Under the pieces are notes generated by a model. It searched no databases and was not told where the DNA came from. It saw only the letters and a list, made by a program, of their open reading frames with translations. Shown here piece after piece: positions 1 to 64,000 of a stretch of DNA of 64,000 nucleotides (positions within the stretch are counted from its first letter, which is position 1; the number at the start of each line of letters is the position of its first letter). The DNA comes from Hymenobacter psoromatis (lineage in GTDB: Bacteria > Bacteroidota > Bacteroidia > Cytophagales > Hymenobacteraceae). The DNA is taken from the NCBI GenBank assembly GCA_001596155.1, contig CP014771.1, positions 3,906,001-3,970,000 of the forward strand. Direction: 5' to 3'. The position numbers and the translations under genes are program-made.

Positions 1-2320
1 TCTGGTCGGCGGTCTGGCTCTCATCCTCGGCCAGGTAGCCGGTGGTGATGCGCAGGCGGTCGGGGTTGCCGTACTGCTTCACTTCGAGGCCGGTGTTTTT
101 GAAGTCGGGCTCCAGGGCGAGGCGCACATCGGAGGCCACCATCGGCTTGTTGAAATCCACCACGTAGGCGCGGCCGCCGCGGAAGTCCACGCCCAGGTTG
201 GGGCCACCCTGCAGATACATCAGCACGAAGCCCGTCACGATGATAGTGGTCGAAAAAGCGTAGGCATATTTGCGCTTGCCCACGATGTCGAAATTCAGGT
301 TCTGAAACAGGTTGCGCGAGAGGAACGTGGAGAACGTGATGGCGCTCGTCGTCTTGCCCTTAATCAGGAACTCGATGATGAGACGCGACACGTACACCGC
401 CGACAGGAACGACGTCAACACGCCAATGCCCAGCGTAATGGCGAAGCTCTGCACCGGGCCCGTGCCAAAAAAGCCCAGGATGATGGCGATGAGCATGGTC
501 GTCACGTTCGAGTCGAAGATGGCCGAGAAAGCCCGCGTGTAGCCCGCGTTCACGGCGTCGTGCAGCGAAAGGCCGTGGTCCAGCTCTTCCCGTATCCGCT
601 CAAAAATCAACACGTTGGCATCTACCGACGAAGCAATTACCAGAATCAGGCCCGCGATGCCGGGTAGGGTGAGCGCGGTGCTGAACTGCGCCAGCACGCC
701 CAGAATCAGGAACATGTTGAAGAGCAGCGCGGCATCGGCGACGAGGCCGGCGCGGCCGTAGTACATCGTCATAAAGACCATGATAATCAGCAGGCCGGCC
801 AGCGACGAGTACAGGCCCTGGTTGATGGCTTCCTTGCCGAGCGAGGGGCCGACCACGGCTTCTTCCACGATGCGCGTGGGGGCGGGCAGCTTGCCGGCTT
901 TCAGCACCTGCGCCAGGTCCTGGGCTTCGTCGATGGTGAAGTTGCCCGAAATGCTGGTGTTGCCACCCGTGATTTCGCTCTGCACCACGGGGTCCGAATA
1001 CACCACGTCGTCGAGCACCACGGCTACTTGCTTGCCAATGTTGGCACCGGTCATTTTGCCCCACTTGCGGGCGCCGGTCGGGTTCATGCTCATGCTCACC
1101 TCGGGGCGGCCGGTCTGGTCGTAGTCCTGGCGGGCGTCGCTCACCACCTCACCGCTGATGGGCGCGGCGATGGTGCCGGTGCGGTCCTTCTTCACGGCCA
1201 CGAGGCGCAGAAACTGCTGGCCGTTGGCATCAATTGGCTTGTTGAGGTAGAGCAGCGCCATGTTGGGGGGTAGGATGGCGCGGGCCTCCTCCGTGTGCAT
1301 CACGCGGTCGAACTGCGCCGTGTCGCGCAGGTTCACGCCCAGCGCACCGGGCATGGTGAGCAAGCGCGCCAACACGCCACCTCTCTGGGTAGCCGTCGAG
1401 TCGGTTTTGGCCTTGGCGGCCGGCGTTTTCTTGGCGAGCTGGGCGGCCAGCGAAGTCGTGTCGCCCTTGGTGCCGGCGGTGGCGGCGGCGGTCGAGTCGG
1501 CCTTGCTGACGGCGGCCGTCGGGCCAGTAGTCTTAGCTTTCTCCTTGGCCGTCAGCACCTGGTCAATCTGGCCCAGGTAGGGCGCTACTTCGTTCTGGGG
1601 CCACACCTCGTAAAATTCCAGCTTGGCCTGGCCTTGCAGCAGCTTGCGCACGCGCTCGGGGTTGTCCACGCCCGGCAATTCTACCTGAATGCGGCCGGTG
1701 CCCTTCACCCGCTGAATGCTGGGCTGGTTCACGCCAAACTTATCCACGCGCTTGCGCAGGATATCAAACGAGCGGTCAATAGCGTCTTCCTCTTCCTTAT
1801 TAATAGCCGACAGCACCTTGCTGTCTGAGGTGTTGAGGTCAATCTTGCGGTCCTTATTCACCGAATTGGTGAAGATGCGGTTCAGCGGCACGCCGGGCGC
1901 TGTTTCCTGGTAGGCCTGGTAGAAGAGGGTGGTAAAGGCCGTGCCCGAGTTGGTTTTCTGGCGCTCCTGAGCCAGCGCCAAGGCTTTGTTGAAGGCGGGG
2001 TCTTTGGAGTTGCCAGCCATCGCCCGCACAATTTCCACCGGCGAAACTTCCAGCGTTACGTGCATGCCGCCTTTCAGGTCGAGGCCCAGGCCCAGCTCGC
2101 TCTGCTTCACATCGCGGTAAGTGTAGGAGCCAAATACGGGCGCGCGCCACACCGAATCGAGGTAGTGCTGGCGCTGGGTTTCGTTCAGCTGGCCGTTGTG
2201 CGTGGCGTAGGCCACGGCCTTGTCCTGCACCTGCCGGGAAATGTAGGTGAAGAACAAGAAGTACGCGCACAGCACCGAAACGATGAGCGTGAGCGTGATA
2301 ATTATGCCTTTGTGACGCAT
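1..2320 (-). CDS. secDF: Protein translocase subunit SecDF (fused), 3' end beyond the window
   Basis: Inner-membrane Sec accessory protein that uses the proton motive force to pull preproteins out of SecYEG. About 773 residues are visible; the C-terminal part of SecF lies beyond position 1. Starts with ATG at 2320. Residues about 6-24 form a membrane segment, and the SecD signature LGLDLKGGMHV sits near residue 80. A SecF signature (GVDFRGGRAY) appears near residue 707 in the same frame, so SecD and SecF are one polypeptide, as is usual in Bacteroidota. No -7 box is obvious; the upstream DNA is a palindromic repeat. The identification is firm; only the truncation limits it. Confidence 0.95.
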   Translation of the reverse strand, partial: MRHKGIIITLTLIVSVLCAYFLFFTYISRQVQDKAVAYATHNGQLNETQRQHYLDSVWRAPVFGSYTYRDVKQSELGLGLDLKGGMHVTLEVSPVEIVRAMAGNSKDPAFNKALALAQERQKTNSGTAFTTLFYQAYQETAPGVPLNRIFTNSVNKDRKIDLNTSDSKVLSAINKEEEDAIDRSFDILRKRVDKFGVNQPSIQRVKGTGRIQVELPGVDNPERVRKLLQGQAKLEFYEVWPQNEVAPYLGQIDQVLTAKEKAKTTGPTAAVSKADSTAAATAGTKGDTTSLAAQLAKKTPAAKAKTDSTATQRGGVLARLLTMPGALGVNLRDTAQFDRVMHTEEARAILPPNMALLYLNKPIDANGQQFLRLVAVKKDRTGTIAAPISGEVVSDARQDYDQTGRPEVSMSMNPTGARKWGKMTGANIGKQVAVVLDDVVYSDPVVQSEITGGNTSISGNFTIDEAQDLAQVLKAGKLPAPTRIVEEAVVGPSLGKEAINQGLYSSLAGLLIIMVFMTMYYGRAGLVADAALLFNMFLILGVLAQFSTALTLPGIAGLILVIASSVDANVLIFERIREELDHGLSLHDAVNAGYTRAFSAIFDSNVTTMLIAIILGFFGTGPVQSFAITLGIGVLTSFLSAVYVSRLIIEFLIKGKTTSAITFSTFLSRNLFQNLNFDIVGKRKYAYAFSTTIIVTGFVLMYLQGGPNLGVDFRGGRAYVVDFNKPMVASDVRLALEPDFKNTGLEVKQYGNPDRLRITTGYLAEDESQTADQ

Positions 2321-2323
2321 CTT

Positions 2324-2467
2324 AAGTAATTAGCAGTGAGCAATAAGCAATGAGAAATTAGCCTTGCCAGGCAAGGCGGTGGGTAAGAGCAAGTAACACG
2401 GAGTAGCGAGCAGTGAGCAAGAGGTTCAAAAACCAACTGCCCCTTGCTCACTAGTAATTGCTCATTA
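2324..2467. repeat. Palindromic repeat with short tandem units (AGCAATGAG type)
   Basis: The left part (2324-2354) and the segment 2408-2421 carry repeated AGCARTGAG units; the right arm (2443-2467) carries the complement. A perfect 10-bp pairing is AGTGAGCAAG at 2412-2421 with CTTGCTCACT at 2443-2452. It fills the gap between secDF and the next minus-strand gene. It belongs to the same architectural class as the other tandem-unit palindromes in this window. Confidence 0.7.
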
Positions 2468-2472
2468 AAAAG

Positions 2473-2853
2473 CTACGGGGCCTGCGGCGACAGCGCCGCC
2501 ACCAGCAGCCGCTGGCGACACAGCTGCGCCACAAAAGCCGCCGGGGCGCCCACCGGCGCCAGGGCCACGGCGCGGCGCGGCAGGCGCGGCTGCCAGCTCG
2601 CGAAGGGGGTAGGGGGCAGCCAGCCCAGCGCGAAAGCCGGGGCCACGTAGCTGCCCAGCGGCGAGGCCGCTTCGAGCACTACCCGCTGCTTGATAACCGT
2701 GGCGCGCGGCGCGGTACTGACTTGCGCCCCGGCCGGGGGGGTAGGGCGCAACACGCTCACCGTCCGGCCATTCAGGCCCAGCAACAGCAGCACGGGCAGT
2801 GCTACTAGCACCACGCGCAACAACCGCGTAAACTGGGAAAGGGAATAGCGCAT
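2473..2853 (-). CDS. Small membrane-anchored protein of unknown function
   Basis: 126 residues, ATG at 2853. One N-terminal hydrophobic segment (about residues 12-27, VVLVALPVLLLLGL) precedes a Pro/Ala-rich, probably periplasmic, tail. I recognise no family. Support for a real gene is an exact Bacteroidota -7 box (TATATTTG on the minus strand, 2870-2877) 16 nt upstream of the ATG. Its stop lies just beside the palindrome at 2324-2467. GC-rich DNA gives long spurious frames on the other strand here, but only this frame has a promoter and a plausible leader. Confidence 0.55.
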   Translation of the reverse strand: MRYSLSQFTRLLRVVLVALPVLLLLGLNGRTVSVLRPTPPAGAQVSTAPRATVIKQRVVLEAASPLGSYVAPAFALGWLPPTPFASWQPRLPRRAVALAPVGAPAAFVAQLCRQRLLVAALSPQAP

Positions 2854-2869
2854 AACCAGGACAGGGCTA

Positions 2870-2877
2870 CAAATATA
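2870..2877 (-). promoter_or_regulatory. Predicted -7 box TATATTTG
   Basis: Matches TAnnTTTG on the minus strand. Transcription would start about 10 nt before the ATG at 2853. No clear -33 TTG is seen. Confidence 0.5.
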
Positions 2878-2916
2878 ACGCGCTACACCACTTAGCCCCG
2901 CACCCGGCCCTACCCC

Positions 2917-3384
2917 CTACCATTCGCGCAGCTCCTCAAAGGCGTATTGCGCGTCGTTCCAAAAGGCGTCGAGGGCGATGAGGCGGGGCTTGAAAAACGA
3001 AATGAGCGCCGGCCAGTCGTCGCGGCTGAACAGGTTGGCGGGCACCAGCGCCTGGTAGATGCGGCTCAGCGGCTGGCCGTGCTCATTGGTGGCGTGCGGC
3101 TCCCAGGTCCAGGTTTCGCCCAGGGTTTCGTGCAGCAGGGTTTTCAAGGCCAAAAACTGCTCGAAAAACAATTCGCGCACGCCTGCGTCGGGCTGCGTCA
3201 ACTCGATGGCGATGCTGGCGCGCCGGTTGTCGGCGTGCAGCTTGAATTGCACGCCCTTCAGCCCCGTTTTGTAGTTGACCCAGCTCACGGGCAGGCCCTC
3301 GGCCGACAGCACCGGGGCCATATACTGCCCGAAGGTGGTCCAGAAGGCCTGGCGCAGCTGGGAAGCTTCGGCTTTGCTGTACAA
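2917..3384 (-). CDS. DUF4268 domain-containing protein
   Basis: 155 residues, nearly all one DUF4268 domain, beginning MYSKAEASQLRQAFWTTFGQY and containing the family-typical AFWNDAQYAFEELREW-like C-terminus. DUF4268 proteins are soluble, often stand-alone in Bacteroidota, sometimes fused to nuclease-like domains; the function is not established. Lies 15 bp downstream of the Uma2-type gene in the same orientation, so the two are probably co-transcribed. No catalytic motif can be pointed to. Confidence 0.8.
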   Translation of the reverse strand: MYSKAEASQLRQAFWTTFGQYMAPVLSAEGLPVSWVNYKTGLKGVQFKLHADNRRASIAIELTQPDAGVRELFFEQFLALKTLLHETLGETWTWEPHATNEHGQPLSRIYQALVPANLFSRDDWPALISFFKPRLIALDAFWNDAQYAFEELREW

Positions 3385-3399
3385 GGTGTTATGACTTAA

Positions 3400-4008
3400 T
3401 TAAGCAGCCCGCCGCAACGGCCGCAAATCGAGCCGGAAGCCCGGCAGCACCGGTTCGCCGCTCCGCTCCTGGTCATAGCCCTGCACGGTTTCGGCGGGCT
3501 GGCCGGGGCGATATACGTAGGCCGTTTCGGCTTCTACATCGAGCAGAAAACCAAGCTGCATCCCGTTGGCTAGGTAGTTTTCCATCTTGGCTTGCAGCAT
3601 CGTCAGCTCATCCGAGGGGGATTTAATTTCCAGCATAAACTCCGGGCAGACGGGCGGAAACCTGCGCCGCTGCTCGGGCGTGAGCTGCGCCCACCTGGCC
3701 TGGCTCAGCCACGCCGCATCGGGCGAGCGCACCGACGTGTCGGGCAGCTTGAAGCCGGCCGACGATTCGTAGACGTGGCCCGCCCGCAGCTGGCGGTTCC
3801 AATGTACCAACTGATAGTTGGTTTCTGAACAGGATTCGCTGGATTCGGAACCGGCGGGGGGCATAATGATGATTTCCTGGTGGGCGTTGCGCTCAAAATT
3901 GAGCCGGGGATTGGCTTGGCACAACTCAAAAAATTCATCGTCGCTAAGCCCGGCCAGCACGGGGCCATGTAGCACGGGCAACTCGGGGAATTCGTAGGTG
4001 GCAGGCAT
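3400..4008 (-). CDS. Uma2 family endonuclease-like protein (DUF820)
   Basis: 202 residues, usual length for the Uma2/DUF820 family, which has a PD-(D/E)XK restriction-endonuclease fold. Residues matching the fold: the PDAAWL segment (Asp) in the middle, then FMLEIKSPSD (the E-x-K half of the motif), followed by the conserved KMENYLANG helix. Biological role of Uma2 proteins is unclear; they are abundant in cyanobacteria and Bacteroidota. ATG at 4008. On the minus strand a near-consensus -7 box (TATCTTGG) lies about 30 nt upstream. Heads a two-gene unit with the DUF4268 gene. Confidence 0.85.
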   Translation of the reverse strand: MPATYEFPELPVLHGPVLAGLSDDEFFELCQANPRLNFERNAHQEIIIMPPAGSESSESCSETNYQLVHWNRQLRAGHVYESSAGFKLPDTSVRSPDAAWLSQARWAQLTPEQRRRFPPVCPEFMLEIKSPSDELTMLQAKMENYLANGMQLGFLLDVEAETAYVYRPGQPAETVQGYDQERSGEPVLPGFRLDLRPLRRAA

Positions 4009-4066
4009 CGCGGAAAATTAAGGGACCAAGGAATGCTTACCAAGATACGGATGACCGAACCCTTCC

Positions 4067-4693
4067 CTACCCCCCCTCGGCCACCTTGCCGCGCAGGTAG
4101 CCCGTGAGCACGGCCAGCCCATTCTCGAAGTGCCGGTTGTTGGGAATGACGATATCCGCGTCGGCCTTAAAGGGTTGGATGTATTTTTCGTAGGTCGGGG
4201 CCACGTGGTTGGCGTAGCGGTACAGCACGTCCTGCAGGTCGTAGCCGCGCTCGTCGCGGTCGCGCACGATGCGGCGGTGCAGCTTCACGTGCTCCTGGGC
4301 ATCGATATACACCTTGAGGTCGAGCAGCTTGGCGATTTCCTCGAAGTAGAACACGAAAATGCCCTCCACCACCACAATGGGCGCGGGCCGAAACACCAGC
4401 TCGGCCGGCACGGCGTCGGAGTTATTAAAGGTGTACTCCTGGCGGCGCACCTCGCGGCCTTCGCGCAGCTGGCGCACATCGGCGGCGTAGGCGGCCGAGT
4501 CGATGCTGCCGGGCAGGTCGAAGTTTTCGATGCCCTGCTCGTCGCGCAGCTGCTCGTGGCGAGGGTGATAGTAATTGTCCTGCGAAATCAGACAGATGTC
4601 GCGTTCGGGGAAAGCGGCCAGCAAACGGCGCAAAAACGTGGTTTTGCCCGATGCGCTGCCGCCCGTGATACCAACTAGGTAGGGATGCTGCAT
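4067..4693 (-). CDS. udk: Uridine kinase
   Basis: Phosphorylates uridine/cytidine to UMP/CMP in pyrimidine salvage (cytosol). 208 residues. The P-loop GGSASGKT is at residues 11-18, followed by the LISQDNYY segment that carries the conserved catalytic Asp, and the later IPNNRHFENG segment near the C-terminus. I chose the ATG at 4693 rather than the in-frame TTG at 4705, because a TACCTTTG -7 box (4703-4710) lies only 9 nt before this ATG and overlaps the TTG codon. That leaves a very short or absent 5' leader. Confidence 0.93.
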   Translation of the reverse strand: MQHPYLVGITGGSASGKTTFLRRLLAAFPERDICLISQDNYYHPRHEQLRDEQGIENFDLPGSIDSAAYAADVRQLREGREVRRQEYTFNNSDAVPAELVFRPAPIVVVEGIFVFYFEEIAKLLDLKVYIDAQEHVKLHRRIVRDRDERGYDLQDVLYRYANHVAPTYEKYIQPFKADADIVIPNNRHFENGLAVLTGYLRGKVAEGG

Positions 4694-4702
4694 AACGGAG
4701 GG

Positions 4703-4710
4703 CAAAGGTA
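4703..4710 (-). promoter_or_regulatory. Predicted -7 box TACCTTTG for udk
   Basis: Exact TAnnTTTG on the minus strand, 9 nt from the udk ATG. It rules against a start further upstream. Confidence 0.6.
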
Positions 4711-4715
4711 GGGGG

Positions 4716-4813
4716 AATGGGTAATGGGTAATAAGTAACGGGTAATTCGAGTAATAGAAATACTGTCGTTTCGTGTTGATAAACGGTAGTACTCAACTTA
4801 CCCATTACCCATT
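4716..4813. repeat. Palindromic repeat with AATGGGT tandem units, covering the rdgB stop codon
   Basis: Left arm 4716-4736 is made of AATGGGTAATGGGTAATAAG; right arm 4796-4813 is its complement. The last codons and stop of rdgB (AAT GGG TAA) lie inside the right arm. Loop about 60 bp. Confidence 0.8.
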
Positions 4814-5380
4814 CAAAAACACCACCAGCCCGGCCACGGCGCGCGCCCGGTGGCTGAGCATATTTTTCTCGGTAAGCGTCATTTCGGCGAAAGTGCGGCC
4901 GTCGCCCTCGGTGGGCACAAACACGGGGTCGTAGCCAAAGCCGCCCCGCCCGATGGGTGCCGCCGCGATGCTACCCCCCACTTCGCCGCTGAACTCGTGG
5001 GCATCGCCTACCCCCCTCACCAAAGAGATAACCGTGCGGAAGCTTGCCCGGCGGTTGGGCTGGGTGCCAAGCTCATGCAGCAGCTTGGCCACGTTGGCGG
5101 TGGCTTCGCGCGCGGGGCCGGCGTAGCGGGCCGAGTACACGCCGGGCGCGCCGCCCAGGGCCTCTGCTTCGAGGCCGGTGTCGTCGGCAAAGCAGGCCAC
5201 GCCGTAGTGGTCCCACACGTACTGCGCCTTTTGGCGGGCGTTGCCTGCGAGGGTAGGCTGGGTTTCGGGCAGCTCTTCGTGGCAGCCAATGTCGGCCAGG
5301 CTCAGCACCTGCACGTCGGGCAGCAGCGGCCGGATTTCATCAAGCTTATGGGCATTATTAGAAGCGAAGCACAGACGCAT
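4805..5380 (-). CDS. rdgB: XTP/dITP (non-canonical purine NTP) pyrophosphatase
   Basis: Hydrolyses dITP, XTP and related deaminated purine nucleotides to monophosphates, keeping them out of nucleic acids. 191 residues from the ATG at 5380. The family signature SNNAHKLDEI is at residues 7-16, the catalytic/metal segment FADDTGLEAEALGG in the middle, followed by GVYSARYAG, and the late GFGYDPVFVP loop. A longer in-frame extension to 5548 is unlikely because it reads like non-coding translation. The final residues Asn-Gly-stop are supplied by the palindrome at 4716-4813. Confidence 0.95.
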   Translation of the reverse strand: MRLCFASNNAHKLDEIRPLLPDVQVLSLADIGCHEELPETQPTLAGNARQKAQYVWDHYGVACFADDTGLEAEALGGAPGVYSARYAGPAREATANVAKLLHELGTQPNRRASFRTVISLVRGVGDAHEFSGEVGGSIAAAPIGRGGFGYDPVFVPTEGDGRTFAEMTLTEKNMLSHRARAVAGLVVFLNG

Positions 5381-5517
5381 AGTGTTCAAAAAAATAGGAG
5401 TAGTCGCCGAAAAAATTTCAATAAAGTAACTGCCGCCAGAGCCTTTTCGCCGTCCGGCTGGCGCGCCTACCCCCCGCTGCCGCCCTGGCCAGCGGCTGAC
5501 CGCACCCCGGCGAACGG

Positions 5518-5949
5518 CTAGCGAAACATCAGTTTGACAGTGCCCCACGAGCGTTGCACCACGCTCATCGTGCCGGTGGCGGTGGTCGTCGGATAGGTCG
5601 CGTCGGGGCCGCGCGGCGTGGGGCGATACACGACCAGCCCTGGCAGCAACCCCGAATGGCCCTGATACAGATAGGTATCGGCAAAGGCGTAGTGCAGCTG
5701 GCCGGTGGGCGCGAGTGTCACAAGCGGTTGAAAATCAGTATGTGCGAACGTTTTAAGGCTGAGGTTGAAGCCGTGCGGGTGAGTTTTGGTGGTTGCCTTC
5801 CATTCTGCGTGTGCCGCCGTGCCGGCGTGGCCAGCCAGAAAGAGCAGCAGGGTAGTGGCCAGCGCCAGCCCCGCGCTTCCGAGCAGCAGGCCCAGGCCCA
5901 GCCGGGGCCCAAAGCCAATAGTGCTAAACAGGCGGCGACGATAGTGCAT
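5518..5949 (-). CDS. Hypothetical membrane-anchored protein
   Basis: 143 residues, ATG at 5949. Residues about 10-43 contain a long hydrophobic stretch (LGLGLLLGSAGLALATTLLL), then a polar, probably periplasmic domain ending TVKLMFR. No family recognised. An exact TATATTTG -7 box on the minus strand (5972-5979) lies 22 nt upstream, supporting the start. Stands alone between rdgB and the divergent L31 gene. Confidence 0.6.
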   Translation of the reverse strand: MHYRRRLFSTIGFGPRLGLGLLLGSAGLALATTLLLFLAGHAGTAAHAEWKATTKTHPHGFNLSLKTFAHTDFQPLVTLAPTGQLHYAFADTYLYQGHSGLLPGLVVYRPTPRGPDATYPTTTATGTMSVVQRSWGTVKLMFR

Positions 5950-5971
5950 GGCGGGCGAGGGGGTAGGGAGT

Positions 5972-5979
5972 CAAATATA
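5972..5979 (-). promoter_or_regulatory. Predicted -7 box TATATTTG
   Basis: Exact TAnnTTTG on the minus strand upstream of the gene starting at 5949. Confidence 0.5.
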
Positions 5980-6077
5980 ACCCAAGTACATAATCGCGCC
6001 GCATGAAGAAACGACCGGCAATCGACCAATTGGCCGGCTCATTGGCTGAGGCAGCCAAGTGCGTCTGCGGCTGTGGG

Positions 6078-6108
6078 TTGACTTTGTGGCGGCTATGCCG
6101 TACTTTTG
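6078..6108 (+). promoter_or_regulatory. Predicted promoter of the L31 gene (TTG-N20-TACTTTTG)
   Basis: TTG at 6078-6080 and TACTTTTG at 6101-6108 match the Bacteroidota -33/-7 arrangement with a 20-nt spacer. The leader to the ATG at 6163 would be about 50 nt. Confidence 0.6.
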
Positions 6109-6162
6109 CAGTCCCTTCCGCAAAACCGGCAGGGTTTAACAGGTAACTAGGCCCTCCCGATA

Positions 6163-6432
6163 ATGAAAAAGGACACGCACCCCGAGTACCGCCAGGTAGT
6201 TTTTCAAGACACCTCGTCGGACTTCAAGTTTATCACCCGCTCCACGATGACCTCGCCCGAGACGATTCAGTGGGAAGATGGTAACACCTATCCGGTAATT
6301 AAAATTGAAGTAAGCAGTGCTTCGCACCCCTTCTACACCGGCAAAAACATGTTCATCGACACGGCCGGCCGCGTGGAGAAATTCCGCACCCGCTACGCCA
6401 ACAAAGCGCAGAGCAGCGCGGGCAAAGAATAG
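6163..6432 (+). CDS. rpmE2: Type B 50S ribosomal protein L31
   Basis: 89 residues beginning [19 protein letters not shown], the typical type B opening, with the conserved SHPFYTGKN and FRTRYA segments. There is no cysteine, so this is the zinc-independent (C-minus) form, which is the usual single L31 of Bacteroidota rather than a zinc-starvation paralogue. Has its own promoter at 6078-6108 and is followed by a rho-independent terminator at 6468-6502, so it is monocistronic. Confidence 0.97.
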
Positions 6433-6441
6433 CTTTTTAGG

Positions 6442-6592
6442 AAGCTGTTAGCCGTTGGCTTTTTAGAACTCCTCCTGATTGAAATCGGGAGGAGTTTTTT
6501 TATGGCCTGCTGCCGGGGCGGCGGCCGTAAATTTGTCTTTTCCCTACCCCCATCCAAAAAGCTAACGGCTGGCAGCTAACAGCTAGCAGCTT
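6442..6592. repeat. Palindromic repeat with AGCTAACAGCT-type units around the L31 terminator
   Basis: Left arm 6442-6464 (AAGCTGTTAGCCGTTGGCT...) pairs with the longer right arm 6556-6592, which contains repeated AGCTAACAGCTAGCAGCT units. The L31 terminator sits between the arms. Confidence 0.65.
6468..6502 (+). terminator. Rho-independent terminator after the L31 gene
   Basis: Stem ACTCCTCC (6468-6475) / GGAGGAGT (6488-6495) followed by a T run. Confidence 0.85.
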
Positions 6593-6599
6593 AGAATCC

Positions 6600-7823
6600 A
6601 TGCATTTATTGCTGTTCGACGACCCGGCCATTCGGCCGCACCTGCTGCCGCTCACCTTCACGCGGCCGGTGGCGGCGCTGCGCTGCGGCATCCTCACCAT
6701 TGCCGAAAAGTGGCAGCGCCGGCTGGCCTCGCCCAGCGTGGGCTACCTCACGCAGCCCTATTTGCAGGCCAAGTTTCCGGTGTGCGCCGATGGTTTCGTG
6801 ACGGGTGCCGCGCTGGTGGTGAACGGCGCCGTGTGCCCCGACGACCTGCTGGCCCGCCAGGTGCTGGCCCTACCCCCCGGCCACGGCCTGTATTGCGGCG
6901 AGCTGCTGGTGGCCGCCCACCTCGCCGATGCCAGCCAGGTAGTCGAGCTGATTCAGGACGGCCTGGTGGTGCGGCAGGCCCAGGAAGACGTGTCGGTAAT
7001 TGACCGGCCGTGGCAGCTATTTCTGCGCAACGGCGTCGAGATTCGGCGCGATTTCGCGCTGCTCACGGCCGGGCGCACGTCGCAGCCGGTGGGCGACGCG
7101 CACACCATCGTGTACGCGCCCGAAAATATCTTTATCGAGCCCGGCGTGAAGATTCGCGCCGCTATTCTCAACGCGGAGGACGGGCCCATTTACCTGGGTA
7201 AGAACTCGCAGGTGCATGAAGGTGCCATTATCAAAGGCCCGCTGGCCTTGTGCGAGGGCAGCCACGTGAACGCCGGCGCCAAGCTGCGCGGCGACAACAC
7301 CATTGGGCCATTCTCGAAAGTTGGGGGCGAAGTGGGCAACAGCATCCTGCTGGGCTACAGCAACAAAGGCCACGACGGCTACCTCGGCAACTCGGTCATC
7401 GGCGAGTGGTGCAACCTGGGGGCCGACACCAACACGAGCAACCTTAAAAACAACTACGCCCCGGTGAAGGTGTGGAGCCACGCCGCTAACCGCTTCGTGG
7501 ACACCGGCCAAACCTTCTGCGGCCTGCTTATGGGCGACCACAGCAAGGCCGGCATCAACACCATGTTCAATACCGGCACCGTGGTGGGGGTAGGGGCCAA
7601 TATTTTCGGCGCTGGCTTCCCGCGCCAGTTCATCCCAAGCTTCAGCTGGGGCGGCCCGGCAGGCTTTGAAACGTTTAAGCTTGGCAAGTTTGCTGAAGTA
7701 GCCGAGCGCGTAATGGGCCGGCGTGGGCTGGCTTATGACGCGGTGGAGCAAGGAATTATGGAAGAGGTGTTTCGGCAGACGGAAAGCGACCGGGTTTGGG
7801 AGAAAGTGCCGAATAAAAATTAG
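6600..7823 (+). CDS. GlmU-family sugar nucleotidyltransferase/acyltransferase-like protein
   Basis: 407 residues, ATG at 6600. The N-terminal ~150 residues (LLLFDDPAIRPHLLPLTFTR) resemble a divergent nucleotidyltransferase domain. From about residue 170 to 370 runs a left-handed beta-helix (hexapeptide) region, with GANAGAKLRGDN-like turns and the long loop SNLKNNYAPVKVW typical of GlmU acetyltransferase domains. This layout matches the alternative bacterial GlmU family of Bacteroidota, presumably making UDP-GlcNAc or a related nucleotide sugar. The canonical GlmU N-terminal motif LAAGxGTRM is absent, so the nucleotidyltransferase half may use another substrate. Confidence 0.8.
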   Translation: MHLLLFDDPAIRPHLLPLTFTRPVAALRCGILTIAEKWQRRLASPSVGYLTQPYLQAKFPVCADGFVTGAALVVNGAVCPDDLLARQVLALPPGHGLYCGELLVAAHLADASQVVELIQDGLVVRQAQEDVSVIDRPWQLFLRNGVEIRRDFALLTAGRTSQPVGDAHTIVYAPENIFIEPGVKIRAAILNAEDGPIYLGKNSQVHEGAIIKGPLALCEGSHVNAGAKLRGDNTIGPFSKVGGEVGNSILLGYSNKGHDGYLGNSVIGEWCNLGADTNTSNLKNNYAPVKVWSHAANRFVDTGQTFCGLLMGDHSKAGINTMFNTGTVVGVGANIFGAGFPRQFIPSFSWGGPAGFETFKLGKFAEVAERVMGRRGLAYDAVEQGIMEEVFRQTESDRVWEKVPNKN

Positions 7824-7862
7824 GTGCTACCTTAACCTACTCACCCGTTGTACTGTGCCTTT

Positions 7863-8156
7863 ATGAATACCACAGACTCCCAATCCAACGTCAGCATGGC
7901 CTACCTGCTCGGGGGAGTAGGCTTGCTGGCAATTTCGATAGCGCCGCTGGGCAGTATGCTTATGAGCGAAGCGGAGCCAGCAGGTAGGCTGGCCCTTATG
8001 GCTTATTGGCTGGTTGGCGCACTAGCTATCAACTGGGCCGTGCGTCGCTTTTTGAAGCTTGGGGAGCGAGTAGTAGCTATCGTAGCCATAGTGATGGGCT
8101 GGTATATGGTGCTTCCAGTGCTATTAATGTTAAAAGCTACGGTTTTTAGATTTTAA
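7863..8156 (+). CDS. Small integral membrane protein, unknown function
   Basis: 97 residues from the ATG at 7863 (an upstream TTG at 7848 is less likely). Three hydrophobic segments at about residues 14-30, 41-57 and 68-92 suggest three membrane helices. It lies 39 nt after the GlmU-like gene and its stop overlaps the start region of holB (TAATAGTG), so it is probably translated in the same transcript. No family recognised. Confidence 0.6.
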   Translation: MNTTDSQSNVSMAYLLGGVGLLAISIAPLGSMLMSEAEPAGRLALMAYWLVGALAINWAVRRFLKLGERVVAIVAIVMGWYMVLPVLLMLKATVFRF

Positions 8157-8158
8157 TA

Positions 8159-9292
8159 GTGAAATTTCAGGACATCCCCAATCAAACGGCCCTCAAGGAC
8201 GTACTGCGCCAGTCGGTGCAGCGCGGGCACGTGGCGCACGCCCAGCTGTTTCGCGGGGCGGAGGGCTCGGCGGTCCTACCCCTCGCGCTGGCCTACGCGC
8301 AGTATCTCAACTGCGAGGGCCGCGCCGACGATGCCGAAGACAGCTGCGGCCACTGCCCGGCCTGCCTGAAAATCAGCAAGCTGGTGCATCCCGACCTTAA
8401 CTTTATTCTACCCACCACCACGACCAAGGCGGTGCCCAAGGATGCTACCAGTGGCCGGTTTATGGCCGAGTGGCGCACCTTTCTGACCGAGAGCCCCTAC
8501 CAGGGCTTCAACGACTGGATGCAGCATATCGGGGCCGAAAACAAGCAGGGTAGCATCTCGAAAGAGGAAGCCGGCCAGCTACTCAAGCTGGTGTCGCTCA
8601 AGGCTTTCGAGGCGCGGTTTAAGCTCGTCATTATCTGGCTGCCCGAGCTGATGCACCCGGCCGCCGCCAACGCCGTGCTCAAGCTGCTGGAGGAGCCGCC
8701 GCCCGCCACGGTGTTTTTGCTGGTCAGCAACGAGCCCGAGCGGCTGCTACCCACCATCATCAGCCGGGTGCAGCCGGTGGCGGTGCGGCCGTTTTCGGAA
8801 GATGATATTGCCGCTTATTTAACGGCGCATTACCACGTGCCCGAAGCCAAAGCCCGGCAGGTGGCGCAGTTAGCCGAGGGCAACCTGGGCGCGGCCATCG
8901 CTAGCCGCGAGCAGAGCGCCGACCACGACTACGCCGATTTTTTCATCAAGTGGATGCGCAAGTGCTTCTCGCTGAAAATGACCGACGTAATGGCCCTCGC
9001 CGACGAGTTTCAGAAGATGGGCCGCGAAAACCAGAAGGAGCAGCTCAGCTTCTCGCTGGGGCTGCTGCGCAAGGTGCTGCTCTACGGCCTCGACCCGCAG
9101 CTGGTGCCGCACCTGCCCAGCGGCGAGCAGCAGTTCGTGCAGGGTTTCAGCAAGTTCGTGACCCCCAACAACGCCGACCAGCTCACCGAAGAGTTGAACA
9201 CGGCCCACTATCACATCGAGCGCAACGCCAACCCGCGCATGGTTTTCGTGGATGCCTCGCTGCGCCTGGGCCAGCAGCTGCGCCGCGCCTGA
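8159..9292 (+). CDS. holB: DNA polymerase III subunit delta prime
   Basis: Clamp-loader subunit; opens and loads the beta clamp with the gamma/tau and delta subunits. 377 residues with a GTG start at 8159, two bases after the previous stop. AAA+ fold, but the P-loop position reads FRGAEGSAVLP without Gly-Lys-Thr, as expected for the non-hydrolysing delta prime. Zinc-type cysteines C-x13-CGHCPAC lie near residues 52-71. The later segment NAVLKLLEEPPPATVFLLVS and the SRVQPVAVRPF (sensor/SRC-like) motif are typical. Firm identification. Confidence 0.93.
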   Translation: MKFQDIPNQTALKDVLRQSVQRGHVAHAQLFRGAEGSAVLPLALAYAQYLNCEGRADDAEDSCGHCPACLKISKLVHPDLNFILPTTTTKAVPKDATSGRFMAEWRTFLTESPYQGFNDWMQHIGAENKQGSISKEEAGQLLKLVSLKAFEARFKLVIIWLPELMHPAAANAVLKLLEEPPPATVFLLVSNEPERLLPTIISRVQPVAVRPFSEDDIAAYLTAHYHVPEAKARQVAQLAEGNLGAAIASREQSADHDYADFFIKWMRKCFSLKMTDVMALADEFQKMGRENQKEQLSFSLGLLRKVLLYGLDPQLVPHLPSGEQQFVQGFSKFVTPNNADQLTEELNTAHYHIERNANPRMVFVDASLRLGQQLRRA

Positions 9293-9294
9293 GC

Positions 9295-9403
9295 GTAGCG
9301 CGAAGTTTCCACTTCGTGCGCGAGCGCAGCGAGCAGGCGGCACCGGGCCGCGCGAACGACGATGCGCGCTGCGCTCGCGCACGAAGTGGAAACTTCGCGC
9401 TAC
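9295..9403. repeat. Perfect 37-bp inverted repeat (GTAGCGCGAA family)
   Basis: Arms 9295-9331 and 9367-9403 are perfect complements, starting GTAGCGCGAAGTTTCCACTT. Loop 35 bp. It starts 3 bp after the holB stop. The same outer sequence GTAGCGCGAA recurs in the palindrome at 59566-59670, so these are copies of one family. Confidence 0.9.
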
Positions 9404-9423
9404 TTCCTGCCGACCTTTGTGCT

Positions 9424-10356
9424 ATGCGCTGCCTGCTTGCCCTATTCCTGCTCCTTGTATTGAACCCGGCGCGGGCGCAGGTGGGGCCGGCCCTACCCCC
9501 CCCCGACCCGGCCATGAACCCCGGCATTCACCAGGGGCGCTTCATTGGGGTAGTGGTAGGCACAACGGTAGTTTATGCCCTGACTTCCTATTTCTTGGGC
9601 AAAACCTGGTACACCAAGCGCGTGCCGTTTCACACCTTCAACGACAACGGCGAGTGGCTGCAAATGGACAAGGTGGGCCACGCCACCACGGCCTACGCCA
9701 TCAGCCGGGGCGAGTACGAGCTGTTTCGCTGGAGCGGCGTCAATGAGCGCGCTTCGGTGCTCACGGGTAGCCTCATCGCGCTGCTCTACCAGACTACTAT
9801 TGAGCTGTTTGACGGCCGCTCGGAGGGCTGGGGCTTTTCGAAGGGCGACATGGCGGCCAACCTCAGCGGCATTGGCCTTTTCATGGGACAGCAGTACGGC
9901 TTTGGCGAGCAAAAAGCCAGCCTGCGCTACGGCTGGCGCCAGAGCATCTACCCGCAATATCGTCCCAATTTGCTTGGGCAAAGCATTGGCAGTCAGATGC
10001 TAAAGGATTATAATGGCCAGCAGTACTGGCTGTCGTTCAATATGGCTTCGGTGCTGCCGGTGGGGCCGTCGTTTCCGCGCTGGCTCAACCTGGATGTGGG
10101 CTACAGTGGTAGCGGCATGACCGGCGGCCACGCCAACCCGCCCTACTTCGACGCCGACGGCAAGGAGGTGAAATTCACTCGTTACCGCCAGTTTTATGTG
10201 TCGCCCGATATCAGTCTGGCCCGCCTGCCCGGCCTCAACAATACTGGTCAGCGCCTGCTGGCGGCCGGGCAGTTTTTTAAAATCCCTACCCCCTCCATCG
10301 AGTACAGTGGGCTGCATGGCGTACGATTTCATCCGTTATTTGTGGGTAAGGACTAA
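9424..10356 (+). CDS. DUF2279 domain-containing protein (YfiM-like)
   Basis: 310 residues from the ATG at 9424, with a Sec signal peptide (MRCLLALFLLLVLNPARAQ). The mature part contains the DUF2279 core: DKVGHATTAYAIS, the segment IELFDGRSEGWGFSKGDMAANLSG, and a C-terminal HGVRFHPLFVGKD. The family is predicted to sit in the envelope; its function is unknown. A GACCTTTG box (one mismatch to TAnnTTTG) at 9412-9419 lies only 4 nt before the ATG, implying a leaderless or nearly leaderless mRNA. A longer frame reaching back to 8950 runs through holB and a palindrome and is not real. Confidence 0.85.
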   Translation: MRCLLALFLLLVLNPARAQVGPALPPPDPAMNPGIHQGRFIGVVVGTTVVYALTSYFLGKTWYTKRVPFHTFNDNGEWLQMDKVGHATTAYAISRGEYELFRWSGVNERASVLTGSLIALLYQTTIELFDGRSEGWGFSKGDMAANLSGIGLFMGQQYGFGEQKASLRYGWRQSIYPQYRPNLLGQSIGSQMLKDYNGQQYWLSFNMASVLPVGPSFPRWLNLDVGYSGSGMTGGHANPPYFDADGKEVKFTRYRQFYVSPDISLARLPGLNNTGQRLLAAGQFFKIPTPSIEYSGLHGVRFHPLFVGKD

Positions 10357-10360
10357 TTTT

Positions 10361-10430
10361 TTCGCACAGAGTTCACGGAGTTGCGCAGAGTTTGTTTCTG
10401 CTCTGCGTAACTCCGTGAACTCTGTGCGAA
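10361..10430. repeat. 30-bp inverted repeat with CACAGAGTT/CACGGAGTT units
   Basis: Arms 10361-10390 and 10401-10430, one mismatch, loop 10 bp. Each arm contains three 9-10 bp units: CACAGAGTT, CACGGAGTT, GCGCAGAGT. It fills the gap between the DUF2279 gene and hemC and could also act as a terminator. Confidence 0.9.
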
Positions 10431-10439
10431 CTATTCAAC

Positions 10440-11381
10440 ATGCCAAACTTCCCTATCCGCCTTGCCACCCGCGCCTCGCGCCTCGCCCTGTGGCAAACCG
10501 AGCACGTGGCCAGCCTGCTCAACCAAGCCGGCCTACCCACCGAAATCGTGCCTATGCAAACCATCGGCGACAAGGTGCTGGACCGCTCGCTGACCAAGAT
10601 TGGTGCTAAGGGCGTCTTCACCGAAGAGCTGGAAGAAAGCCTGCGCCGCAACGAAACCCACCTGGCCATTCACTCGGCCAAGGACGTGCAAAGCTCCCTA
10701 CCCCCCGATTTGGAACTGGTCGCGTTTCTGGAGCGCGAGCAGGTTAATGACGTGGTTATCAGTTTTCAGGAAGATTTTGACATTAATAAACCCGGTATTC
10801 TGCTAGGCACCAGCAGTACCCGCCGCAAGGCGCTGCTGCGCCGCTTCTACCCCCAGGCCAATACGGCTGAGGCGCGCGGTAATCTTCAGACGCGCCTGCG
10901 CAAGCTGCAGGAAGGCGAGTACGACGCCCTCGTGCTGGCCTACGCCGGCGTGCACCGCATGGGCTACGATAGCCTCATTCGCCACGTGCTGCCCAGCGAT
11001 AAGTTTGTGCCGCCCGTGGGCCAGGGCAGCATCGCCGTCGAGTGCTCACGGTTTCTGGATAACGACTTGAAAGCGAAGATAAAAGCCGCGCTCGACCACC
11101 CCGCTACCCACCGTTGCCTGCTGGCCGAGCGCGCCTTTTTGCGCACGATGGAAGGCGGATGCAGCATTCCGTCGTTTGCGCTGGCTACCCTCACTGCAGC
11201 CGGCGACCTGCACCTGCACGGCGGCCTCATCAGCCTCAGCGGCGAGGAATACGTTGATTTTACCCAAACTGCCCCCGCCGCGCAGGCCGAGGGCCTCGGC
11301 ATGGCCGTGGCCGACTACGTGCTGGGCCACGGCGGCGAGGCCATTCTGGCCAGCATCCGCGAGCAGCGGGGCGAACTATAG
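10440..11381 (+). CDS. hemC: Hydroxymethylbilane synthase (porphobilinogen deaminase)
   Basis: Condenses four porphobilinogen units into hydroxymethylbilane in tetrapyrrole (haem) synthesis, in the cytosol. 313 residues, ATG at 10440. Opens with the family motif IRLATRASRLALWQ; contains KDVQSSLP, the GTSSTRRKA phosphate-binding segment, and GGCSIPSF with Cys241, the attachment site of the dipyrromethane cofactor. Usual length. It follows a palindrome rather than a visible promoter. Confidence 0.96.
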   Translation: MPNFPIRLATRASRLALWQTEHVASLLNQAGLPTEIVPMQTIGDKVLDRSLTKIGAKGVFTEELEESLRRNETHLAIHSAKDVQSSLPPDLELVAFLEREQVNDVVISFQEDFDINKPGILLGTSSTRRKALLRRFYPQANTAEARGNLQTRLRKLQEGEYDALVLAYAGVHRMGYDSLIRHVLPSDKFVPPVGQGSIAVECSRFLDNDLKAKIKAALDHPATHRCLLAERAFLRTMEGGCSIPSFALATLTAAGDLHLHGGLISLSGEEYVDFTQTAPAAQAEGLGMAVADYVLGHGGEAILASIREQRGEL

Positions 11382-11432
11382 GGGGTAGGGATTGCGTAAG
11401 TCAGCTGATTTTGCCTCCTAAGTTTAGCTCGT

Positions 11433-12077
11433 ATGAAATCACTATGTGCCGGGCGTCGCGCCGTTTTTTTGTGTTTGCTAATGCTGCTGAGCCTAGCTGC
11501 CCAGGCTGCCGAAAAGCCTCATAAAAGCAAGAAAGATGAGGTAGTGACGATTACGACCAGTCTGGGAGTCATTCGGCTTATCTTATTCAGCGATACGCCG
11601 TTGCACCGGGCTAATTTCCTGAAAAAAGCCCAGAATGGCTTTTACAACGGCACCACCTTTCACCGCGTGGTGCCCAACTTCATGGTGCAGGGCGGCGACC
11701 CCAACACCAAGGACAGCGACCCGGCCAACGATGGCCAGGGTCCGCCCAACGATACCACGATTCCGGCCGAGCTGGTGGCGGGCCACCGGCACGACTACGG
11801 CGCCGTGGCCGCCGCCCGCTCGGCCGACTTCGTGAACCCGCAGCGGGCCAGTAATTCCAGCCAGTTCTACCTGGTAGATAACCACCAGGGCACGCATTTT
11901 CTCGATGGTCAATACACTATTTTTGGCCAGGTAATCAGCGGGTTGGAGGTATTAGACAAAATAGCTGCCCTACCCCGCGACCGCCGCGACCGGCCCACTA
12001 GCGACCTCAAAATGACGATGACGGTGGAAAAGCTGAAGAAGAAGAAAATCACGGAACTGTATGGCCATCAGTATTAA
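11433..12077 (+). CDS. Secreted peptidyl-prolyl cis-trans isomerase, cyclophilin type
   Basis: Catalyses proline isomerisation, probably in the periplasm. 214 residues; N-terminal signal peptide (residues 1-26, ending AAQAA). The cyclophilin domain starts with VVTITTSLGVIRL and includes the catalytic-type segment NGTTFHRVVPNFMVQGGDPN (Arg and Phe of the active site) and SNSSQFYLVDN in place of the more common NGSQFFI. ATG at 11433, about 50 nt after hemC. The following reductase starts 6 nt after its stop, so the two are probably an operon. Confidence 0.92.
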   Translation: MKSLCAGRRAVFLCLLMLLSLAAQAAEKPHKSKKDEVVTITTSLGVIRLILFSDTPLHRANFLKKAQNGFYNGTTFHRVVPNFMVQGGDPNTKDSDPANDGQGPPNDTTIPAELVAGHRHDYGAVAAARSADFVNPQRASNSSQFYLVDNHQGTHFLDGQYTIFGQVISGLEVLDKIAALPRDRRDRPTSDLKMTMTVEKLKKKKITELYGHQY

Positions 12078-12083
12078 ACGTCC

Positions 12084-12998
12084 ATGAAGATTCTGCTCAC
12101 CGGCTCCAACGGCTTGCTCGGGCAAAAGCTCGTGGCCTTGCTGCACGATATGCCCGATGTGGAGCTGGTGGCTACCGCCCGCAGCGGTAACCGGCTAGCC
12201 GAGCTTTATCCGATGCTCCGCTTCGTGCTGCTCGACGTGACGGATGCGGCCCAGGTGCAGCAAGTGCTTGCCACTGAGCGCCCTACCCACTTCATTCACA
12301 CCGCCGCCATGACGCAGGTGGACGAGTGCGAGCAGCACCAGGACGCCTGCTGGGTCCAGAACGTGACGGCCGTAGCGCACGTGGCAGCTGCCTGCGCGCA
12401 GTTCGGCATTCACCTCACGCACCTCAGCACCGATTTTATTTTCAACGGCGAAGAGGCCCTGCTGACCGAAGACGCTACCCCCGACCCCATCAGCCACTAC
12501 GGGGCAAGCAAGCTAGCTGCCGAGCGCATTGTGCAGGCTGCCAGCGGCTTGCGGTGGGCCATTGCGCGCACGGTGCTGGTCTATGGCACGCTCACGGCGG
12601 GTAGCCGCAGCAACATCGTGCTCTGGGTGCGCGATTCGTTGCGCAAAGGTCAGAAAATCAAAGTAGTAGATGACCAGTGGCGCACGCCCACTCTGGCCGA
12701 AGACCTGGCGCTGGGCTGCTGGCTACTGGCCCGGCAATCGGCCCAGGGCATCTACCACCTCAGTGGCCGCGAACTGCTGACGCCCTACCAGATGGCGCAG
12801 CAGGTAGCCCGCTTTTTCCGGCTCGACCAGTCGCTGCTGGAGCGCGTGGATAGCAGCACGTTTACGCAACTGGCCCGGCGGCCGGCCCGCACCGGCTTCA
12901 ACATTGCTAAAGCCGAGCGCGAGCTAGGCTACCAGCCGCGTTCCTTTGCCGAAGGCATCGGCCTGCTAGCCCAGCAAACGGAGCCCGCTGCCACGTAG
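12084..12998 (+). CDS. SDR-family sugar-nucleotide reductase, dTDP-4-dehydrorhamnose reductase-like (RmlD)
   Basis: 304 residues. Rossmann motif GSNGLLGQK at residues 7-15 binds NAD(P)H; catalytic Tyr-x3-Lys is in HYGASKLAAE; the AAMTQVDECEQ and LSTDFIFNG segments are RmlD-like. The family reduces dTDP-4-keto-sugars to dTDP-L-rhamnose and similar nucleotide sugars. RmlA/B/C are not in this window, so the exact substrate is open. It is 6 nt downstream of the cyclophilin gene and followed by a strong terminator. Confidence 0.85.
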   Translation: MKILLTGSNGLLGQKLVALLHDMPDVELVATARSGNRLAELYPMLRFVLLDVTDAAQVQQVLATERPTHFIHTAAMTQVDECEQHQDACWVQNVTAVAHVAAACAQFGIHLTHLSTDFIFNGEEALLTEDATPDPISHYGASKLAAERIVQAASGLRWAIARTVLVYGTLTAGSRSNIVLWVRDSLRKGQKIKVVDDQWRTPTLAEDLALGCWLLARQSAQGIYHLSGRELLTPYQMAQQVARFFRLDQSLLERVDSSTFTQLARRPARTGFNIAKAERELGYQPRSFAEGIGLLAQQTEPAAT

Positions 12999-13020
12999 AA
13001 AATGCGATTAAGCGGCCATC

Positions 13021-13055
13021 AAAAAAGCCCGCTGGCAATGCCAGCGGGCTTTTCA
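13021..13055 (+). terminator. Rho-independent terminator after the RmlD-like gene
   Basis: Near-perfect stem AGCCCGCTGGCA / TGCCAGCGGGCT (13026-13050) flanked by A and T runs, so it can act in both directions. Confidence 0.9.
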
Positions 13056-13220
13056 ACTATAAGCCTTCCGCTTCTAAAATACATCTACTGAAATAATTGG
13101 ACTCTGATAAAAGGACTAATTTTGAAATAGTTTGCGCCAGATTAGGCAGCTGGCAATTGACTGGTAGTGAGCTGCTAACTACGTAGATTGAAATTCAAAG
13201 GATATTTTGCCCCCGCTCTT

Positions 13221-13424
13221 CTACAAATGGTCGGGCCACTCGCCAATGAGCAAGCCGCCTACGAGTAGCGCCGTGCGCTGGCGCAAAGCAGCTTCGCCAA
13301 GGGCGCGCGGAACCAGGCGGCCATCCAACGTGGTGAAGTCGCGGCCCGCCGCAAGAGAAGTATAATCGGCCGGAGACGAGCTCGAGTGCGAAAAACCCTG
13401 ACGGGATGAACGGGCGGTTTTCAT
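13221..13424 (-). CDS. Small protein of unknown function
   Basis: 67 residues from the ATG at 13424; a longer frame to 13526 uses a weaker start. Ser-rich N-terminus (QGFSHSSSSPADY), C-terminal half with a short hydrophobic stretch (TALLVGGLLIGEW). Not recognised. The upstream 320 bp is AT-rich regulatory-looking DNA that carries two TTTGTGACA motifs. Same strand as the peptide-importer genes, but too far from them to be called the same operon. Confidence 0.4.
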   Translation of the reverse strand: MKTARSSRQGFSHSSSSPADYTSLAAGRDFTTLDGRLVPRALGEAALRQRTALLVGGLLIGEWPDHL

Positions 13425-13743
13425 CGTGAATGTGCGAAATAGGGTTGCGAATGCAGGATAGTGCGGTGTTGTTAAGCAGTAATCCGATACAAGATTAGCG
13501 ATGCTTTCAACCTCGCAAAAGGACACAAGCTCTTGTTTTGTGACATTGATTATTTTTAATATTGGCCAAAAAATACAATAAAATACTAAAAATAAGACAA
13601 AATTTATTTTTTCTGCTTATTGACTTATTACTTAAAGGCTTGATTAAAAGAAATTTGTAGGATTTATCCTAGAAATCGAACTGGTAGCTATTGGCTAATT
13701 TTGTGACAATTTCCCTTCCGTTTCGGCAGACTTTACGGTAGGT
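13425..13743. other. AT-rich intergenic region with two TTTGTGACA motifs
   Basis: 319 bp, much richer in A+T than its surroundings. Motifs TTTGTGACATT (13537-13547) and TTTGTGACAATT (13700-13711) recur upstream of the peptide gene and the 502-residue gene. No coding frame with gene-like content. Confidence 0.5.
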
Positions 13744-14733
13744 TTATTCGGGGTTAGAACGCTGGTTGAGTGCCTGCGCCAACTGCTGCAAGGCTAACAG
13801 CGTGCACAGCAGGGCCACTCCTGGGGCCGTTGCCACCCACCACGCGGTGGGGTCCTGGCGCACGGTAGCGAGCAGGCTACCCCAGCTTACCTGGTCAGGT
13901 GCCTGGCCTACTCCCAGAAAAGCGAGGGCATTTTCCAGGCCAACCAGGCCGGCCAGCGTGAGCGGGGCAAATGAAAACAAGGGCAGACACGCGTGGGGTA
14001 GGGCATGGCGCAGCCACACGCGCCAGGCGGGTAGCCCGCTGGCGTGCGCGGCTTCCACGAAGGGCTGCACCCGCACCCGCAGCATTTGCGCCCGTACCAG
14101 GCGGGCGGTTTCGGGCCAGGCCACCAGCGCCAGCAGGCCAAGTAGCTGCACGGGGCCAAGCGGCGGGCCGGCCGCCAGGGCCACCAACAGGATGAGGCGA
14201 GGCACCGCGCCCAGCAGCGCCGTAGCCCCGAGAACCAGGCTGTCGAGTGGCAGCGGCAATGTGCGCCGGCTGCCGGCTGCCCGGCGCGATGAATACCAAC
14301 TGGCCGCTCCGGCGATTACTACCAGCGTGCCGACCACGAAAATGCGGGCGGGCAGGGCGGCCAGCCACCAGCCTGCGGCCAGCAGCCACCCCGCGCTGGC
14401 CAGCGGCAGGCGCAGCTGCTTATTGCCCCAAAAGCCTGCCGCGCTGCCTGCCACCGCCCCCACGAAAGTAGCCAGCCCCACGGCCGGCAGGCTTATCAGT
14501 ACCAGCCGCCGGGCACCGGCCACCAGCCCGGCTACTACATCGCGGCCGAGCGGGTCGGTGCCGAGGTAGTGGGGCGGGCTGGGCGGCGTAGCCATGTGCA
14601 GCAGGTCGGGCGTGGCGGCGGGGTAGGGCAGCGGCAGCCAGGGTGCCAGCAGGCCAATCATTAGCAAAAACAATAACCAGCTGATAGCCAGCCAGTGGTT
14701 TGGGTTATATGGGGTCCTTTGGGCCAGCTTCAT
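13744..14733 (-). CDS. Peptide/nickel-type ABC transporter permease (DppC/OppC-like)
   Basis: 329 residues, ATG at 14733, several membrane segments. N-terminal DppC-type helix (WLLFLLMIGLLAPWL), then the HYLGTDPLGRDVVAGLVAG segment diagnostic of DppC/OppC permeases, and a BPD_transp_1 domain with the EAA-like loop (ASGLPAWRVWLRHALPHA). Imports oligopeptides or a similar ligand with the two upstream partners. Overlaps the preceding permease stop by 4 nt, so translation is coupled. No ABC ATPase gene follows; the ATPase must come from elsewhere. Confidence 0.88.
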   Translation of the reverse strand: MKLAQRTPYNPNHWLAISWLLFLLMIGLLAPWLPLPYPAATPDLLHMATPPSPPHYLGTDPLGRDVVAGLVAGARRLVLISLPAVGLATFVGAVAGSAAGFWGNKQLRLPLASAGWLLAAGWWLAALPARIFVVGTLVVIAGAASWYSSRRAAGSRRTLPLPLDSLVLGATALLGAVPRLILLVALAAGPPLGPVQLLGLLALVAWPETARLVRAQMLRVRVQPFVEAAHASGLPAWRVWLRHALPHACLPLFSFAPLTLAGLVGLENALAFLGVGQAPDQVSWGSLLATVRQDPTAWWVATAPGVALLCTLLALQQLAQALNQRSNPE

Positions 14734-15776
14734 GCGGAAGGACGAAGGCGGGGGTCAACCAGAAAATAGAGAATGTCGGCAAGCACTAGACCCAACAGGC
14801 GCACGCCGGCAATCAGCAATACCCCGGCTATCACCACCGGGTAGTCGTGGGTTGCGGCCGCCTCCGCCAGCAGGCGGCCGCTGCCGGGCAGGGCAAAAAC
14901 TACCTCCACCACCACCGTGCCGGCTACCAAGGTGGGTAGGAGGTCGGTGAGCGTGGTGAAGAGCGGCAGCAGCGCATTGGGCAGCAGATGCTGCCGCAAC
15001 ACCCGGCCAATGGGCAAGCCTTTGGCGCGGGCCGTGGTAGCATACGCAGTGGCTAGCTCGTGGCGCAGGCTTGCCGCCAAGGGCAGGGTCAGCTCTGGAA
15101 GCACGGCCAGCACCAGGCTGAGAATAGGCAGCCCGGCCCGCGCGGCCCAATATACCAAACTGGCTAACCCGCTGGTTGCCTGGCCTTGGCGGGTAGCGGG
15201 CAGAATATTGAGGACATCCGGGTTGGCCAGCAGCAGCAGGAGCGCCAGCGCCAGTAAAAAAAGCGGCATCACCTGCAAAAACGCGAGGCTGGCCCGCACC
15301 AGGGTGCGCCCGCGTCCCCGTGCGGCCCGCGCTAAATACAAAGCCAGCCCCACTGCCAGGGCCGAAGCCAGTGCTGCCGCGCTACCCACCAGGGGCACAC
15401 TATAGGCCAGGGCTTGGCCGAGCAGCGTGGCCACGGGTTGCCCCGACACGTAGGATTGGCCCAGGTTGCCCCGCAGCAACTGGCTGACCCACTGCTGATA
15501 CTGATTATGAAGGCCGTGCCAGTGCCACTGCCCGTTCGGGCCGGGCGAGCGCGTGACGTAAAAGACGGGCTCGGCCAATCCGAGCCGTTGGCGGATAGCC
15601 TGCTGACTGGCCAGCGCTTGCGCGGGGGTAGTGGGGTAGGATAGTTCGCTGGCTTCGCCCAGGGCTTGCTGCTCGGGGCCACCGGGCAGGAGCCGGCTTA
15701 CCAGAAACACCAGCGAGGCAATGCCCCAGGCTGCCAGCGCCGCCCGCCCAAGCCGTGCCAGTAACCAGCGCCCCAT
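14730..15776 (-). CDS. Peptide-type ABC transporter permease (DppB/OppB-like)
   Basis: 348 residues, ATG at 15776. Starts with a hydrophobic helix and the DppB-type opening (VFLVSRLLPGGPEQQAL). It has a periplasmic loop and then the transmembrane domain with the cytoplasmic coupling loop (TARAKGLPIGRVLRQHLLPNA), which contacts the ATPase. 2 nt downstream of the substrate-binding protein gene and overlapping the next permease by 4 nt: one operon, oppA-oppB-oppC order. Confidence 0.88.
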   Translation of the reverse strand: MGRWLLARLGRAALAAWGIASLVFLVSRLLPGGPEQQALGEASELSYPTTPAQALASQQAIRQRLGLAEPVFYVTRSPGPNGQWHWHGLHNQYQQWVSQLLRGNLGQSYVSGQPVATLLGQALAYSVPLVGSAAALASALAVGLALYLARAARGRGRTLVRASLAFLQVMPLFLLALALLLLLANPDVLNILPATRQGQATSGLASLVYWAARAGLPILSLVLAVLPELTLPLAASLRHELATAYATTARAKGLPIGRVLRQHLLPNALLPLFTTLTDLLPTLVAGTVVVEVVFALPGSGRLLAEAAATHDYPVVIAGVLLIAGVRLLGLVLADILYFLVDPRLRPSA

Positions 15777-15778
15777 AC

Positions 15779-17524
15779 TTAAGGAGTAGTCGCGGTAGCT
15801 GAGCTGTCGGCCCAGGAAAGTGAGCCGGCCGCATACCCAGGCTTGAGGCCCGAAGTAACTACCGGGCGAAGCTGCCGGCTAGCCGCCAAGTGATTAGCCA
15901 GGTAAAACAACGGCACCAGCGGCATCTCCTCGCGTAGTAATGTCTGAAAGCGACGAAGCAGCCGCCGCTTGCGTGGCAAATTACCCTCTACCGAAATCGC
16001 TTGTAGCAGCCAGTCGGTATCCGGCCGGCCAAAACTCGTGAGGTTACCCGTGCCAATGGCGGCGGTATGCAGCAGCGGCGCGAAATTAAACCCGAAAGGA
16101 TTGCCCTTAATCGTGCGGATATACACGTCAAAGTCCCCCGCTTTCAGCGTAGTAGCAAGCGATGAGGCTTCCAGCGGTAGTATCCTGACGGGGATGCCAA
16201 GCTTTGCCGCCGCCGCCTGAAACTGCAAGGCGATAGTAGCAAACGCTGACTCATCGGACCGATAGCGCAGGGTAAGGGCCAGGGGCAGCCCGATAGTGGC
16301 GTTGTACCAGCCGCCCGCGGGTTGCTTTTGCCAGCCGGCCTGTCGCAGCAAGGCCATTGCCCGCGCCGGGGCATAGGCTAAAACCGGCAGGCTATCATTA
16401 TAAAACTGACTGTCTGGCGGCACCAGGCCCACCGCAAGACTACCCTGCCCCAGCTGAGTAGCGGTGAGCAGGCCAGCCGGGTCAAAAAGCCGCCCCAGTG
16501 CTTGCCGCGTCAGCTTATTGTTCAGCAGCGCGCGCCGGGTATTAAAGCCCACACTGACCAAATCGTACGACGGCTGAGCATAAAATACCAATTCCTGACG
16601 CGCCGCCGCCGAGGCTTTCAGACGTTGAAACAAGCTGGCCGGCATGTGCGGAAACACATCCAGCTCCCGCCGCCGCAGCGCCAGGGCTGCCGCCGCGTCA
16701 TCGGGCACGATAACGTAGTCGAGCAGCTGCGCCCGCGCTTGCAGCACAAAGGGCGCGGGGCGCAGGCCATCGGCCCACCAGTGCGCCTTGCGCTGAAACA
16801 GCAAATGCCGGTTGTGCTCCCACTCGGCCAGCCGATAGGGTCCACAACCTGGCAAATGACTGGGGTAGCGGGCAATATTGGCTTGCCGGTAGCGGCCCAC
16901 CAGCGCCGCTACCGCCGCGTGGGGTGCCTTGCTGGCGGGCCAATCCTGCAACGTTGCCAGGGGCAAAGCCCGCAGGGTGTGTTGCGCGTCCAAGGCTTCT
17001 TCCGGCAAAATGGGAAAATCGCCCGATTCATTAATCAGCTCCTGGGCCTGGCCGCGGCACACCAGCGTAAAGTGCCGCGGATTGGTAGGGTCAGGCAGCA
17101 GCTGCCGGATAAAGCTGAACTGCGTGCGGGCTACCTCATTAGGCAAACCCGGACATTGCATGAGCTTCAGGGTAAAATCTACGTCAGAGGCGAGCACTGG
17201 CCGGCCATCGTCCCACGTTGCGGCAGGCCGCAGGTGGTAGTCAAGCCGCATGAGCGAATCGCCAATCAGCTGCACGCCGGGTAGGCGCTCGGCCAAGGCT
17301 GGTGCGTAAGCATTGGCCTGGTAATCAACTTGAAGCAAGCCCAGATGCAGTAAGCTAGCCGCATCATACGCATTCTGATTGGGAACCGCCAGCGGGTCAA
17401 GCGTTACTGGGTCGCTAGACCAACGAATATGAATTGGGGCAGTTTCCTGAACTTGTTTAGGTGAGGCTGTAGAACAGGCACCGGTCAATAAAGCGAACAA
17501 GCTGCCAAGCCAGTAATATTTCAT
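15779..17524 (-). CDS. Peptide-binding lipoprotein of an ABC importer (SBP family 5, OppA/DppA-like)
   Basis: 581 residues, ATG at 17524. Lipoprotein signal peptide with Cys17 in LLTGACS. The mature part is a family 5 solute-binding protein: HIRWSSDPVTLDPLA near the N-terminus, then PYRLAEWEHNRHLLFQRK and the VGFNTRRALLNN signature. Delivers peptides to the two permeases encoded immediately downstream. The short repeat-peptide gene ends 67 nt upstream on the same strand, with two hairpins in between; the peptide could be a co-regulated ligand, but nothing in the sequence proves that. Confidence 0.88.
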   Translation of the reverse strand: MKYYWLGSLFALLTGACSTASPKQVQETAPIHIRWSSDPVTLDPLAVPNQNAYDAASLLHLGLLQVDYQANAYAPALAERLPGVQLIGDSLMRLDYHLRPAATWDDGRPVLASDVDFTLKLMQCPGLPNEVARTQFSFIRQLLPDPTNPRHFTLVCRGQAQELINESGDFPILPEEALDAQHTLRALPLATLQDWPASKAPHAAVAALVGRYRQANIARYPSHLPGCGPYRLAEWEHNRHLLFQRKAHWWADGLRPAPFVLQARAQLLDYVIVPDDAAAALALRRRELDVFPHMPASLFQRLKASAAARQELVFYAQPSYDLVSVGFNTRRALLNNKLTRQALGRLFDPAGLLTATQLGQGSLAVGLVPPDSQFYNDSLPVLAYAPARAMALLRQAGWQKQPAGGWYNATIGLPLALTLRYRSDESAFATIALQFQAAAAKLGIPVRILPLEASSLATTLKAGDFDVYIRTIKGNPFGFNFAPLLHTAAIGTGNLTSFGRPDTDWLLQAISVEGNLPRKRRLLRRFQTLLREEMPLVPLFYLANHLAASRQLRPVVTSGLKPGYAAGSLSWADSSATATTP

Positions 17525-17528
17525 TCAA

Positions 17529-17584
17529 CAACGGCGGAAAAATGCCGTTGGCAAGTTAAGCACGACCAGGTTATTACTACCTGG
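17529..17584 (-). promoter_or_regulatory. Two hairpins between the repeat-peptide gene and the oppA-like gene
   Basis: CAACGGC/GCCGTTG (17529-17535 with 17544-17550) and CCAGGT/ACCTGG (17566-17571 with 17579-17584). Neither has a strong T run on the minus strand. They may be processing or attenuation sites that set the ratio of peptide to importer. Confidence 0.4.
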
Positions 17585-17591
17585 CTGCGGT

Positions 17592-17858
17592 TTAGTCGCC
17601 GCCCCAGCCCGTGCCGCCAACAGCCGACGAAGTAGAAGTGCCGCCGGTGTAGTCGCCGCCCCAGCCCGTGCCGCCAACAGCCGACGAAGTAGAAGTGCCG
17701 CCGGTGTAGTCGCCGCCCCAGCCTGTGCCGCCAACGGCCGAAGTAGTAGAAGTGCCGCCGGCGTAGTCGCCGCCCCAGCCTGTACCGCCTACTTTAGCAG
17801 CCGGCTGGCCAGTAATAGTCATGAACTGGAGGAACGCGAGGGTGAGGAGCTCAAACAT
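17592..17858 (-). CDS. Short peptide with four tandem Gly-rich repeats (GGTGWGGDY), unknown function
   Basis: 88 residues from the ATG at 17858 (MFELLTLAFLQFMTITGQPAAKV); a longer frame to 17903 is possible. The first ~20 residues are hydrophobic with one Glu and no Arg/Lys before the cleavage-like region, so it is a poor classical signal peptide. The rest is 3.5 copies of a 19-residue unit, GGTGWGGDYTGGTSTSSAV, giving four GGTGWGGD cores; the last ends the protein. The DNA repeat is 57 bp and in frame. It heads the peptide-importer operon. It could be a multi-copy secreted peptide, a modified-peptide precursor or a cell-surface glycine-rich protein. No maturation enzyme is adjacent. Confidence 0.6.
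   Translation of the reverse strand: MFELLTLAFLQFMTITGQPAAKVGGTGWGGDYAGGTSTTSAVGGTGWGGDYTGGTSTSSAVGGTGWGGDYTGGTSTSSAVGGTGWGGD
17593..17806. repeat. 57-bp in-frame tandem repeat
   Basis: About 3.7 copies of a 57-bp unit; the two 5'-proximal units on the plus strand are nearly identical, the others differ by a few substitutions. Encodes the 19-residue peptide repeat. Confidence 0.9.
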
Positions 17859-18221
17859 TGGGAGAGGGAAAAGTTGTGGTGAATTGTTGATACAAATCTC
17901 CACTCTTTTTCAGGCTCTCAAAAGGAAAGAAGTTGGTTGTGTGTGACAGTAATTATACAGGGATTTTATTAGATAAAAGAAAGAAATCCTCATTTAATTA
18001 CTTGTGTACGAGTATTAATCGCACATAAGTACGGGCGTTTTTGAGCGGATAAAAGCCAAAATGTGACATCTTATCGAGGAAATAATCCTTACTACACCAA
18101 GATACAAAGTTTGGAGATGTAGCAAGATAATGCAAGGACAATTTGCTTATTTTTGTTTGGCTCATTTTTACCTGCTGGTGAACTAAAAACTGCCTTCAAA
18201 AGCTTATAACGCACTTTTTCA
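17859..18221. promoter_or_regulatory. Divergent AT-rich control region between the repeat-peptide gene and the 502-residue gene
   Basis: On the minus strand, TTTG (17919-17922) and GAGATTTG (17893-17900, one mismatch) fit a -33/-7 pair 18 nt apart for the peptide gene. On the plus strand TATTTTTG (18148-18155) is an exact -7 box for the gene at 18222. A long hairpin joins AGTAATTA (17948-17955) to TAATTACT (17995-18002), with an inner AGGGATTT/AAATCCT pairing. GTGACA motifs occur at about 17943 and 18062. Confidence 0.55.
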
Positions 18222-19730
18222 ATGGAGGAGATAGCAAATTTGGCGCTAATTGTGACATTACGTCGAGCCGGACAGCGCCCTTTACTGGACTTGGATGCTG
18301 CGCGCATAGGTAAGGAAGAAAGGCTAATGAATGAAGTGGCGGCTAATCCACAAATAACTGATATTCAGCTCACTAGACTATTATATGGTACAAATTCGGC
18401 AAGTAATCAAGTCGCAATGCGCCAACTACGTGCGCGGGTTCAGAATAAGCTACTGAATCATCTATTTTTTCTGGACCATTCGGACCCGCGTTTTCTGGTG
18501 TCGAGACGCTATGAAGTGGAGTGCCTGGATTTGCTGCATAAGTGCACTATTCTTTACCTGGAGGGCGAGTATGCCCTGAATGAGCGGCTGCTGCGCCGGT
18601 GCATGCGGCTGGCTGTGCAGGGCGAGTTTACGGCCTATGAAGAGCAGGCCGCACAGAAGCTGCGGACTATCTACGCCTCCCAGCGCCAGCAAGCCAAATA
18701 CAATGAGATGACTAATCAGCTGCTGGAGCTGCGGCGGGTACTTATTCTGGAGCAGGAAGCGGAGGAAATTCGCCTAGCCGTGCTCATTGGCATGGAGCAG
18801 GCGGTGTCGAAGCGGCAGGCCGTTAAGCGCAAAATACCGGAATACCTGGCGCGGCTGGAAGAGCTGTATAAGCTGGCACCCACTTTTACCACGTTCTCGG
18901 CGCGCTACCGGGTTCGCTTGACCAGTGCCGGCCTGGCGGGACACTACGATGATATTATCCGCGACACGGAGGAGGCCAGCGAAATGCTGCGCGCGGGGCT
19001 CATCAATGAGCGGCGCTTCGACCAGCGGTTCAATCAGTTTATGAACGTGTATGCGCACCTGCGCAGCCGCCGGGCTACGGAAGGACTGAAACTGGCCAAG
19101 GAATTCGCGCAAACCATTCACCCTACCTCCAGCAACTGGTTTTACTTCTACGAGCACTATCTTCTGCTGGCCCTCCACGCCCGCGAATACGAGCGGGCAC
19201 TGGTGCTGCTGCACACGGCCCAGAAAAACCCGTCGTATGGCAAGCAGCGGCAGGCGGCGCTGGAGCGCTGGGAGCTGCTGGCGGCCTACACCGAGCTGAT
19301 GCTGCCCTTCGAGCGCATGTCGGTGAAGCGGCGCAGCCAGATTGCCGTTTTTGCCGCCCTCACGGTGCCCGAGTACAGCCGCGACAAGCTGGGTTTCAAC
19401 GTGGCTATTCTGGTTTTTCAGCTGATGCACTACCTGCAGCAGCGGCTGCTGGAGCCGGTGCTGTCGCGCCTGGAGCGCCTGCGCAAATACCAGCAGCGCC
19501 ACCTGCGCGAGGCCGCTACCCTGCGCAGCCGCACTTTGTCGCGGTTGCTCTTGCTGCTGCCGGAAGCCAATTTTGACCCCGTAGTGCTGGCGCAACGGGG
19601 CAGGCCGTTCGTGGCCATTCTGAAAAAAGCGCCTTCAGTAGGCGAAGCCGATTCGGAGATAGAGATTATTCCTTACGAAGACCTGTGGCAGCTGGTGCTG
19701 GATATTCTGGCCGTTGGCGAGCCTGAGTAG
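18222..19730 (+). CDS. 502-residue helical (TPR-like) soluble protein of unknown function
   Basis: No signal peptide and no membrane segment, so probably cytoplasmic. Almost entirely helical by eye, rich in Leu, Arg, Glu and Tyr, with paired-helix segments spaced like TPR or HAT repeats (for example YLEGEYALNERLLRRCMRLA and HYLLLALHAREYERALVLLH). Residues about 45-82 (NPQITDIQLTRLLYG, then VAMRQLRARVQNKLLNHLF) look like a short winged-helix-type segment, but this is weak. Divergent from the repeat-peptide/importer operon with its own -7 box. The 5' end is AT-richer than the rest. A sensor or regulator of the neighbouring operon is conceivable, not shown. Confidence 0.7.
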   Translation: MEEIANLALIVTLRRAGQRPLLDLDAARIGKEERLMNEVAANPQITDIQLTRLLYGTNSASNQVAMRQLRARVQNKLLNHLFFLDHSDPRFLVSRRYEVECLDLLHKCTILYLEGEYALNERLLRRCMRLAVQGEFTAYEEQAAQKLRTIYASQRQQAKYNEMTNQLLELRRVLILEQEAEEIRLAVLIGMEQAVSKRQAVKRKIPEYLARLEELYKLAPTFTTFSARYRVRLTSAGLAGHYDDIIRDTEEASEMLRAGLINERRFDQRFNQFMNVYAHLRSRRATEGLKLAKEFAQTIHPTSSNWFYFYEHYLLLALHAREYERALVLLHTAQKNPSYGKQRQAALERWELLAAYTELMLPFERMSVKRRSQIAVFAALTVPEYSRDKLGFNVAILVFQLMHYLQQRLLEPVLSRLERLRKYQQRHLREAATLRSRTLSRLLLLLPEANFDPVVLAQRGRPFVAILKKAPSVGEADSEIEIIPYEDLWQLVLDILAVGEPE

Positions 19731-19753
19731 CAGGCCGTTGGCTAACCCCGGCG

Positions 19754-20005
19754 CTAGGGCTCCACAATCACTTCCTGGCTCACGCAGTTGCTGGCAGCGC
19801 ACGCGCCGGGGCCGTAGCCGCGCAGGCTCATGCGCACCGGAAAGCGGCCGGGTTTGCGAAAGCTGTGCTCCACGCGGTGGCCCTGCTGCGTAAAGCCGTC
19901 GCGAAAATCCCAAATTACTACCACCGACTGGCACTCGGGCAGCACCGAGTCGAGCGCGTCGAACGCCAATGCCTGGCCCACGCGCGTGGGGGCCGGCCAC
20001 GGCAC
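19754..20005 (-). pseudogene. Remnant of a PKD-domain protein (C-terminal piece)
   Basis: About 80 residues that read as one PKD domain: VGQALAFDALDS, VIWDFRDGFTQQGHRVEHSF, then PGRFPVRMSLRG and the end SQEVIVEP. It has no start of its own. It lies in a different frame directly downstream of the kinase remnant, as if a deletion joined the two genes near 20005. PKD domains are normally extracellular, so it cannot belong to the kinase. Confidence 0.6.
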
Positions 20006-20009
20006 CGGG

Positions 20010-21890
20010 CTGCGCCTGGCTGGGGTCGGCCACGGGGTAAGTCAGTTCAAAATAAAACGTGGAGCCTACCTCCTCCTCGCTGCGCACACCCAACTGGCCG
20101 CCGTGCAGCTACACCAGGTTGCGGGCAATGCTCAGGCCCAGGCCGGTGCTGCCAAACTCGCGGGTGGTGCTGGCATTGGCCTGCGAAAAGTCTTCGAAAA
20201 TGGCCGCTAGCTTGTCCTGCGGAATGCCGATGCCCGTGTCCGTTACCGCAAAGAGCAGGGCCACGTGGCCCGCCGCGGCGGGCTCGGATGCCCGGCCCGC
20301 CCGCACCGTTACGCCGCCCTGGCGGGTGAATTTCAGCGCGTTGCTGACTAGGTTGACCAACACCTGCTGCAAGCGCACGGGGTCGCCCACGATGGCGGCG
20401 GGCACCGCGTCGGCCACTTCCACGCGCAGGTTCAGTCCCTTGCTATCAGCGGCGTAGCGGAAAAGCGTGGCCAGCCCACGCACCGCCTCGGGCAGCCGGA
20501 AAGCCACCTGCTCCAGGGTCAGCTTGCCGGCCTCCATCTTCGACGAATTGAGGATGTCGTTGAGAATCACCAATAAATTCTGCGACGACGAGCCGATGGC
20601 CGTGAGGTACTCGCTTTGCTCGGGGTTGGTGGGCGTGTGTTGCAGCAGGTTGGTGAGGCCGATAACGGCGTTCATCGGCGTGCGGATTTCGTGGCTCATG
20701 TTGGCCAGAAACTGCGCCTCGGCCCGGCGCGACGCCTCCGCCGCATCGCGGGCCACCAGCAGCTCCCCGTTTATCTGCTCGATGGCGTGTTTTTTTTGAA
20801 TAAGCTCACTGGTGCGCTCCCGCACGATGGTTTCCAACTGGAATTTCTGGCGGCGCAACACGCTTTCGCGGGTGCGCACCACGGCCGCCAGCAGCCCGGC
20901 CAGCGCCAGCAGCAGCAGCGCCGCCGGCGTGCGCCACCAGGGCGTGGTAATGGCGAAAGAGCTGGTAGCGGCCGGGCTCCAGGCCGCGCCCGAAGCGGCG
21001 CGACGTACCTGCGCTTCTAGCACGTAGTGGCCCGGCACGAGGCCCACAAACTGCACCTCGCCGGCCTGGCTGAGGCGGCTCCACTCCTCAGCCAGGCCGC
21101 GCAGGCGGTAGCGATACTGCCAGCCCGCCGCGCCCCCGGCGCCAGGCTAATGCCCTGCAGCGCAAAGCTGATGCGGTGCCGGCTGGCCGGCAATTCGCCC
21201 AGGCCCGTTGCCGGCCGGGCCTCGCCATCGACTTCGGCCCCGTTGAGCACCAGGCCGGGGGTAGGGCTGGCGTTGGACTGCGTCCGCGCCAGCTGGCCGA
21301 GGTCGAGGCGCAGCGCGTCGGCGCGGGTGCCGAGCCAGGCCAGCGGCGGCGGGCCGGCGGCCAGCGCGGCGGCGGGCAGCAGGGCGCGCACCAGCTGGTC
21401 GTCGGGCGTGGCGAGGAGGGCGGTGGCGCGGGTCGAGCAAGGTCAGGCCCTGCGGATGCACCAGCAGCAGCGAGCCGGCCAGCGGCGCGGGCAGCGGCAG
21501 CAGGGCCGTGAGGTAGTCGTCGGGCAGGGTGCCGGTGGCGGTTGCTAGGTGTTGCCAGCGGCCGCCTGCGGCTTGAAAATACAGACCCTGGCCCATAGTG
21601 CCCACCCAGATGGTGCCGGCCGCGTCTTCGGCCAAGGCGCTGGCGTCGAGGCCCACGGGCGTCAGCTTTTCGTAGCGAAAGCGGCGGGTGGCGGGCTCCC
21701 ACACGGCCAGGCCGGTATTTTAGCCGGCAGCAGGTAAATGCCCTCGGCCGCCGTGCCCACCCACAGGCCCGAGCCGGGCGCGTAGGCCAGCGCCGTCATG
21801 GCCGAGCCGAGGCCGGCCGGCAGGCCGGCTACGGGGCAAGTTACCAGCCCGCGCCAGCTTCCGGCCACCTTTTGGCCGGCCGGCGTTCAG
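20010..21890 (-). pseudogene. Decayed two-component histidine kinase (Reg_prop, Y_Y_Y, HisKA, HATPase)
   Basis: Pieces of one sensor kinase are spread over frames. From the 5' side: a beta-propeller repeat (LWVGTAAEGIYLLPA), a shift near 21720 to AGTIWVGTMGQGLYFQ, a shift near 21430, and another near 21140 into a Y_Y_Y domain (FVGLVPGHYVLEAQVR). Then come a membrane helix, HisKA with NMSHEIRTPMNAVIG (phospho-acceptor His) and HATPase_c motifs (TDTGIGIPQDKL, GSTGLGLSIARNLV). A TAG at 20109-20111 interrupts the conserved RNLVxLHGG segment; reading on gives VRSEEEVGSTFYFELTYP. The 5' end and any receiver domain are missing. Three shifts, a nonsense codon and truncation make assembly error an unlikely full explanation. 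Confidence 0.75.
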
Positions 21891-21976
21891 GGTTCGCCCA
21901 GCCAACCCAAATGCGCGACGAAGGCCTTCGGATTAGTTACTTGACTGCGTAACAGCAGGTACTTAGCCAGCTTTTC

Positions 21977-24900
21977 TCACTCAAACACGATGCGGCGGGC
22001 TGCCGGCGTGCCCCCCGCCGGCTGATACAGCAAATTATACAAACCAGTGGCCAGGCTTAGCTGCAAGGTGCGTTCCAGCGAAGCGCCGGTTTGTTGCACC
22101 TGCTCCTGCCACACCACGCGGCCCAGATTATCGACCAGGCGCAGGCTCACCGTGCCCGTGAAGGCGGGCAGCTGCACGTGCAGGCTGGTGCCGGTGGGGG
22201 TAGGGTTGGGCCAGGCTTCGAGGCCCACAGCGGCGGCGGCGCTGGTGAGGGCCAGCAGGCTGTTGCCCACCTGCACGTTGTCGAGGTACAGAAACTGGCC
22301 GTTGCCGTTGCGCCCCACGAAGCGAATGACCACCGACCGGCCCACGTAGGGCGTCAGGTCCACGCGCTCCTGCCGCCAGCTGGCGGCCGAGGTGGGAATA
22401 AAGGCCGTGGAGTCGTTGGGGGCGGCGGTAGGCAGTGTGCCGACCGCGCCCTTGGCGTAGGGCTTGCCCAGAATGGTGCCCGTGCAGGCGTCGGCAATCT
22501 GCACCGTTAGGGAGTCGAGGTAGGTATTATCGGCCTTCGCGTAGGCCAAATCGAATAGCAGCGTGGGCGCGCTGATGCTGTTCAGGTTAATGGCCGGCGA
22601 ATACACAGCATCGTGCTCGCCCACGTTCGTGTCGAAATAAAACGGGGCCCGCAGCGCCCGGCTGGTTTGCCCGTTGCGGCCAATAATATTTTCGGCGAGG
22701 GTCCAGGTGACGCCCTTGTCGGGGTTCACAATGCTCCAGCCGGGGGGTAGGGTTTGCGAGTTGGCCGTGTTGTCAAACGTCTCGGCCAGCGGCGCGGCGC
22801 GCCCGCCCACCGCCACCGCGATGCTGGTGATGCTGCTGCCGTAGCTGTTGCTGACCGTGAGCGTGGCCACGTAGTTGCCGTTGGCCGCATACGTCACCAC
22901 GCCGGGGTTTTGGGCGGTCGAAGTGGCCGGCGAGCCGCCCGGAAAGCTCCAGCTATAGGTGCCGGGGCAGTAAGCCGCCGCGCTGGCAAACGTGACGCTG
23001 CCGCCCGCGCACACGCTGGCCAGCGTGGGCGTGACGGTGGCCAGCGGTGCCCGGCCGTAGATGAACACGTAGCCCGTGTCGGTGCGCGTCACGGTGCCGG
23101 CGGCGTTGCTTACGCTGAGCACCACCGGGAAGTGGCCGGGCGCGTTGTACACCACCGAGGGGGGGGTAGGGCCGGTGGCCGTGGCGGGCGTGCCGCCGGC
23201 AAACGTCCAGGCGTAGGCCGTGGGCTTAAAGAGCGAAGAATCAGCAAACTGCACCTGAAGGCCCGCGCAGCCGCTGGTGGGCTGCGTGGAGGTGTAGAGC
23301 GCCACTGGGGCCGGGCTCAGGCCCGTCACGGCCAGGTCGTCGAACACGCGCCCGGCGCGGCTGCTGGCCGTGGTGCCCGTGGCCGCGCCCGTGCCGTATT
23401 GCTGAAATTTGAGCCGCACGTCGTTGCCCAGCGTCAGGCCGTTGGCGGTGGCCAGTTGGGTCAGGCTCACCGACTTGGTCTGGTACGTGGTGGTGGCATT
23501 GGGGCCGGTCAGGTCAAACACCCGGTACCAGGTGGTGCCGCCGTCCACGCTCAGCGCTACCCCGTCCGAATTGGTGGAGCCCGTAAACCGCGCGGGCATC
23601 TGCTGGTCGGTTTCGGCCGCGAACTTGTGCTCGCGAAAGGTGAGCTGCGCGTTGCTGCCCGGCACACCCGTGAAGTACCACACCACCTCGTTGAGGGCGC
23701 TGCTCGGAATGCCGGGGTAAGAGTCGAGTAGCAGCTGGTGGGTGCCCGAGGCCGGATTCAGCGCAGTGATGACCTGCACCCGGCCGGCCGCCGTGCTGCT
23801 CACGGTCCAGCTGCGGGGTAGGGCCCCTTTTTCCATATCCTCCACCGCCGGCGGCGTGGTGGCCGCCACCGGCCCGTAAATGGCCGTGAAGGCGTCGAGC
23901 AGGCCCGCGCCGGTGAGCGGGTCGGCCGCGGTGGAGCCGATGAGGCGGGCCGTGGAGGCCAGGCGCGCATACACTTGGGCCGGCGTCAGCGTGGGCTCCG
24001 ACTGCCGCAGCAGCGCCGCCACCGCCGCCGCGTGCGGTGCCGCCGCCGAAGTGCCAAAGAAGTTCTGAAAGCCGTCGTTTTCGATATCGGCCCCGGTGTA
24101 GAAAAACGAGGTGTTCACGCCATCCACAGCGGCGAAGTTGGGTTTTTGCCGCACTTCGGGCGTGGCCAGGGCCGAGCCGTTGGGGGCAAATAAAATCGTG
24201 GGTTTGCCCAGCGAAGTGTAGGGTTCGGGCACGAGCGGGTTGTAGTACGGCACGGCGGCCACGGCCATCGCCGCCGTGGCCGCTTGGTGCCCCACGATGG
24301 TGCCGCTGTACGTTTGCCACTCAGTGGGGCCGACCAGCGTCGGCGACAGCCCGTTCAGCTCATTGATGTACTTGAGGCGGCTGGGGTTGGCCGTGCCCGC
24401 CCGGCGGGCGATTACCAGGTCGAAGGCCGTGCTGTGCGTCTGGGTCGTGTCGTTGGAGAAGCTGATAATTTCCAGCGGATACTGATACTTTATATTGTCG
24501 ATGGTCGAGCTGGCCACCGTGTCGCCTTTTTGCACCACGCCGCTGGCGCGCACCCGAATCAGGTACATGTCCAGGTCCGTTTTCACGCCCGTGGTCGTGT
24601 AAAATGGGTCCGACCATTGCAGCGGCAGGGTCAGGTCCTGGCTGTTGGCCACCACGAAGCGCTGCGCCACATCCGTGGTGCCAGTAGTCGAAAAGTTCAG
24701 CCGCCCTACCCCCTGGGCATCATTTACAAAGGCCGGGGCGGTGTTCTCATAGCTGTTATTCGCGTCGTTGGACGCCGCCGAAAAATACGTGGCACCCTGG
24801 CTCACCACTTGCGTAACAGCTTGCGCGACAATTCCATCCTGAAAAAACGGCTCCGTGAAGTACCCGATATCATCCACTATCACCCGGCAGCTGCCGCCCG

Positions 24901-25771
24901 CCGCGCTGGCCAATTGAATTATTTGGTTGGCAAAATCGCCCTCACCGTTGTTTGCAGTGGCAAACGACAGGGGTGAGCCGGGGGCCAGGTCGTGGGCAAT
25001 CTGGCACATGGCGCGGCCCTCGTCGGTGGTGCCATCGTCGAGCAGCACCTTTACGCCGGCCGCCGGCAGGTCGCCGGCGGCAATGTCGGCGGCCGCCCCG
25101 TTCAGGGCATTAAACGAGTCGCTGAGCACCCCAATGCGCACGCCCGTGCCGTCGAGGTTTTTGGGGTGCGTCGCGCGGGTGCGCGCCGCTTCCAGCGTCA
25201 CGTCGCCCTGGCTGGTCACTACGCCCGCGTGCGGCCGGGGCTGGTAGCCGGCCACCACCCCCAGCAGCCCCTGCGGGGCCAGCGTTTCCAGGGCGCCCGG
25301 CACCAGTTGGCTTATCGGCAGCAGGCCTTCCACGAAGTGCAGCGCGGGGTAGGAGGCGGTGGGCGCGAAGCCCCGGCTTTGCAGACTGGGCAGCAGCGCG
25401 GCCACGTTTTGGGCCATCACGCGCACCAGCACCGCCGTGCCGCCCTTGCCAAACCGCAGCTGCGGAAAGCTGGTGCCGGGCAACGGGCTGCCGCCCGTGC
25501 GGCTGGTAGTGAGCTGCCCGGCCTGGTACAGGCGCTGCAATTCGCTGCCCACCCGCGAGTGCGGGTTGGTGCGCAAGGCAGCCAGCCGGGGAGCCGGGGC
25601 GCGGTGGGGGGTAGGCAGCGCCCCAGCGCCCCGGCGGGCTAGTCCGGACAAAGCAGGCACTTGCTGCGCCATTGCCGATTGGCCCAGGCCCGCCCAGGCC
25701 GCCAGGCCGCACAGCCCGGCCCGCAGCGTAGAAATAGAAAAGACAGCTGCCACGCGAGAAGAAATCGGCAT
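21977..25771 (-). CDS. Secreted serine peptidase (S8/S53-like) with PKD domains and T9SS sorting domain
   Basis: 1264 residues from the ATG codon at 25769-25771, followed by a signal peptide (CGLAAWAGLGQSAMAQ). Subtilase-type catalytic region: Asp218 in IGVLSDSF, and Ser575 in FFGTSAAAPHAAAV. Where subtilisins have HGTHVAG this protein has DEGRAMCQIAHDLAPG, which suggests Glu in place of the catalytic His, as in S53-like peptidases. Two PKD domains follow (CAGLQVQFADSS and CAGGSVTFASA), then a jelly-roll-like domain. The end is a type A T9SS sorting domain (EAWPNPTPTG ... AARRIVFE), so the protein is exported by the type IX system and surface-attached or released. Longer in-frame start at 25870 is less likely. 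Confidence 0.88.
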   Translation of the reverse strand: MPISSRVAAVFSISTLRAGLCGLAAWAGLGQSAMAQQVPALSGLARRGAGALPTPHRAPAPRLAALRTNPHSRVGSELQRLYQAGQLTTSRTGGSPLPGTSFPQLRFGKGGTAVLVRVMAQNVAALLPSLQSRGFAPTASYPALHFVEGLLPISQLVPGALETLAPQGLLGVVAGYQPRPHAGVVTSQGDVTLEAARTRATHPKNLDGTGVRIGVLSDSFNALNGAAADIAAGDLPAAGVKVLLDDGTTDEGRAMCQIAHDLAPGSPLSFATANNGEGDFANQIIQLASAAGGSCRVIVDDIGYFTEPFFQDGIVAQAVTQVVSQGATYFSAASNDANNSYENTAPAFVNDAQGVGRLNFSTTGTTDVAQRFVVANSQDLTLPLQWSDPFYTTTGVKTDLDMYLIRVRASGVVQKGDTVASSTIDNIKYQYPLEIISFSNDTTQTHSTAFDLVIARRAGTANPSRLKYINELNGLSPTLVGPTEWQTYSGTIVGHQAATAAMAVAAVPYYNPLVPEPYTSLGKPTILFAPNGSALATPEVRQKPNFAAVDGVNTSFFYTGADIENDGFQNFFGTSAAAPHAAAVAALLRQSEPTLTPAQVYARLASTARLIGSTAADPLTGAGLLDAFTAIYGPVAATTPPAVEDMEKGALPRSWTVSSTAAGRVQVITALNPASGTHQLLLDSYPGIPSSALNEVVWYFTGVPGSNAQLTFREHKFAAETDQQMPARFTGSTNSDGVALSVDGGTTWYRVFDLTGPNATTTYQTKSVSLTQLATANGLTLGNDVRLKFQQYGTGAATGTTASSRAGRVFDDLAVTGLSPAPVALYTSTQPTSGCAGLQVQFADSSLFKPTAYAWTFAGGTPATATGPTPPSVVYNAPGHFPVVLSVSNAAGTVTRTDTGYVFIYGRAPLATVTPTLASVCAGGSVTFASAAAYCPGTYSWSFPGGSPATSTAQNPGVVTYAANGNYVATLTVSNSYGSSITSIAVAVGGRAAPLAETFDNTANSQTLPPGWSIVNPDKGVTWTLAENIIGRNGQTSRALRAPFYFDTNVGEHDAVYSPAINLNSISAPTLLFDLAYAKADNTYLDSLTVQIADACTGTILGKPYAKGAVGTLPTAAPNDSTAFIPTSAASWRQERVDLTPYVGRSVVIRFVGRNGNGQFLYLDNVQVGNSLLALTSAAAAVGLEAWPNPTPTGTSLHVQLPAFTGTVSLRLVDNLGRVVWQEQVQQTGASLERTLQLSLATGLYNLLYQPAGGTPAARRIVFE

Positions 25772-25996
25772 GAGGTTGAGATGAATAAAAATCCGGTTAT
25801 CGTGCCCATAATGAGCAGCTTGCGTCCGGGTTTTAGCTAAGATAGCAGTGGCGAAGCTCACCCCGCACATTCAATCGACGGGCTACACGTGTGCCTCGAC
25901 TAAAGGCCGGTGGTGGTCCGACCACCAGCTCAAGCGTAGGCAGTCCGAACCTTTTATTAGTCATCAGGCTTGTGCTGACTAACGTCGCGGCTGCCG

Positions 25997-26004
25997 TAAT
26001 TTTG
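25997..26004 (+). promoter_or_regulatory. Predicted -7 box TAATTTTG for the bacilliredoxin gene
   Basis: Exact TAnnTTTG about 50 nt before the ATG at 26054. A TTG at 25970-25972 is a possible -33 element, with a rather long spacer of 24 nt. Confidence 0.55.
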
Positions 26005-26053
26005 CACGCGTCGGCGCGTTTCGCGCGATTCTATTTTAATTTTTTGTAAAGAG

Positions 26054-26476
26054 ATGGCTGTTTATCCCGAATACATGGTTGCCCCTATCCGCCAGGACCT
26101 GACGGAGGCGGGCTTCGAGCAACTCATGACCCCCGAAGCGGTCGATTTGGCCCTGGCCGCCACCGAAGGCACCGTGCTGGTAGCTGTTAACTCGGTGTGT
26201 GGCTGCGCCGCCGGCAAGGCCCGCCCGGCCCTCAAGCTAGCCCTCGCCAGTTCCGATAAGAAACCCACGAAGCTCGTGACCGTTTTTGCCGGCATGGAAA
26301 CCGATGCCGTAGCCAAAATGCGCGAGCACCTGCTGCCCTACCCCCCTTCATCGCCCTGCATTGGCCTCTTCAAAGATGGTGAGCTGGTGCACATGATTGA
26401 GCGCTATCACATCGAAGGCTCCGACCTCATGCGCATCGTAAACAACCTGCAAGGCGCGTTCGAAGAGTATTGCTAA
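26054..26476 (+). CDS. Bacilliredoxin family protein (BrxA/BrxB, YphP/YqiW)
   Basis: Thiol-disulfide protein of the thioredoxin-like fold; in Bacillus the family removes bacillithiol from proteins. 140 residues, the usual length. Contains the unusual redox motif Cys49-Gly-Cys51 in NSVCGCAAGKARP and the conserved ERYHIEGSDLMRIVNNLQ-like end. The stop codon TAA is also the first base triplet of the palindromic element 26474-27083. Confidence 0.95.
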   Translation: MAVYPEYMVAPIRQDLTEAGFEQLMTPEAVDLALAATEGTVLVAVNSVCGCAAGKARPALKLALASSDKKPTKLVTVFAGMETDAVAKMREHLLPYPPSSPCIGLFKDGELVHMIERYHIEGSDLMRIVNNLQGAFEEYC

Positions 26477-27080
26477 ATCACGGATTACACGGATTTTAGA
26501 CGGATTTCACGGATTTTGTGGACGGCTCCTGACGGTGGTTAGGGGCCGTTTTTGCGTTTAAGCTAGTGGTTAGTATGCATATTTGTTACAACCGATAAAA
26601 ATTACTGTAGCATGCTGCTGGATACGCGATTTAATAAGCTGACGGAAAAAGTGATTGGTTGCGCTATGCGTGTTCATACCGAATTGGGGAGTGGCTTTCC
26701 GGAGCTTATTTATCAGCGAGCACTAGCTGTGGAGTTGAAACAGGAGGAAATTAATTTTCAAGGCGAAGTTCACCTTCCTGTGTTTTACAAGGAAACTTCA
26801 ATTGGCGCGCGCCGCACCGACTTTCTGATTGAGCAGCAACTGCTTGTTGAGCTAAAAGCCACCAGTGAGCTGGTGCCCCTGCACCACGCACAAGTAATCA
26901 ATTACTTAAAAGCTTATCGCTTGGAAGTAGCCCTGCTCATCAATTTTGGAAATACCAGCCTACAGTTCAAACGCTTCGTCCAAAACAGAACACGCTAACC
27001 ACCAGCTTAAACGCAAAAACGGCCCCCAACCGCAGTCAGGAGCCGTCCACAAAATCCGTGAAATCCGTGTAATCCGTGAT

Positions 27081-27083
<3 letters not shown>
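26474..27083. mobile_element. Palindromic element A carrying a GxxExxY gene
   Basis: Inverted arms 26474-26573 and 26995-27083 are almost identical except for an 11-bp insertion in the left arm and a few substitutions. The outer part of each arm holds CGGATT units 9-11 bp apart, ending in TTTTGTGGACG. The inner part forms a terminator-like stem (ACGGCTCC/GGGGCCGT followed by a T run). The outermost triplets are the stop codon of bacilliredoxin (TAA, plus strand) and of recQ (TAA, minus strand), so the element fills the whole gap between two convergent genes. It encloses the gene at 26612-26998, whose stop lies in the right arm. Calling it mobile is an inference from elements B and C. Confidence 0.7.
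26612..26998 (+). CDS. GxxExxY protein (PD-(D/E)XK-like)
   Basis: 128 residues, ATG at 26612. The name-giving motif is GFPELIY, Gly28-x-x-Glu31-x-x-Tyr34. A PD-(D/E)XK-type core is visible as Asp70 in RRTDFLIE and Glu80-x-Lys82 in LVELKA, followed by HHAQVINYLKAY and LLINFG. Family function is not established; the fold suggests a nuclease or a nuclease-derived binding protein. The gene is clearly AT-richer than its neighbours, a sign of transfer. It is enclosed by the inverted arms of element A, as its paralogue at 37185 is by element B. Confidence 0.92.
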   Translation: MLLDTRFNKLTEKVIGCAMRVHTELGSGFPELIYQRALAVELKQEEINFQGEVHLPVFYKETSIGARRTDFLIEQQLLVELKATSELVPLHHAQVINYLKAYRLEVALLINFGNTSLQFKRFVQNRTR

Positions 27084-29291
<2,208 letters not shown>

Positions 29292-29470
29292 AAACGAAAT
29301 AGAGTAAGGCGCAACAGGTGTGTTGGTTATAAACGAAGATAAGCAGGAACCCCTTTTTTTGAAGAAAAAACGTCATTTACACGCAACATTTTAGTAAAGT
29401 TCCCGGCGGGCGCCTGCCCGTACTTTAGAGTAGCCTGAACAGGTAGCGGGCCGGGGCCGGCCGGCCCGCG

Positions 29471-29478
29471 TATTTTTG
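29471..29478 (+). promoter_or_regulatory. Predicted -7 box TATTTTTG abutting the kdsD start
   Basis: Exact TAnnTTTG ending 3 nt before the GTG at 29482. It implies a leaderless transcript. Confidence 0.55.
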
Positions 29479-29481
29479 GGC

Positions 29482-30489
29482 GTGCAACCTCCTTCCCTTC
29501 CTCCCGCCCCCCCGGTGCCCGTCGATGTGCTGGCCGTGGCCCGCCAAGTGCTGCTCACTGAGGCCGACGCCCTGCGCGATGTGGCGCAGGCCGTGGGTGC
29601 TACCCCCGACTTTGCCGCCTGCGTGGCCGCGCTGCTGGCGCTGCGGGGCCGCATCGTGGTGACGGGCGTGGGGAAAAGCGCGCACATTGCGGCCAAGCTC
29701 GTGGCCACGCTCAACGGCACGGGCAGCCCGGCCCTGTTCATGCATGCCGCCGATGCTATTCACGGTGACCTGGGTATGATTCAGGCCGGTGATTTCGTCA
29801 TTGCCATCAGCAAGAGCGGCGACACGCCCGAAATCAAAGTGCTGGTGCCGTTGCTGCGCCGCAAGGGGGTAGGGCTGGCCGCGCTCGTCGCCAACGCTGA
29901 CTCGTACCTGGCCCGGCAAGCCGACTACGTGCTGCACACGCCCGTGCGCCGCGAGGCCTGCCCCCACGACCTGGCCCCCACCACCAGCACCACCGCCGCG
30001 CTGGCCCTGGGCGATGCCCTGGCCGTGTGCCTGCTCGAAAGCCGCCAGTTCACGGCCCAGGATTTTGCCCGCCTGCACCCCGGCGGCACGCTCGGCAAGC
30101 GCCTCTACCTAACCGTGGGCGACCTCAGCCGCCAAAATCAGCGCCCGCAAGTGGCCCTGGCCGCGCCCCTGCGCGAGGTGCTGCTGGAAATATCGGGCAA
30201 GCGCCTCGGGGCCACCGCCGTGCTCGACGAGGCGGGCCAGCTGGCCGGCATCATCACCGACGGCGACCTGCGCCGCATGCTGGGCCGCGGCCACCTCGCC
30301 GACCTGGAGCAGCTCACCGCCCGCGATATTCTCACGCCCCAGCCGGCTACCATCGACATCACCGAGTTTGCCGCCGAGGCCCTTGCCCGCATGCAGGCCC
30401 GCAACATCACGCAGCTGGTGGTGCTGGAAGCCGGCCAGTTCGCGGGCTTCATTCACCTGCACGACCTGCTGCGCGAGGGCTTGGTGTAG
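29482..30489 (+). CDS. kdsD: Arabinose-5-phosphate isomerase (KpsF/GutQ family)
   Basis: Converts ribulose 5-phosphate to arabinose 5-phosphate, the first step to Kdo in lipopolysaccharide. About 335 residues. SIS domain with the signatures RGRIVVTGVGKSAHIA and FVIAISKSGDTPEI, then HPGGTLGKRL and two CBS domains in the C-terminal third (DGDLRRMLGRG; ITQLVVLEAGQ). I chose the GTG at 29482 because the -7 box at 29471-29478 overlaps the alternative TTG at 29476. The last 41 bp overlap the 3' end of the convergent glycosyltransferase gene. Confidence 0.92.
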   Translation: MQPPSLPPAPPVPVDVLAVARQVLLTEADALRDVAQAVGATPDFAACVAALLALRGRIVVTGVGKSAHIAAKLVATLNGTGSPALFMHAADAIHGDLGMIQAGDFVIAISKSGDTPEIKVLVPLLRRKGVGLAALVANADSYLARQADYVLHTPVRREACPHDLAPTTSTTAALALGDALAVCLLESRQFTAQDFARLHPGGTLGKRLYLTVGDLSRQNQRPQVALAAPLREVLLEISGKRLGATAVLDEAGQLAGIITDGDLRRMLGRGHLADLEQLTARDILTPQPATIDITEFAAEALARMQARNITQLVVLEAGQFAGFIHLHDLLREGLV

Positions 30490-32152
30490 GTGCCGGCCGC
30501 AGGCAGAAAACGTCCAGCATGCGCAGCTGCCCGGCTTGCACCGAGTGGCAGGGGGTAGGGCCGGGCGCGGCGCGCTGATACGTGTAGGGGTAGGGATAGA
30601 GCGCGTAGTCAGCTGCGGCCAGCGTGGGCACCAGCACCAGGCGCGCCCGCGCGGCCGGCGGCAAAATGAATCGGTTGAGGTTCAGAGACTCTTCTATTTT
30701 ACCCAGCTGATATATCCGTACCTGAGGCCGGGGGTCGTGTTGCAGCACCCATTCCAGGCCGCTGCGGGTGCTCATAAACCAGTAATCCGTATCGTAGTAG
30801 CGCTCAGGATTAGCGGGGGCTAAGGCATTGAAGTACAGATTTTCAAACGGGTGCAGGCGCGCCATGCTGCCGGCCGTCGCTGCCAGCGAAACCGCTGTCA
30901 GCGCGCCCACGGCGGGCCGCCAGCCGCGGCGCAACAGGGGCCACGCAGGCCGCCAGAACCAGGCCGCTACCAGGCCGCGCAGCGCCACTAGCAACAGCGG
31001 TGGATAGGTAAAATAGAGTTGCCGCCAGCCATTGTACAGCACCGAATGCAGGGCAATTACCGCTACCAGCGGCGCGAGGCCCACGCCCAAAAAAAACAGG
31101 TCCTGCCACTCAGTGGCGCTGCTGAACAGCTGCCAGCGGCGGCGCGCTGCCCGGCCCAGAATAGCCCCGAAACCAATCCCGAAAAGCCCCAGATAAAGTG
31201 GGGGGGTAGTAAGTCCCATCCACACGGGCGCGTAGTGCCAGGGCAGGCTACGGCCGGTTAGCACCTGCCCCTGGTAAAGCACCACGCCAGACCAGCGGAA
31301 GTGGCTCATATTCTGAAAGGCTAACAGAAAATTGGCCAGCGGCGCTTCCCAAAGAAATGGCCAGCAAGCCACTACCAGCCCCGCCAGCAGCCCCGCATAT
31401 AGCCACACTGCCGCGAGCGGCGCGGTGCCTTGCCCCCGGTAGGCCCCCCGCCAGGCGCGCAGGCCCACAAAAGCCAGGGTGGCCGCCGGCAGCAACACGC
31501 CCATAATCCGCACGTCGATGGCCAGGGCGCAAGCCAGCGCGTGCCAGGCTGCCGCCCGTGCCGTAGGCCGCCCGATAAAGGCAACGGCCGTGCTCATGGC
31601 CAGCACAAACGCAGCCATAAAAACGGCGTCCTTGTCATTATAAAAATAATCGGCAAACAGCCTTGGGCTCAGCACCAGCAGCAGCGTGCTCAGCAAGCCC
31701 AGGCGCCAGCTGCCAAAGCGCTGCCGGATAAGGTGATAAAAGCCAATAAACGCCGCGAAGCAAACCAGAAAGTTGCAGCCGTGCCGAAATAAGTACACCT
31801 GCCGCTCGTCGCGCAAGCGCAGCGCCTGCTCGGCCGCCGCCACGGGCAGCTCAAACGCCATTCCGTAATCACGGTCGCGGGTGTCTTTGAGCTGGCGGCC
31901 CGCTCCTTTCTGGGCAATTACCGCCGCCGCGCCGGGTGGCAGTAGCCGCTGCTGCACGGGGGTAGGCAGCTGCTGGAAAACGTAGAGCAGTGATATTTGG
32001 CCCAGAATGCGCTGCGTGCCCTCATCGAAGGAAACCCCGTAGTCGCGCACCAGCCCCAGGCCGCCCGCCAGCAAAAGCCCAAAAAAGCCCAGCACAATCG
32101 CGCGGCGATAGCGGTCGGGCAACACCGCGTGCAGAAGAGTAGCGCTAAACAA
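30449..32152 (-). CDS. Multispanning membrane glycosyltransferase (GT39/ArnT-like, GT-C fold)
   Basis: 567 residues with many hydrophobic segments; TTG start at 32152, as no upstream ATG exists in frame. After the first membrane helix the loop DYGVSFDEGTQR carries the acidic pair typical of GT-C glycosyltransferases that use lipid-linked sugars. The later FADYFYNDKDAVFMAAF segment fits the same class. Likely adds sugar to an envelope lipid or protein; the acceptor cannot be read from sequence. Neighbours are sugar-phosphate and nucleotide-sugar enzymes. Its end overlaps kdsD convergently by 41 bp. Confidence 0.72.
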   Translation of the reverse strand: MFSATLLHAVLPDRYRRAIVLGFFGLLLAGGLGLVRDYGVSFDEGTQRILGQISLLYVFQQLPTPVQQRLLPPGAAAVIAQKGAGRQLKDTRDRDYGMAFELPVAAAEQALRLRDERQVYLFRHGCNFLVCFAAFIGFYHLIRQRFGSWRLGLLSTLLLVLSPRLFADYFYNDKDAVFMAAFVLAMSTAVAFIGRPTARAAAWHALACALAIDVRIMGVLLPAATLAFVGLRAWRGAYRGQGTAPLAAVWLYAGLLAGLVVACWPFLWEAPLANFLLAFQNMSHFRWSGVVLYQGQVLTGRSLPWHYAPVWMGLTTPPLYLGLFGIGFGAILGRAARRRWQLFSSATEWQDLFFLGVGLAPLVAVIALHSVLYNGWRQLYFTYPPLLLVALRGLVAAWFWRPAWPLLRRGWRPAVGALTAVSLAATAGSMARLHPFENLYFNALAPANPERYYDTDYWFMSTRSGLEWVLQHDPRPQVRIYQLGKIEESLNLNRFILPPAARARLVLVPTLAAADYALYPYPYTYQRAAPGPTPCHSVQAGQLRMLDVFCLRPAPTPSPRAAGRAGE

Positions 32153-32258
32153 GGCAACGGGCGCGTTTTCCGGCGCAAAAAATAATGGGCAGTCAGGCTG
32201 GATGAGGCCGCAAGTTAGAAGCTCCCTACCCCCCTGCCGGCCCGTGAGTAGCTCCGTG

Positions 32259-32266
32259 TACCTTTG
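32259..32266 (+). promoter_or_regulatory. Predicted -7 box TACCTTTG upstream of the GT2 gene
   Basis: Exact TAnnTTTG; the leader to the start at 32382 would be about 110 nt. Confidence 0.5.
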
Positions 32267-32381
32267 TCGAGCCGACGCGCTACGTTAGCCTGGACTATTG
32301 ATTCCCTTTGGAGTAGTTCAGCAAAACACGCTGCCGTAGGGCTGCCACATACGTTTTTGCCGGGTTGTTTCCTTTATTGCT

Positions 32382-33161
32382 TTGCAGAATACTTTCATTT
32401 CGCTCGTTATTCCGGCCTACAACGAAGCTTCCCGGCTGGGCCAATCGCTCGAAAAGGTACTAGCTTACCTTGATGCGCAGCCCTATCCCAGCGAAGTGGT
32501 GGTGGTGGACGATGGCTCGACCGACGCGACCGCGCAAGTAGCTGCCCAGGCCTTTGCGGCCAGTGCCAGCCGGGTCAGGACCCGCGTGCTCAGCTACCAG
32601 CCCAACCGGGGCAAAGGCTACGCGGTGCGCCAGGGCTTGCTTGCTGCCCAGGGGGCCATAGCTGTATTTTCAGACGCCGACCTGTCAACGCCCATCGACG
32701 AGCTGCCCCTGCTGCTGGCGCCTATTCTGGAAGGAAGCTGCGACGTGGTATTTGGCTCGCGGGCGCTCAACAATGACCTCGTGGGCCGGCACCAGCCCTG
32801 GCTGCGCGAGCAGAGCGGGCGGTTTTTCAACCGAGTGGTGCGCCTGGCCACCGGCATGCCCTACGCCGACACGCAGTGCGGCTTCAAGGCCTTCCGCCTC
32901 AGTGTGTGCCGCCCCATCGTGGAAGGGGCCGTGCTCGACCGGTTTGGATTCGATGTGGAGCTGCTTTTTCTGGCGTATCAGGCCGGGCTGCGGCTGCGCG
33001 AGCAGCCCGTGCGCTGGAACGATGTGGCGGGCAGCAAAGTGAGCTTTCTGGGTGGGCTGCACGGTTTTCGGGAGCTGTGGCTGCTGCGCCAGTATAGCCG
33101 CCAGGGTCGCTACGCCGCTGCCCTGGCGCGCGCGACGCGCCCGGCCGCGCCAGCCGACTGA
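32382..33161 (+). CDS. Family 2 glycosyltransferase, dolichyl-phosphate glucosyltransferase-like
   Basis: 259 residues, TTG start at 32382 (TTG CAG AAT ACT). GT-A fold: ISLVIPAYNEASRL at the N-terminus, nucleotide-binding VVVVDDGSTDAT, the DXD-type metal site in VFSDADLSTPI, and FDVELLFLAYQAG near the acceptor site. ALG5/polyprenyl-phosphate glycosyltransferase type, so it probably charges a polyprenyl phosphate with a sugar that a GT-C enzyme such as the one encoded just upstream (opposite strand) could use. This link is an inference. Confidence 0.85.
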   Translation: MQNTFISLVIPAYNEASRLGQSLEKVLAYLDAQPYPSEVVVVDDGSTDATAQVAAQAFAASASRVRTRVLSYQPNRGKGYAVRQGLLAAQGAIAVFSDADLSTPIDELPLLLAPILEGSCDVVFGSRALNNDLVGRHQPWLREQSGRFFNRVVRLATGMPYADTQCGFKAFRLSVCRPIVEGAVLDRFGFDVELLFLAYQAGLRLREQPVRWNDVAGSKVSFLGGLHGFRELWLLRQYSRQGRYAAALARATRPAAPAD

Positions 33162-33229
33162 GGCTGCCCAGTGGGCCAGGCAGCAACCCTAAGGCCGCGG
33201 CCGTGCCACCTCGCGGCTACGCCCGCCCC

Positions 33230-33237
33230 TATCTTCG
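33230..33237 (+). promoter_or_regulatory. Near-consensus -7 box TATCTTCG for manC
   Basis: One mismatch to TAnnTTTG, 23 nt before the ATG at 33261. Supports that start over the upstream in-frame one at 33171. Confidence 0.4.
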
Positions 33238-33260
33238 TGCCGCATCTAACCGAGCTTCGC

Positions 33261-34352
33261 ATGAACCAAACATATCTTGTCGTGATGGCGGGCGGCATCG
33301 GCAGCCGCTTCTGGCCGTTCAGCCGCACCAAACATCCCAAGCAATTTCACGATGTGCTGGGGGTAGGCCGCTCGATGCTCCAGCTCACGGTTGACCGCTT
33401 TCGCGATATTTGCCCGCCCGAAAACGTGTACGTCGTCACCAACCGCGACTACGTAGGCCTCGTGCAGCAGCACCTGCCCGACCTAGCACCCCACCAGATT
33501 TTGGGTGAGCCCATTGGGCGCAACACGGCCCCGTGCATTGCCTACGCCAGCTACTGCATCGCGCAGCGCGACCCGCGGGCCACCATCATCGTGACGCCCG
33601 CCGACCACGCGGTGCTGCGCGAGGAGGAGTTTCGGCGCTTAATCAGGGAAGCCGTGGTGGCCGCCCGCCAGTACGACGTGCTCGTGACGCTGGGCATCCA
33701 GCCCTCGCGCCCCGACACCGGCTACGGCTACATTCAGTACCTGGATGACCCGGCCAACCGCCTGGATGGCACCGACTTGTGCAAAGTCAAAACCTTCACC
33801 GAGAAGCCCAACGCCGAGCTGGCGCGCATGTTCCTGGACAGCGGCGACTTTTTGTGGAATGCCGGCTTGTTTATCTGGCGGGCCGATGTGATTATCAGCG
33901 CTTTCCACGAGTCGCTGAGCGATGTTGCCGAGGTATTTGATGAGGGCGCCAGCCGCCTGGGCACGCCGCAAGAGCAGGCGTTTATCGATGAGGCCTACTC
34001 GCGCTGCCCCAACATCAGCATCGACTTCGGCATTATGGAGAAGGCCGGCAACGTGTACGTGCTGCCCGCCGACATTGGCTGGAGCGACCTCGGCACCTGG
34101 GATTCGCTGCACCGCGTGAGCAACCGCCGCGACGACCACGACAACGTGGTGGATGGCGACGCCATCCTCTACGACACCCGCGAGTGCATCATCAAAACGC
34201 CTCACGAGCGCCTCGTGGTGGTGCAGGGCCTCGAAGGCTACATCGTGGCCGAATACGATAACGTGCTGCTCATCTGCCAGCGCAGCGAAGAGCAGCGCGT
34301 CAAGGATTTTGTGGCCGATGTGAAGGCCAAAAAGGGCGCGGGGTACAATTAA
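33261..34352 (+). CDS. manC: Mannose-1-phosphate guanylyltransferase
   Basis: Makes GDP-mannose from mannose 1-phosphate and GTP for glycan synthesis. 363 residues from the ATG at 33261. The pyrophosphorylase signature VVMAGGIGSRFWPFSRTKHP opens the protein; FTEKP (sugar binding) and the FLWNAGLFIWRAD segment follow. Short form: no C-terminal phosphomannose isomerase domain. The in-frame extension to 33171 reads as non-coding sequence. Confidence 0.94.
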   Translation: MNQTYLVVMAGGIGSRFWPFSRTKHPKQFHDVLGVGRSMLQLTVDRFRDICPPENVYVVTNRDYVGLVQQHLPDLAPHQILGEPIGRNTAPCIAYASYCIAQRDPRATIIVTPADHAVLREEEFRRLIREAVVAARQYDVLVTLGIQPSRPDTGYGYIQYLDDPANRLDGTDLCKVKTFTEKPNAELARMFLDSGDFLWNAGLFIWRADVIISAFHESLSDVAEVFDEGASRLGTPQEQAFIDEAYSRCPNISIDFGIMEKAGNVYVLPADIGWSDLGTWDSLHRVSNRRDDHDNVVDGDAILYDTRECIIKTPHERLVVVQGLEGYIVAEYDNVLLICQRSEEQRVKDFVADVKAKKGAGYN

Positions 34353-34355
34353 AAC

Positions 34356-34463
34356 AGGAAAATCTATCATTGCGAGCAAAGCGAAGCAATCGCATCAGAA
34401 CGAGTCGTTTGAATATCGTTCTGGTGCGATTGCTTCGCTTTGTTCGCAATGATAGATTTTCCT
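34356..34463. repeat. 48-bp inverted repeat containing GCGAAGCAATCGCA, overlapping the rlmB stop
   Basis: Arms 34356-34403 and 34416-34463 with two mismatches, loop 12 bp. It fills the gap between the convergent genes manC and rlmB and reaches into the rlmB stop codon (34462-34464). The inner sequence ATTGCGAGCAAAGCGAAGCA resembles a repeat common in several phyla. Confidence 0.9.
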
Positions 34464-35478
34464 ACCCCCTCGCTTTCGCTACTTCAAACAGCATAATGCC
34501 AGCCGCTACGCCCACGTTGAGGCTCTGAATCTGGCCGCTCATCGGGATGCGCAGGCGCTGGTCGCAGAGGCGCAGCAACTCGGGCGCGATGCCGTCTTCC
34601 TCCGAACCCATCACCACGGCGATGGGACCGCTGAAGCTGGCCGGCTCGGTGTGGCCGAGGTCAGCGTCGGATTTTTCGGTGCAGGCGATGACCGTTAAGC
34701 CGCTTTCTTTCAAAAAGATGATGGTCTGGCGCAGGTCGGCCTCGCGGCACACGGGCAGGATGTTGAGCGCGCCGGCCGAGGTTTTCACGGCGTCGCCGTT
34801 AATTTGGGCCGCGCCGTGGGCGGGCACCACCAGCGCCTGCACGCCCAGGCACTCGGCCGTGCGGGCAATGGCGCCGAAGTTGCGCACGTCCGTCACGCGG
34901 TCGAGCAGCAGGATAAACGGCACCTTGCCATCTTCAAACAAACCAGCCAGCAGCGTATCGAGCGGGGCAAAGTCGATGGGCGACACGAAGGCCACCGCGC
35001 CCTGGTGGTTTTTGCGGGTCAGGCTCTCCAGCTTCTCCAGCGGCACCAGCGACACGGGCACGTTGGCCTCGCGCGCCAGGTTGGAAATGTCCTGCGTGAG
35101 CGAATTTTTGGTGCCGCGCAGCAGGAAAATCTTGTCCAGGGTGCGGCCCGCGTTCAGTGCTTCCAAGATGGGGCGCAGGCCAAAGAGCATGTCGATGCTG
35201 CGGTCGGCGGCCGGCCGGGTGGTGTGCTCCTTGTAAAACGGCGTGGCATTCCGGTCCCGGCTGGGCATCACCTGCCGGCCTTTGTCATCATAAAATGGCC
35301 GTTGCGGACGTGCCTTGTTGGCGCCATCATTGCCGGCCGGCCGGCGGTCGTCGCGGTCGCCGGCGGGGGTAGGGCGGCCGGTGCGGCGCTCGCCGCTATC
35401 GGCCCCTTCGCGGAAGCGGCGCGGCACGTAATCATCACTGAACCCGTCGTTTAGCGGGCGGTCGTCGTTCTTCTCCAT
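34462..35478 (-). CDS. rlmB: 23S rRNA (guanosine-2'-O-)-methyltransferase, TrmH/RlmB family
   Basis: SPOUT methyltransferase using S-adenosylmethionine. 338 residues, ATG at 35478. The first ~90 residues are a charged, low-complexity extension (RRFREGADSGERRTGRP). Then the substrate-binding domain (LFGLRPILEALNAG) and the SpoU domain with its three motifs: DRVTDVRNFGAIARTAE, VVMGSEEDGI and IPMSGQIQSLNVGVAAGI (the knot). The start lies 28 bp inside the upstream GWxTD gene, so the two are translationally coupled. Confidence 0.92.
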   Translation of the reverse strand: MEKNDDRPLNDGFSDDYVPRRFREGADSGERRTGRPTPAGDRDDRRPAGNDGANKARPQRPFYDDKGRQVMPSRDRNATPFYKEHTTRPAADRSIDMLFGLRPILEALNAGRTLDKIFLLRGTKNSLTQDISNLAREANVPVSLVPLEKLESLTRKNHQGAVAFVSPIDFAPLDTLLAGLFEDGKVPFILLLDRVTDVRNFGAIARTAECLGVQALVVPAHGAAQINGDAVKTSAGALNILPVCREADLRQTIIFLKESGLTVIACTEKSDADLGHTEPASFSGPIAVVMGSEEDGIAPELLRLCDQRLRIPMSGQIQSLNVGVAAGIMLFEVAKARG

Positions 35479-36752
35479 TTTTCTACGGCGGCATACCAGA
35501 GCATTTCGTACTCGGGTCGGCGCACCAATTCGTAATTAGCAGGTGCTAAGGTAGTAGGGCGCGGCCGGAAGGTGAAGGCCACGGCCTCGCCCTGGTGGCC
35601 GGCCTGGTCGTAGTGCCAGCGCTCGGTGCCGTCGGGCAGGCGGCGCACGCTCTGGGGCGGCCCCAGCACCACGTAGAGCAGGCCCTGGTCGGTGAGCCAG
35701 CCCGCCTTGTGACCGCTAAACAGCTCATTGGCAGTCGTCACGCGGCTGTAGTAGCGCCGAATCTTGTCGCGAGCCAGGCTTTGGTCGCCGCCCGAAGCAT
35801 CGAGCCAAAAATGGTCGATGGCCCGCTTGGGGTCGGCGGCTTTCAGCAGAGCCTGGCGCTCGGTGGCGGTGGTCAGGTATAGCAGCGGCTCGATGACTTC
35901 GGGCGCGGTGCTTTGGCCTGGAAAGCTGGCCGGCACCACCAGCAGCGGCACCGTGTGCACCGACTCGCCGCCCGCGCCACCCACTTTCAGCGCATACAGT
36001 CCCTGCTTCGGCAAGCGCAGCAGGCCGCCCGCCGCCATCGGCGCGGCCGACGAGTCGAGCACGCCCAGCGTGCGCGGAGCCGCTGCCTGCCGCCGGGGGT
36101 CGGTGAAGGGGGGTAGGGCAGGCGTGCCGGTGGGGTAGCGCCGCCAGCGCACCGGCTGGCTCAGGCCAAACATGGCTACCGCAACTCCTTCGCCCGTGTT
36201 CAGATAGGGCCGGTCAAGCACCATCCCGGCCGAGTCGAGCAGCACGAAAGGCCGGGTGAGCACCTCGGGCGTGAGGCGCAGCCAGGCCGTAGTAGCGGGG
36301 TCCTGGTCGGCGGCGGGCGGCTGGTTGGTGAGTGCCGGCGTGTCGAGGCTGACTTGCAGCACCGCGCCCGCCGGGAGGCTGGCCGCCGCCACGGCCGCCG
36401 TGAGCACCTGCGTTGGGGCCGCCGGGTTGGAGCCGGGGTAGGGCCGGGCGGCGCGCACCTGCTGCCACAGCGGCTGCTTGGCCTCGTAGGTGGCCCAGCC
36501 GGTGAGCCTCAGCCCCGGCGCAGCGGAACCTGGCACGACCGCTTTGTGGTTGATAAAAATGCGGAGACTATCGCCCTCGCGGCGCAGCACCGGCAGCAGC
36601 CGGTCGGGCACCGGGCGGTAGAGCCCCGCAAAATCGGGGGTAGAGAGCAGGTGCGGCGCGGCCGCCAGGCCAGTTAAGCCGGCCAGCAGCACGCCGAGCC
36701 AAAACCTAGCCCCCGGCCCGCCGTAAATTGCCTTTCTTTCTTGATAACTCAT
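35451..36752 (-). CDS. GWxTD domain-containing protein
   Basis: 433 residues from the ATG at 36752 (MSYQERKAIYGG). One N-terminal hydrophobic helix (FWLGVLLAGLTGLAAA) serves as anchor or signal. The name-giving GWLTD motif is near residue 350, in KAGWLTDQGLLYVVLGPPQSV, preceded by the FWLDASGGDQSLARDKIRRYYSRV helix. Family found in Bacteroidota and related phyla, function unknown. The ATG shares two bases with the ATG of the divergent DUF4834 gene (CAT at 36750-36752, ATG at 36751-36753). An extension to 36857 would run through that gene and is rejected. Confidence 0.88.
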   Translation of the reverse strand: MSYQERKAIYGGPGARFWLGVLLAGLTGLAAAPHLLSTPDFAGLYRPVPDRLLPVLRREGDSLRIFINHKAVVPGSAAPGLRLTGWATYEAKQPLWQQVRAARPYPGSNPAAPTQVLTAAVAAASLPAGAVLQVSLDTPALTNQPPAADQDPATTAWLRLTPEVLTRPFVLLDSAGMVLDRPYLNTGEGVAVAMFGLSQPVRWRRYPTGTPALPPFTDPRRQAAAPRTLGVLDSSAAPMAAGGLLRLPKQGLYALKVGGAGGESVHTVPLLVVPASFPGQSTAPEVIEPLLYLTTATERQALLKAADPKRAIDHFWLDASGGDQSLARDKIRRYYSRVTTANELFSGHKAGWLTDQGLLYVVLGPPQSVRRLPDGTERWHYDQAGHQGEAVAFTFRPRPTTLAPANYELVRRPEYEMLWYAAVEKWRRTTTAR

Positions 36753-37047
36753 GGGCTTCACGATTTCGCTGGTCGTTTTTTTCTTGCTTGTACGGTTTGT
36801 GCTGCCGCAGGTGCTGCGGGCGGTGCTCGGCGGCTTTGTGCGGCAGCAGGCGCACAAGGCGCAGCAAGGCGGCTTCTACCCCCCCGGCGCCGGCCAGCCC
36901 ACGGGCGGCTACCAGCAGCAAGCCCAGCAAGCGCCCCCTACCCGGCCCGGCGAGGTGCGTGTTGATTACGTGCCGCCCACAACTTCGGGTGCCGAGCGCA
37001 AGCACGAATTTCGCGGCGGCGAGTATGTGGACTATGAAGATGTCTGA
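36751..37047 (+). CDS. DUF4834 domain-containing protein
   Basis: 98 residues. One N-terminal membrane helix (MGFTISLVVFFLLVRFVLP), then a Gln/Gly/Pro-rich spacer and a conserved charged end (KHEFRGGEYVDYEDV). Typical DUF4834 layout of Bacteroidota; function unknown. Start codon overlaps that of the divergent GWxTD gene, so its promoter must lie inside that gene. Its TGA stop is the first triplet of element B. Confidence 0.85.
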   Translation: MGFTISLVVFFLLVRFVLPQVLRAVLGGFVRQQAHKAQQGGFYPPGAGQPTGGYQQQAQQAPPTRPGEVRVDYVPPTTSGAERKHEFRGGEYVDYEDV

Positions 37048-37640
37048 ACCACGGATTCATCCGGATTTTTCGGATTAGTCGGATTTTGTGGACGATTATT
37101 TTAAGGGCTATTTATGGGATAAGCAGGAAGTTTGCGAATAACTGGCAGCTTTCTCCGTATTAACGTCTTGATTATCTTGATTTTATGCTGATTGATACCC
37201 GATTCAATAAGCTGACTGAAACCATTATTGGGTGTGCCATGCAGGTACACCGCATATTGGGTACTGGCTTTCAGGAAGTGATTTACCAGCGCAGCCTAGC
37301 AGTGGAGTTGGATGGGGCGGGCGTTGTTTTTGGGCGGGAAATCGAAATGCCACTCTTCTACAAAGGCGTAGAAGTTGGGAGCCGAAGGGTCGATTTTTTG
37401 GTAGAAGAAACCATATTGGTCGAGCTAAAAGCACTATACGAGATAACCCCCACGCACCATGCCCAAATCATCAACTACTTGGAAGCCTACCACCTGGAAG
37501 TCGGCTTACTCATCAATTTTGGCGAACCAAGCCTAAAATTCAAGCGCTTCCTAAAAAACCAGCCCCGCCACTAAAAAGCGAAGCGCTAATCGTCCACAAA
37601 ATCCGACTAATCCGAAAAATCCGGATGAATCCGTGGTTCA
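37045..37640. mobile_element. Palindromic element B carrying a second GxxExxY gene
   Basis: Arms 37045-37097 and 37588-37640 are perfect 53-bp inverted repeats. They contain four CGGATT units about 9-11 bp apart and end in TTTTGTGGACG, as in element A, although the sequence between units differs. The left arm starts with the stop codon TGA of the DUF4834 gene; the right arm ends 2 bp before the stop of the convergent DUF5686 gene. The element contains exactly one gene (37185-37574). No transposase is present. Confidence 0.72.
37185..37574 (+). CDS. GxxExxY protein (PD-(D/E)XK-like), second copy
   Basis: 129 residues, ATG at 37185. Motif GFQEVIY gives Gly28, Glu31, Tyr34; the nuclease-like core is Asp70 in RRVDFLVE and Glu80-x-Lys82 in LVELKA. 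These are the same residue numbers as in the copy at 26612, with which it shares roughly 60 percent of residues by eye, including the opening DTRFNKLTE and the HHAQxINYL segment. AT-richer than the surrounding genes. Enclosed by the perfect arms of element B. Function unknown. Confidence 0.92.
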   Translation: MLIDTRFNKLTETIIGCAMQVHRILGTGFQEVIYQRSLAVELDGAGVVFGREIEMPLFYKGVEVGSRRVDFLVEETILVELKALYEITPTHHAQIINYLEAYHLEVGLLINFGEPSLKFKRFLKNQPRH

Positions 37641-37642
37641 GA

Positions 37643-40312
37643 TTAAAAGCCCAGGCCCACCCGCAGGCCGCTATTGGTGTGCTGCCCGCTTTGCAGGCCG
37701 GTGTAAAAGTCAACCCGCATCACTTTGAAGATGTGCTCCACACCCGCGCCCAGCTCTAAATATTGCCCAATCTGGGCGGTGTGGAGGTAGTTGAGGGAGA
37801 TGACTTCCTGCCATTTCAAGGCGCGCAGCAGCGGTATTTTATTGAAGATAAAGCCGTTGAAATGGTGGTTGAAGTGGCCCTCAAAGTAGCTGGCGCGGGT
37901 GCTGTACTGGTAGTAATCGAGGAGCTGAAACTGCGCGAAGTCGGCCGCCAGCAGCGTGCGATTGCCCGAAAAATGATGATAGTCGGCGAAAGTCAGCCCC
38001 TCCTGCTTGCCCGCGAAGCCACCCACCACCAAGTGTACCGCCGAGGTGCCCAGCAATCCAAACTGCCGCGAGTAGCGCGCCGAGGCTTGCAGCAGAAAGT
38101 AGCGCACGTCGGCACCCAGCAGATGCGGCACGGCCAGTTGGCCCTGCACATTAACTAGCGGCCACTTCGAGCCCAGATTGTACTTGCCCTCAGGCCGCAT
38201 AATGTAGCGCTGGCCCGGCCGGTAGCTCAGGCTGAGGCCCAGCACGGCGGCGTTGCTCTGGCCAAAGCCCGTGCCGGCGGGTGCCTCCGCGGCCACCGGC
38301 TGGTTGGGGGTGAAGGCCCGGCCCGGCACGTCGTGCCAGAGGTAGTCGGCGGTGTTATACAGCTCCACGCGCTGGAAATAGCTGGCCGCGCCGCGCACCG
38401 TGAGGCCATTCACCGGCTCCCAGAGGTAGCTCACTTCGGCACCGTCGCGGCGGTAGAGCTTGGCGTAGTTGCGGTTTTCCAGCAGCGAATACTCCGAATT
38501 AATAAAGGGCGTAAGCTGCGAGTTGTGGTCGAAATTCTCGATGGTGCGGCCCGCCACCAGCCCCAGCTGGCGCGTTTTCTGCGGGTCGAGCTGCCAGTTC
38601 AGGGCCAGGCTGGGTTGCAGCTGGTGGTTGCTGAAGCCATAGCGCAGGGTAGGGGTCAGGCTCACGAAGCGGCGGTCGTACGTGCGCTGGGTGTAGGTGG
38701 CCTCGGCATTCAGCAAATAGCCCTCTACCGTGTTGTATTGCAGTTCGTTAAAGACAGGCTGCACCGCGAAGGTGCGCTTGGCGAAGGTGTTGCTATAGGT
38801 GTAGCCGGTGAGCAGCAGCTTGTCCACGCCCAGCTCGTTGCGCTTGCGGTCGAGCGAGTCCTGGTAGGAGCGCGAGTTGCGAATTACCTCGCTGCTATCC
38901 TTTTTGTGGTAGTCGATTTTCTCCTCCTCGGTGAGTGGCACCGGGCGCAGCTGAGCCCAGTAGGTGGTGTCGCGCTCGTTCACGCCTTTTTCCACCAGCT
39001 GCACCTCGCCTTTTTTCATCTGCGCGATAGGGTCATTGCGCAGCGAGTCGCGCTGGGCCTGCTGCACCTGGCGGCGCACCTGCTTGTTGAGGCCGCGCAG
39101 GTCAGGCTTTTCGCGCTTAATTTGGCGGGTTAATTCCTTGGTGGTAACTGGGGCAATTGGTGCTTGGGTAGTAGAAACTCTTAACTCTTCACTCTTCACT
39201 TTTAACTCAACAGGCGGCGCGGGGTAGGTGGGCACCACGCGGTTGTAATCTGAAAAAACGGCCGTTATAAAACCCGAGCCCTTGAAGCCCAGGGCCGAAA
39301 AACTCACCGTTAGCTTCTGCGACTGAATAATCCAGGCCCAGGGCGCGCCGGGCGCGGGCGCGAACAGCTGCTCCACGTGCAGGTCGTCTATGTAGTCGAG
39401 CTGGGCATCTTTGTTGAGGCGCAAATCCACGGATTGCAGCCGCCACGACCCATCCACAACGTAAATAAATCCCGAAAAAACCGGGTCGGAGCGCCGGCGC
39501 GGAATTACCCGGATTTTATGCACCAGCTCGCCGTTTTGCTGGCTGCTGCCCACCAATTCATACTGGTAAAAGAGCAGGGCGTTGGCGGCAATCGGCGACA
39601 CGAAGCCGCGCTCCGAAAAGCCCGATTTCACCAGGTTATTATAAAAATTGATGCCCCGGCCCGCGCTAGCCCGGTTGAAGCTGATGCCGCGCGAGTCGCC
39701 GCTGACCCGGCTCGACAGCATGCGCTCCTTCACTACGTCGGGCTGCGTGAAGGCTATTTCCGACAGGCTTTCGGAAAGATAAAAAATGCCCGGCTTGAGG
39801 TCCGGCCCCACTTTTAGGAGGCCAAAAATCTTGCTCGGCGTTTCGCTTAGGCGCGCCAGGGCTTTAATATAAATGCGCGCCCGGAAGGCCGCCACTTCGC
39901 GCTGGTGGTAGGCGCGCCACTGCTGCGCGTGCTGAATGATGGCGTAGGCCGGGTCGCGGTCGGTGCCGCGCACCGTCACCTCAGTGAGGCTATACGACTC
40001 GGGCACCAGCGTGATATTGAAAGTCAGCGTGGAGTCGCCGGCCGGCACGCGCACGGTTTCGGTGCGGGGCCGGTAGCCTACGTACTGAAAAACAAGTTGA
40101 TACGTGCCGCCCGCCAGCCGCAGCTGGTACTGGCCCTGCTCATTGGAGCCGGTGCTGGTGGCCGAGCCGCGCACCGCCACGTTGGCAAAGGGTAGGCCCG
40201 CGCCATCCGGCCCGCTCACCTTGCCCCTGATGGTGCCGGCCGCCGCCCCCAGCGCCGCTGTTAGGCATAAAACAACCAGGTAGTAAAACGACGCGCGCAC
40301 GGTAACCAGCAT
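37643..40312 (-). CDS. DUF5686 and carboxypeptidase-regulatory-like domain outer-membrane protein
   Basis: 889 residues, ATG at 40312, with a signal peptide (FYYLVVLCLTAALGAAAG). Residues about 25-110 form a CarboxypepD_reg-like domain (GTIRGKVSGPDGAGLPFANV). The remainder is DUF5686, predicted to end in a beta-barrel with amphipathic strands and the C-terminal GLQSGQHTNSGLRVGLGF. Related to the surface-protein families of Bacteroidota; no substrate can be given. Near residues 367-379 the chain contains ELKVKSEELRV, encoded by an inserted repeat (39176-39212) also seen in MurF-Alr. Confidence 0.85.
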   Translation of the reverse strand: MLVTVRASFYYLVVLCLTAALGAAAGTIRGKVSGPDGAGLPFANVAVRGSATSTGSNEQGQYQLRLAGGTYQLVFQYVGYRPRTETVRVPAGDSTLTFNITLVPESYSLTEVTVRGTDRDPAYAIIQHAQQWRAYHQREVAAFRARIYIKALARLSETPSKIFGLLKVGPDLKPGIFYLSESLSEIAFTQPDVVKERMLSSRVSGDSRGISFNRASAGRGINFYNNLVKSGFSERGFVSPIAANALLFYQYELVGSSQQNGELVHKIRVIPRRRSDPVFSGFIYVVDGSWRLQSVDLRLNKDAQLDYIDDLHVEQLFAPAPGAPWAWIIQSQKLTVSFSALGFKGSGFITAVFSDYNRVVPTYPAPPVELKVKSEELRVSTTQAPIAPVTTKELTRQIKREKPDLRGLNKQVRRQVQQAQRDSLRNDPIAQMKKGEVQLVEKGVNERDTTYWAQLRPVPLTEEEKIDYHKKDSSEVIRNSRSYQDSLDRKRNELGVDKLLLTGYTYSNTFAKRTFAVQPVFNELQYNTVEGYLLNAEATYTQRTYDRRFVSLTPTLRYGFSNHQLQPSLALNWQLDPQKTRQLGLVAGRTIENFDHNSQLTPFINSEYSLLENRNYAKLYRRDGAEVSYLWEPVNGLTVRGAASYFQRVELYNTADYLWHDVPGRAFTPNQPVAAEAPAGTGFGQSNAAVLGLSLSYRPGQRYIMRPEGKYNLGSKWPLVNVQGQLAVPHLLGADVRYFLLQASARYSRQFGLLGTSAVHLVVGGFAGKQEGLTFADYHHFSGNRTLLAADFAQFQLLDYYQYSTRASYFEGHFNHHFNGFIFNKIPLLRALKWQEVISLNYLHTAQIGQYLELGAGVEHIFKVMRVDFYTGLQSGQHTNSGLRVGLGF
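39176..39212. repeat. Half of an AGAGTTAAGAGTGAAG-type palindrome inside a coding region
   Basis: Repeated ACTCTTAACTCTTCACTCTT units on the plus strand, in frame with the DUF5686 gene and encoding ELKVKSEELRV. The same units form both arms of the repeat at 50621-50742. Confidence 0.75.
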
Positions 40313-40436
40313 AAGCTAAAGCAATTCCAAAGTAGCGGGCAAGATAGGCCCACCGCTAGCTAGATACCCGTTGTCGGCAAAAGGTTGGGAGCCGCGCCAT
40401 TGGGTTGGCGTTGGGCGGGGGTAGGGCAATGCCAAA

Positions 40437-41294
40437 TCAGAGTTTTTTCTTTTCCTGGCGGGCCGCGTACCAGCCATTCAGCCCTACCCCGAGCAGCACC
40501 AGCGCGATGCCGGGATAGACCTGAAGCCTGATTTTCTCCCCAAAAATGAAGTAGCCCAGCGCGAGGCCGTAGAGCAGACCCAGGTAGTCGAGGGCCGCCA
40601 GGTGGCTGGCCGCGTGCGCTCGGAAGGCCCGCGTGACGAACCACAGCGCCACGTGCGTGAAGCCGCCCGCTAGCGCCAGCCACGCCCACTCCGCGCCTTG
40701 CGGCCATTTAAAAGCAAAGAACAGCCAGCCCGCAGCGATGACCAGCGGCACCAGATTGAAGTAAAAAACCGGCACCAGCGGCTCCACTCTATCGCCTACC
40801 CGCCGCAAAAACACACTGCTTAGCCCCGATGACACCGCCGACCCTACCCCCAGCAGCACGCCCGCCGAGAGCAGCCCCTCCGTGCCTTTGGCCAACGCCA
40901 CGCCGGCCACCGCCAGCGCGTAGAAGCCAAACTGCCAGGACTTTAGCGGCTCGCCTACCAGCCAGATGGCGGCCACCGCCGTGATAACCGGGGCCAGGTA
41001 GCTGAGCGTGACGGCCCCGCCCAACGGCAGCACCTTGAGGGCCAGAAACCCCAGTATCAGCGAACCTGCGCCGAAGACGCCCCGGCCCCACAAATCGAAC
41101 CGCGCCGCCGGCGGCCCCCACACCGCCACGCCCGTGCGCCGCAGCTGCCACACCGTGAGGCTGAGCGAAATAAGGCAGCGGCCAAAAATGATTTCGCCCG
41201 TGGGCACGGCTTCCAGCTTCTTCACCGCCACGTTGACGACGGCCAGCAGGGCGGTCGAGGCCAGCATGTAGAAAAATCCGCGGGGAATGCGCAT
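40437..41294 (-). CDS. DMT-superfamily (EamA) transporter
   Basis: 285 residues from the ATG at 41294; the TTG at 41303 is a weaker option. Ten hydrophobic segments can be traced, in two EamA repeats of about five helices each (STALLAVVNVAVKKLEAVP at the start of the first, VLLGVGSAVSSGLSSVFLRR at the second). Drug/metabolite exporter family, inner membrane; substrate not predictable. A palindrome at 41305-41383 occupies the divergent gap to recX. Confidence 0.85.
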   Translation of the reverse strand: MRIPRGFFYMLASTALLAVVNVAVKKLEAVPTGEIIFGRCLISLSLTVWQLRRTGVAVWGPPAARFDLWGRGVFGAGSLILGFLALKVLPLGGAVTLSYLAPVITAVAAIWLVGEPLKSWQFGFYALAVAGVALAKGTEGLLSAGVLLGVGSAVSSGLSSVFLRRVGDRVEPLVPVFYFNLVPLVIAAGWLFFAFKWPQGAEWAWLALAGGFTHVALWFVTRAFRAHAASHLAALDYLGLLYGLALGYFIFGEKIRLQVYPGIALVLLGVGLNGWYAARQEKKKL

Positions 41295-41304
41295 AAAAGG
41301 CAAT

Positions 41305-41383
41305 GATAACTATCGACCTCCCCCAACGGCCGGCCGCGGCACGTTTGGCCGCGGCCGGCCGTTGGGGGAGGCCGATAGTTATC
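41305..41383. repeat. 36-bp GC-rich inverted repeat
   Basis: Arms 41305-41340 and 41348-41383 with one mismatch, loop 7 bp, beginning GATAACTATCG and containing GGCCGGCCGCGG. It sits between divergent genes, where a terminator is not expected. Confidence 0.9.
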
Positions 41384-41439
41384 CAACGGGCCGGCTGCCG
41401 CTTCGTTTCCGTATTTTGCCGCGGCTCCCTACCCCCCTT

Positions 41440-41931
41440 ATGTTCAAAGACCCATCCAAAGCGCCCAAAAACTACACGCCCGCCGAGGCGCTGCCCAAAA
41501 TCGCGGCCTACTGCGCCTATCAGGAGCGCACCCAAAAAGAGGTCGAAGAAAAACTGAAAAGCTACGGCCTCGACGAGGACGACGCGGGCGAAATTATCAT
41601 CCGCCTCAGCCGCGAAAAGCTGCTCGATGAGGAGCGCTATGCCCAGGCCTACGCCCGCGGCAAGCACCGCACCAATGGCTGGGGCCGCCGCCGTATTCGC
41701 CTGGAGCTCAAGGCCAAAGGCCTGAGCGAGTACTGCATCAAAAGCGGGATGAAAGAACTGGAAAACGACGAGTACTACGACAAGCTCAAGCAGCTGTTGG
41801 GCCAGCGCGACGCCCGCGAAAAGGAAACGCACTCGCTAAAGCGCAAGATGAAACTCATGGCCTACCTCTCCCAAAAAGGCTATGAGTCGGACCTGATACA
41901 GGACGCGCTGGGCGAGCTGGCCGAAGAATAG
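41440..41931 (+). CDS. recX: RecX family regulatory protein
   Basis: Modulates RecA filaments. 163 residues from the ATG at 41440 (MFKDPSKAPKNYTPAEAL). Three-helix RecX repeats are seen: AYCAYQERTQKEVEEKLKSYG, then EERYAQAYARGKHRTNGWGRRRI, and a C-terminal repeat ending LSQKGYESDLIQDAL. The frame extends back to 41287 through the palindrome, but that part is not protein-like. RecA is not in the window. Confidence 0.9.
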   Translation: MFKDPSKAPKNYTPAEALPKIAAYCAYQERTQKEVEEKLKSYGLDEDDAGEIIIRLSREKLLDEERYAQAYARGKHRTNGWGRRRIRLELKAKGLSEYCIKSGMKELENDEYYDKLKQLLGQRDAREKETHSLKRKMKLMAYLSQKGYESDLIQDALGELAEE

Positions 41932-42095
41932 GGGAGTAGGGGGTGGCTTTTCGAAGCCGCCGCGGGTTTTAGCAGAATAAACTCGGGCCGGGCACCGAGC
42001 GACCGAAAACATGTTGGTACCTGAATTGGTAGTGGTGTCGGGCAACGTCAGCCCGCGTTTTCACTCCTTTTCATTCGCCTTTCGGGGCACCCATT

Positions 42096-42710
42096 ATGCA
42101 TATTCTGCAAGTTATTTCCAGTCCCCGCGCGGGGGCTTCGTTCAGCAAAAAGCTGGGTCAGGGCATCACCGAGAAGCTTCAGGCCGCCTACCCCGGCAGC
42201 ACCGTGCAGGTGCGCGACCTGGCTACTCACCCCTTTCCGCACCTCGAAGAAGCCAAGCTAAACGCGCTGTTTACGCCCGCTGAAAAGCGCACGCCCGAGC
42301 AGCACGAAGCCGCCAAACACTCCGACGACGCCATTGCCGAGGTGATGGCCGCCGATGTGCTCGTGATAGAAGCGCCGCTCTACAACTTCGGCATTCCCTC
42401 CACGCTCAAGGCTTGGATTGACCACATCGTGCGCGCCGGCCAAACCTTCCGTTACGTGGACGGCCGTCCCGAGGGCCTGATAAAGGGTAAAAAAATGTAC
42501 GTCGCGATGGCGAGCGGCGCAGTTTACTCCGAAGGCCCGTATGCTGCTTACGATTTCGTAGCGCCCTATCTGAAAGCCGTATTCGGCTTCGTGGGCTTTG
42601 CCGATATAGAAGTAGTGCGCGTGGAAGGCACTTCCATGCCCGGCGTGCAGGACACGGCCCTCGAAAAAGCGCTGGCCAGCGTGCATATCGGCGCGACTGC
42701 CACGGCCTAG
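42096..42710 (+). CDS. FMN-dependent NADH-azoreductase (AzoR-like)
   Basis: 204 residues, ATG at 42096. Flavodoxin-like fold with the FMN phosphate-binding start ILQVISSPRAGASFSKKLG and the conserved EAPLYNFGIPSTLKAWIDHI and GKKMYVAMASGAVYSEGP segments of the AzoR/Fre family. Reduces quinones and azo compounds with NADH, cytosolic. Single gene with about 160 nt of upstream DNA, in which I see no exact -7 box. Confidence 0.9.
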   Translation: MHILQVISSPRAGASFSKKLGQGITEKLQAAYPGSTVQVRDLATHPFPHLEEAKLNALFTPAEKRTPEQHEAAKHSDDAIAEVMAADVLVIEAPLYNFGIPSTLKAWIDHIVRAGQTFRYVDGRPEGLIKGKKMYVAMASGAVYSEGPYAAYDFVAPYLKAVFGFVGFADIEVVRVEGTSMPGVQDTALEKALASVHIGATATA

Positions 42711-42782
42711 TCAGGCAGCCGCAACCCTGGTTCGGTCAATTTCGTTAGCACTAATTGAATTAGTAATCAATTTTGAACTAAC

Positions 42783-43145
42783 ATGAAAATTTCTGTTGAA
42801 AAAGGCCAGGACAAAGGCTTCCTGCCCGATGGCCGCCACACCGTTACCATCACCAGCATAGAAGAAGGCACCAGCGAACACCAGAACGTGCCGTTTTTTG
42901 CCGCTCATATGGAAAGCGAGGATGGCTACGTTGACCAGCGCTTCTATAACTCGCCGGCCGGCCACCCCATTATTCTCTCGCTGTATTCGGCCGTGGGCAT
43001 CAAGCCCCAGGAAGGCAAGGACCTCGACACCAAACAGCTGATTGGCAAGCATTTGTCGATAGAAGTGAGCGACCACAGCTACGCAGACGCTGCCACCGGC
43101 AACGAGCGGACCATCCGCCAGGCCACCGGCTTCCGCGCCGCGTAG
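42783..43145 (+). CDS. Small soluble protein of unknown function
   Basis: 120 residues, ATG at 42783. No signal or membrane segment. Beta-rich appearance with GRHTVTITSIEEGTSEHQNVPFF and HLSIEVSDHSYADAATGNE; the layout loosely recalls DUF669-like or OB-fold proteins of phages, which bind single-stranded DNA, but this is only an impression. Alone between azoreductase and DUF4230 genes, followed by a 43-bp palindrome. Confidence 0.6.
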   Translation: MKISVEKGQDKGFLPDGRHTVTITSIEEGTSEHQNVPFFAAHMESEDGYVDQRFYNSPAGHPIILSLYSAVGIKPQEGKDLDTKQLIGKHLSIEVSDHSYADAATGNERTIRQATGFRAA

Positions 43146-43175
43146 GGGGGTAGGGGCTTCACAAATTACTTGATA

Positions 43176-43280
43176 AAGAACGTCATGCTGAGCCTGTCGA
43201 AGCATTTCGCTCGCGCCGCTAGGATTAGTAATTCTAACGGCGCGAGTGAGATGCTTCGACAGGCTCAGCATGACGTTCTT
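43176..43280. repeat. 43-bp inverted repeat (GTCATGCTGAGCCTGTCGAAGCAT type)
   Basis: Arms 43176-43218 and 43238-43280 with two mismatches, loop 19 bp. It lies between convergent genes. The unit ATGCTGAGCCTGTCGAAGC is a repeat I know from many bacterial genomes. Confidence 0.9.
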
Positions 43281-43295
43281 ATGTAAGCGATTAAT

Positions 43296-43931
43296 TTACT
43301 GCTTGCGCGCTGGCCCCGGCGCTACCAGCCGCTGGCCAATAATGACGCGTCGCCCCGTGAGCATGTGCAGCATAGGCACCAGAATCTGCTGCGCATTGCG
43401 TTGGGTTTCAGCCAGAATACCCGATTGCAGGGCCGACTTGCGCACCTGCGCCTCAGCGTAGCGATAGGCCTCATCCACGAGGCTGGCATCGTCAAAAAAG
43501 CCGTTTTCGGTGCTGAAAACCCGGCTTTGATTATGGTTGACCTGGAAGGCGCACAGCTCGGGGTCGGGCAGGATAATGCGCACCACGGAGTCGCCCTCAA
43601 AGGTTACGTCCTGGGGCCGGATTTTGCGCAGGTCGAGGCAGCCCACGGCTTCGCCCCCCACGATGAGCGCCGCCTTGGCATCGGGCAAAAACGGGTATTT
43701 GGCCGTGCGCTTGTACTCCACCACGTCTTTGAAACGGTAGCGCACCAGCTCCAGCTTGCCCAGCGCCTCCACCTGCGTGAGCACCGTGTTGTGGGTCACC
43801 GTCACCCGTGGCTCGCGCGGGGCCAGCGGATTCAGACCATCCAGCGTCGAGCCGATTTTGCGCCACAAAAACACGCCCAGCGCCACGAGTATCACAAGAG
43901 GAATGAGACGACGGATAAGGAGGGGCAGCAT
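43296..43931 (-). CDS. DUF4230 domain-containing protein
   Basis: 211 residues, ATG at 43931. N-terminal membrane helix (RLIPLVILVALGVFLW), then a periplasmic DUF4230 domain with VEALGKLELVRYRFKDVVEY and ALIVGGEAVGCLDLRKI. The family is common in Bacteroidota and Firmicutes, with no known function. Divergent from the glycosyltransferase gene at 44029 (97 bp gap). Confidence 0.87.
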   Translation of the reverse strand: MLPLLIRRLIPLVILVALGVFLWRKIGSTLDGLNPLAPREPRVTVTHNTVLTQVEALGKLELVRYRFKDVVEYKRTAKYPFLPDAKAALIVGGEAVGCLDLRKIRPQDVTFEGDSVVRIILPDPELCAFQVNHNQSRVFSTENGFFDDASLVDEAYRYAEAQVRKSALQSGILAETQRNAQQILVPMLHMLTGRRVIIGQRLVAPGPARKQ

Positions 43932-44016
43932 AAGGCGTGAAAAAGCGGGCGGCGGGCCGGCCTACGGTTGAGTTAAGCAGGCATACCCCGAATGCGGGGC
44001 TGGGGTTCAATGCCCG

Positions 44017-44024
44017 TAGCTTTG
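44017..44024 (+). promoter_or_regulatory. Predicted -7 box TAGCTTTG abutting a GTG start
   Basis: Exact TAnnTTTG ending 4 nt before the GTG at 44029; implies a leaderless mRNA. Confidence 0.5.
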
Positions 44025-44028
44025 ACGG

Positions 44029-45393
44029 GTGATAAATAAGCTACCGCCCGTTCTTTCTGACCCTATTCGCCGCCTCTGGCCGCAACACCGCTGGCTGTTG
44101 CTGGGTTTGTGGCTGCTGGTGCAGGCGGCTTTTCTGCTGAAGTCTCACGGGCCACGAGTCCTCAACGACACCCACTCCTTCCTCGACTACGCGACCAACT
44201 TGGCGGCGCACGGCCACTACCAGCCCGAGCCAGGCGCGGTGGCCGGCACCATCGAGAACAATGGGCTGCAAAACTTTGAGTATGAGCACAATCAGCGTTA
44301 CATTCTCTACCCCTGGTACCTGAGCGTCTGGCTGCGGCTGGGGGCCGGGCTCTGGGGTGTTGTGTTGGGGCAGTCGGTTATTTCGGGCCTGGCCGCCGCC
44401 GCGCTCTACGCAGCCGTGCGGCGGCTGGCGGGGGGTAGGCGCGGCGCGGCCGCGCTGGCCACGGCCCTGTTTTTAGGCTGGCCCGACATCCAGGTATTTA
44501 ACTGCGAATTGCTTACCGAGTCGCTGTTCATCAGCCTATCGGTGCTTTGTTTTTGGGCCCTGGTGCGGGTGCGCGGCGGCTGGCGAGCCGGGCTCACGCT
44601 GGCGGTTTTGTTGGTGCTCACGGCGCTGGCCCGCCCCAACGGCTTCGTGCTGACAGCTGCGGCCGGCGTAGCCGGCCTGGCGGCATTATACGTGGCGCGG
44701 CGGGGGTTATTCTGGGTGGCGATGGGTGGCGGCGTGCTGGCCGTGCCGCTGGTCGTGTGGTGGCTCAATCATCAGCTGGTCAGCTACTTCATTGTTGAAA
44801 CATATACTCGTGGTGAGCTGATGTTTGCTACCCCCGTGTGGGCCATTCACCCGAGCGCGCCGCTGGTGCTGCCGCCTGCGGGCATCGGGCAGATGTCGCG
44901 GGTGCTCTACTTCGCCGCACACAATCCCGGCTTTCTGGCCCGGCTGATGTTGGGCAAGTTGCTGGTGTTTTTCAGCAGCATTAAGCCCTATTATTCGCTG
45001 GCTCATAAGTTAATAAGCGTGCTGCTGCTGTGGCCGCTCTATTACCTGGCGGTGCGCGGTGCCCGCCGCGTGGCGGTGTGGCCGCCGGCGCGGGCGTTTC
45101 TGGCTGCCGTGCCGCTGCTACAAGCTGCCATCGTCATGCTCACCGTAGATGATTACGACGTGCGGTTTCTAGCCCCGGTGCTGCCCTTCGTGTTCGCGCT
45201 GGCGGCTTTAACAATGGGTGAATGGGTGAATGAGTTCTACTGTTTCGTTAAAAAAACAATGCTCATTCACTCATTCACTCATTCACCCATTGCTAAACCC
45301 TGCCCAGGCTTGCAGGCCGCCGGTATGCACGGCTACCACGGTGCTGCCGGGCACAAAGTGCCCTTTTTCAATCAAATCGAGCACGCTGAATAG
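44029..45393 (+). CDS. Multispanning membrane glycosyltransferase-like protein (GT-C type), 3' end altered by a repeat
   Basis: 454 residues, GTG start at 44029. Many hydrophobic helices; the first periplasmic loop contains GPRVLNDTHSFLDYATNLAAHGHY, a GT39-like acidic loop. Probably uses a polyprenyl-linked sugar; acceptor unknown. The natural C-terminus seems to lie near 45210. From 45212 the frame runs through a palindrome (ALTMGEWVNEF) and about 110 bp into the convergent deaminase gene, giving a tail unlike the rest of the protein. Confidence 0.72.
   Translation: MINKLPPVLSDPIRRLWPQHRWLLLGLWLLVQAAFLLKSHGPRVLNDTHSFLDYATNLAAHGHYQPEPGAVAGTIENNGLQNFEYEHNQRYILYPWYLSVWLRLGAGLWGVVLGQSVISGLAAAALYAAVRRLAGGRRGAAALATALFLGWPDIQVFNCELLTESLFISLSVLCFWALVRVRGGWRAGLTLAVLLVLTALARPNGFVLTAAAGVAGLAALYVARRGLFWVAMGGGVLAVPLVVWWLNHQLVSYFIVETYTRGELMFATPVWAIHPSAPLVLPPAGIGQMSRVLYFAAHNPGFLARLMLGKLLVFFSSIKPYYSLAHKLISVLLLWPLYYLAVRGARRVAVWPPARAFLAAVPLLQAAIVMLTVDDYDVRFLAPVLPFVFALAALTMGEWVNEFYCFVKKTMLIHSFTHSPIAKPCPGLQAAGMHGYHGAAGHKVPFFNQIEHAE
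45212..45292. repeat. Palindromic repeat with AATGGGTG units across two convergent 3' ends
   Basis: Left arm 45212-45234 (AATGGGTGAATGGGTGAATG), right arm 45262-45292 its complement with an extra unit. The right arm contains the stop of the deaminase gene (AAT GGG TGA). Same architecture and nearly the same unit as 4716-4813. Confidence 0.88.
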
Positions 45394-46179
45394 TAGTTTG
45401 CCGGTATAAATTGGGTCGAGAAGCACCCCAAAATCTACCTCAAACTGCCGGATGAACGCCCGCAGTTCGGCCGGTAGCTTGGCATAGCCGCCGAAGTGGT
45501 AGCCCGTGTGCAGCTCATAGCGGCCGCCTACGCAGCCCGTGGCCGCCAACAGCGCATCTACCTCAGTGCGCAGAAAATCAGCGCCTTTCAGCGCGGCAAT
45601 GCCCACGGCGCGGGCGGGGTAGGCGGCTTCGGCCAGGCCCAATGTGAGGCCGGCCAGGGTGCCGCCGGTGCCCGCCGCCACGGCCACGGCGTCGAAGTCA
45701 GTGTGCTGGCGCAACTCGCCAATCAGCTCGGCCACGCCGCGCAAAGCCAGGGCGTTGGTGCCGCCTTCCGGCAGCAGATAGGCGGGGCCGAATTGCCGCT
45801 GCATTTCGGCCAAGAACTCAGGTTCGGCGCGGCGGCGGTAGGTGGCGCGGTCGAGGTAGTGCAGCCGCATTCCATCGGCGGCGCAGCGGGTCAGCGTGGG
45901 GTTGAGGGGTAGGCGTTCCTCGCCACGCACCAGGCCAATGGTTGCCAGGTTACAAAGCCGGCCGGCGGTGGCTACGGCAGCCAGGTGGTTGGAGTATGCC
46001 CCGCCAAAAGTGAGCAGCTTGGTATGGCCTTCGGCCTTGGCCTGCAAGAGATTATATTTCAGCTTACGGGCTTTGTTGCCGGGTAGGGCGGGGTTCAGCA
46101 GGTCGTCGCGCCAGAGCAGCAGGCGCACGCCGCACCGGGTGGCGGCGGGGTGCGGGATGGGTTGGAGCAGGGTTTGCAC
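45283..46179 (-). CDS. 1-aminocyclopropane-1-carboxylate deaminase / D-cysteine desulfhydrase family protein
   Basis: 298 residues. PLP-dependent fold type II enzyme: LLWRDDLLNPALPGNKARKLKYN carries the PLP-binding lysine, LTFGGAYSNHLAA the phosphate contact, and VAAGTGGTLAGLTLGL the glycine-rich phosphate loop. Members act on ACC or D-cysteine; sequence alone does not decide. In this setting (no ACC source) D-cysteine or another D-amino acid is as likely. The last two codons and stop come from the palindrome at 45212-45292. Confidence 0.88.
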   Translation of the reverse strand: MQTLLQPIPHPAATRCGVRLLLWRDDLLNPALPGNKARKLKYNLLQAKAEGHTKLLTFGGAYSNHLAAVATAGRLCNLATIGLVRGEERLPLNPTLTRCAADGMRLHYLDRATYRRRAEPEFLAEMQRQFGPAYLLPEGGTNALALRGVAELIGELRQHTDFDAVAVAAGTGGTLAGLTLGLAEAAYPARAVGIAALKGADFLRTEVDALLAATGCVGGRYELHTGYHFGGYAKLPAELRAFIRQFEVDFGVLLDPIYTGKLLFSVLDLIEKGHFVPGSTVVAVHTGGLQAWAGFSNG

Positions 46180-46195
46180 GGCGGCGCGAGCGGTT

Positions 46196-46356
46196 TACCT
46201 CACCCCCCAGCCCCCTCTCCTGCGGAGGGGGGGGCCACGGCGTAAAGCAGGCGCTTACTTACTAAAAGCTAAGACGGTTCATAGCAACGCTACGAACCGT
46301 CCGATAATCGTCTGGCTCCCCCTCTCCGCAGGAGAGGGGGCCGGGGGGTGAGGTTA
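46196..46356. repeat. Large inverted repeat (CCTCACCCCC...CTCTCCTGCGGAG) covering the yfhO stop
   Basis: Outer arms about 46196-46231 and 46320-46356, with a few mismatches, built from TACCTCACCCCCCAGCCCCC followed by TCTCCTGCGGAG. An inner hairpin GACGGTTCATAGC/GCTACGAACCGTC spans 46273-46301. The right arm includes the TAA stop of the YfhO gene. Confidence 0.88.
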
Positions 46357-48909
46357 ATCGCGCTGGCGGAAGCCGAACACGCCCGCCGCCACGACCGCCA
46401 GCAACACCCCGATGCTGGAAAGCAGCGACACCGTGTTGCCAATTTTATATTCCTTAGGCTCAAACACAAACTTGATTTCGTGCGCGCCGGCCGGCACCTG
46501 CATGGCTCGCAGCACGAAATCGGCGCGGAAATGCGGCACCGGCTTGCCATCGAGGAACGCCTGCCAGCCATCGGCATAGTAGATTTCGGAGAAAATGACC
46601 GTGCTTGGCTGGGCTGCCGAGTAGCGGTAGGTGAGGGCATCGGGCGCGTAGTCGGTGAGGACGATGGTGGCCGACGAGTCGGTGTACACGGCCGGCTTCA
46701 CGGCTGGGAATTTCTGATTATCAAATACCGCTACCTGCTTGGCATTGAGGCCAGTGAGGGCGTTCATCTCCGCATCGGGGCTCTGCACGGCGCGCAGCTC
46801 GCGCACGAACCAGGCGTTGCCCAGCGCGCCGGGGTTGCGCTGCACCTGCTCGGTTTCGCCCTGCTTTTGGGGGGGTAGGATAACGTAGCGCGTGTTCAGC
46901 ATGTTGAGCACGGCGGTGTTATTCTGCGAAATCTGGCGCTCAATCAGGTCCTGGTAGCGGCGCAGCTTGGCCCCGTGGTAGCCGCCGATGCTGTGGTGGA
47001 AATACGAGGTGCGCGCCTCGTTGAATGGGTTGCCGAGGTTCAGCACGCGGTAATCCTGGTCTTTATCCTGTAAAATCTGCTTATCGGCCGGGCTTTCCTG
47101 GAAGCTCTCCACGATGGTTTCATTCTGGAAATTCTTCGCGCCGAGGTAGCGCTTATCCACCGTCCAGAGGTCGAGCAGCACCAGCCCGGCCACGGCCAGC
47201 GCGGCCACGCGGGCATCAATTTTCCCTTTCAAATAAAAGAACAGCGCCGCCAGCGTGAGGCCCACCAGCAGCAGCCCGCGCCAGATATCATTGTGCAGCA
47301 GGTCGGCGCGGTCGGCGCGCAGGGCGCTCATCAGCTGCGGCGTAAAGCCGCTTTGGGTCAGGTTCGCATCCTGCGGCGAGGCGTAGTCGAAGCTCAGGCT
47401 GGCGACCCAGGTCAGCAGCAGGAAGCCCGCCGTGATGGCCCCGGCGTAGAGCAGCTGCTTGGTGCGCAAGCGGTTGTCGGGCGAATCGACCACCACGACC
47501 GGCGCGCCCGCTGCCGCCCGCGCCGCCTTGGCCAGCGCCGGGTGCAGGGGCTCAGTGGCAATAGGGGGGGTAGGGCCGGTGGCCAGCGCCGCCCGCGGCC
47601 GCAGGATGCGCGCCAGCGCCAACGCCGCCAGCAGCGGCATCGCCAGCTGCGCCATCACCAGCGCCATGCTCACCGCGCGGAAGCTGCGGTAGCCCGGCAA
47701 GTAGTCAAAAATCAGGTTGTTAAGTGACTCGAAATTCTTGCCCCAGGCCAGGATAAACGACACCAGCGTGCCGGCCAGCAGCCAGTAGCGGGTGCGTTTA
47801 TCCACCACGAACAGGCCCAGCACGAACAGAAAGCACACCGTGACGCCCACGTACACCGGCCCGGCCACGTAGGCCTGGTCGCCCCAGTAGGTGGGCATGG
47901 CGCTCAGGTATTCTTCGGGCAGGCCGGCGGCGGCAATGTGCGAGTCTTTGGGCAGCGGCATGGCGCTGCTGCCACCGTAGAAGTTGGGCACCAGCAAGGT
48001 CATCGTCTCGCCGATGCCGTAGCTGTAGGCGAAGGCGTAGTCGCGGTCCTGCTGCCGGGCGCTGGGCGCGGCCTGGCCCGGCGCGGCGGGTAGGGATTTC
48101 AATTCCGAGGGCGCGCGGTTGCTGAATTTGCTGTACTCATACGTGGTGTAAAGGCGGCCAAAGCTCACGCCGATAGCCAGCAGCGCGCCTACCCCCAGCA
48201 GAATGACCCGGCTGAAAAAGTCGGGCAAGCGCCCGGCGCGGATGGCCGCCACCAGCTCCACGATGCCATAAATGACCACCAGCAAGCCCAGGTAATAGGT
48301 AATCTGCGGGTGGTTGGCGCGCACGTTCATGGTGAGGCCAAAGGTGAAGAGCGCCGCGCCCAGCCACTTGTTCTGGCGCATCGCCAGTATCAGCCCGCCC
48401 AGCACCAGCGGCGCGTAGGCCAGCGCCCACGACTTGGTGTTGTGCCCGGCCGCCAGAATGGCGAGGTTGTAGCTCGAAAAGCCCAGCGCCACCGCGCCGG
48501 CCACCGCCACCAGCGGCCGCACGCCCAGCGCCACCAGCAGCACGTAGCCGCAGAGCAGCGCCACAAACAGGTTGCTCACTACCCCCGGCAAACCCAGGGC
48601 GATGAATTTCTGCACGTACACGAACAAGTCGCCGGGAAAATGCACCGAAATCAGGTATGTCGGCATTCCGCTGAACATGGAGTTGGTCCACAGCGGCTCG
48701 TGGCCGTGCTCGGCGGCCCACTGCTGCGTCTCGTGCGCGCCACCCTGAAACTGCGTGATATCGTGCTGGGCCAGGGTCTGGTGCTCAAACACGATGGGCG
48801 CGAAGTAGGCCACGGCCAGCACCACGAAGAACAACACGGCCAGCAGATGCGGCAAGGCCCGCTGCCACAGCGGCGCGGGGGTAGGGGAAAGGGAAGCGGA
48901 AACGGCCAT
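46354..48909 (-). CDS. YfhO family membrane protein
   Basis: 851 residues, ATG at 48909. Many membrane helices in the first ~550 residues with large extracytoplasmic loops (GGAHETQQWAAEHGHEPLWTNSMFSG is typical of the family), then a soluble domain and two C-terminal helices. YfhO of Gram-positives is needed for glycosylation of lipoteichoic acid, so a GT-C-like glycosyltransferase role is likely. A near-consensus -7 box on the minus strand (TACCTTCG, 48945-48952) lies upstream. The stop codon is inside the palindrome 46196-46356. Confidence 0.88.
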   Translation of the reverse strand: MAVSASLSPTPAPLWQRALPHLLAVLFFVVLAVAYFAPIVFEHQTLAQHDITQFQGGAHETQQWAAEHGHEPLWTNSMFSGMPTYLISVHFPGDLFVYVQKFIALGLPGVVSNLFVALLCGYVLLVALGVRPLVAVAGAVALGFSSYNLAILAAGHNTKSWALAYAPLVLGGLILAMRQNKWLGAALFTFGLTMNVRANHPQITYYLGLLVVIYGIVELVAAIRAGRLPDFFSRVILLGVGALLAIGVSFGRLYTTYEYSKFSNRAPSELKSLPAAPGQAAPSARQQDRDYAFAYSYGIGETMTLLVPNFYGGSSAMPLPKDSHIAAAGLPEEYLSAMPTYWGDQAYVAGPVYVGVTVCFLFVLGLFVVDKRTRYWLLAGTLVSFILAWGKNFESLNNLIFDYLPGYRSFRAVSMALVMAQLAMPLLAALALARILRPRAALATGPTPPIATEPLHPALAKAARAAAGAPVVVVDSPDNRLRTKQLLYAGAITAGFLLLTWVASLSFDYASPQDANLTQSGFTPQLMSALRADRADLLHNDIWRGLLLVGLTLAALFFYLKGKIDARVAALAVAGLVLLDLWTVDKRYLGAKNFQNETIVESFQESPADKQILQDKDQDYRVLNLGNPFNEARTSYFHHSIGGYHGAKLRRYQDLIERQISQNNTAVLNMLNTRYVILPPQKQGETEQVQRNPGALGNAWFVRELRAVQSPDAEMNALTGLNAKQVAVFDNQKFPAVKPAVYTDSSATIVLTDYAPDALTYRYSAAQPSTVIFSEIYYADGWQAFLDGKPVPHFRADFVLRAMQVPAGAHEIKFVFEPKEYKIGNTVSLLSSIGVLLAVVAAGVFGFRQRD

Positions 48910-49077
48910 CGGGCGGCTTTAGTAGCAATGGGGCAAAGGAACCCCGAAGGTAGCGCCGGGGCGGGAATGGGGCCGAAAGGCCGCGCATTGGCCTGCATCA
49001 GCCGGCGGAGTTTAGCGCGGCGTAGCTCGTGCCTGCTCATAGTAAGGGATTAAAAAATCGGGGCGGAGGCTGCTGGG

Positions 49078-49240
49078 TAGAATGATACCCTTCGCAATCC
49101 CTCGTCGGCCCTTCGAAAATCCTACTCGGGTTCCCGCAATCACTCATCGGTCCTTCGCAAATCCTACTCGGTCCCCCGAAAATTATACTCGGGTCCCCAC
49201 AAATCCTACTCGGGTCCCCACAAATTCTATTTGGTAACGC
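49078..49240. repeat. Array of seven to eight 21-bp tandem repeats in a divergent intergenic region
   Basis: Consecutive 21-bp units at 49099, 49120, 49141, 49162, 49183 and 49204, with a degenerate unit before and a partial one after. Consensus TCCTACTCGGGTCCCCACAAA; central ACTCGG and the ACAAA/GAAAA end are best kept. It lies between the divergent YfhO and MurF-Alr genes (gap 48910-49347). Confidence 0.92.
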
Positions 49241-49347
49241 ACTAACGGCTGTCGGCTGGCCGCACCGCGGGTGACGGGCTATCTTTTGCCTGGTAGTTGC
49301 CGGCGGCCGCCGCCCGCGCCGCCGCGCGTCCCGACCTTTGCCGGGCC

Positions 49348-51993
49348 ATGCCCATTCTTTTTTCTGCCCTACCCCCCCTGCTCGGCGGCACGCTGTTACT
49401 CGCGCCCGCCCTGGATGCTGAGGTAGCCACGCTGCTGCTTGACAGCCGCCGCGTGGGTCTCACGGCGGGGGCCGTGTTCTTCGCCCTGCGCGGCCCCAAC
49501 CACGACGGCCACCACCACTTGGCGGCGCTGTATGCCAAGGGCGTGCGGCTGTTCGTGGTCGCCTACCCCCCCGCCAGCCTGGAAGCGTTCGCGGGCGCGG
49601 GCTTCGTGCTGGTGCCGGATACTCTGGTGGCCTTGCAGACGCTGGCGGCGCGGCACCGGGCGGCGTTCGCGGGGCCGGTGTGGGCCATCACGGGCTCCAA
49701 CGGCAAGACCATCGTAAAGGAATGGCTGGCCCAGTTGCTGGCCCCCGATGAGGACATCTGCCGCTCGCCCAAGAGCTACAACTCGCAGGTGGGCGTGCCG
49801 CTGAGCGTGTGGGAGCTGGCCCCCGGCCGCCACACGCTGGGCATCTTCGAGGCCGGCATCTCGGAGCGCGGCGAGATGCAGCGGCTGGCCGATATTATCC
49901 GGCCCACGCACGGCATTTTCACGACCCTCGGCACGGCCCACGACGCGGGTTTTGCTTCGGAAAATGAAAAGTTGGGCGAGAAGCTGCAACTCTTTGAATT
50001 GTCCGGCTTCGAGCTGCTGGTGTATTGCGCCGACCAGCCGGCCGTGGCCGCCGCCGTGCAGGCCCGCGCCCTGCCCGCCCTGGCCTGGACGCGCCGCGAC
50101 GCGCCCGGCGCGAGCCTGCGCTTTCGGCTCAAAGCCACCCCGGCCGGCACCACCATCGTGCGCGTGCGGCTCGGCGACGCGGCCGCCACCGCCCACTTTC
50201 CGGCCGGGCACCTGGCCGGCCGGGCCGCCGCGCGCTTCACGCTGCCCTTCGCCGATGAGCCGTCGGTGGAGAACGCGCTGCACTGCCTGGCCGTGCTGCT
50301 GTGGCGGCAATTGAGCCCCGCCACCGCCCTGGCCCCGGCCGAAATCCAGCGCCGCCTGCTGCGCCTGCACCCGGTGGCCATGCGCCTCGAAATGAAGGCC
50401 GGCCGCCACGGCTGCTACCTCCTCGACGACACCTATAATAACGACCTCGCCGGCCTCTCGCTGGCCCTCGATGCGCTGAGCCGCCAGGCCCGCCCCGGCG
50501 GCCGCACCCTCATCCTCAGCGACGTGCTCGAATCGGGCCTCAGCGGCGCGGAGCTGTATGCCCGCGTGGCGGCCCTGGTGCGCGCCCACGGCGTGACGCG
50601 GCTCATTGGGGTAGGGGAGGAGTTGAGTTATGAGTTAAGAGTTAAGAGTGAAGAGTTAAAAGTTGGAAGTTATAAAGCAGAAATAAGCGGCCAGACTGAG
50701 TTCAATCAAAAACTCTTCACTCTCAACTCTCAACTCTTAACTAAAACCTACCCCACCACCGAGGCCCTGTTAGCCGACTTGCGGCCGGGTGATTTTCAGA
50801 ACGAAACCATCCTTATTAAAGGAGCGCGGCGCTTCGGCTTTGAGCGCGTGGTGGCGGCCTTGCAGCAGGCGCAGCACGGCACAGTGCTGGAGGTGAACCT
50901 CGACGCGCTGACGCACAACTTGCAGTACTACCGCCAGCAGCTGCGGCCGGGTACTAAATTGATGGTGATGGTCAAGGCGTTTGCCTACGGCAGCGGCTCG
51001 TATGAAGTGGCCAGCCTGCTCGAATTTCAGCGGGCCGACTACCTGGCCGTGGCCTACGCCGACGAAGGCCAGCAGCTGCGTGACAACGGCATCAGCCTGC
51101 CCATCATGGTGTTGAACCCCGGCCCCGACAGCTTCGGCCAGCTGCGGCGCTACCGCCTGGAGCCCGAAATCTACTCCCTGGAGCGCCTGCGCGACTATCT
51201 GCAAGCCGCCCGCGAAGCTGCCCAGGACGAAGCCGGCTCCCTACCCCCCCTGCACCTCAAGCTCGACACCGGGATGCGCCGCCTGGGCTTTTCGGAGGAA
51301 GAATTGCCTGAATTATTGGCCCTGCTGGCGGCCCACCGCGCCGCCCTGCCGGTGGCCGGCATCATGACCCACCTGGCCGCCGCCGATGACCCGGCCCACG
51401 ACGATTTTACCCGCGGGCAGCTCGCCACTTTCGGGCGCATGGCCGCCGCCATTGAAGAAGTGCTGGGCTATTCGGCTATCAAGCACGTGCTCAATTCGGC
51501 GGGCATCCGGCGCTTTCCGGAAGCGCAGCTCGACATGGTGCGCCTCGGCGTGGGCCTCTACGGCGTGGAGGCCGGGGCCGAGGACGCGCGCAATCTGCGG
51601 CCCGTAAGCACCTTGAAAACCACCATCTCCCAGATAAAAACCCTACCCCCCGGCACCACCGTGGGCTACGGCCGCCGGGGCGCGGCCACCGCCCACGAGC
51701 GCCGGGTGGCCACGCTGGCCATCGGCTACGCCGACGGCTACGACCGGCGCTTCAGCAGCGGCGGGGGCATCGTGTTGCTGCACGGCCGCCGCGCGCCGGT
51801 GGTGGGCTCGGTGTGCATGGATATGGTGATGGTGGACGTGACCGACGTGCCCGAGGCCCGGCCCGGCGACGTGGCCATCGTCTTCGGCGAGGGGCTGGGC
51901 ATCACCGAGCTGGCCGCCCGCATTGGCACCATTCCCTACGAGCTGCTCACCAACGTGAGCGAGCGCGTGAAGCGCGTGTTCGTGAGCGAATAG
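49348..51993 (+). CDS. Bifunctional MurF (UDP-MurNAc-tripeptide:D-Ala-D-Ala ligase) / alanine racemase
   Basis: Cell-wall precursor enzyme fused to the racemase that supplies its D-alanine; the fusion is typical of Bacteroidota. 881 residues from the ATG at 49348. MurF half: ATP-binding TGSNGKT near residues 114-120, then IFEAGISERGEM and LDDTYNNDLAGL. Alr half: PLP-lysine Lys543 in VMVKAFAYGSGSYEVA, and ATLAIGYADGYDR with a metal/substrate loop before the end. Residues about 424-467 are an in-frame insertion (GEELSYELRVKSEELKVGSY...) encoded by a palindromic repeat, between IGVGEEL and TYPTTEALLADL. A GACCTTTG box lies 8 nt before the ATG. Confidence 0.93.
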   Translation: MPILFSALPPLLGGTLLLAPALDAEVATLLLDSRRVGLTAGAVFFALRGPNHDGHHHLAALYAKGVRLFVVAYPPASLEAFAGAGFVLVPDTLVALQTLAARHRAAFAGPVWAITGSNGKTIVKEWLAQLLAPDEDICRSPKSYNSQVGVPLSVWELAPGRHTLGIFEAGISERGEMQRLADIIRPTHGIFTTLGTAHDAGFASENEKLGEKLQLFELSGFELLVYCADQPAVAAAVQARALPALAWTRRDAPGASLRFRLKATPAGTTIVRVRLGDAAATAHFPAGHLAGRAAARFTLPFADEPSVENALHCLAVLLWRQLSPATALAPAEIQRRLLRLHPVAMRLEMKAGRHGCYLLDDTYNNDLAGLSLALDALSRQARPGGRTLILSDVLESGLSGAELYARVAALVRAHGVTRLIGVGEELSYELRVKSEELKVGSYKAEISGQTEFNQKLFTLNSQLLTKTYPTTEALLADLRPGDFQNETILIKGARRFGFERVVAALQQAQHGTVLEVNLDALTHNLQYYRQQLRPGTKLMVMVKAFAYGSGSYEVASLLEFQRADYLAVAYADEGQQLRDNGISLPIMVLNPGPDSFGQLRRYRLEPEIYSLERLRDYLQAAREAAQDEAGSLPPLHLKLDTGMRRLGFSEEELPELLALLAAHRAALPVAGIMTHLAAADDPAHDDFTRGQLATFGRMAAAIEEVLGYSAIKHVLNSAGIRRFPEAQLDMVRLGVGLYGVEAGAEDARNLRPVSTLKTTISQIKTLPPGTTVGYGRRGAATAHERRVATLAIGYADGYDRRFSSGGGIVLLHGRRAPVVGSVCMDMVMVDVTDVPEARPGDVAIVFGEGLGITELAARIGTIPYELLTNVSERVKRVFVSE
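50621..50742. repeat. Palindromic tandem-unit repeat inserted in frame in murF-alr
   Basis: Left arm 50621-50664 holds repeated GAGTTAAGAGTTAAGAGTGA units; right arm 50711-50742 is the complement (AACTCTTCACTCTCAACTCT). Length and content keep the reading frame open. Inserted DNA is far AT-richer than the gene. Confidence 0.9.
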
Positions 51994-52130
51994 CTACTGG
52001 TACTTTTTTTGCGTGCGGGGCACTTGCGCGCTTGAGAGGGGGTAGGCGGATGCGGTTAGCCGGCTCCTGAATAAATTTGTATGGGTATTACCGTTTCCCA
52101 CCTAGCTAAGCATCCTATTTGCCCTTTATA

Positions 52131-53525
52131 ATGATTACTGTTCGAACTATTTTTTACGGGTTTTTAGTCCTGTTATTGACTTTTGCCTTGCCTGGCCACG
52201 GCGCTGGCCGCCCGCCCGGAACGCCCCTCGACGGCTATTGGAAAGGGCCGCTGAAGCTGCCTGGTGGCCAGCTCGAAGTTATTTTTCGCCTGGTGAAGCT
52301 CAGCAGCGGCGACTACTTCGCCACCCTCGACGTGCCCATGCAAAAGGTGAGCCGCCTGGCCGTGACGGTGACGACGCGCGCCGATACGGTCGTGTTTTTA
52401 TCGGCTGAGGCAGACTGTCGCTTCACCGGCCGCATGCTGGTCGATGGCACCCAGCTGCAAGGCACCTGGCAGCAGCCGGGCTTTAATGCGCCGCTTACTT
52501 TGGTGCACAGCGCCTTGCCCACCGTGGCCGCCGGGGCCAAAGTGCGCCTCACGCCGCCCTACCGCGAAGAAAACGTGACGCTGGACAACCAGGTGGCCAA
52601 CGCGCGCCTGGCGGGCATGCTCACGGTGCCGGCCGGGCCGGGGCCGTTTCCGGCCGTGGTGCTGCTCAGCGACGCGGGCTCGCAGGACCGCAACGGGACC
52701 GTGGGCGATTTTGGGCCAATGGGCTGGCTGGCCGATTACCTCACCCGGCGGGGGGTAGCGGTGCTGCGCTTCGACGACCGGGGCGTGGGGGAATCGACCG
52801 GCGCGGCGGCCACCACTACGGCGGCGCTGGTGAGCGACGCGCAGGCGGCGCTCAACTTTTTACGCACCCGCCCCGAACTCGACCAAAGCCACGTGGGGCT
52901 GATTGGCCACGGCGAGGGCGGCAACGTGGCCCTGCTGGCTGCCGCGCAGCTCCAGCCGCCCGCATTCGTAATTGGGCTGGCCCCCTACGGCCTGCCGGGT
53001 GCCGAAATTGCCCTGCACCGGCAGGAAGCCACGCTGGTCAGCATGCAGACTATGCCGGGCCAGCTGGCCGCCACCATCAAGCGCCAGCAGGCGATAATCG
53101 ACGTGATTCGGCAAACGATTAACAACAGCCAGGCGCGGATTATCGTGGCCAATAATCTACGCAAAGACAACCCCGTGCTCGACGAGGCAACCATCCAGGC
53201 ACGGGCCACCGAGATGGTATCGACCAGCTACCGCTCCCTTTTATCGTTCGAACCGTCTGCGGGAATTGCGACCGTTACCTGCCCCGTGCTGCTCCTCTAC
53301 GGCAGCGCCGACCAGACCCTCAACGTGGATGCCAACCTGGCCGCGCTCACCAAAGCGCTGAAAACTGACAAGGCCGTTACGACGCGCAAGCTGCCGGGTG
53401 TCAATCATTTGTTTCAGCCCGACCCCGAGCAGTGGCCCATCGTGAGCGGCCAGTCGCAACCCAATTTCTCGCCGGCTGCCGAAGAGACTATCCGCGCCTG
53501 GATAATGGCCCAGGTCGGCAAGTAG
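52131..53525 (+). CDS. Alpha/beta-hydrolase family protein lacking the nucleophile serine
   Basis: 464 residues, ATG at 52131, with a signal peptide (YGFLVLLLTFALPGHGAG). Residues about 30-150 are a beta-rich N-terminal domain (LDGYWKGPLKLPGGQLEV). From about 160 there is an alpha/beta hydrolase domain: VVLLSDAGSQDRNG, LRFDDRGVGEST, the elbow IGHGEGGNVALL, the acid loop LLYGSADQTLN, and the His in GVNHLFQ. The elbow normally reads GHSEGG; here residue 261 is Gly (GGC in place of an expected AGC/TCN). The acid and His remain. It may be inactive, or I misjudge the nucleophile. Confidence 0.85.
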   Translation: MITVRTIFYGFLVLLLTFALPGHGAGRPPGTPLDGYWKGPLKLPGGQLEVIFRLVKLSSGDYFATLDVPMQKVSRLAVTVTTRADTVVFLSAEADCRFTGRMLVDGTQLQGTWQQPGFNAPLTLVHSALPTVAAGAKVRLTPPYREENVTLDNQVANARLAGMLTVPAGPGPFPAVVLLSDAGSQDRNGTVGDFGPMGWLADYLTRRGVAVLRFDDRGVGESTGAAATTTAALVSDAQAALNFLRTRPELDQSHVGLIGHGEGGNVALLAAAQLQPPAFVIGLAPYGLPGAEIALHRQEATLVSMQTMPGQLAATIKRQQAIIDVIRQTINNSQARIIVANNLRKDNPVLDEATIQARATEMVSTSYRSLLSFEPSAGIATVTCPVLLLYGSADQTLNVDANLAALTKALKTDKAVTTRKLPGVNHLFQPDPEQWPIVSGQSQPNFSPAAEETIRAWIMAQVGK

Positions 53526-53602
53526 CCAACATTGTCGCACCGCGCACGTATAAATATGCTCTTTCACGGCCACCATTGGCCTTCATGCTCTTCTTACCCC
53601 TC

Positions 53603-54256
53603 ATGACCAAAGTAACCTACCCGCTGCTCGCAGCTGTTTTGCTGCTCGCCAGCTGCAATAACCTTAAAAAATCGGACGAAAAAACCACCCTCGGCGATGC
53701 TACCGCCGACACCGCCGTGGTAGCCCGCACCGGGGCCACCGTGGGCGAGGTTGCCAGCAACGCCGCCACCTCGGTCGATAGCGCGGCCAGCAAAGCTGGC
53801 AGCGCCGTTAGCGATGCCTTCGACGTGACCAAGGCCAAGTTGGCCGATGTGAAGCTGCCGGAAGTAAACCTGTCGGGGGTGACAGTGCGCGGCAACGAAA
53901 ACTACCAGATTTATGGGGTAGATGAAAAAGTGCTGTTCGACACTGGCAAAGCCGTGGTTAAGCCCACCGCTGCTGAAGCTTTAAAGCAAATCAGCGCTTC
54001 CATCAACAAACGCTACTCTGGCAAGGACGTGCGCGTGCTTGGTTTTACCGATTCGCGCGGCGACAAAAGCTACAACCGTGACCTGAGTAAGCAGCGCGCC
54101 GAGGCCGTCAAAAACTACCTCGTCGCGACCGATAAAATGGCCGCCGACCACCTTAGCACCGAGGCATTTGGCGAAACCCAGCCCGTAGCCAGCAACGCTA
54201 CCCCCAGCGGTCGCCAGGAAAACCGCCGCGTCGAAATAGCCGTGCGCATCAAATAA
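53603..54256 (+). CDS. OmpA-family lipoprotein
   Basis: 217 residues from the ATG at 53603; the ATG at 53585 is also possible. Lipoprotein signal peptide with Cys18 in LLLASCNN. A 70-residue Ala/Ser/Val-rich linker (TSVDSAASKAGSAVSDAF) leads to a C-terminal OmpA domain that binds peptidoglycan (KVLFDTGKAVVKPTAAEAL, LGFTDSRGDKSYNRDLSKQRA). Anchors the outer membrane to the wall. Its TAA stop lies in the left arm of element C. Confidence 0.9.
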   Translation: MTKVTYPLLAAVLLLASCNNLKKSDEKTTLGDATADTAVVARTGATVGEVASNAATSVDSAASKAGSAVSDAFDVTKAKLADVKLPEVNLSGVTVRGNENYQIYGVDEKVLFDTGKAVVKPTAAEALKQISASINKRYSGKDVRVLGFTDSRGDKSYNRDLSKQRAEAVKNYLVATDKMAADHLSTEAFGETQPVASNATPSGRQENRRVEIAVRIK

Positions 54257-54448
54257 GAATCACGGATTACGCGGATTTCACGGATTTTGTGGACGGCGTT
54301 GGCCGCGCGCTACTACATCCATTTGGTGCTTGATGAAGTTGAAGCTAACGTAAAAAGGCCACCCGGTTGGGTGGCCTTTTTACGTTAGCAGGACGTTCAC
54401 AAAATCCGTGAAATCCGCTAAAATCAGCGTAATCAGTGATTCTTATTT
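54251..54448. mobile_element. Palindromic element C, same arms as A and B but without a gene
   Basis: Arms 54251-54295 and 54394-54448; identical except for a 10-bp insertion in the right arm and a few substitutions. They contain the CACGGATTTCACGGATTTTGTGGACG-like core of element A (CGGATT units). Both outer ends include a stop codon, TAA of the OmpA gene and TAA of the convergent gene at 54443. In place of a gene the centre holds a terminator stem. It looks like a non-autonomous derivative. Confidence 0.7.
54344..54389. terminator. Bidirectional terminator with a perfect 21-bp stem
   Basis: Stem 54344-54364 and 54369-54389 around a 4-nt loop; it contains AAAAAGGCC and GGCCTTTTT, so it can terminate transcripts from both convergent genes. 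Confidence 0.88.
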
Positions 54449-55342
54449 GTACGCATCCACCTCGGCGCGCATCATGGCATTGAAGCGCGAGCCATTGTTG
54501 GCGAGCGTTACCAGGTTCCAGCCCCGGCCGATGGCATAGCTCCAGGTGCGGCTGTCCTTAAACTCGAACGTAGGGCGCAGAATCTGGCCGTAGGGCGTAT
54601 AGTTGTCCATGAAGTTGGTGGTGTAGAACTTGTCGCCGCTCACAATCCACTCCATTGCCACGTAGAAGCCTTCTTCCGGTGCCATCAGGTTGTAGGGCGA
54701 TAAATCGACCGTAAACCACTCGCCGCCGCGCGCCGCCGATACGATAACGCTCTCCGTGAGCATGTCCTCGTTGGGAGCATTATAGTTACCGTTGGCTTTG
54801 TAAATCCGCACCCGGAAGGGCTCGCGCGGGAAGCCATTTTCGCCAATGTAGAATGACACCGAACGAATGGCACCCAGCTTCTTCGACTTCTCGTTTTTGC
54901 ACATAAACGCGTACTGACTGCCGGGCATGCCCTGAATCATGCCCGCGCCCGGCGAGTTGGAGTGCGCACCCAGCGTCAGGGGACGCACTTTGCTGGCCTC
55001 AATCTGCACGTTGGACAGCGCAATAGCCTGCCGGGGCAGCTGCAGAATAACTTCCTCCATGTTGGTGCCGCGCTTCACAAATAAGGCCGTTCGCTTGTAG
55101 CCCAGCGCCATCACGATAATCGAGTCTTCGGTCACCTTGGTGGGCATGGCCAGCTGAAAATAGCCATATTCGTTGGTGAGAGCACCGGTCTGTTCTTCCC
55201 GCAGGTTAATGGAAGCGAAAGGAATAGGGTCCTGCGTCTTTTCATCCACTATGCGGCCCGTAATGCGGCCCTCCTGCTGCGCCCAGCTGAGTGCAGGCCA
55301 CAAGTTTGCGGCTAATAAAAGTACTAGTAAACGCTTAAGCAT
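54443..55342 (-). CDS. Carboxypeptidase-regulatory-like domain protein
   Basis: 299 residues, ATG at 55342, signal peptide ending LSWAQ. CarboxypepD_reg-like domain at about residues 24-105 (GRITGRIVDEKTQDPIPFASI, YGYFQLAMPT). The C-terminal ~180 residues form a second, beta-rich domain with SVSFYIGENGFPREPFRVRI and GFYVAMEWIVSGDKFY. Envelope protein of unknown role. Paralogue of the next gene on the left, with which it shares most of these segments. Exact -7 box TAAATTTG (minus strand, 55376-55383), with a TTG about 18 nt further upstream. Confidence 0.83.
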   Translation of the reverse strand: MLKRLLVLLLAANLWPALSWAQQEGRITGRIVDEKTQDPIPFASINLREEQTGALTNEYGYFQLAMPTKVTEDSIIVMALGYKRTALFVKRGTNMEEVILQLPRQAIALSNVQIEASKVRPLTLGAHSNSPGAGMIQGMPGSQYAFMCKNEKSKKLGAIRSVSFYIGENGFPREPFRVRIYKANGNYNAPNEDMLTESVIVSAARGGEWFTVDLSPYNLMAPEEGFYVAMEWIVSGDKFYTTNFMDNYTPYGQILRPTFEFKDSRTWSYAIGRGWNLVTLANNGSRFNAMMRAEVDAYK

Positions 55343-55896
55343 AGAGAAAAGGAAAATGGATAAAACTCCGGTTTACAAATTTAATCGCCAGCATGTGTAT
55401 GCAAGGCGGAAAGAATAAAAATTTTAATTCAAATTTGAAACAAGCCCATTAAATAATTGAAAATGAGCAAATAATAATAAAAAGCAAAAAAAACTATCAG
55501 CTTTTAAAAAACGAACAGCGCTAGTAATCGTCACTAACTAAAAATAATTTAAATGGTATTTTTATAATAATAATTGGTATCAATAAGCTGGCTCATTCAC
55601 TGAGATTGCCTCTCAACTTTAAGGCCAAGCTTGTGAATGATGGCTGCCCTGCTTCGACCGACTAATGCCAGCAAAGCAGGGCAATTATTACTAGGTTAAT
55701 TCACGCGTTAATTCAATTGAATGCAACACTACTTAGTTAGTATTAAAAATAAATAAGAAAGTAATAATCTTCACTAGTAATAAGTTGCTAGCGCATAGCT
55801 GTTAGCGATAATTCACCTTCTAAAACCACTTACTAATTTCCCGTTTTTCAGCCGCTACGAGCTACTTATCACGGCTATTCTGGATAAGCGACGCGC
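55343..55896. other. AT-rich intergenic region between two paralogous genes
   Basis: 554 bp without a convincing gene. Contains the promoter of the gene starting at 55342 (CAAATTTA at 55376-55383 on the plus strand) and a hairpin GCCCTGCTT (55646-55654) / AAGCAGGGC (55674-55682) with a 19-nt loop and no T run. Otherwise low-complexity AATAAT-rich DNA. Confidence 0.6.
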
Positions 55897-56817
55897 TTAT
55901 TTAATCATGTCAACTTCGGCCTTAATCATGGCATTGTAGTGCTGGCCGGCCGACGTGGCCATCGTGAGCAGCGTCCAGCCCTTGCCGATGCTGAAGTTCC
56001 AGGTGCGGCTTTCCTTGAATTCGAAGGTGGGGCGCATAATCTGGCCGTAGGGCGTGTAGCTCTCGTCCATGAAGTTGGTATTGAAGAACTTATCGCCGCT
56101 CACAATCCATTCCATCGCCACGAAGAAGCCTTCTTCCGGCGCCACCACGTTGTAGGGCGTCAGGTCCACGGTGTACCACTGGCCGCCCTGGGGGGCCGAC
56201 ACTACCACGTTGTCGGTGAGAATGTCCGTGCTGGGCGCGTTGTAGTTGCCGTCGGCCTTGTAGAGGCGCACGCGGAAGGGTTCGCGCGGGAAGCCATTTT
56301 CGCCGATGTAGAACGATACCGAGCGGATATTGCCCAGGCGCTTATTCTTGTCATTCTTCACAAAAAAGGCGCATTGGCTACCGGGTTGGCCTTGCATCAG
56401 GCCCTCGCTGGGGCGGTTGGCAGTGGCACCCAGGCCCAGGTTTTTGACCTTGCCGCCCTTCACTACTACGGCTTGCAGGGCGATGGCCCGGCGGCTCACC
56501 TCCAGCACCATATTAGCCATTGGCTTGCCCCGCTGCACCGCGATGGCTAGGTGCTCATAACCCAGCGCCATCACAATGAGCGAGTCGGTTTCGCCTTTTG
56601 ATGGCCCAGGCAGTTGAAACACCCCAAACTCATTGCTGAGGGCACCGGTCTGCTCTTCTTTCAGGCTGAGCGAAGTGAAGGGCAACGGCTCTTTGGTGGC
56701 CTTGTCGATGATTTTGCCGGCGAGCATGGTGGCAGCCGGCGAGGCAGCGGTTTGCGCTTGTGCGACCCCGCTAGTAGTGCATAAAAATAATGCAAAATAA
56801 AGTAGGCGTTTTAACAT
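55897..56817 (-). CDS. Carboxypeptidase-regulatory-like domain protein, paralogue
   Basis: 306 residues, ATG at 56817, signal peptide ending TSGVAQAQ. Same two-domain layout as the gene at 54443: CarboxypepD_reg-like (GKIIDKATKEPLPFTSLSL, FGVFQLPGPS) and the conserved FYIGENGFPREPFRVRLYKA and EGFFVAMEWIVSGDKFFNTN segments. Both genes are on the same strand but 554 bp apart, each with its own promoter, so they are duplicates under separate control. Function unknown; probably periplasmic or outer-membrane associated. Confidence 0.83.
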   Translation of the reverse strand: MLKRLLYFALFLCTTSGVAQAQTAASPAATMLAGKIIDKATKEPLPFTSLSLKEEQTGALSNEFGVFQLPGPSKGETDSLIVMALGYEHLAIAVQRGKPMANMVLEVSRRAIALQAVVVKGGKVKNLGLGATANRPSEGLMQGQPGSQCAFFVKNDKNKRLGNIRSVSFYIGENGFPREPFRVRLYKADGNYNAPSTDILTDNVVVSAPQGGQWYTVDLTPYNVVAPEEGFFVAMEWIVSGDKFFNTNFMDESYTPYGQIMRPTFEFKESRTWNFSIGKGWTLLTMATSAGQHYNAMIKAEVDMIK

Positions 56818-56845
56818 TTGTAGGTAGAATTTAGACTGACTAATG

Positions 56846-56875
56846 CAAAAATAGGTGGAAATTTTAAAGTGCCAA
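56846..56875 (-). promoter_or_regulatory. Predicted promoter TTG-N19-TATTTTTG
   Basis: On the minus strand, TTG (56873-56875) and TATTTTTG (56846-56853) are separated by 19 nt, an exact Bacteroidota arrangement. Leader to the ATG at 56817 is about 22 nt. Confidence 0.7.
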
Positions 56876-57002
56876 CCATGTTCAGTTAGCTTGTTTTAGC
56901 TATCGCAGATACATACCAAAAAATGCCGATTGATTACAACTTATCCGGTGCTTTCGGGCAAAAAAGAGGGGATAGGGAATAGCCGCGCCAACCAAACGCT
57001 CG

Positions 57003-57010
57003 TATCTTTG
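57003..57010 (+). promoter_or_regulatory. Predicted -7 box TATCTTTG of feoAB
   Basis: Exact TAnnTTTG. The start would be near 57017, which excludes feoA starts upstream of it. The adjoining TTTGAACTAAATCTAAA (57008-57024) is a weak imperfect palindrome that might bind a metal-responsive repressor of the DtxR type. Confidence 0.6.
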
Positions 57011-57046
57011 TTTGAACTAAATCTAAATAACCTCAGTCCTTCGCCC

Positions 57047-57331
57047 GTGGCCTTCTTTCGTCGTTCCGCTGCTCCCGTGGTTGCTTCGCAGCCGGCTCCT
57101 GCTCGCCGCACCGCCAACGACCTGAAGCGGGGCGAAACTGCCACCGTGTGCTGCCTCAAAGACCCACAAATGGCCCTGAAACTGCTCGAAATGGGCTGCA
57201 TTCCGGGCACGCAGGTGCGCCTGGTGGGCCGCGCGCCCCTCGGCGACCCGCTGATGCTGGTGCTGGGCGACGAGGAATACACGCTGTCGCTGCGCGTGAG
57301 CGAGGCGCTAACTATTCAGCTGAAGGATTAA
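57047..57331 (+). CDS. feoA: Ferrous iron transport protein A
   Basis: Small SH3-like partner of FeoB. 94 residues from a GTG at 57047; I chose it because the -7 box at 57003-57010 excludes the longer frame from 56930. After a short Pro/Ala-rich lead comes the FeoA domain: LKRGETATVCCL, LLEMGCIPGTQVRLVGRAPLGDP, and EYTLSLRVSEALTIQL. 18 nt upstream of feoB in one operon. Confidence 0.9.
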   Translation: MAFFRRSAAPVVASQPAPARRTANDLKRGETATVCCLKDPQMALKLLEMGCIPGTQVRLVGRAPLGDPLMLVLGDEEYTLSLRVSEALTIQLKD

Positions 57332-57349
57332 CTAAGAGCTTTTTACGCT

Positions 57350-59530
57350 ATGGCGGGTGCTACGCAGCATGCGCGGCCGGTAGTGCCGCAACCCGGTGCC
57401 GGAAACGTCGCCCCCAGCCCGGAGCGCCTACCCCGCCTGGCCCTCATCGGCAACCCCAACTCGGGCAAAACGTCGCTTTTCAACCAGCTCACGGGCCTCA
57501 ACCAGAAAGTGGGAAATTTCCCCGGCGTGACGGTGGACCGCAAAACTGGCATTGCGCAGCTGGGCGGGCAGCGCCGGGCCGAGGTGGTGGACCTGCCCGG
57601 CACGTACTCGCTCTACCCCAAGAGCCTCGATGAGCGCGTGATTGCTGATTTGCTCTATAATCCGCTCTCGGCCGACTACCCCGATTTTGTGGTGGTGACG
57701 GTGGATGCCAGCAACCTGCGCCGCAGCCTGCTGCTGTTTTCGCAGCTCGCCGACTTGGGCCTACCCGCCATTCTGGCCCTGAACATGACCGACGTGGCCG
57801 CCGAGCGCGGCATTCAGCTGGATGTGGTGACGCTGGAGCGTGAGCTGGGCGTGCCCGTGGTGCCTATGAACGCCCGCAAGGGGGTAGGGCTGGCGGCGCT
57901 GCGCATTCTGATGGCCGACCGCCTGGCCGCCGCGCCGCCGGCCGGCCGCTTTTGGCAGCCCGAGGCCGCGCTGCGGCCAATGCTGGCCGAAATCCGGGCG
58001 CATTTCGACCTGCCCAACGACTACTTGGCGCTGCACTACGCGCACCAGTTTCGGCAGCTGCACTTTTTGGGCGAGGCCGACCGCGACTATTTGCAGGAGC
58101 TGACTGAGCGCTACGAGTTTGACTCGACGGCCCAGCAGGCGGCCGAAACGGTGGGCCGCTACGCCCACATCAACGAGCTGCTGCTGGAGGTGGTGACCGT
58201 GACGCGCACCGAGCGCCGCGAGCCGGCCTCCAATCGCATCGATAAGGTGCTGACGCACCGCGTGTTTGGCTACGTTATTTTTCTGGCTATTCTATTTCTG
58301 CTGTTTCAGGCCATTTTTGCCTGGGCGCAGTACCCGATGGACTGGATTGACCAGGGCATCACGGCGCTGAGCGCGGCCATTCAGGCGCGGTTTCACGGGC
58401 CGCTGGTGCGGCTGCTCACCGAGGGCGTGATTGCCGGCCTGGGCGGCGTGCTGATTTTTATTCCGCAGATTGCCTTGCTCTTCGCCTTTCTGGCGGTGCT
58501 GGAGGAAACGGGCTATATGGCCCGCGTTACTTTCCTCATGGACAAGCTGATGCGACCATTCGGGCTGAGCGGCAAGAGCGTGGTGCCGCTCATTTCGGGG
58601 CTGGCTTGTGCAGTGCCAGCTATCATGGGCGCGCGCACCATCGAGAGCTGGAAGGACCGGATGCTGACCATTTTCGTGACGCCGCTTATGTCGTGCTCGG
58701 CGCGCATCCCGGTTTATACCGTGCTGGTGGCGCTAGTGGTGCCCGACGAGTCGTGGCTGGGCATTTTCAACATGCGCGGCTTGGTGCTGATGGGCCTTTA
58801 TCTGCTGGGCCTGGGCTCGGCGCTGCTCTCGGCGCTGGCGCTGAAGGTGGTGCTCAAGGCCCGCGAGCGCAGCTATTTTATCATGGAATTTCCGGTATAT
58901 CGCTGGCCGCGCTGGAAAAATGTGGGCCTGACCATCGTGGAAAAGGTCAGGACCTTCGTGACGCAGGCCGGCAAAGTGATTATCGCCATCTCGGTGCTGC
59001 TCTGGGTGTTGGCCAGCTATGGCCCCGGCCAGCGCCAGAACCAGGCCGCCGCGCAGGTGCAGCAGCAGGCCGCCGCCCAGCATTGGCCCGCCGCCGAAGC
59101 CGAGCGCCGCGAAGCCTCGGCCCGCCTCGAAACCTCTTACGCCGGGGCCTTTGGGCACGTCATCGAGCCGGCCATCCGGCCGCTGGGCTTCGACTGGAAA
59201 ATCGGTATCGCGCTGCTTACCTCCTTCGCCGCCCGCGAGGTATTTGTGGGCACCATGAGCACCATCTACAGCGTGGGCCAGGATGCTGACCTCGGCACGG
59301 TGCAACAGAAGCTGGCCACTGAAAAAGACGCGCAGGGCCGGCCTTTTTTCACGCCGGTGCGGGCGCTGTCGCTGCTGGTGTTCTACGTGTTTGCCATGCA
59401 GTGCATGAGCACGCTGGCCGTGACGTATCGCGAAACCAAAAGCTGGCGCTGGCCCCTGGGTCAGCTCGTGTACATGACCGGCCTGGCCTACGTGGCCTCG
59501 CTGTTTGTGTGGCAGGTTTGGGGTAGCTAA
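57350..59530 (+). CDS. feoB: Ferrous iron transport protein B
   Basis: Inner-membrane Fe(II) transporter with a cytoplasmic G-protein domain. 726 residues. G1 GNPNSGKT at residues 34-41, G3 DLPGTYSL near 80, G4 NMTD near 144. Then a helical spacer and the membrane part with two gate regions, each with a conserved Cys: SGLACAVPAIMGAR and PLMSCSARIPVY. The C-terminal helix lacks a Cys-rich FeoC-like tail. ATG at 57350. Confidence 0.95.
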   Translation: MAGATQHARPVVPQPGAGNVAPSPERLPRLALIGNPNSGKTSLFNQLTGLNQKVGNFPGVTVDRKTGIAQLGGQRRAEVVDLPGTYSLYPKSLDERVIADLLYNPLSADYPDFVVVTVDASNLRRSLLLFSQLADLGLPAILALNMTDVAAERGIQLDVVTLERELGVPVVPMNARKGVGLAALRILMADRLAAAPPAGRFWQPEAALRPMLAEIRAHFDLPNDYLALHYAHQFRQLHFLGEADRDYLQELTERYEFDSTAQQAAETVGRYAHINELLLEVVTVTRTERREPASNRIDKVLTHRVFGYVIFLAILFLLFQAIFAWAQYPMDWIDQGITALSAAIQARFHGPLVRLLTEGVIAGLGGVLIFIPQIALLFAFLAVLEETGYMARVTFLMDKLMRPFGLSGKSVVPLISGLACAVPAIMGARTIESWKDRMLTIFVTPLMSCSARIPVYTVLVALVVPDESWLGIFNMRGLVLMGLYLLGLGSALLSALALKVVLKARERSYFIMEFPVYRWPRWKNVGLTIVEKVRTFVTQAGKVIIAISVLLWVLASYGPGQRQNQAAAQVQQQAAAQHWPAAEAERREASARLETSYAGAFGHVIEPAIRPLGFDWKIGIALLTSFAAREVFVGTMSTIYSVGQDADLGTVQQKLATEKDAQGRPFFTPVRALSLLVFYVFAMQCMSTLAVTYRETKSWRWPLGQLVYMTGLAYVASLFVWQVWGS

Positions 59531-59565
59531 AAATGGGTCGTAAAACGTTTAGTAACTGATATTAC

Positions 59566-59670
59566 GCAACGGGGAGTAGCGCGAACTTTGTAGTTCGCGT
59601 CTCCGCGCCGCTATACTGGCTTTAACGGCGCAGGGACGCGAACTACAAAGTTCGCGCTACTCCCCGTTGC
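59566..59670. repeat. 45-bp inverted repeat (GTAGCGCGAA family)
   Basis: Arms 59566-59610 and 59626-59670, about three mismatches, loop 15 bp. Contains GTAGCGCGAACTTTGTAGTT, the same outer segment as the palindrome at 9295-9403. Confidence 0.88.
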
Positions 59671-59702
59671 CAACCCTAAAACGCACTACTACTTACAGCA
59701 AA

Positions 59703-59754
59703 CCCGCGCCGCCCGAATCCGCGAAATCCGCGCCATCTGCTTAATCCGCGATTA
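59703..59754. repeat. Single decayed CGGATT-type arm (remnant D)
   Basis: Reverse complement reads TAATCGCGGATTAAGCAGAT followed by GGCGCGGATTTCGCGGATTC, i.e. CGGATT units of the type in elements A-C, with no partner arm seen. It ends at the ATG of the gene at 59755. Confidence 0.5.
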
Positions 59755-60219
59755 ATGACCACCTACGAAACCCTGCTGCGCCTCGCTTTCCGCACGCCCG
59801 CCGACCAGGCGCACTACCTCACGCCGGCTACGCTGGCCGCCTACCCCACCTTTGAACAGGCAACGCCGCGCGAGCAGCCTTTTCGGTTTGAGCAGTGGCG
59901 CTTGGGCGTGGCGACCAGCCTGCTGCGTCTGCTTAGCGACCTAGGCGACCACGACGAGGCCCGCCGCGCCGCCGATGTGCTGCACCGCGCCCTCAACACG
60001 GCCCAGTCGCCGCCGGATATCGACCAGCAGATTGGCAAAGAAAACAAGCTGTTTGAGCAGATTTATACCAACCTCTACGTCAATGACGAGGGCGAGGCGC
60101 TGCTCGACCTTTTTGCCCGCACCCTCGACGCCGACGCGCCTGACCTGCTCGCCCAGGTGCAGCAGGAAGCCGTGGACCTGGCCCGCGACCTGGACTTCGA
60201 CCGGCCCGACAACGAGTAG
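59755..60219 (+). CDS. Hypothetical soluble protein
   Basis: 154 residues, ATG at 59755. Acidic, helical, no signal peptide; begins MTTYETLLRLAFRTPADQAH and ends DLARDLDFDRPDNE. No family recognised. The start abuts a decayed repeat arm and the TAG stop lies inside the next palindrome, so both ends are defined by repeats. Coding is supported by the uninterrupted, acidic, helix-rich composition. Confidence 0.6.
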   Translation: MTTYETLLRLAFRTPADQAHYLTPATLAAYPTFEQATPREQPFRFEQWRLGVATSLLRLLSDLGDHDEARRAADVLHRALNTAQSPPDIDQQIGKENKLFEQIYTNLYVNDEGEALLDLFARTLDADAPDLLAQVQQEAVDLARDLDFDRPDNE

Positions 60220-60303
60220 GGTGCGGGGCTTGCCCCCGCCCGTCGTTGAACGAACCCGGCGTGAACTGTTCAACGACGGGCGGAGACAAGCCCCGCACCC
60301 TAC
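60216..60303. repeat. 36-bp inverted repeat containing the stop codon of the upstream gene
   Basis: Arms 60216-60251 and 60268-60303 with two mismatches; outer sequence GTAGGGTGCGGGGCTTGCC. The TAG at 60217-60219 is part of the left arm. Confidence 0.9.
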
Positions 60304-60320
60304 TTCGGCAGGAAATAAAA

Positions 60321-60349
60321 AAGGACCCGCGCCACCGGCGCGGGTCCTT
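60321..60349. terminator. Bidirectional rho-independent terminator
   Basis: 13-bp stem AAGGACCCGCGCC / GGCGCGGGTCCTT with a 3-nt loop and an A run on the left; serves the SusD gene from the right and the gene ending at 60219 from the left. Confidence 0.85.
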
Positions 60350-60375
60350 CTTATGGATGGCCCGGCTGCTACTGA

Positions 60376-61821
60376 CTAGTAGCCGGGGTTTTGAACCAGA
60401 TTCGTGTTGGTGTTGATTTCCTGGTAGGGAATTGGCATTATTTCAATGGGGTCGTTCGCGTTAATGGCCGGAATGTTATTGGCCGGGTCGGCGGCGGCTA
60501 TTATGCCATTTGTCCGCTTCAGGTCGTAGAGCCGGAAGCCTTCGAAGGCCAGCTCCAGCTGCCGTTCCAGCAGCACATCACTGAGCGCAGCCCCGGTGAT
60601 GGGGGTAGCCCGCGAGCGCTGCCGCACCAGGTTAATGTCCGCATCGCCCGATTTGCCAGCCCGAATATCGCATTCGGCCCGGATGAGATACATCTCGGCC
60701 AGGCGAATGAGGGGAATATCCTGGCCGTAGGTGCGCCACTTAATGGTGCGCAGCTGCCCCGCCCGGTTATTGCCGTCGCTCAGGTAAATGAGCTTCTTGG
60801 TTTGCAGGATGGGGAGATAATCAGTGCCGCGCACGTCGGGGCCAGTCGGTGGGCCATAGAGCGCCGCAAAGCTGCTGTCCACCTGCACATCGCTACGGCC
60901 ATACAGGATGCCCTGGTCGCCGGTAGGGCTATAGCCGGCGAAGAACGTGGCCAGGCCGCTGTTGGCGGTGCCGGCATTGTTCTGGTCGTTTTGCTGAATC
61001 TCAAACAGGCTTTCGGCGCTGTTGCGGTTGGCAAACACGGCCCCCAGCGTGCCGGCCAGCGACGCACCGCTGTTGGTAATCACATCGTTGGCGGCGGCGC
61101 GGGCGGCCAGGAAGTTGCCCTGCTGCAAATACACGCGCGCCAGCAGCGCCTCGGCCGAGTACGAGGAGGCGCGGGTGACGTTGAGCGCGGGCAGGCCTTT
61201 TATGGCTGCCTGCAAGTCGCTCACTACCTGCGCATACACCTGCTCCACGGTGGCGCGGGCCGGCGTGTTGTTGGCCTGGGCAATGTCGTTGTTCGCGCTC
61301 AGGTTGAGGGGCACGCCCGGCTGATTGTTGCCGCCGCCCGGCTGGTACTGCTGGGCATACAGGCGCACCAGCTCGAAGTACATAGCCGCCCGGATAAAGT
61401 GCATCTCACCCCGGAACTGCTGGCGCTGGGCGGTGTCGCTCACCACGGCCAGGTTGGCCAGCACCAGGTTGGTCTGGTTGATATTGGCGTAGGCCGCGCG
61501 CCAGATTTCCAGCGCGTTGCTGATGCGCGAATTCTGATTATGGTAGGCCAGCTGCGCGTAGTTCTGAAACGAACCCTGCCAGGTGATGTAGCCATCGCCG
61601 GCCATCAGCTCGGGCACCAGAATGAGGTCCGTGCCGTAGAGGTTGGAATTGTCGAGCTGCGCGTAGCAGCCAACAACGGCCGCGCCCACCTTCTGCGACG
61701 TGTTGAAGGCGGTGGAAAGGTCAATGCTCTGCTGCGGCGCGATGTCGAGCGCGTCCTTGCACGCCGCCAGGCTCAGGCCGAGCGTCAGCGCCAAGGCTGA
61801 TTTAACAAGAATATTTTTCAT
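60376..61821 (-). CDS. RagB/SusD family nutrient-uptake outer-membrane lipoprotein
   Basis: Surface lipoprotein lid of a SusCD importer. 481 residues, ATG at 61821, lipobox with Cys21 in LSLAACKDA. SusD-like N-terminal TPR region (HNQNSRISNALEIWRAAYANI), then GEMHFIRAAMYFELVRLYAQ, and the C-terminal SusD domain (LIRLAEMYLIRAECDIRAG). 21 nt downstream of the susC gene, so co-transcribed. The ligand (glycan, peptide or other) is not evident: no degradative enzyme is in view. Confidence 0.94.
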   Translation of the reverse strand: MKNILVKSALALTLGLSLAACKDALDIAPQQSIDLSTAFNTSQKVGAAVVGCYAQLDNSNLYGTDLILVPELMAGDGYITWQGSFQNYAQLAYHNQNSRISNALEIWRAAYANINQTNLVLANLAVVSDTAQRQQFRGEMHFIRAAMYFELVRLYAQQYQPGGGNNQPGVPLNLSANNDIAQANNTPARATVEQVYAQVVSDLQAAIKGLPALNVTRASSYSAEALLARVYLQQGNFLAARAAANDVITNSGASLAGTLGAVFANRNSAESLFEIQQNDQNNAGTANSGLATFFAGYSPTGDQGILYGRSDVQVDSSFAALYGPPTGPDVRGTDYLPILQTKKLIYLSDGNNRAGQLRTIKWRTYGQDIPLIRLAEMYLIRAECDIRAGKSGDADINLVRQRSRATPITGAALSDVLLERQLELAFEGFRLYDLKRTNGIIAAADPANNIPAINANDPIEIMPIPYQEINTNTNLVQNPGY

Positions 61822-61842
61822 AAGTAGCGACTGAACAAGCGG

Positions 61843-64000
61843 TTAAAATCCCAGGTTGGCCCCAATGAGGAAGGTTTTGGCCAGTGGCGGCGTGTAGAAG
61901 TCGTGGCCCAGCGCGATGATATTGGCCCCCAGACCGAACGTATTCACCTCGGGGTCGTAGCCGGTGTACTTGGTAAAAGTAGCCAGGTTTTGGGCCGTGA
62001 GGTAGATGCGCACCGTTTGCAGGTAGCCGCGCTTCACCAGGTCGGCGGGCAGGTTGTAGCCCAGCGTCACGTTCTTGACGCGGAAAAACGAGCCATCCTG
62101 CACAAAGCGCGACGAGTTGCCAGTGCCGTTGCCCGAGCCAAAGCTCGACTTGGGGATGTTGGTGATGTCGCCCGGCTTCTGCCAGCGGTTGAGCTGGTCA
62201 ATGGTCTGGTTATCAAGGTAGTTGTTGAAGCCCGTGGACTGGTACACGCCGGCCGCGTTGTAGATGTCGTTGCCGTAGCTGAACTGCCCCAGCGCGCTCA
62301 AATCGAAGCCTTTGAAGCTGGCCGTGGTGTTCACGCCGCCCGTAAACTTGGGGTTGGGGTTGCCCACTTTCATATCGGGGGCCGCGCCGTAGTTGTTGCT
62401 GGCCGAGCCGTCGGCCTGGGTGTAGAGCGCGTCGCCGTTGGCGGGGTCAACGCCCGCGTAGCGCTTGGTGTAGAACACGCCCAGCGGCTCGCCCTGCTGC
62501 ACGCGGCTGATGATGGCACCGCCCGGAATGATGGGGGTAGCGAGCGAGGTAATCAGGTTGCGGTTGAACGACATGTTGCCGCCCACGCTCCACTTAAAGT
62601 CGCCGTCCAGGATGCGGCCGTTCAGGGCAATTTCCAGGCCCCGGTTGCGCAGCCCGCCCACGTTTTGCGTAATGGTGCTGAAGCCGTTGGTCAGGGGCAG
62701 CGGGCGGCTGAGCAGCAGCTTGTCCGTTTGCTTCTGATACAGGTCCACTTCACCCGTGATGCGGTTTTGCAGAAAGCCGAACTCCACGCCCAGGTCGGTC
62801 TGCTTGGTGTTTTCCCAGGTCAGGGTCGGGTCACCGAGGGCAGACCCGATAAACGTACCCGACTGGTCGGCGTAGGGTAGGGCCGAAACCAGGCTGCGCG
62901 ACGAGAAGTTGCCAATCTCAGCGTTGCCGGTGAGGCCGAAGCTGGCCCGCACCTTGAGGTAGTTGATGAGGGTGTTGCCCTTCAAAAAGCTCTCCTCCGA
63001 CAGCAAATAGCCGATGGAGCCCGCCCCGAAGGTGCCGTAGCGCCGCTCCGTGCCAAAGCGCGACGAGCCATCCTCCCGCACGCTGCCGCTGAGCAGGTAC
63101 TTGTTCTGAAAAGCGTAGTTGACGCGGGCGAAGTACGACAGAATGGAATAGCCGGTGCCCGACGAGCCCGAGCCGCCCGTTTTCACGGCCGCGCTGTTGA
63201 TGCGCGTGAAGTCACTAGTGGGGAAGCCCCGGCCTTCGGCCGAAGTCACGCGCGAGTCGGAGCGCTGGTACGACTCACCCACCAGCACATCGACGTGGTG
63301 GTCGCCAAAATCGCGGGCGTAGGTGGCCGTGTTATTATTGGTGTAGTTAACTACCTGGCTTTGCGCGCTGAAGGCGTAGCCGGTGGCGGCCCCGGTCTGG
63401 GTGCCGGCGCTGCGCACCAGGTCTTCGTTCAGGTCCAGAAAGTCGCCGCCCACTTCCGTGCGCAGCGTCAGGCCCTTCATCGGCGTAAAGTTGAGGTAAG
63501 CCGAGCTGAACGAGCGGTAGGTGCCGGCGCGGTTCATACCCAGCTCCTGGTCAATCAGGGCGTTGTAGTAGATGGTCTGGGCGTTGAGCAGGCCCGTGGC
63601 CGGGTCGTATACCGGCTGGGTAGGGGCCAGGGCATTGAGCTGCAAGGGGTTAGAGAAGTCATTGTCGCCCGCCACCCGGTCGTTCACGGTCCGGGCCAGC
63701 GAGGTATTGAATCCCACCTTCAGGTTGTCCAGGATGCTGTGGTCGATGTTCAGGCGCAGGCTACCCCGCCGGAAGCGGTTGCCCACGATAATACCCTTCT
63801 GGTCGTTAAAGGTGCCGCTGAGGTAGAAGCGCGTTTTGGCATCGCCGCCGCTCACGCTAAAGTCATACTGCGCCACGTTGGCCCCGCCAAAGAGCTTGTA
63901 TTTGCCCAGGTTGCGGAAAGCCTGGTCGCTCCAGTTAGTATTGTAGGGCGAATTGTAGTCAAGCCCAAAAAATCTGGTGAACGCGCGGGGCAGGGTAGCC
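61843..64000 (-). CDS. SusC/RagA family TonB-linked outer-membrane protein, 5' end beyond the window
   Basis: TonB-dependent barrel that pairs with the SusD gene downstream. The C-terminal ~718 residues are visible; the N-terminal carboxypeptidase-like, plug and first barrel parts lie beyond 64000. The frame stays open up to the edge (reading ...LPRAFTRFFGLDYNSPYNTNW... in two pieces of normal SusC type), so the GTG-like start at 63876 is not real. Conserved SusC segments: YDFSVSGGDAKTRFYLSG, LRASFGLTGNAEIG and the final FLIGANLGF strand. Confidence 0.93.
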   Translation of the reverse strand, partial: ATLPRAFTRFFGLDYNSPYNTNWSDQAFRNLGKYKLFGGANVAQYDFSVSGGDAKTRFYLSGTFNDQKGIIVGNRFRRGSLRLNIDHSILDNLKVGFNTSLARTVNDRVAGDNDFSNPLQLNALAPTQPVYDPATGLLNAQTIYYNALIDQELGMNRAGTYRSFSSAYLNFTPMKGLTLRTEVGGDFLDLNEDLVRSAGTQTGAATGYAFSAQSQVVNYTNNNTATYARDFGDHHVDVLVGESYQRSDSRVTSAEGRGFPTSDFTRINSAAVKTGGSGSSGTGYSILSYFARVNYAFQNKYLLSGSVREDGSSRFGTERRYGTFGAGSIGYLLSEESFLKGNTLINYLKVRASFGLTGNAEIGNFSSRSLVSALPYADQSGTFIGSALGDPTLTWENTKQTDLGVEFGFLQNRITGEVDLYQKQTDKLLLSRPLPLTNGFSTITQNVGGLRNRGLEIALNGRILDGDFKWSVGGNMSFNRNLITSLATPIIPGGAIISRVQQGEPLGVFYTKRYAGVDPANGDALYTQADGSASNNYGAAPDMKVGNPNPKFTGGVNTTASFKGFDLSALGQFSYGNDIYNAAGVYQSTGFNNYLDNQTIDQLNRWQKPGDITNIPKSSFGSGNGTGNSSRFVQDGSFFRVKNVTLGYNLPADLVKRGYLQTVRIYLTAQNLATFTKYTGYDPEVNTFGLGANIIALGHDFYTPPLAKTFLIGANLGF

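Follow-up and report, generated by a model that had tools for sequence, protein, structure and literature searches.

The window analysed here, a 64,000-nucleotide (64-kb) stretch of the Hymenobacter psoromatis genome, holds a small GxxExxY gene set between long inverted arms in which a short word recurs; such arms accompany GxxExxY genes in many phyla, with a word that follows the clade of the protein. Gene-less arms far outnumber the genes, and in two phyla, exceptions apart, genomes with the gene have more of them; the abundant and patchy unit is the gene-less arm, not the gene. By analogy with the REP/RAYT systems, we see about an even chance that the arms and GxxExxY form a partnership of repeat and nuclease, in which an enzyme unrelated to RAYT would bind and cleave the arms and repair-driven copying would multiply them. 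We found no description of GxxExxY arms in the open-access literature searched, where the family name occurs in passing mentions only, and no known function for this widespread family.

Element A lies at the bacilliredoxin/recQ site (Table 1). Two inverted repeats, one of 78 nt at 94% identity (26496-26573/26995-27072) and one of 24 nt at 100% (26473-26496/27061-27084), together make up its 100- and 89-nt arms, and GxxExxY is the sole ORF of at least 60 aa between them. CGGATT occurs at 26481, 26490, 26501 and 26510 in the left arm (spacing 9, 11, 9) and, inverted, at 27053, 27062 and 27071 in the right. The first-pass annotation had described an AT-rich GxxExxY gene enclosed by 100- and 89-bp arms whose outermost triplets are stop codons, and all of this was recovered: the inverted repeats surround an intact gene, the bordering TAA triplets end bacilliredoxin on the + strand and recQ on the - strand, and the gene has a GC content of 46% vs 62% for the window. 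Two further statements needed correction. The stem had been read as facing outward, but its T-runs sit on the gene side and would halt transcripts of the neighbours as they enter the element. Element A had also been presented as a single case, but another GxxExxY gene with arms lies at 37043-37642 of the window, and a pair of arms without a gene at 54250-54449. With up to three mismatches, CACGGATTACACGGATT matches the window 9 times, compared with a mean of 0.09 and a maximum of 1 in 100 shuffles.

Table 1. Features of element A, the second GxxExxY element and the gene-less palindrome, in window positions
Feature	Position	Strand	Remarks
Bacilliredoxin, host neighbour	26054..26476	+	ORF; name from the first-pass annotation; orthologous site compared in 30 genomes
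Element A, left arm	26474..26573	+	four CGGATT copies and a terminator-like stem; first triplet is the TAA stop of bacilliredoxin
Terminator-like stem and T-run in left arm	26522..26553	+	would stop transcripts from the bacilliredoxin side; read by eye, unscored
GxxExxY gene (type I), 128 aa, predicted PD-(D/E)XK fold	26612..26998	+	profiles, model, alignment
Element A, right arm, inverted	26995..27083	-	three CGGATT copies; 11 nt shorter than the left arm; last triplet is the recQ stop
Terminator-like stem in right arm	27015..27048	-	would stop recQ transcripts; read by eye, unscored
recQ, host neighbour	27081..29291	-	ORF; name from the first-pass annotation
Second GxxExxY element, left arm	37043..37098	+	100% inverted repeat
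Second GxxExxY gene (type I), 129 aa	37185..37574	+	ORF, family match
Second GxxExxY element, right arm	37587..37642	-	adjoins the stop of the convergent gene at 37643
Gene-less palindrome, left arm	54250..54295	+	directly after the stop of ORF 53432-54256
Gene-less palindrome, right arm	54394..54449	-	terminator-like palindrome between the arms

The protein of element A matches TIGR04256 at 138.8 bits (cut-off 35) and PF13366 at 136.7 bits (cut-off 22), and the two profile libraries searched gave no other family at E up to 1. A profile search among solved structures returned 0 sequence relatives at E up to 1; the best PDB matches of the structure model (pLDDT 94.6) are mostly PD-(D/E)XK nucleases. 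Residues G28, E31, D70, K82, Q94 and N111 are invariant in 67 aligned family sequences, E80 is conserved in at least 90% of them, and the active-site set of the window protein comprises E31, D70, E80-x-K82 and Q94. Modelled fold and full active site place the protein in the PD-(D/E)XK superfamily, as a predicted nuclease. Unlike Cas4- and RecB-like PD-(D/E)XK proteins, it has 128 aa with a single cysteine, so that an iron-sulphur cluster of its own is not expected, and its gene neighbours are bacilliredoxin and recQ. The family is widespread: one scan gave at least 555 pattern stretches that encode GxxExxY relatives, and carriers make up 90 of 150 genomes in the window's family (Hymenobacteraceae) and 77 of 99 in the Nostoc paludosum family. 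Two protein clades, type I and type II, are visible. We rejected a role as a defence gene, for which there were weak Cas4b matches only. Phage and plasmid cargo were rejected as well: a single query found the type II protein in 0 of 50,697 phage records, another gave 62 pattern stretches in viral contigs of which none was confirmed by type II alignment, the second protein has a weak PHROG match to an entry whose function is not known, and one query found the window protein in 8 of 72,556 plasmid records.

Most of the GxxExxY loci examined have inverted arms. Among 94 loci of the window's family, which are the best-scoring places of a longer list, 89 have arms with a score above 30 (median 78 for the best inverted repeat between the 440-nt flanks), while 237 fake-gene controls, placed 1.1-2 kb from the gene where they may touch real arms, have a median of 20, a 99th percentile of 30.6 and a maximum of 47. 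Named loci from many phyla exceed 30 in 55 of 80 cases vs 1 of 144 controls (51 of 76 when four Hymenobacter records are left out), some of the 55 being inverted repeats without clear words, such as L214; the 80 include Bacteroidota, Ignavibacteria, Cyanobacteria, Chloroflexi, Planctomycetota, Verrucomicrobiota, Acidobacteria, SAR324 and one Methanophagales archaeon. The proposed tabulation of arms across GxxExxY genes thus gave frequencies far above controls in both sets, and we encountered neither a gene that is armless at the loci of all relatives nor arms that lack any association with GxxExxY, though gene-less arms are common.

Arms contain a word of 6-7 nt several times over, at intervals of about 9-12 nt. 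At the 89 armed loci the class of this word goes with the clade of the protein: GATT words accompany type I proteins in 43 cases, with AGAG in 1 and an unclassed word in 1, and AGAG words accompany type II proteins in 41, with GATT in 2, one further locus being without clade assignment (Fisher p 3e-21, for word classes defined after viewing the arms). This comparison leaves aside the 80 named loci, whose automatic subfamily labels are unreliable. Within the clades, the more alike two proteins are, the more alike are their arms (Mantel rho 0.55, n=42, and 0.58, n=43; 0 of 999 permutations as high), and type II words recur across phyla. As word and clade vary together, it is plausible that GxxExxY acts on its own arms. 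The arms thereby give GxxExxY a concrete candidate substrate and predict a word for each protein, and a nuclease with clade-specific words would be a natural set for studying change in DNA recognition. The spacing by helical turns noted at first reading holds as an approximation and is not universal; we rejected strict helical-turn spacing, with lag peaks at 9, 10, 18 and 19 for type I, at 9, 10, 12 and 20-24 for type II, and at 8, 10, 12 and 22 in other phyla. At L245 (genome G197, second site), three tandem arm copies with differing spacer letters stand at a stop codon beside the GxxExxY gene.

The window's own genome has four GxxExxY genes. CGGATT arms flank two of them, and the arms are of the CACGGAGTT type at L001 and of the CGCGGAAG type at L004. 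Since ACGGATTNCACGGATT, with up to two mismatches, matches this genome 79 times forward and 79 times in reverse (reversed control, 4 and 3), most of its arms stand without a gene. The typical arm is about 47 nt long, has three or four word copies and usually belongs to an inverted pair. We read 36 distinct sites from the places listed, three of them within the window, and after removal of one duplicate site found an arm at 64 of the 72 ends. The spacer of gene-less arms varies among the sites read and often contains a terminator-like palindrome, as judged by eye.

The position of these arms bears on a rival explanation, in which the arms are 3'-end elements useful to the host (stabilisers of mRNA 3' ends, bidirectional terminators, or topology or nucleoid sites), which GxxExxY, as a nuclease of the host, would process or regulate with no mobility involved. 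We regard this reading as unlikely. In the own genome, 50 of the 64 arms lie behind the stop codon of a long ORF, with 3-5 nt between the stop and the first word in 33 cases (exactly 4 in 24), and an arm so placed would be same-sense in both convergent mRNAs. The terminator-like palindromes between many arms (by eye) suit the same role, and so do a mostly vertical gene and the strong purifying selection on its protein at the one site compared, where synonymous sites are saturated in five genomes (pS 0.75-0.90) at pN 0.08-0.22. The rival accounts poorly for the 10 of 64 own-genome arms that adjoin a start codon (the remaining 4 adjoin neither stop nor start) and for the patchiness of arms at orthologous sites. 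In five other genomes, moreover, 32 of 44 gene-less type II arms at 19 loci are near neither stop nor start, 9 are near a stop (8-60 nt) and 3 near a start (L345, which holds a GxxExxY gene, is excluded), so that the stop-codon rule was rejected as universal. Nor do the mismatches between arms speak for a role in RNA. Read on the gene strand, they comprise 112 of the G.U type vs 144 of the A.C type and 265 transversions over 6,038 positions in 114 loci with a score above 40; because there is no G.U excess, RNA pairing of the gene strand is not what keeps the arms alike. An RNA hairpin under selection was rejected on this ground, and the window has no Rfam family at the gathering score. In the genome of the Acidobacteria record L227, the gene-less type II word pairs of L346, L347, L349 and L351 face outward from a short centre, whereas the arms of GxxExxY genes face inward.

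The preferred reading, that of a repeat and its nuclease, draws on the link between word number and gene. Within the genus, the pattern CGGATTN{3,5}CGGATT has a median of 71 matches in the genomes with a type I gene (n=60) vs 14 in those without (n=60, counting as gene-less G053 and G170, which have type I-like fragments), and the reversed control gives 0-2 per strand, once 4. For CGCARAGN{2,4}CGCARAG in the Nostoc paludosum family the medians are 37 with GxxExxY (77 genomes) vs 1 without (22 genomes); these comparisons of gene and word count ignore phylogeny, and a few of the matches come from the arms of the gene itself. Exceptions run in both directions. Among genus genomes, 15 of the 60 without a type I gene have at least 30 word pairs and 3 of the 60 gene-bearing ones have 20 or fewer; in the Nostoc family, 4 of the 22 gene-less genomes have 11-35 and 7 of the 77 gene-bearing ones have fewer than 5. 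In 35 other type II genomes the second pattern gives 985 matches vs 20 for the reversed control, with none in 6 of the 35. Three genus genomes (G150, G074, G086) have no GxxExxY match, yet they hold 65-68 CGGATT word pairs, which are either relics after gene loss or arms kept by something else.

If the partnership exists, its repeat unit would be the arm of about 47 nt with three or four clade-specific words, usually in an inverted pair, and its enzyme would be GxxExxY, a small PD-(D/E)XK nuclease encoded in the middle of a few arm pairs. The nuclease would recognise the words of its own clade and nick or cut DNA at the arms or at a cruciform that they form. Repair of the break could then copy arms to new intergenic places and could also keep paired arms alike, and coding sequence would limit the spread, which may be why arms in the own genome end at stop codons. 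Repair copying alone leaves unaccounted for the terminators that are flanked by arms on both sides. Should this reading be true, REP-like repeats arose a further time with an enzyme of another kind, and a cause would be at hand for many periodic repeats of Bacteroidota and cyanobacteria that are so far unexplained.

Passages of an article on the REP/BIME and RAYT systems (PMC3733652) describe small repeats in many copies, often as inverted pairs and mostly 3' of genes, whose abundance varies by species and strain. The likeness to the REPtrons and TIRtrons treated there lies in a dedicated enzyme gene flanked by repeats together with dispersed gene-less repeats. The differences are that GxxExxY is a PD-(D/E)XK protein and RAYT an HUH tyrosine transposase; that GxxExxY arms are word arrays of about 47 nt, while REPs are GTAG-tagged palindromes of 20-40 bp in the same passages (PMC3733652); and that the GxxExxY gene rarely changes site. 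Those passages also report no obvious correlation of repeat number with enzyme for tyrosine transposases, whereas the copy number of GxxExxY arms tracks the gene (PMC3733652). As both the HUH enzyme and the GTAG tag are absent, the GxxExxY element is not itself a member of REP/RAYT.

For each of three sites, the 30 best-matching orthologous loci were compared. At the bacilliredoxin site the gene is present in 6 loci (2 in the window orientation, 4 flipped), a gene-less palindrome in 6 and neither in 18. The second site has the gene in 4 (1 in the window orientation, 3 flipped), a gene-less arm pair in 5, a single arm in 4 and no arm in 17. The gene-less site has the gene in 0, arm pairs in 7, some palindrome in 10 more (several with other words) and none in 13; its arms enclose a terminator-like palindrome, and one of this kind is kept in armless relatives, as judged by eye. 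Empty sites in relatives, which the first-pass annotation had suggested looking for, therefore exist. Among 147 between-genome gene pairs that are at least 80% identical, and which are not independent, 117 share the same site, 21 share it in flipped orientation, 2 share one flank and 7 are elsewhere; pairs elsewhere number 154 of 238 at 70-80% identity and 858 of 1,019 at 60-70%. Since close pairs mostly share a site, changes of site by the gene are rare, and its flips in place are probably made possible by the inverted arms. The earlier proposal of a minimal mobile element thus holds in so far as the arms are patchy, abundant and linked to the gene, but the gene itself mostly stays put, and with its close relatives at the same site we rejected a mobile element in the usual sense as the main description. 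Four loci of the second site (L236, L238, L239, L243) have a lone arm at the stop codon, with no partner detected within 900 nt.

The coexistence of gene-bearing, gene-less and empty sites also suits a selfish gene of the homing type. A homing endonuclease is encoded within a site that it could itself target; here GxxExxY would cut gene-less palindromes of other origin at the words, be copied into the centre by repair and be protected there by the interruption of the palindrome. The 6, 6 and 18 loci at the bacilliredoxin site, the similar second site and the match of words to protein clade would follow from this. We nevertheless hold it to be quite improbable, with 7 of 147 close pairs at another site and 4 genes in the own genome, where homing among the dozens of near-identical arm pairs of one genome would predict many gene copies. 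The GxxExxY element differs from homing endonucleases in the same respects, having many word arrays per genome, few gene copies and few site changes. MITEs too are inverted repeats that lack the gene of a related form, but the middles of GxxExxY arm pairs differ among the sites read and often hold terminators, and a transposase ORF is absent between the arms.

The two arms of a site evolve in concert. Left and right arms differ by 4.0, 5.4 and 7.1% at three sites (10, 9 and 8 loci), and left arms of the same site differ between species by 17.9, 18.2 and 27.5%. Across 22 sites of the own genome the difference is 4.7% within a site vs 10.4% between sites, and in 76% of comparisons an arm is matched better by its own partner than by the right arm of another site; the within-site values are biased low, as only sites with a palindrome score of at least 45 entered. 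At the bacilliredoxin site, the arms are still recognisable in the five genomes where the synonymous sites of the gene are saturated. Concerted arms, together with flips in place and the ending of arms at stop codons in the own genome, would also be expected if the arms were by-products of template switching in replication at terminator hairpins, extended outward to the coding sequence, with the gene as a passenger. This explanation leaves both the clade-specific words common to several phyla and the link of copy number to the gene unexplained, and we consider it highly improbable.

A second family has the same architecture. TIGR02436, a four-helix-bundle family that we take to be that of the S23/IVS protein, occurs in 50 of 61 genus genomes. 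Of the 30 loci examined for it (L315-L344), 26 have inverted arms with a score above 30, whereas 60 controls reach at most 28, and their arm words recur strictly every 7 nt (z 23.8 at lag 7, with peaks at 14, 21 and 28). A paper reportedly deals with heptameric repeats in Xanthomonas and Nostoc (PMC4692102). According to passages of an article on the intervening sequence (IVS) of 23S rRNA, tandem heptamers lie in front of the S23 ORF in the Coxiella IVS, and the IVS is excised by RNase III (PMC4990558). The GxxExxY element resembles the IVS of those passages in having a small ORF between inverted repeats (PMC4990558); it differs in that GxxExxY is unrelated to the S23 protein, that it lies between protein genes and that its word period is 9-12, not 7. 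Tentatively, and with some doubt, we suggest that both families belong to a general and undescribed class of bacterial and archaeal elements, each made of inverted arms of a short periodic word and one small protein gene, in which the clade of the protein would set the word. At least two unrelated proteins would use this arrangement, GxxExxY with 9-12-nt spacing and the four-helix-bundle/S23 family with a strict 7-nt period, and the 23S rRNA IVS would be one stray member. The protein would make, spread and homogenise the arms, which in Hymenobacter would be written beside stop codons around native terminators.

The window contains further inverted repeats without a gene. Those at 50614-50754 and 45204-45300 have 7- to 8-nt periodic words (GAGTTAA-like and AATGGGTG-like), like the arms of the four-helix-bundle family, and that at 10361-10430 has CACAGAGTT/CACGGAGTT words of the type seen in the arms of L001, a type II gene of the own genome. 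Five long gene-less palindromes, at 9295-9403, 34356-34463, 41305-41383, 43176-43280 and 59566-59670, have arms of 36-52 nt that are 92-98% complementary and belong to other sequence families, for example CATGCTGAGCCTGTCGAAGCA and ATTGCGAGCAAAGCGAAGCAATC. The gene to the right of the gene-less palindrome of Table 1 (54499-55231) has a diverged duplicate at 55956-56691, about 1.46 kb further on, with 70-77% DNA identity in three stretches.
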